The notes beneath the pieces are model-generated. The model saw nothing but the letters and a program-made list of their open reading frames with translations. It ran no database searches and was not told the origin of the DNA. Shown in pieces: positions 1 to 40,514 of a DNA stretch of 40,514 nucleotides; positions within the stretch are counted from its first letter, which is position 1, and every line of letters begins with the position of its first letter. This stretch comes from a virus. A program made the translations under genes and the position numbers. Location: IMG/VR virus record IMGVR_UViG_3300025661_000007, positions 1-40,514 of that record. One strand, written 5' to 3'.

Positions 1-141
1 AATATTTCGTAAGCTTTGTTCTATTTCTTCTGGATCATTTTTGTATATATATTCAGCAATTCTTTCAGGCATTGAAGAAAAATATGCACCTAGTTCATAT
101 GGTTTTGGTATTTTCCAATGCTGAATTGATTTAGGCATCCA
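1..141. repeat. Terminal direct repeat, left copy
   Basis: These bases recur at 40374-40514. The only difference is T at position 15 versus C at 40388, so positions 16-141 match exactly over 126 bases. The repeat lies inside a gene and the reading frame continues correctly through it. The simplest reading is an assembly overlap of a circular or circularly permuted genome. A true physical terminal redundancy cannot be excluded. Confidence 0.95.
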
Positions 142-3100
142 ATCTGGAAGAAATATATGCCATGATTTATTCTTCTCATATTCTGGTAGCTCATTATATC
201 TAGGATCATCTTTATTAATATACCATAGTGCTAATGATGGAAGTGTAAGCCTTGATACAGCCTTCATAGCTGCACCAGAAATAAGCTTGCCAGACTTGCC
301 AGGATTTGACCTCATCTCTCTATAGAACTTATCTAAACCCTGTATATGCGCATTAATAAATGGTGTTACTCTAGCTGCTGCACCTAAACCAGCACCTTTA
401 ACATTAAAATCTATTACAACATCTCTTGAACCTAAAGCTACTTCTCTTAATATATCAGGAGTCATACCTCTTCTACTTAACCCCTTTTTAAAATCACCAA
501 GTCTTGTACCTTTTTCAAGGGTATCTTTAATCTCTTCTAAGAAATGGCCAACATCTTCAAGATTAGTAATTACATTCTTTGATTTTGTTTTAGATACATT
601 TCTTAATGTTTTCTGATTAATATCTCTGCTTACACTATTAGCAAAAGATTGATCTCCACCAGCAGCTTTCCATTTATAATATAAATCATCTCTTTTTAAT
701 GCATGGAACATTCCTTTAACAAGATCGAATCCTGGAACAAATCCATTCTTACTGTAGATCATAGCTTCTATCTGATCTCTAAACACAGCTTTGACTAAAA
801 ACTTAGGATTTAATGCTACTGCTGTTGTTCTAACTATTCTTGCAGGATAAGATAGCGCTTTTGTCATGAATCCAAACTGTTCTTTATTTAAACCTTGTAA
901 AGCTTCAGCTACATTGTTAGGTACTTCATAAGATCGTTTAACACCGTTATCAAAGTAAGTTATTTTCCCTTTTTCAAACTCACTAATCTCCATGAAGTCT
1001 ACAAGATTCTTTACAGTTTGAGCTTCTGGAACTTCTGGATTAAGTTCTATTGTTTTACCAAGACCTTTATCATTTTCCATTAGGTCTACTAAAGATTTAG
1101 ATACAACGTTCTTTTCTCCAGATCGTATTATTCTATAGGTATTATCTATTATAGATTCTAGTGGATCAATAACTCGTTTTGATGAACCTGTTTGTTTGAA
1201 GAACTCTTTTTTAGGTCTTAACTTTCCACTTAATTGATAATCTTTAGTCGCTACTTCACGCTTGAAAGGAACATAATCTTTATACATTTCTTCAAATATA
1301 TCACGAGTACTAGGGGAGATCAAACCAGTCTTCTCTGCATAATCAAGTATATCTTTCTGATAAACTTCTAATTCCTTTTTAGCTTTAGTAAACTTCTTAT
1401 CACCTTCTTCGATAACTCTCTTAGCATCTTTCTGTATAATACCTGATTCTTTATCAAAGGAATCTAACTCTACTGCTCTTTTTGCAGATAAGTACTTACT
1501 AAATTCTTTTAGCTCTAATCTAATGGGCTTTAGAATCTCTGAAAGTCCTTTATTCTTGAACTTAAGTGTTTTTGGATCGAAGGTTTTATGCATTAAGAAT
1601 GTTTCTACTTTGCCACTCCAGCCCTTAAATAAACGGGCTAATTTATAAGGGTTTTGTGATATAGGAAGTTCTGAAGTAGATATATCATCAACAAGTTTCT
1701 TAACAGGATAAAATTCATCAATTACTTTTGTCCTGAAAGATTGCTTTTCTTCTTTAACTACTTTCTGCTTCTCTCCAATAGATACCTGATCTTCTACTGT
1801 TCCCCTTTTGCTTATTCTGGCTTTAATACTTGGACGTGTAGCCTCTATTCTAGCATTCTCTTTGGCCCACTTTCTTACTATCTGGCTTTTTAGTTTTGAT
1901 CCTTCTCTAGCTTTCTGTACATTAGCAAGATCATAAGCCTTATTAATCTTATCCTTAGCTTTTTGAAGGTTGGCTTTATACTCATCAAAAGTCTTCTGCT
2001 TTTCTTTAGCTAACTTTTTATCTCTTTGCATAGCTTTATTAATAATATCATTTTCTCTAGCAGTAGACTCTCTTTTTAATCTAGCAAGTTCTTGTGATCT
2101 CATTTTATCAGAATTTTCTATAGCTCTATCATTAATCTGCTTGCTCTGTTTTTCTGATGCCAGTTTTTCCTTTTCCATATTTGAGCTTACTTGATCATCA
2201 ATCTTTTCTTCTCTAGATTTTAATCTTTTCTCATTAGCCTTACGTTCTGCATCACGATTATTCTTAGCCTCTTCTTCTATCTTAGCTACTTTTTCTAGGT
2301 AACGCTTCTCTTGGTTTTTCCTTATTGATTCCTGCTTCTCTCTAGCCTTAGGTGCTGTAGTGTTCTCTAAACGTTTGTCGCTAGCTTTCTTTTCTTGATT
2401 ACGCTTTACCTCTTCTAACTTAAGCTTAGATTTCTCTTGTGAGTCTATCAACTTTTCTTTCTGCTTAAGCTTTGCAGTTTCAATATCTCTAATCTTTTTC
2501 TTTTGTAACTCTGCTGATTCTTCTATCTTAGAAAGTTTAGATTCAGCCTCTTTCTCAAGTTTTTTAGTTGTCTTTTCAGCTTTCTCTACTTCACGATTTA
2601 AGTTTTCTTCTATTTTAACATTAGTTTTTTTTCTTTCTTCAGACTGTTTCTTCTCTGAAAAATCTATTTCTCGATTTAATCTATCAGTAGCTTCTTTAAC
2701 TTGTTTAGTAGCCTTCTCTTCAATCTTTGGCTCTTCTTTTAAAATCTTATATACTTCTTCTTCAGCAGCCTTGACTTTTGTATCTCGCTCTTTATCTATC
2801 TCTATTGATGTTTTAGCTTCTTTTGTAGCTTTCTCTTCAAGAAGATCTTTTGCAGATGCACTTTTCTGTTTCAGTATTTTCTTATCTACTTCTATATTTA
2901 TATCATCAATTCTTTCTTGAGTTAATTCTTCAGGTAATAACTTAGCAATCTCGTCATATACTTCTATTGTCTTTTTATAATTAGCTTCGTCTTTAAATCC
3001 TTTAGCCGCATTTTTCATTGCTGGTATTGCTTTTACAAGCTGAAATGGTGTCATAACAGTAAGAGCACCCTTTAAATCATTTGCATTTGGAAGTCTACCT

Positions 3101-3942
3101 TCTGCTATAGCTGGTATTGCAGTTAAAGCTGTCGCTTCAGATGCAAGCTCAAGTGATTTTGCACCAATCTTAGTCTTAAATAGATTGCCAAAGATCTTAG
3201 ATTTTCCAAGCAATGGAGCGCCAATCTGTACCATAGAAAGAATTGCTCCAGTAAGTCCAGAATTGAAAGTATCCGAAGCTACATTATTAGCTCTGTCTAT
3301 AAACTCACCAAAAGTTAAATCATTACCCTGTAATGCAAAATCTCTATATTCTTTAAGAGATTCTTTCATAAATGTATTAAACGCTAAAGCACCAGCTCCT
3401 CCACCAAGTAGCGATCCTACTGAACCACCTAATGTAGTACCAAGGCCTGGCACGACAGAGCCAGCAGCACCACCAGAAAGTCCTCCAATTGTGCTACCAA
3501 CTGTAGCTCCAGCGGCAAGATACGGTGCATCACTAACCATTTCACCACCAAACATAATAACGCCTTCCCAGAAATTAGGATCGTCTTCTGCTAGTTTTAA
3601 TATTTCAGAGTCTTCAAGATTTCCTGTTAATGCTTTAACTAATTCTCCAGATACACCTTTTTCAGTACCAGCTAGAAATCTATCTAGATATGATATGTCT
3701 TTCTTATCTGGCTTTTGTTCATCAGGTTCATCTTCAAAAAAGTTTCTTTGCTTAGGTTCCTCTTGTGCTTCTTCATCAAAAAAATTGCGTGTCTGTGGCT
3801 CTTCTTGAACTTGTTGTTGAACTATAGGAGGAATGTCTTCTTCAACTATCGGTATAGCCTTTTGCTGTGCTAAATCATTATCTAAGAAGTTTCTATAATC
3901 TGATTGTACCACTCCTGGTTCTTCAGCAAAAAAGTTTCTCAT
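1..3942 (-). CDS. Giant ejection/internal virion protein with LPD38-like region (N-terminal 1314 codons; continues at 40373)
   Basis: An open frame runs from ATG at 3942 (TAATG overlap with the gene upstream) to base 1. Joined through the terminal repeat to 40373-39669 it encodes 1548 residues. Order: an N-terminal tail (1-80) with four RNF[F/L] motifs followed by acidic residues; a glycine-rich hydrophobic stretch (about 138-184) resembling a membrane-active glycine zipper; a long Lys/Glu-rich coiled coil (about 315-735); and a C-terminal region (about 1030 onward) resembling large polyvalent protein-associated domain 38, found in giant phage virion proteins. It follows two smaller candidate ejection proteins, as P22 gp7, gp20 and gp16 follow the tail genes. 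The inferred role is a protein injected with the DNA that helps form a channel through the envelope. I see no lysozyme or transglycosylase motif. Confidence 0.85.
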   Translation of the reverse strand, partial: MRNFFAEEPGVVQSDYRNFLDNDLAQQKAIPIVEEDIPPIVQQQVQEEPQTRNFFDEEAQEEPKQRNFFEDEPDEQKPDKKDISYLDRFLAGTEKGVSGELVKALTGNLEDSEILKLAEDDPNFWEGVIMFGGEMVSDAPYLAAGATVGSTIGGLSGGAAGSVVPGLGTTLGGSVGSLLGGGAGALAFNTFMKESLKEYRDFALQGNDLTFGEFIDRANNVASDTFNSGLTGAILSMVQIGAPLLGKSKIFGNLFKTKIGAKSLELASEATALTAIPAIAEGRLPNANDLKGALTVMTPFQLVKAIPAMKNAAKGFKDEANYKKTIEVYDEIAKLLPEELTQERIDDINIEVDKKILKQKSASAKDLLEEKATKEAKTSIEIDKERDTKVKAAEEEVYKILKEEPKIEEKATKQVKEATDRLNREIDFSEKKQSEERKKTNVKIEENLNREVEKAEKTTKKLEKEAESKLSKIEESAELQKKKIRDIETAKLKQKEKLIDSQEKSKLKLEEVKRNQEKKASDKRLENTTAPKAREKQESIRKNQEKRYLEKVAKIEEEAKNNRDAERKANEKRLKSREEKIDDQVSSNMEKEKLASEKQSKQINDRAIENSDKMRSQELARLKRESTARENDIINKAMQRDKKLAKEKQKTFDEYKANLQKAKDKINKAYDLANVQKAREGSKLKSQIVRKWAKENARIEATRPSIKARISKRGTVEDQVSIGEKQKVVKEEKQSFRTKVIDEFYPVKKLVDDISTSELPISQNPYKLARLFKGWSGKVETFLMHKTFDPKTLKFKNKGLSEILKPIRLELKEFSKYLSAKRAVELDSFDKESGIIQKDAKRVIEEGDKKFTKAKKELEVYQKDILDYAEKTGLISPSTRDIFEEMYKDYVPFKREVATKDYQLSGKLRPKKEFFKQTGSSKRVIDPLESIIDNTYRIIRSGEKNVVSKSLVDLMENDKGLGKTIELNPEVPEAQTVKNLVDFMEISEFEKGKITYFDNGVKRSYEVPNNVAEALQGLNKEQFGFMTKALSYPARIVRTTAVALNPKFLVKAVFRDQIEAMIYSKNGFVPGFDLVKGMFHALKRDDLYYKWKAAGGDQSFANSVSRDINQKTLRNVSKTKSKNVITNLEDVGHFLEEIKDTLEKGTRLGDFKKGLSRRGMTPDILREVALGSRDVVIDFNVKGAGLGAAARVTPFINAHIQGLDKFYREMRSNPGKSGKLISGAAMKAVSRLTLPSLALWYINKDDPRYNELPEYEKNKSWHIFLPDWMPKSIQHWKIPKPYELGAYFSSMPERIAEYIYKNDPEEIEQSLRNI

Positions 3943-4652
3943 TAGTCATATATCTCGCTTAACATTTCATTAGCCAAGTCTTGATTGCCCCTTGCTACTT
4001 TCAAGAATAATTCTGCCTGTTTTTTATCTTCTGTATTTTTCATATCAAATATCATCTTTCCAGTTTCAGAAAGAGGCCTTTCTTTTTTCACTTCTTTAGG
4101 AGCAGCCTTTGCTTCTTTTTCAGCAGCCTTCTTTTCTTTTTTTGAAAGCTTCTTCGGCGGTATGAAAGAATCATAATAATTATCTAAAAAATCTGTTGAA
4201 ATTTCTTCTCCATTAGAAATAGCTTTCTTATTAGCTTTCTGTTCCTTACGAAGATTCTGCTTTAAATTAAGATAATCTTCTTTGGATAAAGTTGATTGGT
4301 CTGTATCTTTATACAGCTCATTCATATCTTTATTAGCGTTATCATAATCAGTATTAATAGATTTCTGCTTTTCTTGCATATCTTTCTTACTATTGTCAGC
4401 ACCTTTAGAGATACTATTACCAATAGCTATTAAAGAATCATAATCTGGAGCATTAGAAATTGCCTGGCCTTCTTCAGATTCTGGATCAATACCCAAAGAC
4501 TTCATAAGAAATTGCCCATGAGCATTAACTTTATTTTTCTCTCTCTTATTAGCCATACCTTTTTGAAAACCACTTGAAATTGATTTACTTGCTGAACCAA
4601 TAGCTCTATTAAGCCCTCGTGTTAAAGGGTCTTCTGGTAATGTATAAACCAT
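3942..4652 (-). CDS. Hypothetical structural/ejection protein, Lys-rich
   Basis: A 236-residue, highly charged protein rich in Lys and Glu with predicted helix throughout. Residues about 165-190 form a dense KKxxKK/AAEKEAKAA-like stretch. The start overlaps the stop of the gene upstream (TAATG) and its own stop overlaps the start of the giant ejection protein, so all three should be translationally coupled. No family is recognised. Its position between the S74-domain protein and the giant LPD38-like protein suggests a small ejection protein or an internal head protein, by analogy with the P22 gp7-gp20-gp16 cluster. Confidence 0.7.
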   Translation of the reverse strand: MVYTLPEDPLTRGLNRAIGSASKSISSGFQKGMANKREKNKVNAHGQFLMKSLGIDPESEEGQAISNAPDYDSLIAIGNSISKGADNSKKDMQEKQKSINTDYDNANKDMNELYKDTDQSTLSKEDYLNLKQNLRKEQKANKKAISNGEEISTDFLDNYYDSFIPPKKLSKKEKKAAEKEAKAAPKEVKKERPLSETGKMIFDMKNTEDKKQAELFLKVARGNQDLANEMLSEIYD

Positions 4653-5554
4653 TATTTTTCCTCCAACTTTTTAACCTTTTTAGAAAGCTCTTTGATAGCA
4701 TTTATAGCTATCGCTAATAGACCATATAAGTCTACATGAAGAATACCATCTAAGTTCTCTTGTATCTCTTCTGGTAAGTCTTCAGCAATAAGTCCTACTT
4801 TATCTTTGGAATCTTTAATAAATTCTTCTTTGTAATCATATTGCTTTACAGACATATTCTCTATGACTTCTAGGCCTTTATTATATTCTTTTATATTTTC
4901 TTTTATCTTTCTTGAAGATGCAGCAATAGAAGCAGCACCAGCAGCACCAGCAGCACTACCACCAGCAGCAATAATAGAAGGCCATAAACCTTCAGAACCA
5001 GGATCAATACCAACTTCAAATTGTTTATTAAAACCTTGGTTAATAAGCTGTGTATATCTATCAATAGCAGATAAGTTCTGTTGTCCTGGAGCTTCAGCTA
5101 ATCCTAAAGCTTGTTGGATTGCTTGATTGCGTATCTGTTCTTTTTGCTGTTCTGCGGTAAGCATTGTATTTGATTTCTGCGCTCCTAGATTCCTTTCAAA
5201 ATCATTAGCAGCTCCTGTCATAGCTAATTGTGAAGCACCACTTCTAGCACCTCCTACACCAGCATATCTCTCTGCTATACCAGGTATAGTCTGCTGTTGG
5301 AAATTTTCTCTTTGTGGATTGCCAATATACTGATCAAAATTCTGCGCTGTTCTTGCAGGATCAAACTCTGATAATTGTCCAGCATTTGCATTAATAGCAT
5401 TCTGATAAGTTTGATTTCCTTCAAGATTATTATCTAGCATTCCAAACATCTCTGACATCTTTCCGCCAGTTTGCTCATTTAACTGTCGTAAAATTGCAGA
5501 CTGTTCCTCTGTTAAAGTATCTGTTTTTATCGCACCTGGATCACGAGCACCCAT
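4652..5554 (-). CDS. Ejection-type virion protein with C-terminal S74-like intramolecular chaperone domain
   Basis: 300 residues. Positions 1-190 are helical and rich in Gln and Ala, like podoviral ejection proteins. Positions 191-212 are an Ala/Gly-rich hydrophobic segment. Positions 213-300 match the peptidase S74/endosialidase chaperone domain: SSRKIKENI at 213-221, then GLEVIE, VKQYDY, VGLIAEDLPE and a C-terminal coiled coil. In this family a serine at the domain start with a downstream lysine performs self-cleavage after trimer folding; S213 is the candidate nucleophile. S74 domains usually end tail spikes or fibres, so fusion to an ejection-like body is less common. Start ATG follows GGGGAGG. 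Confidence 0.8.
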   Translation of the reverse strand: MGARDPGAIKTDTLTEEQSAILRQLNEQTGGKMSEMFGMLDNNLEGNQTYQNAINANAGQLSEFDPARTAQNFDQYIGNPQRENFQQQTIPGIAERYAGVGGARSGASQLAMTGAANDFERNLGAQKSNTMLTAEQQKEQIRNQAIQQALGLAEAPGQQNLSAIDRYTQLINQGFNKQFEVGIDPGSEGLWPSIIAAGGSAAGAAGAASIAASSRKIKENIKEYNKGLEVIENMSVKQYDYKEEFIKDSKDKVGLIAEDLPEEIQENLDGILHVDLYGLLAIAINAIKELSKKVKKLEEK

Positions 5555-5555
5555 A

Positions 5556-5954
5556 TTAAACCTCCCCTACTAATAAAGATTCATTTGTCTTACACATACC
5601 AAACTTTTCATATAAGGTTGGCTTATCAGTTAAAAAATATATCTTATGGATATTCATATCTGAAGCTTCTTGTTTAATTAACTCTACAATCTTACTAAGC
5701 TTATCAGTATGTTTCCATTCATCACATATGCTAAGAGTATTTATAAACATACTCATATCCATCATATTTACTTGATACCAGATATAACCTTTAATCTCAT
5801 GTTCATTATCAATAATTCCGTAAAGAAAAGCATTAGCAAATTTACCAGCATCTTTTAGATAAGAATAAAACTGCTCTGCATTACCTCTTGGAGTCTGCTC
5901 TATTAACTTTCTTGGTATAAGTCTTCCATTATATACTTTTATAAATTCTATCAT
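5556..5954 (-). CDS. GNAT-family N-acetyltransferase-like protein
   Basis: 132 residues with the layout of a small GNAT acetyltransferase: a core containing GYIWYQV (beta-4-like strand), a helix with KLSKIVELIKQEA (the acetyl-CoA loop/helix region, lacking a perfect RxxGxG), then the strand IHKIYFLTD and a C-terminal LYEKFGM like the GNAT beta6-alpha4 'FYEKLGF' element. ATGA overlap with the gene upstream and close spacing downstream place it inside the tail/ejection operon. Similar proteins occur in tail clusters of podoviruses; the substrate is unknown. It may modify a virion protein or have become structural. Confidence 0.65.
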   Translation of the reverse strand: MIEFIKVYNGRLIPRKLIEQTPRGNAEQFYSYLKDAGKFANAFLYGIIDNEHEIKGYIWYQVNMMDMSMFINTLSICDEWKHTDKLSKIVELIKQEASDMNIHKIYFLTDKPTLYEKFGMCKTNESLLVGEV

Positions 5955-6448
5955 TCTAATGTTTGTCCCATATAACGTATTGATCCTCTTATTTCGCCAC
6001 TTGCTTGTACAGCTATAATACCTTCAGCACCAGCATTACTATGTGATACAAAATATCCATATCCATCATTAGGTTCTAATCTGATAGTTGCATATGTATC
6101 ACCAACATTCTTATAAGTTAATCCATTTGTACCAACAGCATTGTTAAATATATGGTTATTAGCATAGAAGATTTTAGATGGCATATTAATATGAATATTA
6201 CCTACTCCGCCAACCCAATTTGTCCAAGTTACAACAAAGAAATAATCTATGAATATTCCCTGTCTACAATACCATCCATCTTGGATTCCATATGTTACAG
6301 TTCCCGCAGTAGTACTACCATAAATCGTAGGTGTAAACTCTCTTATTGATCCGTTTATAGCAGTAGCTACATTTCTAAAAGCATTTTCAATCTGAATCTT
6401 TTGCTCTTGTGGATCTAAACTTAAAATATAATCTGGGTCTAATCTCAT
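5951..6448 (-). CDS. Tail protein, putative beta-sandwich fibre/tip domain
   Basis: 165 residues. A short helical N-terminus (1-35, with QKIQIENAFRNVATAIN) is followed by a beta-rich region with a GTVTYGIQDGWYCRQG segment typical of phage fibre-tip or decoration domains, and a Gly/Thr-rich end. The start codon overlaps the stop of the tail hub gene (ATGA), so the two are coupled. The inferred role is a short fibre or tip protein attached to the hub. No enzyme motif is visible. Confidence 0.6.
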   Translation of the reverse strand: MRLDPDYILSLDPQEQKIQIENAFRNVATAINGSIREFTPTIYGSTTAGTVTYGIQDGWYCRQGIFIDYFFVVTWTNWVGGVGNIHINMPSKIFYANNHIFNNAVGTNGLTYKNVGDTYATIRLEPNDGYGYFVSHSNAGAEGIIAVQASGEIRGSIRYMGQTLE

Positions 6449-8628
6449 TGCTTTATCTTAGCTCCTGGTTTCATCCAAAATAAGAATCCATGTATCTCAA
6501 TCTGTTGCAATGGTATATTTGCATCTGCCTTCTGTGCATCAGATAAATAAATTCTCATCTTTATAAATTGACCAGATGTTATACAGTCTGCGAATACCCA
6601 TGTCTTATCTCCTTTACCTTCTGAACAATCAATAGTTGCTGTATATGCTGGTTCTATATCTTCATCTACATAGAAATCTACAGAAAATTCAGCATTATCA
6701 AGTCGTGTAACAAAGAAGCCTACTTGTTGTGTTAATACCTCAACACCTTTTGTAATGAATGGATTTAGTCGACCACTAATACAAAGAAAATCAATTATTG
6801 AATATGTTCCAGCCCAATCAGTAACATCGGTATTAGCATTCTCATCATTGCAAGCATAAATATATCCATGTGTACCACCAGAAAGCAATACTGGATAACC
6901 AGCTTGCATAGAACGATCTCCCCATCTAACTCCAGCAAGTGAAGCTATTGTACTTCCAGAATAATCAGCGAATGTTTTATCAGCAGATTCTACCCAGTTA
7001 CCATAACAAAAAGCTGGAAGATCATATTTGGAAAATGCTTTATCTTCATAGTTAAATACTAATACAGAATTATTCTTAGACGTGTTTGGAGATGATGGAT
7101 AACTAAGCCATATCTGATCTAATACATCGTTCCTTCCAGAGTATGCTTTAGCAATATTATCAATATCAATATCATAAACAAAATCAGGTATTACCTTATC
7201 AAAGTTATCACAACTACTTCCATTAGAAGCTATAAGTCCTTTACCACCTAGAAAAGCAGCTGAATCAACATATTCAATTCCAGAGAATGTAGCACTAACA
7301 TCTTTAAAGCCTGCTATACGCCTCCATGTAAATGGAAGATTTGGATCACCAATATAATCTAAAGCCCATACACTATTTTCGAACCCAACAATTGGAATAT
7401 TTCCAAAGAAAGAAAAGCTAACAATCTCTTCATTAGTGGGAGCGTCTACATAGTTACCTTTGCCAGCAGTATCTCTACGCCAAGCATCAGTATTTAATGG
7501 ATTACCTACCCAAGACCATGCAGCTCTTTGTGGATAATGAGTACTAGATGAACCTTCTACAGTATTTAGCATTACAACACGTTCATGAGAAGTAAATACT
7601 ATGAGAGCACCTTTTATTAATTCAGCTCCAGCGACATCTAATCTTAAAGATGAATCATCTGCTATAGGGTCTTTTATTGTAGCTCCATCAAAATATCGTA
7701 TACCATTTTGAGGTGTCTGTCCACTTGTATCATATGTTGTATTGTCTGCTATCCAAAGTTTATCATTATAAGCATGAGTCCATACTAAGTTTGTACTATC
7801 CAAGAAGTTATAACATTGATAAGTTACTACTACTGCATCACCAATACCAACATTAGCTGTAAATGTAACAGAAATAATTCCAGTATTGTAATCTATAGTT
7901 CCTGTGCCATCACCAGTAAAACTTCCGATACCATCATCAGTAAGTACTTGAACACCTACAGAATCAGTAACAATAACGCTACCCCTAACAAGAGGAGTAT
8001 TAGTGAGTGTATGTCCATAAATTTTTCCTCCATCACCAGTATCAAAATCCGCAGATGTTATTGTTCCTGGTATGTTTTCAAAATACTTATATGTTGGATT
8101 CCATCTACTCATACGATTTTGCTGAAAACCTACTAGAAGATTACCACCAGAATATCTATCAAACTGTTTTATACAACGAGAGTCTTCATCTACATCATAG
8201 TGATACTTAACAACAACAGTACCAACAAGAGCACCGTCAAATTCTAGCGAAATAGCTCCAGTAGTATAATTTATTGTTCCAGTAGCATCACCAGTAAATG
8301 TGCCAAGAGGATAAGTACTTTTAGAATATGAATCATATGCTATTTGAGTTCCAGCATCATTGTCATATACAATTACTGAATGAGGTATGATAGGTTTATT
8401 TGTAACTGTTTTAGTCCATACATCGCCTACAGCATTAGCAAAGCCTTCTTCTTCATAATACTTTCCTTGCTGACCAAAAACACTTTGACCATTACGCTTC
8501 CGTAATAATCCTCGTCTTATCATAATATTATTTAAAGTATTAAAAGAATCTTGAGGTGTTTTAAATGGCTCTACAGAGAGGTTTATTCCACTTCTAAAGT
8601 CGTATATTGGGAAGGGCTGGAATGTCAT
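6445..8628 (-). CDS. Tail hub/stabilisation protein (P22 gp10-like role) with two inserted repeat domains
   Basis: 727 residues from ATG 8628, preceded by AAAGGTG; a GTG nine bases further upstream is possible but lies within that SD. The N-terminal IYDFRSGINLSVEP and the many repeating beta segments with W/Y fit a beta-propeller hub of P22 gp10 type, and gene position agrees. Two homologous insertions at about 75-150 and 205-275 share VIV..., FTGD.TGTI.Y.TG.IS and V.Y segments and look like duplicated Ig-like adhesion domains. It overlaps the small Cys-rich gene upstream by 35 bases. Function is inferred from architecture and synteny. Confidence 0.7.
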   Translation of the reverse strand: MTFQPFPIYDFRSGINLSVEPFKTPQDSFNTLNNIMIRRGLLRKRNGQSVFGQQGKYYEEEGFANAVGDVWTKTVTNKPIIPHSVIVYDNDAGTQIAYDSYSKSTYPLGTFTGDATGTINYTTGAISLEFDGALVGTVVVKYHYDVDEDSRCIKQFDRYSGGNLLVGFQQNRMSRWNPTYKYFENIPGTITSADFDTGDGGKIYGHTLTNTPLVRGSVIVTDSVGVQVLTDDGIGSFTGDGTGTIDYNTGIISVTFTANVGIGDAVVVTYQCYNFLDSTNLVWTHAYNDKLWIADNTTYDTSGQTPQNGIRYFDGATIKDPIADDSSLRLDVAGAELIKGALIVFTSHERVVMLNTVEGSSSTHYPQRAAWSWVGNPLNTDAWRRDTAGKGNYVDAPTNEEIVSFSFFGNIPIVGFENSVWALDYIGDPNLPFTWRRIAGFKDVSATFSGIEYVDSAAFLGGKGLIASNGSSCDNFDKVIPDFVYDIDIDNIAKAYSGRNDVLDQIWLSYPSSPNTSKNNSVLVFNYEDKAFSKYDLPAFCYGNWVESADKTFADYSGSTIASLAGVRWGDRSMQAGYPVLLSGGTHGYIYACNDENANTDVTDWAGTYSIIDFLCISGRLNPFITKGVEVLTQQVGFFVTRLDNAEFSVDFYVDEDIEPAYTATIDCSEGKGDKTWVFADCITSGQFIKMRIYLSDAQKADANIPLQQIEIHGFLFWMKPGAKIKQ

Positions 8629-8968
8629 GTTGTTCACCTTTTTTGCTTACTTCTAAAAGTACCTGTTCAGTATTTCTTTTCATACTATTTAGTGCCGAAC
8701 CATGAGAAATCATGAAATCACTAGTTTCTTTTTTTAATTCTGCTAATGAATTTCTAATCTCTCCAGTAAGCTTCTTTACTCCAATAGTATTATTATGATC
8801 ATCCATCTGCATAAACATTGATCTTACTGGTGCACAATCCTCGCAAACTATTGGCTGATTGCTTTCTGCATTTGACCATATAGTTTCTCTATGAAAAGGA
8901 CATACTTTACCATCTGACTCATGTTGTTCCCAAAAAATACATTTCTCTTTTAAACAAGTACCTTTCAT
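8594..8968 (-). CDS. Small Cys-rich protein with C-terminal coiled coil
   Basis: 124 residues. The first half holds cysteines in pairs (CLKEKC at 5-10, VCPFH near 23, CEDC near 42-45) with histidines, suggesting a zinc-binding unit. The second half is an amphipathic helix that could form a coiled coil. Start is ATG with TTGAGG seven bases upstream. The 3' end overlaps the tail hub gene by 35 bases. No family recognised; the position between collar proteins and hub suggests a tail assembly or minor structural role. Confidence 0.6.
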   Translation of the reverse strand: MKGTCLKEKCIFWEQHESDGKVCPFHRETIWSNAESNQPIVCEDCAPVRSMFMQMDDHNNTIGVKKLTGEIRNSLAELKKETSDFMISHGSALNSMKRNTEQVLLEVSKKGEQHDIPALPNIRL

Positions 8969-8987
8969 ATTACCTCAATATTGTTTG

Positions 8988-9497
8988 TTAATCTCTTGAA
9001 GCCATTATACAAATTCTTCCTGAAGGCCTCCAAGTAAGTCCTTCATCATGTGCTGAATCACCACCAATAGATGATGTTTCTGTTAATACTGTTACTCCTG
9101 TTACAACAGAAGCTCCATTAGTACGTCTGCTTGAAGAAGGGTTGTCAGGTTTTGTATAAGTATGGCTATGAGAAGGAATTTCTGTTAGCAAAAGTGTGTG
9201 TTCTGGCATCTGCCAACTTCCACTTAACGTACCACCAGTTTCATATGTACTACCACCCTTAATAGCTACCAACGCATCTCCAACATCTTCTACTTCTGTC
9301 CAGCCAACTGGTGGAGCAGACATATAAAATATCATTATAGTTTCGTTATATAATGGAAATAACTCTGGAATAGTTGTACTGTTATCAAGACGTGCCGAAC
9401 CAAGCACTGTTTCTATAGCTGAATTGTTACTTCTTATATCACCAGCTGCTAAAAGAAAATCTCTTGATGCTGATGGTTTCGATACATCCCATGTCAT
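8988..9497 (-). CDS. Tail collar-domain protein, paralogue B
   Basis: 169 residues, clearly homologous to the next gene upstream: both begin with a W.V..P...D segment, contain PVGWTEV...GD, L(L/V)AIKGG.TY.TGG, W.(L/M)P.HTL, and a His cluster SHSHTYT, and end RP.(S/G)R. These are features of the phage tail collar fold, in which an HxH pair often binds metal along a trimer axis. SD is AGGAG. Spacing of 13 bases from its paralogue indicates a tandem duplication. Confidence 0.7.
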   Translation of the reverse strand: MTWDVSKPSASRDFLLAAGDIRSNNSAIETVLGSARLDNSTTIPELFPLYNETIMIFYMSAPPVGWTEVEDVGDALVAIKGGSTYETGGTLSGSWQMPEHTLLLTEIPSHSHTYTKPDNPSSSRRTNGASVVTGVTVLTETSSIGGDSAHDEGLTWRPSGRICIMASRD

Positions 9498-9510
9498 AAC
9501 TATCTCCTAT

Positions 9511-10023
9511 TTAGTCTAAGGTGCAAATGATCCCAACCCTTGATGCTGGCCTAAACAAAAGACCATGATTGTGAGCTAGGCCACCGCCATAACTAGATGT
9601 ACTAGCTCCAGCAGTTATTCCTGTTACACAAGCACTACCAGCAGTTTTGCGTTTGTTTTCTGGTGAATTAGGAGCTGTATATGTATGTGTATGAGCTGGC
9701 ATTTCATCTGTTGTTAAAGTATGATCTGGTAATTGCCAAGTTCCTGCTGCTGCTGCTCCAGTAGTATATGTAGCGCCACCCTTGATTGCTAACAATGTAT
9801 CACCAAGAGCTGCAACTTCTGTCCAACCAACTGGTGCTGCATTTAGATAAAACCACATAGATGATGTTCCACCAGTAGGTATATAATCAGGTATATATGT
9901 TCCAGCTGCAAGTCTAGTACTTCCACAAACCTTTTGTATCTGATTATTATTTTCTCTGATATACTCTGCACCAACTGGTACATCAGTAGCATCTCCAGGT
10001 TCAGCAACTCTCCAAGTAGTCAT
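9511..10023 (-). CDS. Tail collar-domain protein, paralogue A
   Basis: 170 residues with the same collar-type fold as its downstream neighbour: NAAPVGWTEV near 58-68, LLAIKGGATYTTG, WQLPDHTLTTDE, then AHTHTYTAP with the HxH pair near 113, and a C-terminal LAHNHGLLFRP with a second HxH. Histidine pairs of this kind coordinate metal in collar and short-fibre proteins. A short tail fibre or collar subunit is likely. Start ATG follows TAGGAGATAAG. Confidence 0.7.
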   Translation of the reverse strand: MTTWRVAEPGDATDVPVGAEYIRENNNQIQKVCGSTRLAAGTYIPDYIPTGGTSSMWFYLNAAPVGWTEVAALGDTLLAIKGGATYTTGAAAAGTWQLPDHTLTTDEMPAHTHTYTAPNSPENKRKTAGSACVTGITAGASTSSYGGGLAHNHGLLFRPASRVGIICTLD

Positions 10024-10033
10024 ATCTTATCTC

Positions 10034-10699
10034 CTAAAATTTACATATAGGTCGTTTATTTGCACTTTGAAAAACAGCTCTCTTTTTAAGTAGTAACGTT
10101 TCTCTTTGATACCATTGCATAACTCTTTCAAGTCGATCATCTTCTCCAGCTTTCTCAAGAATATCTACAGAAGCTCCATGAGCTATTACAGGACCCCACT
10201 CTTCATATTCTCTACCATTAGCACTAGGTACATCAGTAGGATTAGATAGTATGCTAGGTCTTATAATACATGGCATCTTAATATAATAGACAGCATCAGG
10301 TACAGGAGATAATATGAACTTACCAGAACCATATAAAAAGTCAGTAGGTTCTCCTTCATCTGATGAGGTCAAATCTTCAGTAGGATATTGTAAATAAAAT
10401 AACGATGGATCTTGCCACATTGTTGCAGGATCACCAATAGTATCAGTTTCAGAAACAAAAACACTACCTTCAAAACCAGTTACTGTATCTTGATCTATTG
10501 TATATTCTTGTGTTCCGTCAACTGTTACAAATTCATAGTTATCTCTTAATTCAATAGGGTTTACTTCTTGAGCAAACTTAAATCTAAGATATTGATTTAT
10601 CTTATTTCCTATCTCTATATCAGAGATTTGATTCGAACTACGTTTCATAACTAGTCCACGGACTTCTGCTATAATTGTTTGGTAATCCCACAAAGCCAT
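10034..10699 (-). CDS. Head-tail connector/adaptor protein
   Basis: 221 residues. The helical N-terminus (about 1-45: IIAEVRGLVMKRS, ISDIEIGNKINQYLRFKFA) and later beta segments with YEEWGPVIAHGASVDILEK and a basic C-terminal helix (LLLKKRAVF) resemble the adaptor proteins that sit below the portal in podoviruses and some siphoviruses. It lies between capsid-side genes and collar/tail hub genes, where P22 gp4 lies. Assigned by architecture and synteny. Confidence 0.6.
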   Translation of the reverse strand: MALWDYQTIIAEVRGLVMKRSSNQISDIEIGNKINQYLRFKFAQEVNPIELRDNYEFVTVDGTQEYTIDQDTVTGFEGSVFVSETDTIGDPATMWQDPSLFYLQYPTEDLTSSDEGEPTDFLYGSGKFILSPVPDAVYYIKMPCIIRPSILSNPTDVPSANGREYEEWGPVIAHGASVDILEKAGEDDRLERVMQWYQRETLLLKKRAVFQSANKRPICKF

Positions 10700-10713
10700 T
10701 TTATATACCTATG

Positions 10714-11241
10714 TTATACTCTTATTGATTGTGCTTTTTGACCCCATAAGCTTTGATCTGGTATATCAGTTTTAGGATCGTATTCTTTTTCAAAGGTTTC
10801 TATTATTGTTGCTGAACAACGCGGTATAGAACCTACTATTTCTAAAGTTGCTTTTGAAGCTCCTGGCTTTCTTATTAATGCTCTGTCAGGATACTTTCTA
10901 GTATTTATGTGGTCTGCTATTTCTTTCAAAACAGTATACTGTTCACCATCTCTAAAGGAATATCTTATGCATTGTTTTGTAAAGTTCAATGTTCCACCAG
11001 GTTCTTCTTGGTAATGAAATTGCATTTTGCACATCTTTATCAGTTTACCAGCATTTCTTAATTCATCATTAATCTTTTCATTCTCTAGCTTTTTTTTAAA
11101 CTTAGCAAAGGCCAGTTTATCTTCTTCATGAAGTCTATCATATTCAGAAGATAAAAACTCGTTCTCTTCAGTTAAAGCCTTCTTCTCTTCCATTAAAGCC
11201 TGTAGCTCTTTTTCATCATTTACTTTTTTTACTTTAGCCAT
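10714..11241 (-). CDS. Hypothetical protein with N-terminal coiled coil
   Basis: 175 residues. Positions 1-65 are highly charged and helical (KELQALMEEKKALTEENEFL), a strong coiled-coil candidate. The rest is mixed and contains two cysteines (KMCKMQF, KQCIRYSF) and a compact C-terminal domain. No family recognised. It sits between the homing endonuclease and the connector gene, so a minor head or head-tail junction role is possible. SD is TGAGG. Confidence 0.6.
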   Translation of the reverse strand: MAKVKKVNDEKELQALMEEKKALTEENEFLSSEYDRLHEEDKLAFAKFKKKLENEKINDELRNAGKLIKMCKMQFHYQEEPGGTLNFTKQCIRYSFRDGEQYTVLKEIADHINTRKYPDRALIRKPGASKATLEIVGSIPRCSATIIETFEKEYDPKTDIPDQSLWGQKAQSIRV

Positions 11242-11254
11242 AATTTACCTCAAA

Positions 11255-11809
11255 TTAATTAACATTAAGTTCTAACTCTTTTCTTTTGTGCAATGCTACA
11301 TGACATTGTTTACAACACCATATTACCTCTAAAGGCTTGTCGTAGTCTTTATGGTGTGCCTCTAATTTACATTTCTTATTACATACCTGACACGTTTCAG
11401 GGCGCTTAATCTTTCCTCTTATTAATGCTTTATAAATTCTTTGTCTAGCACAAACTTTCTGCGGATTCTTATAAAAAGATTTTTTATAATATTCTTTAGC
11501 TTTTTCTTTATTTTCAAATCTCCATATACGCTGTCTATTATTAAGAACATCTCTGTTTTTATCTCTATATCTAGCAGTAGATTCTAATAGTTTATCTGGA
11601 CTATTTTCTTTAAAGCGTTCTGCGGACTCTCTTCCTTTCTTTCTTCTATATTCTATATTATCTTTATACTGTTCTTTTCTTCTTAACTTGTTTTTTTCTT
11701 TATGCTTTTCTCTTGATTTAGCACAAATCTCTTTATATCGTTCTGGATTTTCTTCCCTAAACTTTTTAGCACGTAATCTTTCTTTTTCTCTTAGCTCTTC
11801 TTTATCCAC
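11255..11809 (-). CDS. HNH homing endonuclease
   Basis: 184 residues starting at GTG 11809, with GGAG 7 bases upstream. The N-terminal 130 residues are Lys/Arg/Glu-rich repeats containing RERY/REKH/YRDKN-like units, the usual DNA-contacting arm of phage HNH nucleases. The C-terminal HNH domain shows C140-x2-C143, H152 H153 x D155, W164, and C166-x2-C169 H170 x3 H174, giving a zinc-stabilised beta-beta-alpha nuclease. It is a selfish element between head genes. A terminator lies immediately upstream, between the preceding capsid-region gene and this one, which suggests insertion downstream of a transcription unit. Confidence 0.9.
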   Translation of the reverse strand: MDKEELREKERLRAKKFREENPERYKEICAKSREKHKEKNKLRRKEQYKDNIEYRRKKGRESAERFKENSPDKLLESTARYRDKNRDVLNNRQRIWRFENKEKAKEYYKKSFYKNPQKVCARQRIYKALIRGKIKRPETCQVCNKKCKLEAHHKDYDKPLEVIWCCKQCHVALHKRKELELNVN

Positions 11810-11870
11810 TTATCATCTCCACTTTTGGTTAAGAAATGATATTGTAACATACTATTATACAAAGAACAAG

Positions 11871-11900
11871 TCAAACAAACCCCCCACAAAAGCAGGGGGT
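11871..11900 (-). terminator. Rho-independent terminator after the head gene
   Basis: On the minus strand, CCCCC (11899-11895), a nine-base loop and GGGGG (11885-11881) are followed by GTTTGTTTG. It lies just after the stop of the 210-residue head protein gene and before the homing endonuclease. It would divide the late transcript or reduce downstream expression. Confidence 0.7.
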
Positions 11901-11923
11901 AACATAATAATAGTTATGAACTA

Positions 11924-12556
11924 CTATCCAATATTTACAAAATCATCGTCTAAATGACATTGTAATTCAATCCAGGAAGCAGCAGCACCAACAATTACTG
12001 TTCCAAGAGTGACACCAGCAACACCTTCATTCTCAACAACAAGGTCAAGAGCTAGGGCAACACCACCAGAACTGTAAGCAGTAAAAGCAGATGAATCTAG
12101 GTTATTACCTTGTAATGTTTTTAGAGAGAATGAATTAGCATCTACAATAGTTGCACTATAGATGACATTATTGATTTCGGTCATACCAACAATATCTTTT
12201 AGTTTCACTTTGAAAACAGTACCAGCAGCACCAAAACCATGAGCAGTTGCAGTAATGACACAAGGGCTAGCAGCCGATGCACCAGATACAGTTGCTTGGT
12301 TAGTGGTAACATCGGTAGCATTGTAAGGCGTGAAACCATTAGCAGAAGTGATAACCTTATTTATAGAGGTATCTTCCGCTAAATCAGTAAGAGCATAACC
12401 AGCGGTCATCTCTTTATTCCAGTGGTGAACAACTTTCTTAGAATCTGTTCCATATTCAGTATGATTGATAGCATCAATTCTATCTGAAACGAAACCAACA
12501 TCTACATTACGAGCTGCACCAGTACTTTTTAACCAGATGGTTTTTGTATAAGCCAT
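11924..12556 (-). CDS. Head-associated structural protein with E1-FCCH-like beta module
   Basis: 210 residues immediately downstream of the major capsid gene, a usual place for a decoration or head-completion protein. Positions about 90-165 (SPCVITATAHGF, VFKVKLKDIVGM, NNVIYSATIVDANSF, YSSGG) match the module annotated in phages as ubiquitin-activating E1 FCCH-like, a beta-barrel that has nothing to do with ubiquitin here. The same module occurs in the 188-residue fibre-cluster protein at 38183-38749. SD is AAGGAG. Decoration is the inferred role. Confidence 0.65.
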   Translation of the reverse strand: MAYTKTIWLKSTGAARNVDVGFVSDRIDAINHTEYGTDSKKVVHHWNKEMTAGYALTDLAEDTSINKVITSANGFTPYNATDVTTNQATVSGASAASPCVITATAHGFGAAGTVFKVKLKDIVGMTEINNVIYSATIVDANSFSLKTLQGNNLDSSAFTAYSSGGVALALDLVVENEGVAGVTLGTVIVGAAASWIELQCHLDDDFVNIG

Positions 12557-12574
12557 ATTTTTATCTCCTTAAGT

Positions 12575-13513
12575 TTAAGCTGTGTGAGTCATCAACATCT
12601 CGGTCAGCCAGTTATCGTTAAGAATCAAAGAACCGTATCCCATTGATTTCCATCCATGAGTTGCAATCTGGCTTAACGGATCAGCTGTTCCAGCAGAACC
12701 GAAATCTTTAAACTCTGTAGATATAGCGCCTTCCATATCAACTGTTACTTGAGCATTCTTTGCCATAACAAATGCACTGTAATAGCCAGTATCAGCATCA
12801 TAATATCCAAGAGATGATAGCATCCAACGAATATAATCAGTGTTACCAAATTCAGCAGGATGTAATCCACTAGAACTTGGGTATTCTGCTTTATTCTTAA
12901 ATCCAGGAATGTCAGCAATATCATCCATCATTGATACAGAAGATAGAGCCCAGAATGTTTCTGGCAATGGAGCTGTTCCGAACTTATTAACACCTTCTTG
13001 CATAGCATTGAAAGGTCTTCCATCATTCTCCATAAGAGTCTTAACAACTTGACGAAGATCTTTACGGCTTAAGTCTGTAGCTACCAATGCACCATACTGG
13101 CAGGTATAACTAGATGCTGTAGCAGCCATGACATCTCGTGTAAGAATATCAAGACTACGACCCATCTGCTCACCTAGAAGCTTAGTGGATTCGTTCAATA
13201 CAGGATCTTCCATTGTATAATCACATTTATCAGTGATCTCAACATAATCTCCGTATTGCTTAAGTCTAACTGTCTTCCTGACATTGGTCAATTTCTGACC
13301 AGCAGGTGGTGTACCTTCAGCTAATGAAACCAAAGCAGGATCAAGTGGTAAGAAACCACCTACTTTAAATTGATCACCAGACCCTTTAGGCATTTTAACT
13401 TTCTTTGAAAATAAATTATGGATCTCAAATGGTTCAGCTCTGTCGATCATTAAACCTGCATAGTGAACACCAACCGCATACTTTAAATCGTCTACTTTTG
13501 TCATATTTGACAT
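12575..13513 (-). CDS. Major capsid protein, N4-gp56 family
   Basis: 312 residues from ATG 13513, which has AGGAG eight bases upstream. A longer frame opens at 13552 but would overlap the scaffold gene and has no SD. The sequence (VHYAGLMIDRAEPFEIHNLF, then KMPKGSGDQFKVG, PAGQKLTNVRKTVRLKQYGDY, ITDKCDYTMEDPVLNE, LGEQMGRSLDILTRDV) is typical of N4-gp56-type HK97-fold capsid proteins. It lies directly after a scaffold gene and before a decoration candidate. It builds the icosahedral head. Confidence 0.9.
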   Translation of the reverse strand: MSNMTKVDDLKYAVGVHYAGLMIDRAEPFEIHNLFSKKVKMPKGSGDQFKVGGFLPLDPALVSLAEGTPPAGQKLTNVRKTVRLKQYGDYVEITDKCDYTMEDPVLNESTKLLGEQMGRSLDILTRDVMAATASSYTCQYGALVATDLSRKDLRQVVKTLMENDGRPFNAMQEGVNKFGTAPLPETFWALSSVSMMDDIADIPGFKNKAEYPSSSGLHPAEFGNTDYIRWMLSSLGYYDADTGYYSAFVMAKNAQVTVDMEGAISTEFKDFGSAGTADPLSQIATHGWKSMGYGSLILNDNWLTEMLMTHTA

Positions 13514-13527
13514 AAGAAATACTCCTG

Positions 13528-14232
13528 TTATCGGCCACCATCTCGTATACACTTATCTGACCATGCTCTCCGTTCATCACGGGTCATGTTCTTTAGCTTA
13601 CTAGCTAGACTAACAGTTCCACCACTACCAGCACTACTGCCAGCACCTGGTTTATTCATATTCTCTGTTGCTCTTCGAGCATTCTCATGGATCTGTTGCT
13701 TACCATGATCTTTGATATATGACTGTCCTTCTTTGCAAGTTTCATAAGCCGCTGCCATGGCATCCACGTCATTTGGGTGCTTGGACAAAAATGTGCGTAA
13801 CTTCAATGGCAATGTTTTGCCGTATTTTTCTAAAGTTTTTTCATAATCAGGTGTAGATGATAAGAATCCAATTAACTGTGTCTTTGCTTCAAGATTGATT
13901 TTTTCATTTTCCATTCTTTTTATAAGAGCATCTTCACGCTCTTTTTGTTCAGCAATAGTTAAGAAATCTGTCCCATCTCTACCATTAAAAGGGTCGTCTT
14001 TAACAACTGGCTTTTCATATAGTTGTGTAAGTCGTTGATTAACTTCCATTAACTGATTTGTTAATGTATCATTTTTACCCTTAAGTTCTTTAATGACACC
14101 CCTCATTCCTCTGAAATCTTCAGCATTAGGATTGGTATCTCTTTGAACATCGCCCGATTGTACAGCGGCATCCTGTGTCACAGCGGCATCCTGTGTGTTG
14201 TCTACGCCCGAATCATTATCTTCAAAACTCAT
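13528..14232 (-). CDS. Scaffolding protein
   Basis: 234 residues, acidic at the start (EDNDSGVDNTQDAAV with a direct repeat of AAVTQDAAV type), a central charged coiled coil (about 45-135: KELKGKNDTLTNQLMEVNQRL), and a basic C-terminus (KLKNMTRDERRAWSDKCIRD) after a Gly/Ser linker. This layout, with a basic C-terminal clamp, is that of phage capsid scaffolding proteins, and it sits directly before the capsid gene with only 14 bases between. Scaffold leaves the procapsid during maturation. Confidence 0.8.
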   Translation of the reverse strand: MSFEDNDSGVDNTQDAAVTQDAAVQSGDVQRDTNPNAEDFRGMRGVIKELKGKNDTLTNQLMEVNQRLTQLYEKPVVKDDPFNGRDGTDFLTIAEQKEREDALIKRMENEKINLEAKTQLIGFLSSTPDYEKTLEKYGKTLPLKLRTFLSKHPNDVDAMAAAYETCKEGQSYIKDHGKQQIHENARRATENMNKPGAGSSAGSGGTVSLASKLKNMTRDERRAWSDKCIRDGGR

Positions 14233-14264
14233 TCTTCACCTCAATTTTAATTATTTGCCTCATA

Positions 14265-14310
14265 AATCGCCCGATGCTCCCTGAATAAACAAGGAGCAGG
14301 TCGGCATCAC
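14265..14310 (-). other. Stable hairpin in the scaffold gene leader
   Basis: On the minus strand a TGCTCC/GGAGCA stem is continued, after a two-base bulge, by CCGA/TCGG. It ends about 35 bases before the scaffold start codon and has no U-run, so it is not an intrinsic terminator. It may be a processing site or modulate scaffold expression relative to capsid. Confidence 0.35.
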
Positions 14311-14315
14311 CTTTT

Positions 14316-14738
14316 TTATATATCAGCTCCGATAGATGCATAACTCTCGGGTCTGATACATTCTCTGCCCTTAATCTTAGCAACACTATCCAAAATAAGA
14401 CTTGAGGCTCGCCCATCTGGGATAATAATACCGCCTTGATTGGTAAGTGGCAGATTCCAAACATGTTTGATCTTTCTTGGTTTTCTTCGTATGTACAAAC
14501 AAAAACTACCCATAACTCCTATAGTATTACGCAAATACTCTTCCATGCCAGGTTTGCATTCGCATACTGCTATATGGCTACGTACTATTCTTTCTTTTTT
14601 ATCACGTTTTGATATCTTAGTGATATACATTTCATTCCATCCATTCTTATTATAATACTCGTCTGCTATTTCCCATACTTCATGAGCAAGAAAATTTTCA
14701 GCTGCCTCTTGTGCTATATCTCTATTAGTATGTGCCAC
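14316..14738 (-). CDS. Hypothetical protein between portal and scaffold
   Basis: 140 residues with alternating strands and helices and one conserved-looking basic motif (YIRRKPRKIKHVWNLP near 82-97). Start ATG follows AGGAGAG. Its place between portal and scaffold is where podoviruses may carry small head-assembly genes. No enzymatic motif or membrane segment. A frame overlapping its 3' part in another register (14222-14464) was judged a shadow. Confidence 0.65.
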   Translation of the reverse strand: MAHTNRDIAQEAAENFLAHEVWEIADEYYNKNGWNEMYITKISKRDKKERIVRSHIAVCECKPGMEEYLRNTIGVMGSFCLYIRRKPRKIKHVWNLPLTNQGGIIIPDGRASSLILDSVAKIKGRECIRPESYASIGADI

Positions 14739-14806
14739 AAACTCTCCTATAATTTAAGTCTAAAATAATAATATACACGATATTATGCAAAGCTTATTTG
14801 TTTTTA

Positions 14807-16915
14807 TTATACTACACCTGTATCTGGTTGCGATATTCTCTCTTGAGTACCGTTATCTTTCATATTATCAGTAAGAGCAAGTTCTAAAAGACTATTCTGG
14901 CTATCTTGACTTATCATTGCTTTACTAGATTGAGTTTCTTCTGTTTCTTCAATGCGTTTATTTTCATACATCTCAAGAACAAATCTTACAGCACTCTGCA
15001 TACGATCTAAATCCATACCCTGAATTTCTTTTGTTACCTGAATCTGTTTTAATACTGCATCTATTCTGTTATTAATAACCTTAGATTGATTAAGTTTACT
15101 TTCACTTACTCTTTCCATGGCTAGTGCTTCATCAGCTACAGAACGTTTTCTCTGCTGCTCTCCAAGACTTAGCTTATGAATTATCTCTGCATTGGCTAAA
15201 CGCTTCTGCATATCTTCCATCTCTGCTAGTTTGGCTTGCTGTTGCTGTGCCTGTTCTGCCTCTTCATCATACATGCGCATTAGCTCACTCTTATTAGCAA
15301 TAGGTAGATTAGAAACAACAAACTTATGAGGTATATTAACACCAGACTGTAATGCTTGTAGAGATTGTACATATGCCAAGTTCTTATTAGTATCTGTTAG
15401 CATTCCTTCAGCAGCTACTAGATTAAACTTAGATACATCCTCATCAAAGAATCCTTCTGGAATTTCTTTATTAGTTATCTTCTCTATAAACTCACTAGTG
15501 AAATTTATATTAATAAACTTAACGTGTTTTCTTCCGAGGTTTTCTTGTGCAAAATTCAGATTATCAATCAAATCTTGTAAGCTTTCAACACTATTGCTGG
15601 CTCGCATCTTAGCAAGTGTTCCAGAAATTTGTGTATTACCAGTATCAGCAGTTCCGACAAACTCTTCACTACCACCACCAAGTTCAATAAGATCATTCTT
15701 TAACTGTTGGCTTAACTGCATAGTACTCTGTGGAATCTCTCTCTGGCGCAACTCTTGAACATCACTCATTTGTGCTGCTTTATCAAGTGTTATAACAACA
15801 CCAGGACCAGTCTGATATAAGTCATCATGATTTATTACAGATCCATTCTTTACAATATATCCACCATACGGAGAACTATCCAAAATAGAAAACATCTGAC
15901 ATCGTCTTTTATTCTCTTCTCTTTGGGCATCTCGCATTGTTCTTCCAATACCCTGTATCTTATATCTGAAATCTGGGAAATCAGGCTCAAAATAACCAGG
16001 AACAAGAACATGAGGATACTCACCAAATGAAATGCCTCGTTCTTTGCTACCATAAGGGTCTATACCATGATACATCTCCTCACCCTGTATGAATACAGTC
16101 ATCTGAACAGTAGGCTCAAAGAAGGCTATATATGACACCCAGGGGAACTTCTCTATATGGCGATTAAGATCAGCTTTAGAACCATTCCATTTTATAGTTT
16201 CACCACTGACATTATCTATTGTCATATAACGTTTTATAGTTACCTTCTCCCAGAACTCGGTATAGTTTACAACATCATCGCTCTCTAAGTGATCTGTTCC
16301 GATAAATTCAAATTTATTGTCTATAAGGCCACCAGGAAGATCATCAATAGCACTAGCCTTATTAGGAAGCAGTCCTTTTGCCATATCTCTACTCATAAAG
16401 TCGCTAGTAATAAGATAACGACAGTCAGATAAATCTAAACGTGTGAAATCAGGCGATAATAAAAAAGTATTATATGCTCGGCGCTTTGTCTTTATCATAC
16501 CATTAATAGGATCAGTACTATAATCCATATAGGGGTGAAGTAGATTCCATCCAGTAACAAGAGAACCCTTCTCAAATGCATCAGAGATTGTTTGGTAAAC
16601 ACTATCTTTAAGTATCACCCACTTCTGCACATCGTCATAAATCTCTGCTATGTACTCGTCTTGTGTTTCTGTTGGTTCTATAGATGTTGCCATTCTATTC
16701 TTTCTTTGATGTCCACCAACACGCTTAATAAATCTTCTCAAATAATTAAAGACAACAGGCTCTCTACCAAACTTAGCTAAATAGGATTTCTCTTCGCTAG
16801 TCCACTGATCACCAACAAAGAACTTATAATCTGTATAGGCTTCTTGTAAAAATCCTGTTGTTTCATTTAAGGCCTCATTATATGCATCTTCAAATCGTTC
16901 TTTATTAGTTTTCAT
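14807..16915 (-). CDS. Portal protein, P22-like
   Basis: 702 residues, close to P22 portal (725). Visible features: N-terminal helical wing with FVGDQWTSEEKSYLAKFGREPVVFNYLRRFI (split here as FVGDQW and FNYLRRF), GHQRKNRM near 72-79, a central beta-rich region, RTMRDAQREENKRRCQMFS near 330-350, and a long C-terminal helical barrel rich in Gln, Glu and Lys (about 555-690). It forms the dodecameric ring through which DNA enters and leaves the head. It follows terL, in the usual terminase-portal order. Confidence 0.9.
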   Translation of the reverse strand: MKTNKERFEDAYNEALNETTGFLQEAYTDYKFFVGDQWTSEEKSYLAKFGREPVVFNYLRRFIKRVGGHQRKNRMATSIEPTETQDEYIAEIYDDVQKWVILKDSVYQTISDAFEKGSLVTGWNLLHPYMDYSTDPINGMIKTKRRAYNTFLLSPDFTRLDLSDCRYLITSDFMSRDMAKGLLPNKASAIDDLPGGLIDNKFEFIGTDHLESDDVVNYTEFWEKVTIKRYMTIDNVSGETIKWNGSKADLNRHIEKFPWVSYIAFFEPTVQMTVFIQGEEMYHGIDPYGSKERGISFGEYPHVLVPGYFEPDFPDFRYKIQGIGRTMRDAQREENKRRCQMFSILDSSPYGGYIVKNGSVINHDDLYQTGPGVVITLDKAAQMSDVQELRQREIPQSTMQLSQQLKNDLIELGGGSEEFVGTADTGNTQISGTLAKMRASNSVESLQDLIDNLNFAQENLGRKHVKFININFTSEFIEKITNKEIPEGFFDEDVSKFNLVAAEGMLTDTNKNLAYVQSLQALQSGVNIPHKFVVSNLPIANKSELMRMYDEEAEQAQQQQAKLAEMEDMQKRLANAEIIHKLSLGEQQRKRSVADEALAMERVSESKLNQSKVINNRIDAVLKQIQVTKEIQGMDLDRMQSAVRFVLEMYENKRIEETEETQSSKAMISQDSQNSLLELALTDNMKDNGTQERISQPDTGVV

Positions 16916-16983
16916 TTCAATAACCGCCTAACAAATTAAATTTTATATATTATTTTAAAACTATCAGCAATACATCTTATTTA

Positions 16984-18507
16984 TCAACGTCTATAATAGT
17001 TACTGCGATTGATAATATCATCTTTACTAAGAGTGTTTTCATGCATTCCACCGTATTTCTTTAAACCAATCGCCATATATCTAAAACTATCAGCTCCATG
17101 ACCAGCTTTCTGGTGGTCTTTTGGCTTATTACATACCAATCCATCAGCCGTAACATCTTTTCGATAACCATCAAGATTCTTAATCCCAGCAGAACAAGCA
17201 TTTAAATCAAACCAACAATTAGGCAGTAACTCTCTGACAATATCAATACCATCTTCAACAGGAAGTCTATCAAGAACAGTTACACTTAAACCCATCTTCT
17301 CCAAAGTATTCTTACGACTTATACCAGTACTAATATCATGCACTCTAACATCATGAGGTAAATAATGAGCATCAAATATAACTTTATGTTTCTCTTGCCA
17401 TTTCCGTAACCAATGAACATATGTAGATAAGCTCTCATTGTTATTCTCATAATAACCAACAACTCTTATATATATCCCCTGTACTTGCACAATCCATATC
17501 GCAGTAGCATCACTAAAGCCCAAATCCCAGCTTGTAAATGTCGGTAGATCTTTATTAACAGGTACAGTGTTTATCTGGTTATTCTCCCGCAATTCATTCA
17601 AGGCTTTCTGATAATAATAAGCATCACTAGATACCTCTATCGCCTCTTTATATGTAGAAGGATACTCTTGTTGCATCTTATCACCCTGAATACGCTCTTC
17701 TGCCGCATACCACTTCTTCTGGGCATCATTCAAATGTATTCCACTCTCAACAACAAGACTATGAAAATACTCATTTATACGCTCTGATAATGGGTAGTCC
17801 TCAAACAATTGATATTCTGGGTTGTCATACCATGGAAAGAAAAAGAACTTAAAATCTTTAGAAGTTAACTTTCTCCCAGACTCTTGAACATCCAAAGCAT
17901 CATTACACAAATCAGGCATAAGCCCATATCTTCCCTCCATTGTAGACTCAATAAATATCTTCCCCTTCTCTGCTGCTGGTATCGCTCCAGTCTTTACCTC
18001 TTCCGCTTTAGCAGGGAACTGTTGATACATCTTAGCAAGCTCACTTACATGCAATATCTGTAACGTATCAGACCTCACCATCGTATCCGCTGTAATTATA
18101 GAACCATTGTCAAACTCAATAGATGATGTAGTTAATCTTATAGCCTTCGGTACAAATCCAGAATCTTTTAAATATTGTGGTATCTGCTCATATGGAAATC
18201 TTATCTTAGATGCAAATATCTTTAATGCATCACTCTCTCTATGCGCTATTATCGCAGCCTTAAAATTATCATTAAATAAACACTCATCAAGTATTACAAA
18301 TACACATACCCCAGTAGTTATCCCATGTTGTCTTGCCTTTGGTATTACATTACGTGTATGACTCTCTTTAAGCAGCCTTGCTTGAGTTATATTAGGCTTT
18401 ATGACATCTACTTTACCCCACTTGTCTTTGACCTTGTACAGCGACAGTATACGCTTTTCTTTATCTGCTATAAACTCTGCTATTTCTTGTTTGGTTTCAT
18501 CATTCAT
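16984..18507 (-). CDS. terL: Terminase large subunit
   Basis: 507 residues, a normal TerL length. ATPase domain: Walker A-like KARQHGITTG at 57-66, Walker B ILHVSELA at 151-158 and coupling motif ESTMEG at 187-192. RNase H-like nuclease domain: D328 in SWDLG, D386 in LPHD and D473 in GHGADS, the three metal-binding acids. It cuts concatemeric DNA and drives it through the portal. Start ATG follows TGGAGAAGAT. Unusually, 685 non-coding bases separate it from terS. Confidence 0.95.
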   Translation of the reverse strand: MNDETKQEIAEFIADKEKRILSLYKVKDKWGKVDVIKPNITQARLLKESHTRNVIPKARQHGITTGVCVFVILDECLFNDNFKAAIIAHRESDALKIFASKIRFPYEQIPQYLKDSGFVPKAIRLTTSSIEFDNGSIITADTMVRSDTLQILHVSELAKMYQQFPAKAEEVKTGAIPAAEKGKIFIESTMEGRYGLMPDLCNDALDVQESGRKLTSKDFKFFFFPWYDNPEYQLFEDYPLSERINEYFHSLVVESGIHLNDAQKKWYAAEERIQGDKMQQEYPSTYKEAIEVSSDAYYYQKALNELRENNQINTVPVNKDLPTFTSWDLGFSDATAIWIVQVQGIYIRVVGYYENNNESLSTYVHWLRKWQEKHKVIFDAHYLPHDVRVHDISTGISRKNTLEKMGLSVTVLDRLPVEDGIDIVRELLPNCWFDLNACSAGIKNLDGYRKDVTADGLVCNKPKDHQKAGHGADSFRYMAIGLKKYGGMHENTLSKDDIINRSNYYRR

Positions 18508-18830
18508 ATCTTCTCCATATTGTTATAACGCATATTTATTTCTACACTGTTTGCATGTTGAATGTTAGCGTTTTTTTAAAAAAAATAAAAAATAAAATTG
18601 GGAGGAGCCATAATATTATAAAGCATTCTCCCCACAGGGATTCCCATTGGAGAGCTTTTGTAAAAGTCCGTATATATACAAGTCGCAAGCGATAGTCATT
18701 GATGTTGCATTCGTTCCCCCTCCATCTTGTAGCGTCTTTGTTTCTAGCGCCGTTAGTCGCATCGTGTTGCAGTCGCTATATGTCACGCTTGTGTTGAGCG
18801 CTTGCGTGTGTGTTGTCGCAACGTAGCCTA

Positions 18831-18874
18831 TGTGTGTGTGTTGTGTGTGTGTTGTGTGTGTGTTGTGTGTGTAT
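18831..18874. repeat. Four tandem 11-bp GT units
   Basis: Three perfect copies of TGTGTGTGTGT and a fourth ending in A/T lie head to tail, so the TT step recurs every 11 bases, close to one helical turn. The tract continues as alternating TA to about 18885. Such DNA can be bent or left-handed and could be a phased protein-binding array, or simply slippage-prone sequence. Confidence 0.8.
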
Positions 18875-19048
18875 GTATATATATAGTGTTGTGTTTAGTG
18901 TCCTTCAATGTGTAATTGCCCCTGCTTTTAGTGTGTTGAGTGTCAAGAATCTGAGCTTTGAAAATAAATTTATCGTCGTTTTATCACTGTAGATATATAG
19001 ACAATAGAACACTGCACTTTTACACGCAATAAGCACTTATCTTTACTA

Positions 19049-19076
19049 TTGACAACAATTCTCTAAAACATATAAT
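19049..19076 (+). promoter_or_regulatory. Consensus sigma70-type promoter, rightward
   Basis: TTGACA (19049-19054), 16 bases, TATAAT (19071-19076): both hexamers are perfect. Transcription would start near 19083 and run rightward, antisense to terS, toward the operon of small genes that begins at 20086. It is the strongest promoter match I found in the window. No other good promoter was found before 20086. Confidence 0.65.
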
Positions 19077-19173
19077 CAAAGATTATGTGAAACATACGCA
19101 CTTAGCGTGTGAGCATAATTCTAGACTTGAGCTCAATAACGAAAGTCGCTTAAATCACATAACCAAAGATTAT
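19072..19173. promoter_or_regulatory. Two operator-like palindromes at the rightward promoter
   Basis: ATAATCAAAGATTAT at 19072-19086 is a perfect inverted repeat (six-base arms, three-base centre) overlapping the -10 box and start point. A copy with one mismatch lies at 19159-19173. The pair, 87 bases apart, would suit repression by a dimeric helix-turn-helix protein, perhaps with looping. Candidate binders encoded here are the double-HTH protein at 21880 and the Cro-like protein at 30438. Confidence 0.5.
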
Positions 19174-19192
19174 ATAAAAACAAATGCTAGTC

Positions 19193-19843
19193 TTAAGCTT
19201 TCTCAAGCTTCTTCTTTTTAGCTAGCCGTTTCTTAGCATCCTCAACAAATTGCTTAGACTCATCTAAAGCCTGTTTTTGCTTATTAATGTCCGCAGTGTC
19301 GCTAACTTTCTTTCGCTCATCTTTATAACTTGTAAAGCTCTGATTTTTATCTTGATTATCACGATCTTGAAAGCCGTGGCAAAATTGAAATACGCTTGCG
19401 TTATAAGTACCTCTAGAGGCTCCTTCTTCACGACGGGTTCTTAATCGTTCCCTAACAATTGCCATTGCTGAAGCAAAATTTACATCTTTTTCAGCAATCT
19501 TATACATTGTAGAGCGTGTGTAAGGAGGTTCACGATATAGCCCGAACTTTTCCATCACTAAATTATTTTCATAATCCGACCACTTCAAAAAATCATCAGC
19601 TTCTTTTTTGCAGCGCTCAGGTGTCCATTCAAGAGGTCTACATGCGTTTTTTGCGTCGGCTTGATCTCTTATATCTCTAGCTTTTGATTTAATAGATACT
19701 GTTAACTCTCTAGCATAACATTTAACACACAGTCCCCGCCCGCGGTGCTTTCTTTTAATAGTCCCGCAATTTACGCAACAATCGTGTTTTAGCGCCCATT
19801 TTACAGGCTTTTTGATCTTAACTTTAGCTTTAATCTTACTCAT
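19193..19843 (-). CDS. terS: Terminase small subunit candidate with N-terminal zinc ribbon
   Basis: 216 residues from ATG 19843, preceded by GAGG; the frame extends four codons upstream to a GTG lying within the SD. A basic tail is followed by a zinc ribbon C22/C23-x-C26 ... C39-x2-C42. The middle (about 70-160: WTPERCKKEADDFLKWS, RSTMYKIAEKDVNFASAMA) resembles helical DNA-binding domains of phage small terminases, and the C-terminus is a Lys-rich coiled coil. It is the gene before terL. It would recognise the packaging site and load TerL. The zinc ribbon is an uncommon addition. Confidence 0.7.
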   Translation of the reverse strand: MSKIKAKVKIKKPVKWALKHDCCVNCGTIKRKHRGRGLCVKCYARELTVSIKSKARDIRDQADAKNACRPLEWTPERCKKEADDFLKWSDYENNLVMEKFGLYREPPYTRSTMYKIAEKDVNFASAMAIVRERLRTRREEGASRGTYNASVFQFCHGFQDRDNQDKNQSFTSYKDERKKVSDTADINKQKQALDESKQFVEDAKKRLAKKKKLEKA

Positions 19844-19911
19844 ATCTTGCCTCACTTTTTATTTTTAATGTATTAAATCTCATAGTGTAAAGCAAGCTAT
19901 TTTACTTGCCC

Positions 19912-19941
19912 TTGCAATATAACTTTAAAAAGTAATTGCAA
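19912..19941. promoter_or_regulatory. Operator-like inverted repeat between terS and the rightward operon
   Basis: TTGCAAT (19912-19918) and ATTGCAA (19935-19941) form a perfect seven-base inverted repeat separated by 16 bases, in the 240-bp divergent region between terS and the gene at 20086. The half-site spacing of about two helical turns suits a dimeric regulator of late or early transcription. Promoters nearby are weak by eye. Confidence 0.35.
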
Positions 19942-20085
19942 TAAAACGCGCACTGAGTTATTGTAAGAGTATTAAAAGATAAGATGAAGCGAAAATTGTG
20001 ATCAGCTTAGCACGAAATATTCTCTGAGCAATAGAGTAACTTTATACAGTCTTTAATAATATTAAACAAAAATGGAGTTAACAGA

Positions 20086-20400
20086 ATGAAGATTAATAAA
20101 ATACATATAGATGATATTAAAACAATTTACGAAAACAAAACTAACCGAGGTCATTGGTTTGACAAAGACTGGAGCCGTTTCTTTAAAAGTAGACTTGCGA
20201 AATATGGCTACAAGATTTTAGATAACATTTATTTTATCTCTAGCGAACAGAACAATATTGACGATGAACGCTTATATACTATCAGAAAAATGGATAAAGA
20301 ATGTGACATTGAAAGCGTTGATGGCTTTCAGAAATATAAGACAAGCGCCCAAGCTAATAGAGAGCTTAAGAAGATATTAACCGATACTCTAGCTTGCTAG
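20086..20400 (+). CDS. Conserved small phage protein (DUF7447-like)
   Basis: 104 residues. The core, HWFDKDWSRFFKSRL, GYKILDNIYFISSEQNN, ERLYTIRKM and FQKYKTSAQA, matches a small family of phage proteins with an RFF.SR...YFVSSE pattern; function unknown. First gene of the rightward small-gene operon, with the leader GGAGTTAACAGAATGA characteristic of this set. Confidence 0.7.
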   Translation: MKINKIHIDDIKTIYENKTNRGHWFDKDWSRFFKSRLAKYGYKILDNIYFISSEQNNIDDERLYTIRKMDKECDIESVDGFQKYKTSAQANRELKKILTDTLAC

Positions 20401-20418
20401 CACTTCTATAACAAAGCA

Positions 20419-20445
20419 GGGGGTTAATAGCCCCCAACAATGGGG
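20419..20445 (+). promoter_or_regulatory. Alternative hairpins that could mask a ribosome binding site
   Basis: CCCCC at 20431-20435 can pair with GGGGG at 20419-20423 (seven-base loop) or with GGGG at 20442-20445 (six-base loop). The latter is the Shine-Dalgarno sequence of the gene at 20453. The two hairpins exclude each other, so the first frees the SD and the second hides it. No U-run follows, so it is not an intrinsic terminator. Regulation is inferred. Confidence 0.35.
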
Positions 20446-20452
20446 TAACAGA

Positions 20453-20626
20453 ATGAAGATAATCAACGGTAAGAAATACGCTAAAAACAATAAAGAATAT
20501 ATCCAATCATTATTTAAAGCGGGCGGTACGTGTGTCGGATTTTATAAAGAAACTAAAGCTAATCCAATCCATATTTTAACAGATAATCAAAGAAATATAA
20601 TAACAAACATGGGAACAGAATGCTAG
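20453..20626 (+). CDS. Small hypothetical protein, 57 aa
   Basis: Begins MKIINGKKYAKNNKEY and is basic, with one buried-looking stretch (GGTCVGFYKE). It uses the operon's standard leader (GGGGTAACAGAATGA), which supports translation despite its length. Its last codons overlap the start of the next small gene by seven bases. No family recognised. Confidence 0.6.
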   Translation: MKIINGKKYAKNNKEYIQSLFKAGGTCVGFYKETKANPIHILTDNQRNIITNMGTEC

Positions 20627-20703
20627 GAACAAGATTTTTAATATTCATAGGGATAATTGTCCTATGTCTAATACATGATGGATATAAACCAGGTTGCGGT
20701 TGA
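20620..20703 (+). CDS. 27-residue single-pass membrane peptide
   Basis: MLGTRFLIFIGIIVLCLI forms one hydrophobic segment, followed by a short tail HDGYKPGCG. The leader GGGAACAGAATG matches that of its neighbours and the start overlaps the end of the gene upstream. Tiny phage membrane peptides can be holin-like, superinfection-exclusion or regulatory factors; nothing here decides among them. Confidence 0.5.
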   Translation: MLGTRFLIFIGIIVLCLIHDGYKPGCG

Positions 20704-20730
20704 TAACAATATAAAACAGTGGAGAAAAGA

Positions 20731-20904
20731 ATGAAAATAACAATACAAATTAGGAGCGTATATGGCAATAGAAGATTTTACCCGATGTGCGAAAAGTCAA
20801 AGCTATTTTGTGCAATGACACAAAAAACGACACTATCACAAAACGCTATAAATTGCATCAAAGCACTTGGCTATGAGATAGAGCTAAAAGCCGAAACAAT
20901 ATAA
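20731..20904 (+). CDS. Small hypothetical protein, 57 aa
   Basis: Start at ATG 20731 with GGAGAAAAGA directly upstream; an in-frame ATG twelve bases earlier lies at the SD itself and is unlikely. The product starts MKITIQIRSVYGNRRFYP, has three cysteines and ends in an acidic helix. It resembles the short phage proteins that carry an N-terminal beta strand pair and are of unknown function. Confidence 0.6.
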   Translation: MKITIQIRSVYGNRRFYPMCEKSKLFCAMTQKTTLSQNAINCIKALGYEIELKAETI

Positions 20905-20923
20905 TAAAACAATGGAGAACAGA

Positions 20924-21115
20924 ATGAACACTTTAGAATCTTATAAACAAACATATTTAGACACTTTAAGCAGTGCGCAATCATCTTTAAGCGACAATTT
21001 AAACTGCGAATATATCTACACGGATGAATTCGATATTTTAATAGAACATTTCACGGCTAGGGGCTATCTTGAAGCCAAGGGCATTAATCTATTAGAGCTA
21101 GAGAAAGGGGTATGA
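20924..21115 (+). CDS. Small acidic hypothetical protein, 63 aa
   Basis: Start at ATG 20924 after GGAGAACAGA. The protein is acidic and mostly helical (MNTLESYKQTYLDTLSSA..., ending LLELEKGV). The GAGAAAGGGG near its end supplies a ribosome binding site for the next frame. No family recognised. Confidence 0.6.
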   Translation: MNTLESYKQTYLDTLSSAQSSLSDNLNCEYIYTDEFDILIEHFTARGYLEAKGINLLELEKGV

Positions 21116-21116
21116 T

Positions 21117-21272
21117 GTGGATACCGTTACTAACCGTCAAATGATGGATAAAGTCAGTAAAGAGTTTCAGCGGAGACTACATTTAGGAGAAAGCTCACGG
21201 CTAGAGGACGTAATACTATATATTAAAGACTTACAAAAAAGCGTGGTAGATGATGAAATTGAAGCTAGATAG
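21117..21272 (+). CDS. Small hypothetical protein, 51 aa, probable GTG start
   Basis: The frame opens with GTG 21117 shortly after GAAAGGGG and reads through QMMDKVSKEFQRRLHLGESS and EDVILYIKDLQKSV to a TAG at 21270. An internal ATG at 21141 would give 43 residues. Its end overlaps the start of the following gene by 23 bases, fitting the tight packing of this operon. Charged and helical; function unknown. Confidence 0.45.
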   Translation: MDTVTNRQMMDKVSKEFQRRLHLGESSRLEDVILYIKDLQKSVVDDEIEAR

Positions 21273-21438
21273 ATATTATAGAGAATCAAAACATGGATAT
21301 GTAGAGCTTGGAGAAACCTGGATATTTGATTTTCTTTATGAAGAATATATTACTCCAGGCTTTGAGGAGTTTACCAATAATAATCTTGTAGAAGTTTATT
21401 TCAAGCGTGGAGAATGGCACGAGGAGATAAAACAATGA
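21250..21438 (+). CDS. Small acidic hypothetical protein, 62 aa
   Basis: Rich in aromatic and acidic residues (YYRESKHGYVELGETWIFDF, then EEFTNNNLVEVYFKRGEW). Two adjacent ATG codons could start it. It overlaps the upstream small gene and ends four bases inside the next start (21435). Possible DNA mimic by charge, but this is only a thought; no family recognised. Confidence 0.55.
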   Translation: MMKLKLDRYYRESKHGYVELGETWIFDFLYEEYITPGFEEFTNNNLVEVYFKRGEWHEEIKQ

Positions 21439-21557
21439 CGGTCTTTACTGTGATACTAATTACGATTGGTTCATATTTCGTGGGGTTTTTCTGTGGTATA
21501 CTGCACGAAAGGACACCTCAAAAGACAAGATACGGAAGAAAGTTTAAACAAAAATAG
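21435..21557 (+). CDS. 40-residue single-pass membrane protein
   Basis: An N-terminal hydrophobic segment (about 3-23: VFTVILITIGSYFVGFFCG) is followed by a strongly basic tail (HERTPQKTRYGRKFKQK). SD is GGAG eight bases upstream, overlapping the end of the previous gene. Orientation would place the basic tail in the cytoplasm. Small holin, antiholin or membrane-modifying early protein are all possible. Confidence 0.55.
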   Translation: MTVFTVILITIGSYFVGFFCGILHERTPQKTRYGRKFKQK

Positions 21558-21566
21558 GAGAACAGA

Positions 21567-21866
21567 ATGAGTGATAAGAAATTAATAGACAAAATAGAAA
21601 CAACTATATTATCCCAAAATACATACTTATCAGACAATAAAGAGCTACTTTTGTCTATAACGCAATTCTTTATCGTTTTCCCCGAAACCATCGTCTCTAA
21701 AGACACTTTTTTATATAAACTCGGGGACGGCGAGCTAATAGAAATAGATATATCACTGCTACCTTCTATTGACGGCATCAAGCCCTTATCATTAATGAGC
21801 ATAGGCAATCAGATAGAATCAATAAACAACATAAAAGAAGGCTTAACAAACATCTTGTTTAGCTAA
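21567..21866 (+). CDS. Hypothetical protein, 99 aa
   Basis: 99 residues, acidic, mixed alpha/beta, with no cysteines and no membrane segment. It carries the full leader GGAGAACAGAATGA, identical to those at 20924 and 21880. No family recognised; likely an early protein by position. Confidence 0.6.
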   Translation: MSDKKLIDKIETTILSQNTYLSDNKELLLSITQFFIVFPETIVSKDTFLYKLGDGELIEIDISLLPSIDGIKPLSLMSIGNQIESINNIKEGLTNILFS

Positions 21867-21879
21867 AAAGGAGAACAGA

Positions 21880-22470
21880 ATGAACATATTTAAAAAGATT
21901 AAGAAAGCCTTTTTCAAAGAAGAAGAAGTCAAAGAATATAAAAAACGCAGACCGCAAATAACTAAATACAAGCGCAACAAGCTAATTATACTAGCTAAAG
22001 AAAATCGGTACTCGCAGAATGAGATGTCAGATATGCTTGATATATGTCCGACAACAACATCACGAATACTAAATAGCAATAGAACACCCAACGAATCTCA
22101 AGAATATAAAAAGCCGATGGATTTAACAAAAGATGAAATCTTCAGAATTAAGAAACTGGTAAATACAGGCAAATATACACAAAGTCATATAGCCAAATTA
22201 TTTAAAGTGGCTACATCTACTGTATCAAAAGTAATCAATGATCAAGTTAGCACTAAACAGAAAAAGCAAAATACAAGTGCTAAAGTTGTTGAGAAACCCA
22301 AGTACATTGAGATGCATGAAATAAAAAAAGGTCATAAAATTGAGATGTGTCACGTATCAGATGAGGGGCTACTGATATTATCAGAAGTATGGCTAGTGCT
22401 AGAATCAAAAACAGGCATAACTATCTACACTAAAGATGCCTCTGAAATCTTAAACAAGGAATCTAAATAA
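21880..22470 (+). CDS. Double helix-turn-helix DNA-binding protein
   Basis: 196 residues. A basic N-terminus is followed by two HTH units: about 34-67 (LIILAKENRYSQNEMSDMLD, TTTSRILN) and about 85-121 (IFRIKKLVNTGKYTQSHIAK, STVSKVIN). Both fit the resolvase/Trp-repressor-like fold used in homeodomain-like HTH proteins. The C-terminal 60 residues form a small beta domain (IEMCHVSDEGLLILSEVWLV). It is a likely regulator and the best candidate encoded in this operon to bind the operators at its promoter. Stop overlaps the next start (TAATG). Confidence 0.7.
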   Translation: MNIFKKIKKAFFKEEEVKEYKKRRPQITKYKRNKLIILAKENRYSQNEMSDMLDICPTTTSRILNSNRTPNESQEYKKPMDLTKDEIFRIKKLVNTGKYTQSHIAKLFKVATSTVSKVINDQVSTKQKKQNTSAKVVEKPKYIEMHEIKKGHKIEMCHVSDEGLLILSEVWLVLESKTGITIYTKDASEILNKESK

Positions 22471-22646
22471 TGGATAGAATGGGAATAAGCTTTCACGCTC
22501 ACATAAGAGCAGATAAAGATAATACAGTTGAGTGTAGAACATATAACAACGGCGAACATTCTTATAAAGTTTTAGAGATAAACGGATTAGCAATATTTGG
22601 CATTGATATAATCAAAGATAAGCTAATAGAAGAATTAACAAAATAG
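22470..22646 (+). CDS. Small hypothetical protein, 58 aa
   Basis: Its ATG overlaps the stop of the double-HTH gene (TAATG), so it is translated by reinitiation. The sequence MDRMGISFHAHIRADKDNTV, a middle VLEINGLAIFG and a C-terminal helix suggest a compact alpha/beta fold. It resembles small phage proteins with an immunoglobulin-like strand pattern only vaguely; no firm family. Confidence 0.55.
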   Translation: MDRMGISFHAHIRADKDNTVECRTYNNGEHSYKVLEINGLAIFGIDIIKDKLIEELTK

Positions 22647-22656
22647 AGGTATCAGA

Positions 22657-22884
22657 ATGAACGAAGAACATCTACAATTACATAAACAAATGTGCGAAAC
22701 TAGTGAAGAAATAGTAGAAATTCTTTCTGAGAAAGCTCTAGAAGAAGGTTTTGATGTTGAAATTGTATTGGGATCAATGGTTAATGCCTTTGCGATGATG
22801 TCATTGGATTATATTAAAGCAATAGAAAAGTCAGTAGATAACCGCAAAGAATTTATACTAGGGTTAATAACTGATTTAAAGTAA
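22657..22884 (+). CDS. Small acidic helical protein, 75 aa
   Basis: 75 residues, helical and acidic (MNEEHLQLHKQMCETSEEIV, ending EFILGLITDLK). Leader GAGGTATCAGAATGA. It is the last gene of the rightward operon and is followed 25 bases later by a terminator. No family recognised. Confidence 0.6.
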   Translation: MNEEHLQLHKQMCETSEEIVEILSEKALEEGFDVEIVLGSMVNAFAMMSLDYIKAIEKSVDNRKEFILGLITDLK

Positions 22885-22909
22885 TTAATAGAATATCTTC
22901 CAAAACATT

Positions 22910-22938
22910 GGGGCGTAGCATACGTTACGCCTCTTTTT
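22910..22938 (+). terminator. Terminator of the rightward small-gene operon
   Basis: GGGGCGTA (22910-22917) pairs with TACGCCTC (22926-22933), with one G-U pair, and TTTTT follows at 22934-22938. The T-run on the other strand is absent. It ends the rightward operon exactly where the convergent rusA gene ends (stop codon 22939-22941). Confidence 0.8.
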
Positions 22939-23430
22939 CTATTCCTCTGCTTTCCACTGCTCATAAACGCTTGACAACCACTTTTTAATTGCGTGATAAC
23001 AATACTTAAGCTTTTCATTCATACCGTACCTCAATATTATTTCTGTTCTTGGGTTTTCATCATATATTCTTAGACCTTCTATACGCCATATTTGGTTGTC
23101 ATCGTGATATACTAGACCGTTCATTACGTCAAGTGGCATCTTAATAAGATTGTCTATATCAGGCTTTTTAGAGTGTCGTGAGTCATCTTCTATTATAGCT
23201 TTTTTCTTCTTCTTTGATAGCGACTTTGGTATCGGCATATAAAACACAATTTTCATTTCTATCGGAGATGTTATTATATCATCAACCCACTGTTCAGAGA
23301 TTATTTTTGCTATCTCTTTTTTAATCTTACAAGATGGGTCATAGACTTTAACAAAGCTACCAATGTTAGCGAATCTAGGCCGTGGTTGACCCTTCGGTAT
23401 TCCGTCAATCGTGATAGTTTTTATGGGCAT
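22939..23430 (-). CDS. rusA: RusA-family Holliday junction resolvase
   Basis: 163 residues. GIPKGQPRPRF at 10-20 and KPDIDNLIK at 89-97 are RusA hallmarks. Acidic metal ligands are D91, D93 and the D110/D111 pair, spaced like D70, D72 and D91 of E. coli RusA. It cuts four-way junctions and resolves recombination intermediates and branched replicating DNA before packaging. It ends the leftward operon and overlaps the next gene upstream by one base. It fits functionally with the annealase and nuclease at 30.8-33.6 kb. Confidence 0.9.
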   Translation of the reverse strand: MPIKTITIDGIPKGQPRPRFANIGSFVKVYDPSCKIKKEIAKIISEQWVDDIITSPIEMKIVFYMPIPKSLSKKKKKAIIEDDSRHSKKPDIDNLIKMPLDVMNGLVYHDDNQIWRIEGLRIYDENPRTEIILRYGMNEKLKYCYHAIKKWLSSVYEQWKAEE

Positions 23431-23669
23431 TACATCTCCAAAGTTGAAAAGGATTTGCCTACTTTATATACTGTATCGAAAACGGTATCAGTCCCAACCA
23501 TTTCGAAAATATCTTTGTGTTTTTCATTCCAAGCGGGTATCCATTCTTTAATCGGTATGTCTAAAGATCCAAAAGCCCATATCATTGAATAATCTAGTTG
23601 ATCATATTCTACGCCCGACGCTAGCAGTGTTAGTTTAATTTCTGATAGCGATATAGTTGACTGTATCAT
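23430..23669 (-). CDS. Hypothetical protein, 79 aa
   Basis: 79 residues, acidic, with tryptophans in an amphipathic middle (YSMIWAFGSLDIPIKEWIPAW). Directly coupled to rusA by a one-base overlap, so it may act in the same process. No family recognised. Confidence 0.55.
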   Translation of the reverse strand: MIQSTISLSEIKLTLLASGVEYDQLDYSMIWAFGSLDIPIKEWIPAWNEKHKDIFEMVGTDTVFDTVYKVGKSFSTLEM

Positions 23670-23678
23670 TTTTTAACC

Positions 23679-23879
23679 TTAATTAAGTTTTGGTTCATCG
23701 TCATTGTTTCCTGCCAAGTCTTTTACGATATTATAGACCATAAATAGCCCTGTCGCTAATAGAGATAGCCCTATTTCGTTCGATATACAAGTACCCATTA
23801 CAAGCATATGCAATACTAAGAAAACAGCTAGAAACAGTATTAAACAGCTTTCTGCAAAATCATAAAATTCTTCAGGCAT
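23679..23879 (-). CDS. Small two-span membrane protein; holin-like in form
   Basis: 66 residues: an acidic start (MPEEFYDFAES), hydrophobic segment 1 (CLILFLAVFLVLHMLVM), a short loop with a cysteine, segment 2 (IGLSLLATGLFMVYNIV), and a hydrophilic tail ending in DDEPKLN. Two spans and a charged tail match class II holins, but the gene sits in an early operon and no endolysin is nearby, so the role is open. Confidence 0.55.
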   Translation of the reverse strand: MPEEFYDFAESCLILFLAVFLVLHMLVMGTCISNEIGLSLLATGLFMVYNIVKDLAGNNDDEPKLN

Positions 23880-23881
23880 CG

Positions 23882-24157
23882 TTATATCCCGATTAGTAAT
23901 CTTAAGTCACGGATAACATTCATAATTGACTGCGGACAAAAGAGATCTTGAGAACCAGTATAATTTTCTAAATACTCAAGCTTTTTAAGTGCTTGAGCAG
24001 ATGAGGATAAGTTTATATTGTATAAAACATCTAAAGCAATATCACGCAATGTATGATCAATAGTATTTAAAAACTGATCATGTTCTACAATACTATCTTC
24101 GATACTATCTACCCAAGCAAAACAGCTTTCTCTAATATCAAATTGTTGTATTGTCAT
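23882..24157 (-). CDS. Hypothetical helical protein, 91 aa
   Basis: 91 residues, helical, acidic in the first half (FAWVDSIEDSIVEHDQFLNT). It is coupled to the gene upstream by an ATGA overlap. No recognisable motif. Confidence 0.55.
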   Translation of the reverse strand: MTIQQFDIRESCFAWVDSIEDSIVEHDQFLNTIDHTLRDIALDVLYNINLSSSAQALKKLEYLENYTGSQDLFCPQSIMNVIRDLRLLIGI

Positions 24158-24414
24158 TTTTTCTTTTCCTCGGCGTTTGTAAGCTTGCGAAAGTCTTTGA
24201 AAACAGATCTTAAAGCGAGGGTTTTTAATCTAATACGCTGACAAGATATTTTCTTTCCCGCTAGAGCGCTTCTTATTTCTGACTTCATATCATCAAGTTC
24301 TGCATCAAGAGAAACGAGTGCTTTGTGTATATTTTTAGGGATTATTTGTATACGTGCAAGCTTGCGTTTTATTATGTTATCTTTACGAATTTGTGTCTTT
24401 GTTAGTTGTTCCAT
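24154..24414 (-). CDS. Small basic helical protein, 86 aa
   Basis: I place the start at ATG 24414, which has GGAG six bases upstream; earlier in-frame TTG (24447) and ATG (24426) lack one. The product is strongly basic at the N-terminus (KTQIRKDNIIKRKLARIQII) and in the C-terminal half, with helices throughout, so nucleic-acid binding is plausible. No family recognised. Confidence 0.55.
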   Translation of the reverse strand: MEQLTKTQIRKDNIIKRKLARIQIIPKNIHKALVSLDAELDDMKSEIRSALAGKKISCQRIRLKTLALRSVFKDFRKLTNAEEKKK

Positions 24415-24433
24415 TTCGATCTCCATTTTTTGT

Positions 24434-24718
24434 TTAAGGTTGTGCAAGTTTTATATTATTAGACTCTGCATATTCAGAAATAACTTCGTGCAATGTATTA
24501 GTAAACTTTTTATGTGCATCAAGGTCGAATAATACAGTCTTATCCCAACAATCAGTATTTTTGTTTTTATAAGTAGGAAGACCAACAAACCACCCGCCAT
24601 GCTTTGATTTTATTATAGCAATGTTGTTAATAGTCATATGCCATTCTTGGATATATACGCTGATTGTTGCTATCATAGTAGCGCTATCGGGGCATTCGTT
24701 ATAAGATACTATTATCAT
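24434..24718 (-). CDS. SpoVG-like protein
   Basis: 94 residues. After a first strand (TMIATISVYIQEW) the order is HMTINNIAIIKSKHGGWFVG, LPTYKNKN, a strand with TVLFDLDAH, then a helix ending in HEVISEYAES. This follows the SpoVG fold (VHDLKVIEG..G.FVAMPS, then a C-terminal helix). SpoVG proteins bind nucleic acid and act as regulators in bacteria; phages carry versions of unknown role. ATGA-coupled to its upstream neighbour. Confidence 0.5.
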   Translation of the reverse strand: MIIVSYNECPDSATMIATISVYIQEWHMTINNIAIIKSKHGGWFVGLPTYKNKNTDCWDKTVLFDLDAHKKFTNTLHEVISEYAESNNIKLAQP

Positions 24719-25050
24719 TTTGCGTCCCTCTCAAATATGGCGTGTAAAGCTTTGATAATATCATTTAACGCTTTATTAGATTCTTCGGGTGCTTCTTCGG
24801 CCTCTTCTTCGCATTCCTCTTCTTCTATCACAATGATCTCTTCAAACATTCGCTCTGCAATTATTTTAAGTATTTTATTTCCAGCTCCTTTGCTGTTGCC
24901 ATAGGAACACGCTATAGCTAGTGCTATATTTATTTTTTTAAGATCATCAACTCCCGACAAGCTATCAAGATCATGCTCAAACTTTTCAATAATAGAATCA
25001 GTAATTTTTAAGTTATCCATTGCTATTTCCATTTCTTCTTTATCATTCAT
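24715..25050 (-). CDS. Hypothetical acidic protein, 111 aa
   Basis: 111 residues, helical, with a very acidic stretch near 75-92 (EEEECEEEAEEAPEES). Strong SD (GGAGGG). Acidic patches of this sort can mimic DNA or simply be linkers. No family recognised. Confidence 0.6.
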   Translation of the reverse strand: MNDKEEMEIAMDNLKITDSIIEKFEHDLDSLSGVDDLKKINIALAIACSYGNSKGAGNKILKIIAERMFEEIIVIEEEECEEEAEEAPEESNKALNDIIKALHAIFERDAK

Positions 25051-25068
25051 ATTATGCCCTCCATGGCT

Positions 25069-25401
25069 TTAATTTATTAACATTGCTATATACTTTTCGT
25101 ACTGAATACTGGCTTCTTCGGGAGTATTAAATTGCTCATACTCATTTTCGCCTTCTTCTCCAACTTCAAACTCGAACTTAATAAGATTATCAGATAAATA
25201 AATAAAAGATACCCGATCAAGATTAATAAGCTCTCTATCTCTTGTTAATATCCACTTCATTTTACGCCTGTTTTTGTCTTTTCTATTTTTTCTTGAGGAT
25301 TTCAAGGCCTCTACTCTCAACTGCTCTAATGCAGTAGCCATTTTTTCTGTGAAGTTCAAACTTTTCTTGAAAGCTTCAAGCTTACTTTCCTTGTATCTCA
25401 T
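25069..25401 (-). CDS. Hypothetical protein with uncertain start (110 or 63 aa)
   Basis: The frame is open from 25443. I use ATG 25401, but ATG 25260 would give a 63-residue protein starting MKWILTRDRELINLDRVSF, which has the look of a complete small phage beta-protein and is the best-conserved-looking part. The extra N-terminal part is a basic helix (AFKKSLNFTEKMATALEQLR, then SSRKNRKDKNRRK). No start has a convincing SD. No function known. Confidence 0.5.
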   Translation of the reverse strand: MRYKESKLEAFKKSLNFTEKMATALEQLRVEALKSSRKNRKDKNRRKMKWILTRDRELINLDRVSFIYLSDNLIKFEFEVGEEGENEYEQFNTPEEASIQYEKYIAMLIN

Positions 25402-25456
25402 AACACTCAAAGTTTGAAGTTTAAAGATATAACTATAACCCATCTACAGTGTATTG

Positions 25457-25636
25457 TCAAGCATCATTTGCGTTATTATACGAAGTTTTACAAAGCATTC
25501 CTAGTTTACTTTTCATATCAGAAAGGACTTCTTCTTCATCAACATAACCATACAGTAGTAGTTTTTCTGTTGCTGTTTCTATTGTTTGCCTATATACATA
25601 TTCATATAACTGTTCGTAAGCATCTTTTGTTTCCAT
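25457..25636 (-). CDS. Small acidic hypothetical protein, 59 aa
   Basis: METKDAYEQLYEYVYRQTIE begins a helical product ending KTSYNNANDA. GGAG lies nine bases before the ATG. It is packed between the gene at 25401 and the small membrane protein upstream. No family recognised. Confidence 0.55.
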   Translation of the reverse strand: METKDAYEQLYEYVYRQTIETATEKLLLYGYVDEEEVLSDMKSKLGMLCKTSYNNANDA

Positions 25637-25718
25637 TTCTTAAACTCCTATTCATAAATATCGTTAAAATAAGCTTCCTTTACTTTATACATCTCCGCTA
25701 TCGCAATCTTCCATTCTA

Positions 25719-25838
25719 TTATCCTTTTAACGCCAACTTTCTGAAAAATAAATATTTAACTATCAAAGCAACTAAGGTTAATCGAAATATATAATATAAA
25801 TCCTGCCCCAGGAACTCCACTATCAAATCTTGTAACAT
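25719..25838 (-). CDS. Small membrane protein, 39 aa
   Basis: One hydrophobic segment (about 14-32: YYIFRLTLVALIVKYLFF) with a basic C-terminus. Strong SD (AAGGAG). A shift of one base near its end opens another frame (down to about 25643) that reads IIEWKIAIAEMYKVKEAYFN, so the gene may once have been longer, or be frameshifted. Otherwise the interval 25637-25718 holds no gene I can support. Confidence 0.45.
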   Translation of the reverse strand: MLQDLIVEFLGQDLYYIFRLTLVALIVKYLFFRKLALKG

Positions 25839-25904
25839 TCCTTAAACTCCTTTTAAAACACCTTAAGGGCGCTCGTTTTGTTAAAAGATCAATTCATACG
25901 CTGG

Positions 25905-26102
25905 TTATATCATTAGATATGGTTTTCTACGCATAATACGTTTATTTTCATTTATATTTAATAGGTATGCTTTCTTTTCTTCAAATGTATTAAACCATTT
26001 ATCGCTTAATGTTAGATTGCATTTTGAACATGATATTTGATACGTCTGACATCTTCCATAACCAATAAGTTTTATATTCGGTATATAAAAATATTTTTCC
26101 AT
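25905..26102 (-). CDS. Small Cys-containing protein, 65 aa
   Basis: 65 residues with C18, C25 and C28 (GRCQTYQISCSKCNL) and basic ends (ENKRIMRRKPYLMI). Three cysteines with CxxC suggest a partial zinc ribbon. SD is GGGAGG. No function assigned. Confidence 0.6.
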   Translation of the reverse strand: MEKYFYIPNIKLIGYGRCQTYQISCSKCNLTLSDKWFNTFEEKKAYLLNINENKRIMRRKPYLMI

Positions 26103-26112
26103 AAACCCTCCC

Positions 26113-26182
26113 GGGGGTATCCCAATTGAAAAGTAAGGGAAGCCAGCTGGGTAACTGGTTTTCGGTCTCGAGCCTATCCCCT
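26113..26182 (+). other. tRNA-like cloverleaf fold, degenerate
   Basis: A seven-pair outer stem GGGGGTA (26113-26119) with TATCCCC (26175-26181, one G-U) encloses TCCC/GGGA (26120-26123, 26137-26140) and GCCAG/CTGGT (26142-26146, 26155-26159). The last carries an eight-base loop CTGGGTAA. The T-arm position is too short, with only GGT/GCC around CTCGA and no TTCRA loop. It therefore looks like a tRNA remnant or mimic, not a working tRNA. It lies on the strand opposite to its neighbouring genes, between two small zinc-binding proteins. Confidence 0.3.
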
Positions 26183-26310
26183 AAAAGTGTTAGAATTGTT
26201 TTAAGGCTATTCTAATGGCCTATAATATTCAAAACAACCGTGACATCAAAATAACCACGTTAACGGCTACAGGGTGTGTTTCTGTTCGTTCTAGGGCTAT
26301 TTGCCAGTCT

Positions 26311-26514
26311 TTATTGTTTGACGATTACGGAATCTAGCTGTAAACAGTCATTATTCATGCAAAACCAAACTAAGCGGGTATCTCCTTCAGGTTTGTTGAC
26401 TTCAAATACCCTGCCCTTGTTACCACCGCAACGCTTACAACGTATAAGATTCTCATCTGTTGGTTCAGGGAAAAATCTGAACCTTCCTTCAAATATTCTG
26501 CCGTGTACAATCAT
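26311..26514 (-). CDS. Small zinc-ribbon protein, 67 aa
   Basis: 67 residues with C26-x2-C29 (RCKRCGG) and C52-x4-C57 (FCMNNDC), a four-cysteine ribbon. Its ATG lies immediately after the stop of the replication initiator (TAAATG), so both are made together. A role beside the initiator, such as DNA or helicase contact, is likely by context but unproven. Confidence 0.65.
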   Translation of the reverse strand: MIVHGRIFEGRFRFFPEPTDENLIRCKRCGGNKGRVFEVNKPEGDTRLVWFCMNNDCLQLDSVIVKQ

Positions 26515-27552
26515 TTAATCTATCCCCTGCCCGAATGATATGCCGTATCTCTTAAGCATTTGATTAAACTTATCTTCGAACTGATAATCATCCCATTTCA
26601 CCTGATAAAAATTCATACCACGATTAAAAGAACAGGCTGTTTCACTAGAGCTATACTCTGCTGAATTGTATACCTCTCCGTGTTTGAAGTTAGACTTAAC
26701 TTTATCTTTGAAAGTTTCTCTGAATGACTTTCTTGTTCCAGTTGATGCCATACAGTTTGTTGAGGTATCCCATAGCCACGAGTGCTTGCTGAATACTGAA
26801 AATGTGTACGGTTTCTTACGCTTAACAACGCCTTCGGCAATGCTTATATGCTGTAAGTTTAACTTATCGTACATAATCTCTAACATTTCAGGTGAATATT
26901 TACTCTCTAGGCTATCAATCTGTTCTTGGGTTAGGTGTATCTCATCTCTGACTGGAATTGTATCTTCCCTTTCTTCATTGACAAATTTTGGAATAGTTTT
27001 TGAGGCTTTAGACGATTTTTCTTTGTATATACCTTTAGGTATATCTTTCTTATTTAGGTTATTCTTATTTAGGTTATTCTTATTTAGGTTATTCTTTGGT
27101 TCATGTGGTGAATAGGGGGGTTCATGTGGTGAATAGGGGGGTTCATGTGGTGAATAGGGGGGTTCATGTGGTGAATAGGTATTCTTTTTTTTATTCTTAT
27201 TGAAAAGCTCATGATTTTCATCCCAAATGTCTGTTATAAAAATATGATCAACGCCATTACCCCCACTTTCGTGTACTACACTTTCTATTCTTATTAATGA
27301 TTTTCCTTCTAATTCTTTTCTAGGTTCACATAGCTTTCTTTTAGTACTAGATACTGTTCCTATAGACATGCCAGACTCTAGCGCTAATCTTTTTGTCCCC
27401 TTCTTGCACAATCCTTTTTGACCTGCTGTTCTCTTAATAGCCATATATAGAGCTATCTCATACGCTGTTAATCCTAATTCAAATATGATGTTTGTTGTTT
27501 GTGTGAAATATTTGTGCGAACTGCATTCATCTGTGAATTGATTTTCGGTCAT
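26515..27552 (-). CDS. Replication initiator-like protein with N-terminal winged helix
   Basis: 345 residues. Residues about 22-110 form a winged helix-turn-helix (LTAYEIALYMAIKRTAGQKG, RLALESGMSIGTVSSTKRKL), the pattern of DnaD/lambda O-like phage replication proteins. A repeat linker follows: four copies of YSPHEPP (125-152) and three of NNLNK (153-168). The C-terminal half (about 205-345) is a DnaD-like or helicase-loader-contacting region by inference. The DNA coding for the linker has the form of a replication origin. With no helicase or polymerase in the window, it would recruit host enzymes. Start ATG follows GGAGACGAAATT. Confidence 0.7.
   Translation of the reverse strand: MTENQFTDECSSHKYFTQTTNIIFELGLTAYEIALYMAIKRTAGQKGLCKKGTKRLALESGMSIGTVSSTKRKLCEPRKELEGKSLIRIESVVHESGGNGVDHIFITDIWDENHELFNKNKKKNTYSPHEPPYSPHEPPYSPHEPPYSPHEPKNNLNKNNLNKNNLNKKDIPKGIYKEKSSKASKTIPKFVNEEREDTIPVRDEIHLTQEQIDSLESKYSPEMLEIMYDKLNLQHISIAEGVVKRKKPYTFSVFSKHSWLWDTSTNCMASTGTRKSFRETFKDKVKSNFKHGEVYNSAEYSSSETACSFNRGMNFYQVKWDDYQFEDKFNQMLKRYGISFGQGID
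27047..27182. other. Candidate replication origin: 15-bp AT repeats beside 21-bp iterons, inside the initiator gene
   Basis: Three perfect copies of TTCTTATTTAGGTTA (27047-27061, 27062-27076, 27077-27091) lie seven bases from four copies of a 21-bp unit beginning GTTCATGTGGTG (27099, 27120, 27141, 27162). The first three 21-bp units are perfect and the fourth differs at its end. An initiator-bound iteron array next to an easily melted AT array, inside the initiator's own gene, is the plan of the lambda origin in gene O. Recent coding-repeat expansion is the alternative. Confidence 0.55.
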
Positions 27553-27588
27553 AATTTCGTCTCCAATATTAAAAGAATGATTGTATAT

Positions 27589-27708
27589 TGTGAGAAATCA
27601 ACGAAGTGTGCTATGCTAGACACGTTTTCAACTTGAAATTAGTTGAAACTAAGACTTTTATACATTTTAAGAGTATGTTATATTAGTCTTATTCGTTGGT
27701 TTCTCGCA
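27589..27708 (+). ncRNA. Cloverleaf-like structured RNA, probable rightward transcript
   Basis: A 17-pair outer stem joins 27589-27605 to 27692-27708. It closes three hairpins with almost no bases between them: GTGT+CTA / TAG+ACAC (27606-27623), TTTCAAC/GTTGAAA (27626-27648) and AAGACT/AGTCTT (27651-27690) with an inner ATAC/GTAT. The outer stem has two U-G pairs when read as plus-strand RNA; on the minus strand these become A-C mismatches. A terminator hairpin with a T-run follows on the same strand. The RNA would be antisense to the leader of the initiator mRNA. I found no convincing rightward promoter. Confidence 0.5.
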
Positions 27709-27710
27709 TT

Positions 27711-27757
27711 ATAGGTAACCTGAGCTCGACACTCTGTAGGGTTGCCTATTGCTTTTT
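27711..27757 (+). terminator. Terminator-like hairpin after the cloverleaf RNA
   Basis: ATAGGTAACC (27711-27720) pairs with GGTTGCCTAT (27740-27749) over ten base pairs, including one U-G pair valid only in plus-strand RNA. TGCTTTTT follows, and the loop is 19 bases. It would end a rightward transcript from the cloverleaf. Confidence 0.5.
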
Positions 27758-27878
27758 AGATTTTCATCTAAATATCTTGCCAAACTTTCCACATTGTATC
27801 GCAAGACATCATTATTATTAAGAATTATTATTATTATATTTGACGTGTAAATACAGCTTTACAGGTGTTTATACAGAT

Positions 27879-27907
27879 ATATTAACGGTGTATAAGTGAT
27901 GTGTAAA
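27879..27907 (-). promoter_or_regulatory. Candidate leftward promoter for the initiator gene, overlapping GTGTAAA repeats
   Basis: On the minus strand TTTACA (27907-27902), 17 bases, TAATAT (27884-27879). The -35 box is the complement of a GTGTAAA repeat. The next repeat to the left (27845-27851) also supplies TTTACA with ATAATT 17 bases on, so two promoters may lie in tandem. A transcript from here would carry a leader of about 320 bases before the initiator start codon. Confidence 0.4.
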
Positions 27908-27964
27908 GCAGCTTTTCATTTAGTTTGTGGTTATCAAAACCACGTTTCAGTATTCACAAAGAAG

Positions 27965-27990
27965 TTTGTATATATTTGAGTATATACAAA
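27965..27990. promoter_or_regulatory. Perfect ten-base inverted repeat, operator-like
   Basis: TTTGTATATA (27965-27974), six bases, TATATACAAA (27981-27990). It lies upstream of the leftward promoter candidate and could be a regulator site or an RNA hairpin. No T-run follows on either strand. Confidence 0.45.
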
Positions 27991-28134
27991 ACGGCACTTT
28001 TGACGATTTTATACCGCAAAAAACGGCATTTCGTGTGCATGACAACAACAACATACACACAAAACTGGCTTTTCTTGTGTACGTCAATATAGATCTAATT
28101 CAGCTCATAAGCTCTTCTTCTATCATGGGTTCTC

Positions 28135-28389
28135 CTAATGTTTAAAAATATTATAAGAATGTTTTGTTTGGAAGTCATCGGTCATATTAACTAAATCGCC
28201 AATCATCATAACTAGTTCAGTAAAGCTTTCTTTAAGCTCATCAAAGTCTTTAGACTGTGAAAGAACCTTCTTCATGTCAAAATATACATTCTTGTAGTTA
28301 TCCTGCAAAAAGTTCTTCCTTCCTTCCTTAAGTCTAGCTTCTCTTCTTAGTATAGAAAGCTCTTCCTCTATTGATACATATTCTTCCAT
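28135..28389 (-). CDS. Small coiled-coil protein, 84 aa
   Basis: 84 residues, helical and charged (VSIEEELSILRREARLKEGR, then LSQSKDFDELKESF). SD is AGGAG before ATG 28389, which overlaps the stop of the gene upstream. No family recognised. Last gene before the non-coding control region. Confidence 0.6.
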   Translation of the reverse strand: MEEYVSIEEELSILRREARLKEGRKNFLQDNYKNVYFDMKKVLSQSKDFDELKESFTELVMMIGDLVNMTDDFQTKHSYNIFKH

Positions 28390-28586
28390 TATGTCTCCTG
28401 ATGGTATCTTCTAAATTTAACTGTTGCTCCAGGTAACCTTGGGAGCATATCTGAGAAAAGACAGAATGGCTTTACTTTTTTAAGAAGCCATTTATCAAAA
28501 AAACAGATCTTCTTCTTGTACTTCGGTAGTAGCACCTTACCACGCTTACGCTTGGGTACTTTACTTTTAAATGAGTGTGTTTTCAT
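28389..28586 (-). CDS. Small very basic protein, 65 aa
   Basis: 65 residues, rich in Lys and Arg (SKVPKRKRGKVLLPKYKKK) with an aromatic/hydrophobic middle (FDKWLLKKVKPFCLF). Nucleic-acid binding is plausible from charge alone. No clear SD. No family recognised. Confidence 0.5.
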   Translation of the reverse strand: MKTHSFKSKVPKRKRGKVLLPKYKKKICFFDKWLLKKVKPFCLFSDMLPRLPGATVKFRRYHQET

Positions 28587-28589
28587 TGT

Positions 28590-28811
28590 CTAACTAACGC
28601 CTGGTGGATAATAAGGATGACTTTCTATTTCTGGATGGCCTACTTCTGCTATTCGGCCAAGCCTTTCAACAAGCTCTTCCATGTCCGCCATTTGCAAGTC
28701 TTGACTGCTATTATTTGTTGGCTTGTCTATTTCAGCTCTTTCTTTTATAGTATTAGCCAAAGAATAGCAAAAACCCATGGTAAACCAAAACTCTTCTGAT
28801 GGTATTTTCAT
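28590..28811 (-). CDS. Small hypothetical protein, 73 aa
   Basis: 73 residues; the first part (EEFWFTMGFCYSLANTIKER) is an amphipathic helix, and the second ends HPEIESHPYYPPGVS. Strong SD (AAGGAG). It overlaps the stop of the phosphatase gene upstream by one base. No family recognised. Confidence 0.55.
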   Translation of the reverse strand: MKIPSEEFWFTMGFCYSLANTIKERAEIDKPTNNSSQDLQMADMEELVERLGRIAEVGHPEIESHPYYPPGVS

Positions 28812-29305
28812 TAAAAGTCTCCTTCGTCACATTGTAGGCATACAATCCCCATCTTTCTCCACTGCTTTACAACACAAGCCCTATCGTCTACGCAAAATAA
28901 TACGTTGTATTTGTCCTTTATTTCATTGTTGTAGATCTCTTCTTTGATCTCAGTATCTGGGCGATAATCTTTAGAAGGTCTCATGTATAGCTCGTAATTT
29001 CCACCCACCCAACTGTTTATTTGCTTCTCAGTAATATCTCTATAGCACTCCGCTCTACCTGATAAAAATATAATATCTATAGGTGACTCGAAGACAGTTT
29101 CAGTTTCTAAAGATTGTACTAATCTAACACACCAATGATTAGGAGTATCATGCTCTATGGCTTCATTAAACGCATTCCAGTCAGGCTTTGTATGTTTTAT
29201 TATAAGACCGTCTTCATTACGAACTGGGAATCTTTCTAGCATAGGTCTTCTATGACTAATATTAGCAAGTGTTCCGTCTATATCAATTATTACTGCCTCT
29301 TTCAT
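28811..29305 (-). CDS. HAD-superfamily phosphatase, polynucleotide 3'-phosphatase-like
   Basis: 164 residues with all four HAD motifs: I, D8-I-D10-G-T-L at the N-terminus; II, S82 in FLSGR; III, K121 in the TEIKEEI helix after RPSKDYRPD; IV, D140 D141 in CVDDRACVV. The arrangement and the RPSKDYRPD segment match the 3'-phosphatase domain of T4 PseT-like polynucleotide kinases. There is no P-loop kinase domain here. It would remove 3'-phosphates from nicked nucleic acid, or act on nucleotides. The leader GGAGAACCAATGA resembles the early-gene leader. Confidence 0.8.
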   Translation of the reverse strand: MKEAVIIDIDGTLANISHRRPMLERFPVRNEDGLIIKHTKPDWNAFNEAIEHDTPNHWCVRLVQSLETETVFESPIDIIFLSGRAECYRDITEKQINSWVGGNYELYMRPSKDYRPDTEIKEEIYNNEIKDKYNVLFCVDDRACVVKQWRKMGIVCLQCDEGDF

Positions 29306-29314
29306 TGGTTCTCC

Positions 29315-29500
29315 TTAAGTTTTTATAATATTATTAGTTTCTCTTTCTTTTATCTTATTTATGAAGTCAGTTTGCATTGGATATATCTCAAGATTGAACT
29401 TAATCTTAAGCTGATCTCTTTCATGTTGTGTTAAAGACATACCCGCATATTCGCTTGTCGCTATAAGACAATCTAGTACTTGTTCGTCAAATGATTTCAT
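29315..29500 (-). CDS. Small hypothetical protein, 61 aa
   Basis: 61 residues, helical (DEQVLDCLIATSEYAGMSL, TQHERDQLKIKFNLE) with a short basic end. SD is GAGGAG. ATGA-type overlap with its upstream neighbour indicates co-translation. No family recognised. Confidence 0.55.
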   Translation of the reverse strand: MKSFDEQVLDCLIATSEYAGMSLTQHERDQLKIKFNLEIYPMQTDFINKIKERETNNIIKT

Positions 29501-29796
29501 CTTAACTCCTCATGGTCATCTAAATAATACGGTGTAGCGAAAAACCCAATCGTTTTGCCGTCTATTTTACCATCATCCGACCAGTGAGGTCTTATCGTAT
29601 ATGATATTTCAGGGAATAATATATCTATTTCGCCGTCAAAGTCCTCTAAAATCTTGTACTGTTCCTCACGATAATATTGTAGTAACAAACATTTAGCTTC
29701 GTTTTCTACATCTTTTGGAAGATGCCTATTAGTATCTGGCATTAATAAAGAACATGATATTTGATATTTTTCTAGTTCTATAATTTCTTCATTCAT
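29497..29796 (-). CDS. Hypothetical acidic protein, 99 aa
   Basis: 99 residues, acidic, alpha/beta, with an aromatic C-terminal half (IGFFATPYYLDDHEELR). Its start overlaps the end of the sigma region 4 gene, so it may serve in the same step. No family recognised. Confidence 0.55.
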   Translation of the reverse strand: MNEEIIELEKYQISCSLLMPDTNRHLPKDVENEAKCLLLQYYREEQYKILEDFDGEIDILFPEISYTIRPHWSDDGKIDGKTIGFFATPYYLDDHEELR

Positions 29797-30445
29797 CTAA
29801 TTCCATCCAAAATTTATCGAAACATTTGCAACATAATGCCTCGTATTGATTAATTCTAATTCTATAATCCGCTTTCCAAGATTGGCAATTACATTTCCCG
29901 ATAAATGTACGGCTTGGCAATGAGTTATCCATCATTTTGCATACATAGCTAAATTGAGTATCCCACCACGACATTAGCGCAGGACTGGGGTGTCTAGCTA
30001 CTAGATCACGCTGATTAAAACTGACTTCTTGCGGTGGTGCTTTTCTTTTCTCAACAATAACTTCTTCTTCTTCTTCTTCTTCTTCTTTTGGCTTTTCTCT
30101 GCCGTCAAGCTCATAAAATACCTCTGCTAAAAGAGGATGCCTAAGCTTTCTAAGTCCTTTTGCTTCTATCTGCCTTACCCTTTCTCTTGTAATACCATAC
30201 ATTTCTCCTACTTCTTGCAGCGTACTTGATATTCCATCTTTTATACCAAATCTGGCTATTAATACGCCTTCCTGTCGTTCCGACAAATTAGATATAATAT
30301 CCAGAATACGTTCTTTTATAAATATTTTATCTACATCATCTCTTACATCTATATCAGATTGCTTGTTGTGAAAATAGTCATTATATAAGACGGAACATTC
30401 TGGAAACTCTGGTATTTCTCTCTCTCCACTGAACTTATTAGCCAT
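29789..30445 (-). CDS. Sigma-70 region 4 protein with C-terminal cysteine cluster
   Basis: 218 residues. Residues 45-104 are a canonical RpoD region 4: LSERQEGVLIARFGI (54-68), TLQEVGEMYGITRERV (75-90), then RQIEAKGLRKLRHP (91-104), the helix that reads -35 boxes. Regions 1 to 3 are absent. A run of eight Glu (121-128) links to a domain with C185, C187, C205, C206 and C208, probably metal-binding. A lone region 4 could compete with host sigma for the beta flap, act as an appropriator, or pair with another factor to read late promoters. It overlaps the Cro-like gene by eight bases. Confidence 0.85.
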   Translation of the reverse strand: MANKFSGEREIPEFPECSVLYNDYFHNKQSDIDVRDDVDKIFIKERILDIISNLSERQEGVLIARFGIKDGISSTLQEVGEMYGITRERVRQIEAKGLRKLRHPLLAEVFYELDGREKPKEEEEEEEEVIVEKRKAPPQEVSFNQRDLVARHPSPALMSWWDTQFSYVCKMMDNSLPSRTFIGKCNCQSWKADYRIRINQYEALCCKCFDKFWMELDE

Positions 30446-30653
30446 TTTTTATATCTTTAGATTCATCTGGTTTTCTAAGCATTTCATCTACTGTAACCTC
30501 TCCATCGGTAAATACTTCTATAATTTTACTCATAAATAGGTTCAGTTTATATCCATTGCAGGCTGATGAAATTGTTCTTAGGCTTATTCCAGTCTTTTCA
30601 GCAAACTTATATTTTTTGATTCCTTCTCTGTCAAGATATTCGTTAAGTGTCAT
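30438..30653 (-). CDS. Cro/CI-type HTH repressor
   Basis: 71 residues with a helix-turn-helix at about 10-36 (GIKKYKFAEKTGISLRTISS) in the XRE/Cro fold. It is the first gene of the leftward operon and lies next to a divergent control region with a good rightward promoter and direct repeats, a lambda-like arrangement. It lacks a self-cleaving CI domain, so Cro-like function is more likely. SD is GAGGAG. No integrase or CI partner is seen. Confidence 0.75.
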   Translation of the reverse strand: MTLNEYLDREGIKKYKFAEKTGISLRTISSACNGYKLNLFMSKIIEVFTDGEVTVDEMLRKPDESKDIKNG

Positions 30654-30711
30654 TTTCTAGTACTCCTCGATTTGTTGATTCTTTATTTAACGCTAAATAA
30701 TTTTATTTTAC

Positions 30712-30757
30712 TTGGCTTTAAAACAAGCATAAGCGATAATATAGGTTTAAGACAAGC
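30712..30757 (+). promoter_or_regulatory. Promoter and repeated operator of the recombination operon
   Basis: TTGGCT (30712-30717), 17 bases, GATAAT (30735-30740) reads rightward toward the nuclease gene. The word TTTAARACAAGC occurs at 30717-30728 (inside the promoter spacer) and 30746-30757 (at the start point), 29 bases apart and followed by similar bases. Two sites flanking the -10 box fit repression by the adjacent Cro-like protein. Leftward promoters in the same interval are weaker by eye. Confidence 0.5.
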
Positions 30758-30786
30758 GGTAAGTTTAAAATATTATGGAGAGAAGA

Positions 30787-31344
30787 ATGAGCGAAGAAAT
30801 AAAAACAGGTTACTTAAGGGTGACCGAATGCCTAAGTAAGTATAATGATTTTAGTAAAATACCACCAAGAGTTTTAAAGAACGCTTGTGATAGAGGTACA
30901 AAGGTTCATAATTATTGTTTTATGTATGCGAAGAATGAGTGGTTTCCTACTCCTGATGAGCCCATTGCTGGCTTTGTAGATTCGTTCATCAAGTTCTTTG
31001 ACGAAATGGTTGATGATGTAATAGCACTAGAAGAAAGATATTACGACAATAACTTAAAAATAACTGGGGCAATTGATGCGGTTGTACGTTTAAAAAATTC
31101 TAATGTTCCTGTAATTATAGATTATAAAACGCCTGCTTCTGAAAGCAAGACCTGGAAAATGCAGTTGTCGGCATACAAATGGCTATATGATAACAACTTA
31201 AACGTAAAAGAAAAGTCTGGAAGAAGAATAGCTCTCATGCTGAAAAAAGATGGAAGCTTTCCTAAAGTTATAGAATACACAAGCCCAAATGACTGGGAGC
31301 TATACAAATCTGCTCTAATGCTTCATAGGTATTTTTATGTCTAA
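30787..31344 (+). CDS. Cas4/RecB-like PD-(D/E)XK exonuclease
   Basis: 185 residues from ATG 30787 with GGAGAGAAGA upstream; an ATG twelve bases earlier is part of that SD. Motifs: RGTKVH at 36-41 (motif I of the RecB/Cas4 nuclease family), GAIDAV with D97, IIDYK with D112 and K114, and QLSAY (126-130). This is a single-domain DNA exonuclease that would produce the single strands used by the RecT-like protein downstream. The gene ends eight bases inside a homing endonuclease gene. Confidence 0.8.
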
Positions 31345-32008
31345 ATTTATAGATTTAACAGGTTTTATATGTGGTAAATTGACTGTAGTAAAAAAGTCAG
31401 AACAAAAAACATCTGACGGTAGAATATTATGGTTATGTCAGTGTGAATGTGGAAATAAATCTTTTGTAAGAGGCGATGCAATTAGAAATAAAACTATAAA
31501 AAGTTGTTATGATTGCGGAAGAAAGATTACAGGCCAAAAGAATAAAGATAGTTTGTCTAATCACGGTAAAAGTAAAACAAAAGAATATAATAGCTGGGTA
31601 TCGGCAAAAGGAAGGTGTTTTAATATAAAAAACGAAGCTTTTACTGATTATGGAGGCCGTGGAATTTCAATCTGTGATAGATGGAAGTATTCATTTGAAA
31701 AATTTTTAGATGACATGGGGGAAAAACCTTCTATATCGCATTCTCTTGATAGAATAGACAACAATGGAAATTATTGTCCTGAGAATTGTCGTTGGGCTAC
31801 AAAAAAAGAACAGTCTAATAATAGAAGAAAATCTAACCAAAATGGAGAAAAAAGCCCAAATCATAAACTTACAGAAATTGATATAATTGATATAAGAAAA
31901 AAGTACCAAAAAGGAATATATAGTGCACAGAAATTAGCAAAAGATTATGGGGTAGATAAATCCACAATACTTAGAGTTATACATAGAGTAATATGGAGGC
32001 ATATATGA
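31337..32008 (+). CDS. HNH homing endonuclease with zinc ribbon and C-terminal HTH
   Basis: 223 residues. N-terminal zinc ribbon with C34, C36, C38 and C57-x2-C60; nuclease core H135-S-L-D138-R-I-D141-N, followed by NYCPENCRW (146-153) and NNRR; C-terminal HTH (about 180-223: [30 protein letters not shown]). This is the usual layout of phage HNH homing enzymes that bind DNA at both ends. It overlaps the nuclease gene by eight bases and lies within the recombination operon, so it is a probable intruder. It has no upstream GGAG leader of the early-gene type. Confidence 0.85.
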
Positions 32009-32118
32009 GAACAATAGAAGATAGAATAGAACGATGGAATGACTTTCTTGAAGAACTAGAGTTTTGCATAGAAGAAGAATATATTAATGAAGAATATAAC
32101 GATGAGGAAGAAGAATGA
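32005..32118 (+). CDS. 37-residue acidic peptide
   Basis: [20 protein letters not shown] is followed by [17 protein letters not shown]. It starts at an ATG overlapping the homing endonuclease stop, with GGAGG upstream, and its own stop overlaps the next start (ATGA). About 40 percent of its residues are acidic. Small, acidic and translationally coupled, it may be a DNA mimic or a nuclease inhibitor; neither is shown. Confidence 0.5.
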
Positions 32119-32789
32119 TAGATTATGATGCAGTATTAGATAGTGTTGAGGTTACGGAGGAGATGCCAGAGGCAGTTACGGTTATAGGGGAGATGCCAGA
32201 GGCAGTTATTGACTATTATTATAATATAGATAAAATGGGCATTCCAAAAGAAGATATCTTTGATGTTGCGTTAGCGAAAAGTAAGCTTGATGCAGAGAAT
32301 ATGACTCAACTAATAGAAATATCAGAAAATCTAATCGTAGATACAGATGTTACTGCTAAAAAAGCAGTTAGCATGGCTTTACAAGCGAAGAAAATAGTAA
32401 ATCAGATGGAGAAAACTCGTAAAAAGATTATCCGTCCAATGCTAGATTTCAATAAGGCTGTTTCAGATTATTCTAAAGACTTAACGAAATGCTTAAAGGA
32501 CATGGAAGAATCACTTCTATTTAAAATAGAGGCCTATCAGGGCAAGCGTAAAGAGAGCCTAGATAGCCAAAACATTATAGATAACAGCATGGAAAAGATA
32601 GTTGTAGAAGACGGGACAGTTATAGAACATAAAGCTTGGGTATTTGATATAGAAGATATAAATTCTATACCACTGGAATATATGGAAGTAGCTGAAAGAG
32701 CAATTAAAGAGGCTATTCGTAAAGGTATAAGAACAATACCTGGTCTAAAGATATACGAAAAGACATCAATAAGAAGTAGAGTAAAATAA
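32115..32789 (+). CDS. Recombination-module accessory protein with central coiled coil
   Basis: 224 residues. A duplicated EMPEAV(T/I) motif near the N-terminus comes from a 20-bp direct repeat (32159-32178 and 32189-32208). A central coiled coil (about 60-150) is followed by a conserved end: AWVFDIEDINSIPLEYMEV, then AIKEAIRKGIRTIPGLKIYE. This ending is seen in phage proteins encoded next to RecT or Erf annealases. It is presumably a partner in recombination, but its activity is unknown. Confidence 0.65.
   Translation: MIDYDAVLDSVEVTEEMPEAVTVIGEMPEAVIDYYYNIDKMGIPKEDIFDVALAKSKLDAENMTQLIEISENLIVDTDVTAKKAVSMALQAKKIVNQMEKTRKKIIRPMLDFNKAVSDYSKDLTKCLKDMEESLLFKIEAYQGKRKESLDSQNIIDNSMEKIVVEDGTVIEHKAWVFDIEDINSIPLEYMEVAERAIKEAIRKGIRTIPGLKIYEKTSIRSRVK
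32159..32208 (+). repeat. 20-bp direct repeat with 30-bp period, in-frame
   Basis: GGAGATGCCAGAGGCAGTTA occurs at 32159 and 32189. The spacing is ten codons, so the encoded protein carries EMPEAV twice. It looks like a recent in-frame duplication. Confidence 0.8.
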
Positions 32790-32806
32790 AACATTAGGAG
32801 AACAAA

Positions 32807-33586
32807 ATGGAAGAAGAAACAAAAGAGATAGTTGTAAAAGAAGAAACACAAATAATAAGTGCATTGCCACAGGGTTCTGAAATGGAAAACATGATGTCAT
32901 GGGCGACAATGATGGGCGACACTCCATTTTACAAGAAAATGGTAGAAGGTGGCGGTAAATATGGTATCTTAGCAATCTTTGGAGCCGCTAGAGAACTTGG
33001 TATTCCAAGCTTTCAAGCTCTTAATGGTGGTTTGTGGATTGTTAATGGACGTGTTACATTATCAGCACAGATGATGGGTCTTCTTATTAGAAAACGTGGA
33101 CATATGATTACTAAGAAAATAGGTAATGATGAGATATGCCACTTGGTAGGTAGACGTGCAGACACAGGCGAAGAATGTGAAATGATCTTTACAATACAAC
33201 AAGCAAGTAATGCCAATCTATTAAAGAATCCTGTATGGAAAAACTTTCCTTCAGTAATGTTATATAATAGATGTTTGTCAATGTTAGCAAAACAGTTATT
33301 CCAAGATGCTATTGGTAATGCTTTGGTAGAAGGAGAAATAGAAAATGTTATAGACGTTACACCTCATGTAGAACCAATGAATAAAGAAGCTATGATGTTT
33401 ATAGATGATTTTAATCTTATAGACCTTAACTGTACTGCTTCATTATTTATAGACTCTATTGCTACTAATACTGGAGAAACTAGAGTACAGATAATACAGA
33501 AATGTTCAAAAGAACCAAAGAAATTTAGTGACAATCTTAAGAAGTTTGAGAAAAAGATTGCTCCTATTTCTTCTGAAGAATACTAG
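32807..33586 (+). CDS. recT: RecT-family single-strand annealing protein
   Basis: 259 residues. The core GILAIFGAARELGIPSFQAL, LNGGLWIVNGRVTLSAQM, MGLLIRKRGH and a later RRADTGEECEMIFTI, PVWKNFPSVMLYNRCLSM, LAKQLFQDAIGNALVEGE follows the RecT/Bet pattern (GIP..QA..G..V..GK..LSA..M and W....ML..RA...). It would coat single strands made by the nuclease and anneal them to complementary DNA for repair, recombination and concatemer formation. Leader AGGAGAACAAAATGG. Last gene of the operon. Confidence 0.8.
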   Translation: MEEETKEIVVKEETQIISALPQGSEMENMMSWATMMGDTPFYKKMVEGGGKYGILAIFGAARELGIPSFQALNGGLWIVNGRVTLSAQMMGLLIRKRGHMITKKIGNDEICHLVGRRADTGEECEMIFTIQQASNANLLKNPVWKNFPSVMLYNRCLSMLAKQLFQDAIGNALVEGEIENVIDVTPHVEPMNKEAMMFIDDFNLIDLNCTASLFIDSIATNTGETRVQIIQKCSKEPKKFSDNLKKFEKKIAPISSEEY

Positions 33587-33604
33587 AATATATAAAATAA
33601 TAAG

Positions 33605-33645
33605 GATGAGTTGTGTCAAGGCCGTTCGCAGCTCGTCTTTATTTT
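33605..33645 (+). terminator. Terminator of the recombination operon
   Basis: GATGAGTTGTG (33605-33615) pairs with CGCAGCTCGTC (33627-33637) in plus-strand RNA using eight Watson-Crick and three U-G pairs. TTTATTTT follows. The wobble pairs would be A-C mismatches on the minus strand, so it acts only rightward. Confidence 0.75.
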
Positions 33646-33655
33646 AACTAAAAAA

Positions 33656-33847
33656 TTAATTGTTCTCTAAATCGTCTACTTCTATATTTACAACGCCACT
33701 ATGAAAATTAACAGTATCCGCTTCGATCGAGATCTTTGTATCAACTCCATCATTATCATCAGACTTTTTGTTTCCTAGCGTATGAATAGCATATAGAAAC
33801 AGCGCTCCGATTAATACTAGGCTCCCGAATTCTCTCATCTTTCCCAT
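33656..33847 (-). CDS. Small single-pass membrane protein, 63 aa
   Basis: Start at ATG 33847, which follows TGGAGATTTATT; an upstream in-frame ATG at 33880 lacks an SD. A hydrophobic segment (about 7-23: FGSLVLIGALFLYAIHTL) is followed by an acidic, probably external tail (DDNDGVDTKIS..., ending EVDDLENN). Last gene of the late strand. It could be a pinholin or spanin-like protein, but no lysis enzyme is nearby to support this. Confidence 0.6.
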   Translation of the reverse strand: MGKMREFGSLVLIGALFLYAIHTLGNKKSDDNDGVDTKISIEADTVNFHSGVVNIEVDDLENN

Positions 33848-33898
33848 AATAAATCTCCAAAGTTTTGTTAGTTTACACATATTATCACCGAAAACCGC

Positions 33899-33931
33899 CC
33901 TCCCCTATTAAAAATCACTAAAAAGAGGAGG
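33899..33931 (-). terminator. Possible terminator/hairpin after the 101-residue gene
   Basis: On the minus strand CCTCCTC (33931-33925) pairs with GGGGAGG (33905-33899) with one U-G. The following GCGGTTTT has only a short T-run. It lies between the 101-residue gene and the small membrane gene and may reduce read-through. Confidence 0.35.
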
Positions 33932-33949
33932 ATATAATTTAATTTAAAG

Positions 33950-34255
33950 CTATTTGCTTGCGTTGATAACTAATAGCTCAGCTTGAGCCACTTCCAGTTT
34001 CACCTTCTCTAACTCTAGCACCTTGGCATCTTCTTCATCTTTTAGCATCTTTGATCGCTCTATTGTAGCTTTATTTGCTAACTTAGAGGATACAGTGTCG
34101 ATATAAGCTTCATCAGCTAATACTGACTCTACATCTTTAGCTGTAAGCCACATAGCCTTTGAAAATACATCATCAGCTGTCGTGACTTCTATCTGTAAAA
34201 AGATTTCATCTTTACCATTTTTTACTTCATATTCATTTCTTATTATTTCGTGCAT
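33950..34255 (-). CDS. Hypothetical protein, 101 aa, C-terminal coiled coil
   Basis: 101 residues: a beta-rich N-terminal part (NEYEVKNGKDEIFLQIEVTT), then a charged helix (about 60-95: ERSKMLKDEEDAKVLELEKV) that should form a coiled coil. It follows the fibre genes, where fibre-assembly chaperones often lie. No family recognised. Confidence 0.6.
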   Translation of the reverse strand: MHEIIRNEYEVKNGKDEIFLQIEVTTADDVFSKAMWLTAKDVESVLADEAYIDTVSSKLANKATIERSKMLKDEEDAKVLELEKVKLEVAQAELLVINASK

Positions 34256-34281
34256 TTTATATGTCCTTTATTATTAACGGT

Positions 34282-35724
34282 TTACAACCAAGCTACTGGA
34301 ATATCATTATAATTTGAAATTGATGTCAGACTATTTCCAGCACCGTTGTAACATTCTGTTGAAACGGGTGTACCGCTGCCGAAGTCAAAACTATCCCAAA
34401 GTGTTGGAGCCGTGCCTGATGCTGATCCTGTAAAGGTAGCCCTCGACAAGAATCTAGTAAAGTTAATGCTTTGGTTCAAGAATCTAGTTCCCTCGTCTGC
34501 GGCATCGCAGAATATGTCAGAAATAATTTGCAACTTCGGACAATTATAGAATGTCTGATTAAACCACTGCGCTGATAGATTGTACTTAAATAATCCAGAC
34601 GGAACAGTAGCTAATAAATCGCAATCCATAAATGTAGACAAGAAGCTTACCCCCGCCACATTTACATTATATCTAAATAAGTCTGTCGGAACAGCTACTA
34701 AAGCTTCACAATTCTGAAAAGTACTTGCGAAAGATGTTGTATTAACAGCCGTATTATAGAGAAATAATCCTGCTGGTATTGATGTTATACCAGTGCAACT
34801 TTTGAACATTTGCTGGAATGCATTTAGAGTGAGTCCTGTATTATATTTAAATAAATCTGCAGGTATAGATGTTATGTCAGTGCAACTTTCAAACATTGAC
34901 GTGCACTCTCTTCTGTATATTGACGTATTATATCTTAGCAAATCTGTCGGGATTGATGTAAGACTTGTACATAATCTGAATGTACCATTGAAAGAGTCTA
35001 AAGCAAGCTTTGTCTGATACTTAAATAAATCTATAGGAATAGATGTTATAGCCGTTTGGCAAAAAGTTTGTGTAAACGCTCCGCCGACTAACTCAGGCTG
35101 GTATTTAAATAGATCAGCTGGAATTGTTGCTAAGTTGGAACATTGATGGAAAGTGAGGTCGAATCCGTTTCCAACATCCATATTAGAGCAACCGTCAAAT
35201 ATTCCTGCTGGTATGGTAGTCAATTGGTCAAGCTCTCTAAACATTCCTGTTGCGTTTTTAAGATAAGCCATCGTTCCCAGAACACAAATTGACGTAATAT
35301 TGCTACAGTCTTCAAAGTTCAATACTTCGAATCTCATGTCACCAGTAAAAGCATTTAAAGCCGTTGGTAAAAGTCTATCACCTCCACCCTTAAAAGCAAA
35401 ATATTCACACGTTCCCGACATAACAACGGTATATGTTCCTGCGCCAGCATAGCTATGTATGCGGTCAGCATCATCATAAGATGTTATTGTGCTAGAGTTT
35501 GTGTCTCCCCAGTTAACATTAAAATCTTGAGTGTAACCTGCGCCACCTGATAAAATCGGTAGCTCAAAAGTATCTGCTCCAGACGTGGTTACATCGAAAG
35601 AAAATGTTCCTGCATCGGATGTATCAAAAGACAAGCCGTTAAGCTCAGCTATGTCATCTATAGCTACCGCACTTATCTTATCTATGTCGGGGTATTGCAA
35701 CCCCATAAATCTTGATATAGTCAT
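34282..35724 (-). CDS. BspA-type leucine-rich repeat fibre/adhesin
   Basis: 480 residues. A short N-terminal anchor (MTISRFMGLQYPDI) is followed by a PKD/Ig-like domain (about 35-110, with FNVNWGDTNSS, IHSYAGAGTYTV), then about ten leucine-rich repeats of 33-36 residues (about 125-425) built on 'LTSIPADLFKYNT ... F..TF..C', the BspA/DUF285 type. Such repeats occur in bacterial surface proteins and in tips of phage fibres. Its position after a long tail fibre makes it a strong receptor-binding candidate. It overlaps the fibre gene's stop by one base. Confidence 0.8.
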   Translation of the reverse strand: MTISRFMGLQYPDIDKISAVAIDDIAELNGLSFDTSDAGTFSFDVTTSGADTFELPILSGGAGYTQDFNVNWGDTNSSTITSYDDADRIHSYAGAGTYTVVMSGTCEYFAFKGGGDRLLPTALNAFTGDMRFEVLNFEDCSNITSICVLGTMAYLKNATGMFRELDQLTTIPAGIFDGCSNMDVGNGFDLTFHQCSNLATIPADLFKYQPELVGGAFTQTFCQTAITSIPIDLFKYQTKLALDSFNGTFRLCTSLTSIPTDLLRYNTSIYRRECTSMFESCTDITSIPADLFKYNTGLTLNAFQQMFKSCTGITSIPAGLFLYNTAVNTTSFASTFQNCEALVAVPTDLFRYNVNVAGVSFLSTFMDCDLLATVPSGLFKYNLSAQWFNQTFYNCPKLQIISDIFCDAADEGTRFLNQSINFTRFLSRATFTGSASGTAPTLWDSFDFGSGTPVSTECYNGAGNSLTSISNYNDIPVAWL

Positions 35725-38153
35725 TATACTAACTCTATTATGCTTGAATTAGGGTTAAATAATATTGTAGTTGCTGACAAAGCAGTTCCTACTTGTACAA
35801 CACATTCTGCTGTGTCTATTGGTTGAGTTTCTGACAAAGTATTTGTTGTAGTTCCAGTTATTGTAAGGTATATCGGAACACCAGGTGCTGACCAACTCCA
35901 AGAATCATATCTTGCTATTCCATGAAGTAAATAATTTCCTGTTGCATCTGCTGAAATTGAAGAGTCTGATACCATTGCTATAACTAAAGCTGTTCCAACA
36001 ACAGAAGCATCAGCTATATAAAGTTCAGAACTAGTTCCGACTCTAACAACATCTCCAAATGTCTGTGCTTCGTTTGCAACACCTTGTACTTTTTGACCAC
36101 TTGCTGTTGTGTTAGCTGATGGTGTAAAAGATAGATTAATACTATCAGAGTCAACAGAAGCAAATTCTACGCTAGAAGTTGTAGCTAAATCTTGAGGGGT
36201 TGATAAAGTTACTGAACCTACGCCGTTAGTTACCGTAACTTGATTAGCTGTTCCTGTAAGAGTGCTTAAAACAGGGTCAACACCAGCACTACCTATTAGA
36301 AGCTGTCCATTGGTTGGTTGAGCTGTAACAGTCACGGCTCCAGTACCAGAACCTAAAATTATACCGCCATCAGTTAGAGTAGAAACGCCAGTTCCGCCAT
36401 GCTGTGCGCCTACGTCAGTACCTTCCCATGTACCAGTAGCAATTGTACCAACCGTAACTATTTGAGTTCCACCAGTAGCAGCAGGATATGTTCCTGTGTT
36501 AGCAGTAAGATCTACGTCAGCATTAGCCATAGTTACTGTTCTTGTTGTTCCAGTAGAGATTCCAGAAGCCTGGAAAGCTATCTCTTTAGAGTTATCTACT
36601 TCGTCTACAATCATAAATGCGTTATCTACAAAAACACTTGTTGCTGCTGTAGATCCACCTGCTGATATTGAAGGTAAAAGACCTTTCAGGTCTGTTTCAT
36701 TTACTGATATCCATGTTCCACTAGATGCTGTAGAATGTTTAAGATCCCATCGAGAAATCAAAAACCCTGTCCCTTTAAAGTTAGCAGGTATTGTGTAGTT
36801 TGCATATTTAGCAGCGTCAGCTGTTACTGTAGTAACACTGTTATAATAACCACTCGGCAGGTTGACCATTAATTTACAATCGCTACCATCTTCAGAAACA
36901 ACTCCCCAGATGACTAGAGAGAAGTACTTTCCAGCCATTGAAGCGCCTGTTGAGTCTAAGAGCAATGAGCTAAGATCGGTAATTTTATCGAAATCAGCTA
37001 TTGAATCATTGACAACATATAGATCAGGAGTGCCTGCAAAAGCTGGGAATGTATGGTCGTGAAGTTGTAATACTGTTCCAGACGATGTAGTTAATATTAC
37101 ATTATCTGCACCACCGCCGTTCGGTGTTATAGTATATGTTTGAGCAACTCCATCTTTCCAAGTCGCATTTTGTGTTCTAATCCACTGGTTAAGATGTGCA
37201 ATATGGCCTTGATTAACCGAATTTGTAATATGATCAGTCCAGGCGTGTACTTTATAAGCACCATCTGTTTGTAGGCTTGCCGCGCTCTGACATAATACTG
37301 TCGCTAAAGGAACGTGTTCAGCAGAAGGAAACCCAGATGTTGATTTTGTTAGTGCTTTTGTAGACTGTAGTATGTACACATAGTTAATCTGCGGGCTGAT
37401 ATCTGATCCAGCTGTAAGTATAATAGTATCGGCAGGGGTAGAATCAAAGGTATAGAATCCGTCAGAGAATACTAGAGTAAGATCTCCGCCTCCAGACTTC
37501 TCGACTGAAAATGTAATATCGGCTCCATCGGAGGTAACTGTAACAACTGGGGACTCTATAACTGCGCCGTTCCATCCGTGTATAGATGTTGTACTGAAAT
37601 TAGAGCTTAGAGCTACATCTCCAGTAGTAACGGTAAATTCATCTGTGGAAGAAAAAGAGGCCATTCCTTTTGTTGTTGAAGAAGCATCAGGAATTGCATT
37701 AGTAATACTCTTCCATCCAGAATCAAATACATATAAAGCACTAATATCTTCTATGTAAACTAGAGCTCCAGCTGTTGGAGTATCAGAAGTCCAAGAAACA
37801 CCATCGAATTGTACTACATCCCAGTTAGAGGCCCCATCCCATGCTGCGTTTGGAGCACCACTATTGTCAAGAACATATCTATCTCCTGTAGTTTCAGATG
37901 GAGGAACATTAGTTGCAATAGCGAGGCTTAAAACACTTTCAAAGAAGTCTACACTGCTAGAAGAAAGCTTCTCCCAATCCGCAGCATTAACAGTATTATC
38001 TCTAAGAAGATAGAAATCTTTTGTTATACTATCTTGTGCAAAAGTTCCAACTTTATAATTATAATCTAAAACTGATGGAACCCCATCAAAAGAGATTATT
38101 TTTGTTCCTGTTTTATCAAATGCTCCAGATAATGGATTTATTGAATAAGTCAT
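35724..38153 (-). CDS. Long tail fibre protein
   Basis: 809 residues. N-terminal part (1-150) includes PPSETTGDRYVLDNSGAPNA, a pattern of DUF2793-type fibre domains, and SDTPTAGALVYIEDISALYV. The middle is beta-rich. Fibre-shaft motifs appear later (GGTGVSTLTDGGIILG, TGTANQVTVTNGVGSVTLST, LATTSSVEFASVDSDS). The C-terminal 130 residues form a knob-like domain (VQGVANEAQTFGDVVRVGTS). It is expected to be a trimer attached to the tail and to carry, or position, receptor-binding proteins. SD is AAGAGAG. Confidence 0.8.
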   Translation of the reverse strand: MTYSINPLSGAFDKTGTKIISFDGVPSVLDYNYKVGTFAQDSITKDFYLLRDNTVNAADWEKLSSSSVDFFESVLSLAIATNVPPSETTGDRYVLDNSGAPNAAWDGASNWDVVQFDGVSWTSDTPTAGALVYIEDISALYVFDSGWKSITNAIPDASSTTKGMASFSSTDEFTVTTGDVALSSNFSTTSIHGWNGAVIESPVVTVTSDGADITFSVEKSGGGDLTLVFSDGFYTFDSTPADTIILTAGSDISPQINYVYILQSTKALTKSTSGFPSAEHVPLATVLCQSAASLQTDGAYKVHAWTDHITNSVNQGHIAHLNQWIRTQNATWKDGVAQTYTITPNGGGADNVILTTSSGTVLQLHDHTFPAFAGTPDLYVVNDSIADFDKITDLSSLLLDSTGASMAGKYFSLVIWGVVSEDGSDCKLMVNLPSGYYNSVTTVTADAAKYANYTIPANFKGTGFLISRWDLKHSTASSGTWISVNETDLKGLLPSISAGGSTAATSVFVDNAFMIVDEVDNSKEIAFQASGISTGTTRTVTMANADVDLTANTGTYPAATGGTQIVTVGTIATGTWEGTDVGAQHGGTGVSTLTDGGIILGSGTGAVTVTAQPTNGQLLIGSAGVDPVLSTLTGTANQVTVTNGVGSVTLSTPQDLATTSSVEFASVDSDSINLSFTPSANTTASGQKVQGVANEAQTFGDVVRVGTSSELYIADASVVGTALVIAMVSDSSISADATGNYLLHGIARYDSWSWSAPGVPIYLTITGTTTNTLSETQPIDTAECVVQVGTALSATTILFNPNSSIIELV

Positions 38154-38182
38154 ATTTTTTCTCTCTTTTAAAGGTTTTTCCG

Positions 38183-38749
38183 CTAGCTATAAATATAATT
38201 TAAAACTTCTTTTTTATAGAACTTCCCGCCAGTTGTATATGCTCCATAAGTAGAACTATCTATATTGGTAGTTGAACTTGATGCCTTTTGTAATGAAACT
38301 GTATCAGCTGTTAATTTTGTTACATGGTAAACATTAGAACCGTAACCATCAGAATTAAGTTCTACCATACCACCAGTAGCCATAGAATCAATCTCTATAA
38401 AATCACCTGTAGAAAGAGTATGACCTACACTTGTAAGAACACAAGGGCTTGCCTTAGTAGCACCTGTTATAGCTACACCTGTAGCAATAGACGCTGATTC
38501 CCATATATGAGAATAATCATTTATCCCATTTGCTATTCTAGTTTTTACAGGATTGCTTGCGCTATCATATGTATAAAAAATAATCTTCCAACGAGGTTCA
38601 CTGTCTAGCGAGCCTGGTACTGCATATCCAATAATAACAATATTATCAGTGCCAAACTTAGATACATTCATTATGTCATCTGTAGATGTATGCGGAATAA
38701 TAGAGCCATTATTATCTGTATGCTGTGTTGGCCTTCTATGTATTGTCAT
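38183..38749 (-). CDS. Fibre-cluster protein with E1-FCCH-like module
   Basis: 188 residues. The second half (about 95-180: TGATKASPCVLTSVGHTL, YGSNVYHVTKLTADTVSLQK, SSTYGAYTTGGKFYKK) is homologous in pattern to the module in the head protein at 11924-12556. The N-terminal half contains IIGYAVPGSLDSEPRWKI. Start ATG follows AGGGGG. Probably an accessory fibre or tail subunit; shared modules suggest intragenomic exchange. Confidence 0.6.
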   Translation of the reverse strand: MTIHRRPTQHTDNNGSIIPHTSTDDIMNVSKFGTDNIVIIGYAVPGSLDSEPRWKIIFYTYDSASNPVKTRIANGINDYSHIWESASIATGVAITGATKASPCVLTSVGHTLSTGDFIEIDSMATGGMVELNSDGYGSNVYHVTKLTADTVSLQKASSSTTNIDSSTYGAYTTGGKFYKKEVLNYIYS

Positions 38750-38849
38750 CTTAACCCCCTTTATATATTTTTGAAGATGCGTAAACTATCTGTTTTTATT
38801 TTAAACTGTATACTATCAAATTCATAAACAAAAGGAAATATTTTATAAG

Positions 38850-38891
38850 AAAATAAAAAAAACCCCTATTCATGCAAAACACAAAGAGGGG
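38850..38891 (-). terminator. Rho-independent terminator after the 224-residue structural gene
   Basis: On the minus strand CCCCT (38891-38887) pairs with AGGGG (38867-38863) across an 19-base loop and is followed by eight T bases and ATTTT. It lies in the 183-base gap downstream of the gene at 38933 and upstream of the fibre cluster, dividing the late strand into at least two units. Confidence 0.7.
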
Positions 38892-38932
38892 CAAATGAAG
38901 AGTGAATGAAACTCTACTTATAAATATATTAA

Positions 38933-39607
38933 TTAACTTAAGTCTAATATACGATAATAGACTATTACCTGTAAAGTGCCATCTCCGCCACCAACAACAG
39001 TGAACTCTGCACCTGCATTAAATAGTTCAATAGTTTCGTTAGCATCAAGAACAACATCAGTTGCTAAAGGCTTTGCTGTAGAAACAGCATCAGCAGCAGC
39101 ATCTACTAGTCCATCAGACTGTACTGTAAGTGAAACTCCAGTATTTGTAGTACCTGTGCGGATGATTAGATCTCCATCAGCAGCAGCATCATCAATAGCT
39201 GTAGTACCGAATATAAGAGCAATGTTTCCACCTAGATATTCAATATATTTACTAGCTCCTGGAGCGGCAACTAATGTTTTTGGAGTAGCGGCTAAAGCAG
39301 CTAATTCAAGAGTTGTTACAGTAACAACTGCTTTCTGAATAATTCCAGCATCTAATGAAACTACACCAGCAGTAACATCAAAATCTGTTGCATCAAAAGT
39401 ATTTGCATCTAAAAGTGGAATCCAATTAGCAACGCCACTAGGCTTCTTTTCAAGAATAAAAATTGTGTTAGCAGAACTATTAACCCATATATCACCTGGA
39501 TCAAAATTAGAATTTGCAGACGTTGGATCAGAACTTGCTATTTTCACTTCTGGTAACTCTTTGTCTATTCCCATATAAGATAGAGAACCTTTTCCTTTGT
39601 ATCCCAT
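38933..39607 (-). CDS. Tail/virion structural protein, 224 aa
   Basis: Start at ATG 39607, preceded by GGGG; an ATG twelve bases earlier contains that SD. The N-terminal portion (IASSDPTSANSNFDPGDIWV, IFILEKKPSGVANWIPLLD) resembles fibre attachment regions. The C-terminal 130 residues (VTVTTLELAALAATPKTLVA, then APGASKYIEYLGG) match a beta-domain widespread at the ends of phage tail fibres and short tail proteins. It lies between the giant ejection protein and the fibres, with a terminator after it. Confidence 0.65.
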   Translation of the reverse strand: MGYKGKGSLSYMGIDKELPEVKIASSDPTSANSNFDPGDIWVNSSANTIFILEKKPSGVANWIPLLDANTFDATDFDVTAGVVSLDAGIIQKAVVTVTTLELAALAATPKTLVAAPGASKYIEYLGGNIALIFGTTAIDDAAADGDLIIRTGTTNTGVSLTVQSDGLVDAAADAVSTAKPLATDVVLDANETIELFNAGAEFTVVGGGDGTLQVIVYYRILDLS

Positions 39608-39668
39608 TTGATACCCCATTTATTGTTTATGCTTATATTTACTTTTATAAGATATTAATTCAATAAAA

Positions 39669-40514
39669 TTATCTATTAGTTTTTTTAAAATCAGTTACAA
39701 AAGATTTAGCTACTCCTGTCATATCACTAGCTATTTGGTCTATTTGTATCTTTTTTTCTGATGGAGTCATAGTATTATCCATTCTTATATTATTTATTGC
39801 CTTAAAATTCTTACTAAAAACTTTTCTTATTCTTTTTGATCTATTATGTTCTGACTTTTGATACTTTCTAACATAATCACGATCTTCACCACGCTTTTGT
39901 TTCTCTGACTGTCCTTTATAATACTTATTAATATCTTCAGAAATTTCATAGAATTTTCTTATAGACTTTGATTGTGTACCTGAAGTTTCTTTTCCAATTA
40001 ACGCATTAAGTATTGGGTAGTCTGCTAGTTCTTTTTCTGGATCAATAACTTCTGGCACTATACCAACCGCTGCTAATGATTTATCTGAAATAGATAGAAT
40101 AGCACGACCAATATCGCCAGTCCAAGCAGTAAGCCAATGATCTATTTCTATTGGAGAAGCGAATTTTGTTTCACCAATATATGGTATCTTTGCAATATTC
40201 TTACCAATCAACTTAGCTGTTTGAGTTGTATATGCAGTCTGTTGCATTTCTGGAGGCAGGCCCTGTTGTGATAAAGGTATAATAGGAGCACCAGTAAACA
40301 CATTCTTATTAGCAAAGGTTTCTATTACTGGAGAAGCAAATGATGGTGTAGTTGGAATCATCATTGATTCAGCAATATTTCGTAAGCCTTGTTCTATTTC
40401 TTCTGGATCATTTTTGTATATATATTCAGCAATTCTTTCAGGCATTGAAGAAAAATATGCACCTAGTTCATATGGTTTTGGTATTTTCCAATGCTGAATT
40501 GATTTAGGCATCCA
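39669..40514 (-). CDS. C-terminal part of the giant LPD38-like ejection protein (continuation of 3942-1)
   Basis: The frame enters at the right end of the window and stops with TAA at 39669. Inside the terminal repeat it duplicates residues 1268 onward; residues after the repeat complete the 1548-residue protein. It includes LTAWTGDIGRAILSISD, an FYEISEDINKYYKGQSEK helix, and a basic C-terminal tail (KSEHNRSKRIRKVFSKNFKA, ending VTDFKKTNR). The ATG at 40511 is an internal methionine, not a start. Confidence 0.85.
   Translation of the reverse strand, partial: WMPKSIQHWKIPKPYELGAYFSSMPERIAEYIYKNDPEEIEQGLRNIAESMMIPTTPSFASPVIETFANKNVFTGAPIIPLSQQGLPPEMQQTAYTTQTAKLIGKNIAKIPYIGETKFASPIEIDHWLTAWTGDIGRAILSISDKSLAAVGIVPEVIDPEKELADYPILNALIGKETSGTQSKSIRKFYEISEDINKYYKGQSEKQKRGEDRDYVRKYQKSEHNRSKRIRKVFSKNFKAINNIRMDNTMTPSEKKIQIDQIASDMTGVAKSFVTDFKKTNR
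40374..40514. repeat. Terminal direct repeat, right copy
   Basis: Copy of 1-141. At 40388 it has C where position 15 has T, giving Gly (GGC) instead of Ser (AGC) at residue 1310 of the giant ejection protein. See the left copy. Confidence 0.95.

Follow-up and report, generated by a model that had tools for sequence, protein, structure and literature searches.

Several plasmids place an antisense RNA opposite the leader of their replication initiator mRNA, and R1 CopA and pT181 RNAI, both built from hairpins and a terminator, are examples. ColE1 RNA I is also a terminated antisense RNA with three hairpins, which acts on a primer RNA and not on an initiator mRNA; to our knowledge, it has no long closing stem. 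In phage lambda, OOP RNA is mostly viewed as a regulator of the lysogeny gene cII, and its role in replication is unsettled. OOP is transcribed from pO, a promoter with a −10 element that overlaps the O start codon, and it has its own terminator (PMC5869508, PMC3985674). The published 5′ end of OOP maps to base 38,675; the −10 element lies 8–13 nt to its right (PMC5869508) and is therefore located over the O start codon. OOP was reported to act on the cII mRNA and to leave the stability of the O–P mRNA unaltered, and pO affects replication via convergent transcription, or cross talk with pR, in which the oop RNA seemingly has little role (PMC3985674). An antisense RNA opposite an initiator mRNA leader has also been described for pMV158 (RNAII; PMC4485353), and in Bacillus subtilis one overlaps the 5′ UTR of dnaA (PMC12112137).

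The locus described here lies in the virus record IMGVR_UViG_3300025661_000007, which was analyzed over its whole length of 40,514 bases (the window). Its ends overlap, with sequence common to the first and last gene fragments, and contig L001 crosses the end junction almost identically; the genome is therefore probably circular and complete. The phage encodes a P22-type portal. The gap at 27553–28135 has on one side a leftward gene set (small genes and those for a PNKP-type phosphatase and a sigma region 4 protein) and on the other the leftward gene 26515–27552 (Table 1). The latter is probably the replication initiator, on the basis of weak profile matches and iterons. Its N terminus gave weak matches only, to phrog_270 (replication initiation protein, E = 0.0014) and HTH_36 (E = 0.011), and the gene contains four 21-bp direct-repeat iterons (27098–27179) and three 15-bp AT-rich repeats (27047–27096). 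The leftward terminator in the gap suggests a separate mRNA start for the initiator, which would make the cloverleaf region described below its leader. Beside this region, a second hairpin-rich stretch (27840–28095, minus strand) folds more strongly leftward than rightward (z = −4.5 versus −2.0); it is closed by a stem (TTGACGT/ACGTCAA), has perfect dyads, e.g., TTTGTATATA...TATATACAAA, and contains the leftward terminator. Elsewhere in the window, the long gap before TerL (18507–19193) has CA-rich repeats and a structured stretch at about 19000–19192 (z about −3.3), and the long gap at 26095–26330, considered as a structured region, was not special (z = −0.18 and 0.65).

Table 1. Positions of the predicted elements at the initiator locus of the window
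Feature	Position	Strand	Remarks
Probable replication initiator	26515–27552	−	345 aa, winged-helix-like N terminus
Probable origin inside the initiator gene	27047–27179		Iterons and AT-rich repeats
Candidate pO-like −10, CATAAT	27550–27555	+	Overlaps the initiator start codon; by analogy with lambda pO (PMC5869508)
Outer stem, 5′ arm	27589–27605	+	17 contiguous pairs with 27692–27708
Hairpin 1	27606–27623	+	Predicted fold
Hairpin 2	27626–27648	+	Predicted fold, 8 perfect pairs
Hairpin 3	27650–27691	+	Predicted fold
Outer stem, 3′ arm	27692–27708	+	Pairs with 27589–27605
Intrinsic terminator	27711–27757	+	Hairpin 27711–27749, then T-run 27753–27757
Region with the two candidate promoters of the initiator mRNA	27824–27907	−	Consensus matches only
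Candidate leftward promoter 1	27851–27824	−	TTTACA-16-AATAAT
Candidate leftward promoter 2	27907–27879	−	TTTACA-17-TAATAT
Leftward intrinsic terminator	28018–28069	−	Stem −16.4 kcal/mol, T6; separates the initiator from the leftward genes upstream of it

The stretch 27589–27757 (plus strand) is antisense to the probable initiator gene and located 37 nt upstream of it. Its minimum free energy (MFE) is −59.4 kcal/mol (z = −7.42), and none of 200 shuffled sequences folded as well. The predicted fold agrees with the preliminary description, which had claimed an outer stem of 17 pairs around three hairpins, with a four-way junction, and the RNA's own terminator after it. In the predicted 195-nt RNA, the pair probability is >0.97 for most outer-stem pairs, the exceptions being the first three pairs and the innermost pair (0.54–0.73). 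The minus strand of the same stretch folds less well (MFE −46.6, z = −6.17). By MFE, four G–U pairs form in the rightward RNA (27591–27706, 27598–27699, 27716–27744, and 27721–27739) versus one in the leftward RNA; if G–U pairs are disallowed, the two strands hardly differ (−46.7 for rightward versus −44.0 for leftward), and the bias toward the rightward RNA is suggestive, not decisive. Two rightward-only U–G pairs had been claimed for the outer stem and one for the terminator stem; the former number stands, and the terminator contains two. The T-run follows in the rightward direction, as had been described, and the reverse strand has none.

Between 22470 and 30775, no rightward gene of a recognized family or syntenic place was found; the few rightward ORFs there are short or overlap leftward genes, and another rightward terminator occurs earlier, at 22932. 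For these reasons, the terminator hairpin ending at 27749 is taken to serve a local RNA. The end of the upstream leftward gene (28135) is 378 nt past this terminator, and the ORF list contains no gene of at least 60 aa beneath the antisense RNA. The lack of a clear rightward promoter had been named as the main weakness, and it persists: the best antisense score for a sigma-70 promoter was no better than those of shuffled sequences (p = 0.24). The candidate CATAAT is preceded by a poor −35 element (TTCATC, 18-nt spacer) and would start the RNA at about 27562. The product of the gene at 29789–30445 (minus strand) contains sigma-70 region 4 (Pfam, E = 6e-16), and the promoters of this phage protein might include the missing antisense promoter.

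The closest counterpart is lambda OOP. As a positive control, the terminator scan used here recovered lambda tO 80 nt upstream of O, and folding of the 77-nt OOP gave one stem domain and a terminator hairpin. The element in the window resembles OOP in being antisense and directly upstream of the initiator gene (its T-run is 196 nt from the start codon) and in having its own intrinsic terminator, and its initiator gene carries iterons internally, like lambda gene O. The candidate −10 is placed over the start codon as in pO, with a promoter score no better than shuffles. The preliminary description regarded such control as new to phages, which was too strong, since lambda OOP has the same arrangement (PMC5869508, PMC3985674). 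The element differs from OOP in its predicted size (about 165–195 nt versus 77 nt) and fold (a four-way junction versus one stem), in the absence of a clear −35 element, and in that no cII-like gene lies beneath it and no cII 3′ end is overlapped. A distant blastn search against the phage collection gave no lambdoid match to indicate similarity to OOP.

Like R1 CopA, pT181 RNAI, and pMV158 RNAII, the predicted RNA of the window lies opposite an initiator leader and combines hairpins with a terminator; unlike them, it belongs to a phage genome, and no plasmid relative was found. There is no sense-strand attenuator of the pT181 type between the cloverleaf and the initiator gene, and no tap-like leader peptide was recognized. 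It shares a terminator and three hairpins with ColE1 RNA I and differs from it by the long closing stem and by opposing an initiator mRNA. The antisense RNA of B. subtilis likewise overlaps the 5′ UTR of a replication initiator, dnaA, which is a chromosomal gene (PMC12112137).

Searches of viral contigs, genome contigs, phages, and plasmids found homologues of neither the initiator nor the cloverleaf element, and the neighboring proteins gave one PNKP relative (33%). The related contigs L002 and L003 do not extend across 27.5–28.1 kb. A 15-base stem pattern gave 120 chance matches; the exact partner arm was found in the window itself only, and one other match had a near partner arm (three mismatches) and gave no hint of the element. 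At gathering scores, no covariance model of Rfam 15 matched the window, and for 27450–27900 none did at E values up to 10; the tRNA search was empty.

We also searched for the architecture itself, defined as a stem of at least 11 bp enclosing at least two branches and followed by a terminator, in the window together with about 90 relatives (2.49 million strand-bases). As a class, it is not enriched: nine cases were found in the real DNA versus 9, 11, and 3 in three shuffles, and a looser scan was also at chance (29 real versus 33 shuffled); in both scans, the shuffles preserved trinucleotide blocks rather than dinucleotide counts. The distinctive features of the cloverleaf are its stem length, its clean single-hairpin terminator, and its position. 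A clean single-hairpin terminator directly after the stem was found in two matches only, that of the window and L019:11611–11522 of phage G005, whose TerL is 45% identical to that of the window. The G005 element has a 12-bp stem with two hairpins inside (versus three in the window) and then the terminator. It is antisense and upstream of the initiator, and its T-run is 197 nt from the start codon versus 196 nt in the window. The G005 initiator is well recognized (phrog_4707, E = 4e-20), and a DnaB-like helicase gene comes after it; it has no detectable similarity to the initiator of the window. Position and architecture thus recur in G005 without sequence similarity. In the same phage, a multibranch domain with an 11-bp perfect closing stem (CTCTATAGAC type) at L019:11142–11490 adjoins the antisense element and is placed like the second domain beside the cloverleaf of the window. 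Another strongly structured gap of G005, L020:5922–6118 (z = −5.8 and −4.2 on the two strands), is located between TerL and the gene matching 12575–13552 of the window.

Antisense terminators were then counted upstream of 19 initiators from distant relatives, in addition to that of the window. Among AT-rich gaps of at least 100 nt, one was found upstream of 6 of 80 genes in a background set that may include duplicate contigs; these six rows are five initiator rows from four phages and one non-initiator. In the final tally, to which G007 was added and in which G022, G046, and four cultured phages (gaps of 97–176 nt upstream of the initiator) are the negatives, an antisense terminator precedes 5 of 11 initiators versus 1 of 75 other genes (AT-rich phages, gap of about 100 nt or more; Fisher p = 7e-5). 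Because the idea originated from the window, p values were also calculated without it (5e-4) and with one more positive left out (3e-3). Some of the terminators are weak (−8.3 kcal/mol in G009), and in the cultured phages, most of which have no gap at all, an antisense terminator was found in the gap in 0 of 12. The feature therefore recurs at initiators and is not universal. The gap upstream of the G009 initiator (L024:17556–17865) has many separate hairpins on the sense strand (z = −6.4) and no closing stem. In G019 and G021, where the gaps are short, a strong antisense promoter (TTGACG-17-CATAAT) lies over the initiator start, with its −10 placed as in lambda pO, and points at an antisense terminator 37–52 nt upstream of the initiator. 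The predicted RNA would be roughly 40–60 nt long and cover the ribosome site. The terminator stems of the two phages are one compensatory pair apart (GGGCAG/CTGCCC versus GGGTAG/CTACCC).

Here, we propose that the element is an enlarged OOP-like cis-antisense RNA that lowers initiator expression and brakes replication, a reading that we consider probable, with some reserve. From the computed structure, strand bias, terminator, antisense position, and positional recurrence in relatives, we infer transcription of the RNA, its start, its pairing with the leader, and its effect on replication as follows. A short RNA, probably of about 165–195 nt, would start rightward from a promoter located on or close to the initiator start codon, fold into a stable four-way junction, and end at 27757 through its own terminator. 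Leftward transcription of the initiator mRNA would begin near 27.82–27.89 kb, and the leader of this mRNA would carry the mirror-image sequence, enabling the two RNAs to pair across the whole overlap. This pairing, or the collision of converging polymerases, may reduce initiator synthesis, and replication would be braked as the number of templates rises. If cis base pairing is the mode of action, the initiator mRNA would be the sole local target because only the initiator leader lies beneath the RNA. The preliminary description had proposed both an antisense position with an own terminator and control of the initiator mRNA; the former is borne out in the window and is echoed in G005 and at other initiators, and the latter is what we infer from it. 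We therefore regard the element as a probable check on the initiation of phage DNA replication and not as an entirely novel type of system.

Other explanations fit part of these observations. The act of transcription might suffice, with rightward polymerases colliding with the leftward ones bound for the initiator and origin and with the RNA and its fold as by-products. This mode has been proposed for lambda pO, with cross talk with pR and little role of the oop RNA (PMC3985674), and it would agree with the recurrence of antisense terminators whose RNA folds are quite different. We regard it as rather unlikely for the window, since a 17-bp stem with three hairpins is far more elaborate than interference needs, and a comparable fold occurs in G005. 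Less likely still is that the leftward initiator leader is the functional molecule, its mirror cloverleaf acting in cis to protect the mRNA or control translation, perhaps with a protein or metabolite. The minus strand folds well too (z = −6.2), and the neighboring stretch 27840–28095 prefers this strand, whereas the G–U pairs (4 to 1) and the T-run indicate the plus strand. Moreover, the ribosome site of the leader is predicted to be only partly paired (about 0.4–0.7), and no leftward terminator was found between the cloverleaf and the gene (27757 to 27552). A cruciform or hairpin site in the DNA next to the origin that serves the initiator or a RusA-like resolvase would suit the origin repeats in the adjacent gene, the RusA-like resolvase encoded at 22939–23430, and the folding of the DNA strand (z = −6.7); it leaves the T-run, the G–U bias, and the antisense terminators of relatives unexplained and seems very improbable. 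That the structure is a product of chance or decay without conserved function, with a terminator that blocks stray antisense transcription, would account for the absence of homologues and for the loose architecture being no more common than in shuffles, and is hardly credible given the z score of −7.4, the contiguous 17-bp stem, and the matching position in G005.

Beyond the single locus, we tentatively consider a broader possibility, which at present is doubtful: that antisense RNAs of the OOP type, which share no sequence relationship and are elaborately folded in some phages, form a recurring class that acts on initiator mRNAs and limits replication in non-lambdoid phages. Such a class, if true, would amount to copy-number control of the plasmid type inside a phage. 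Phages distant from lambda whose initiator is accompanied by a terminated antisense unit, with no cII-like gene beneath the unit, would indicate the initiator and origin as a target and make the old question of the role of OOP in replication testable. Genomes can be searched by a simple rule, namely for intrinsic terminators that lie upstream of a phage initiator in antisense orientation.
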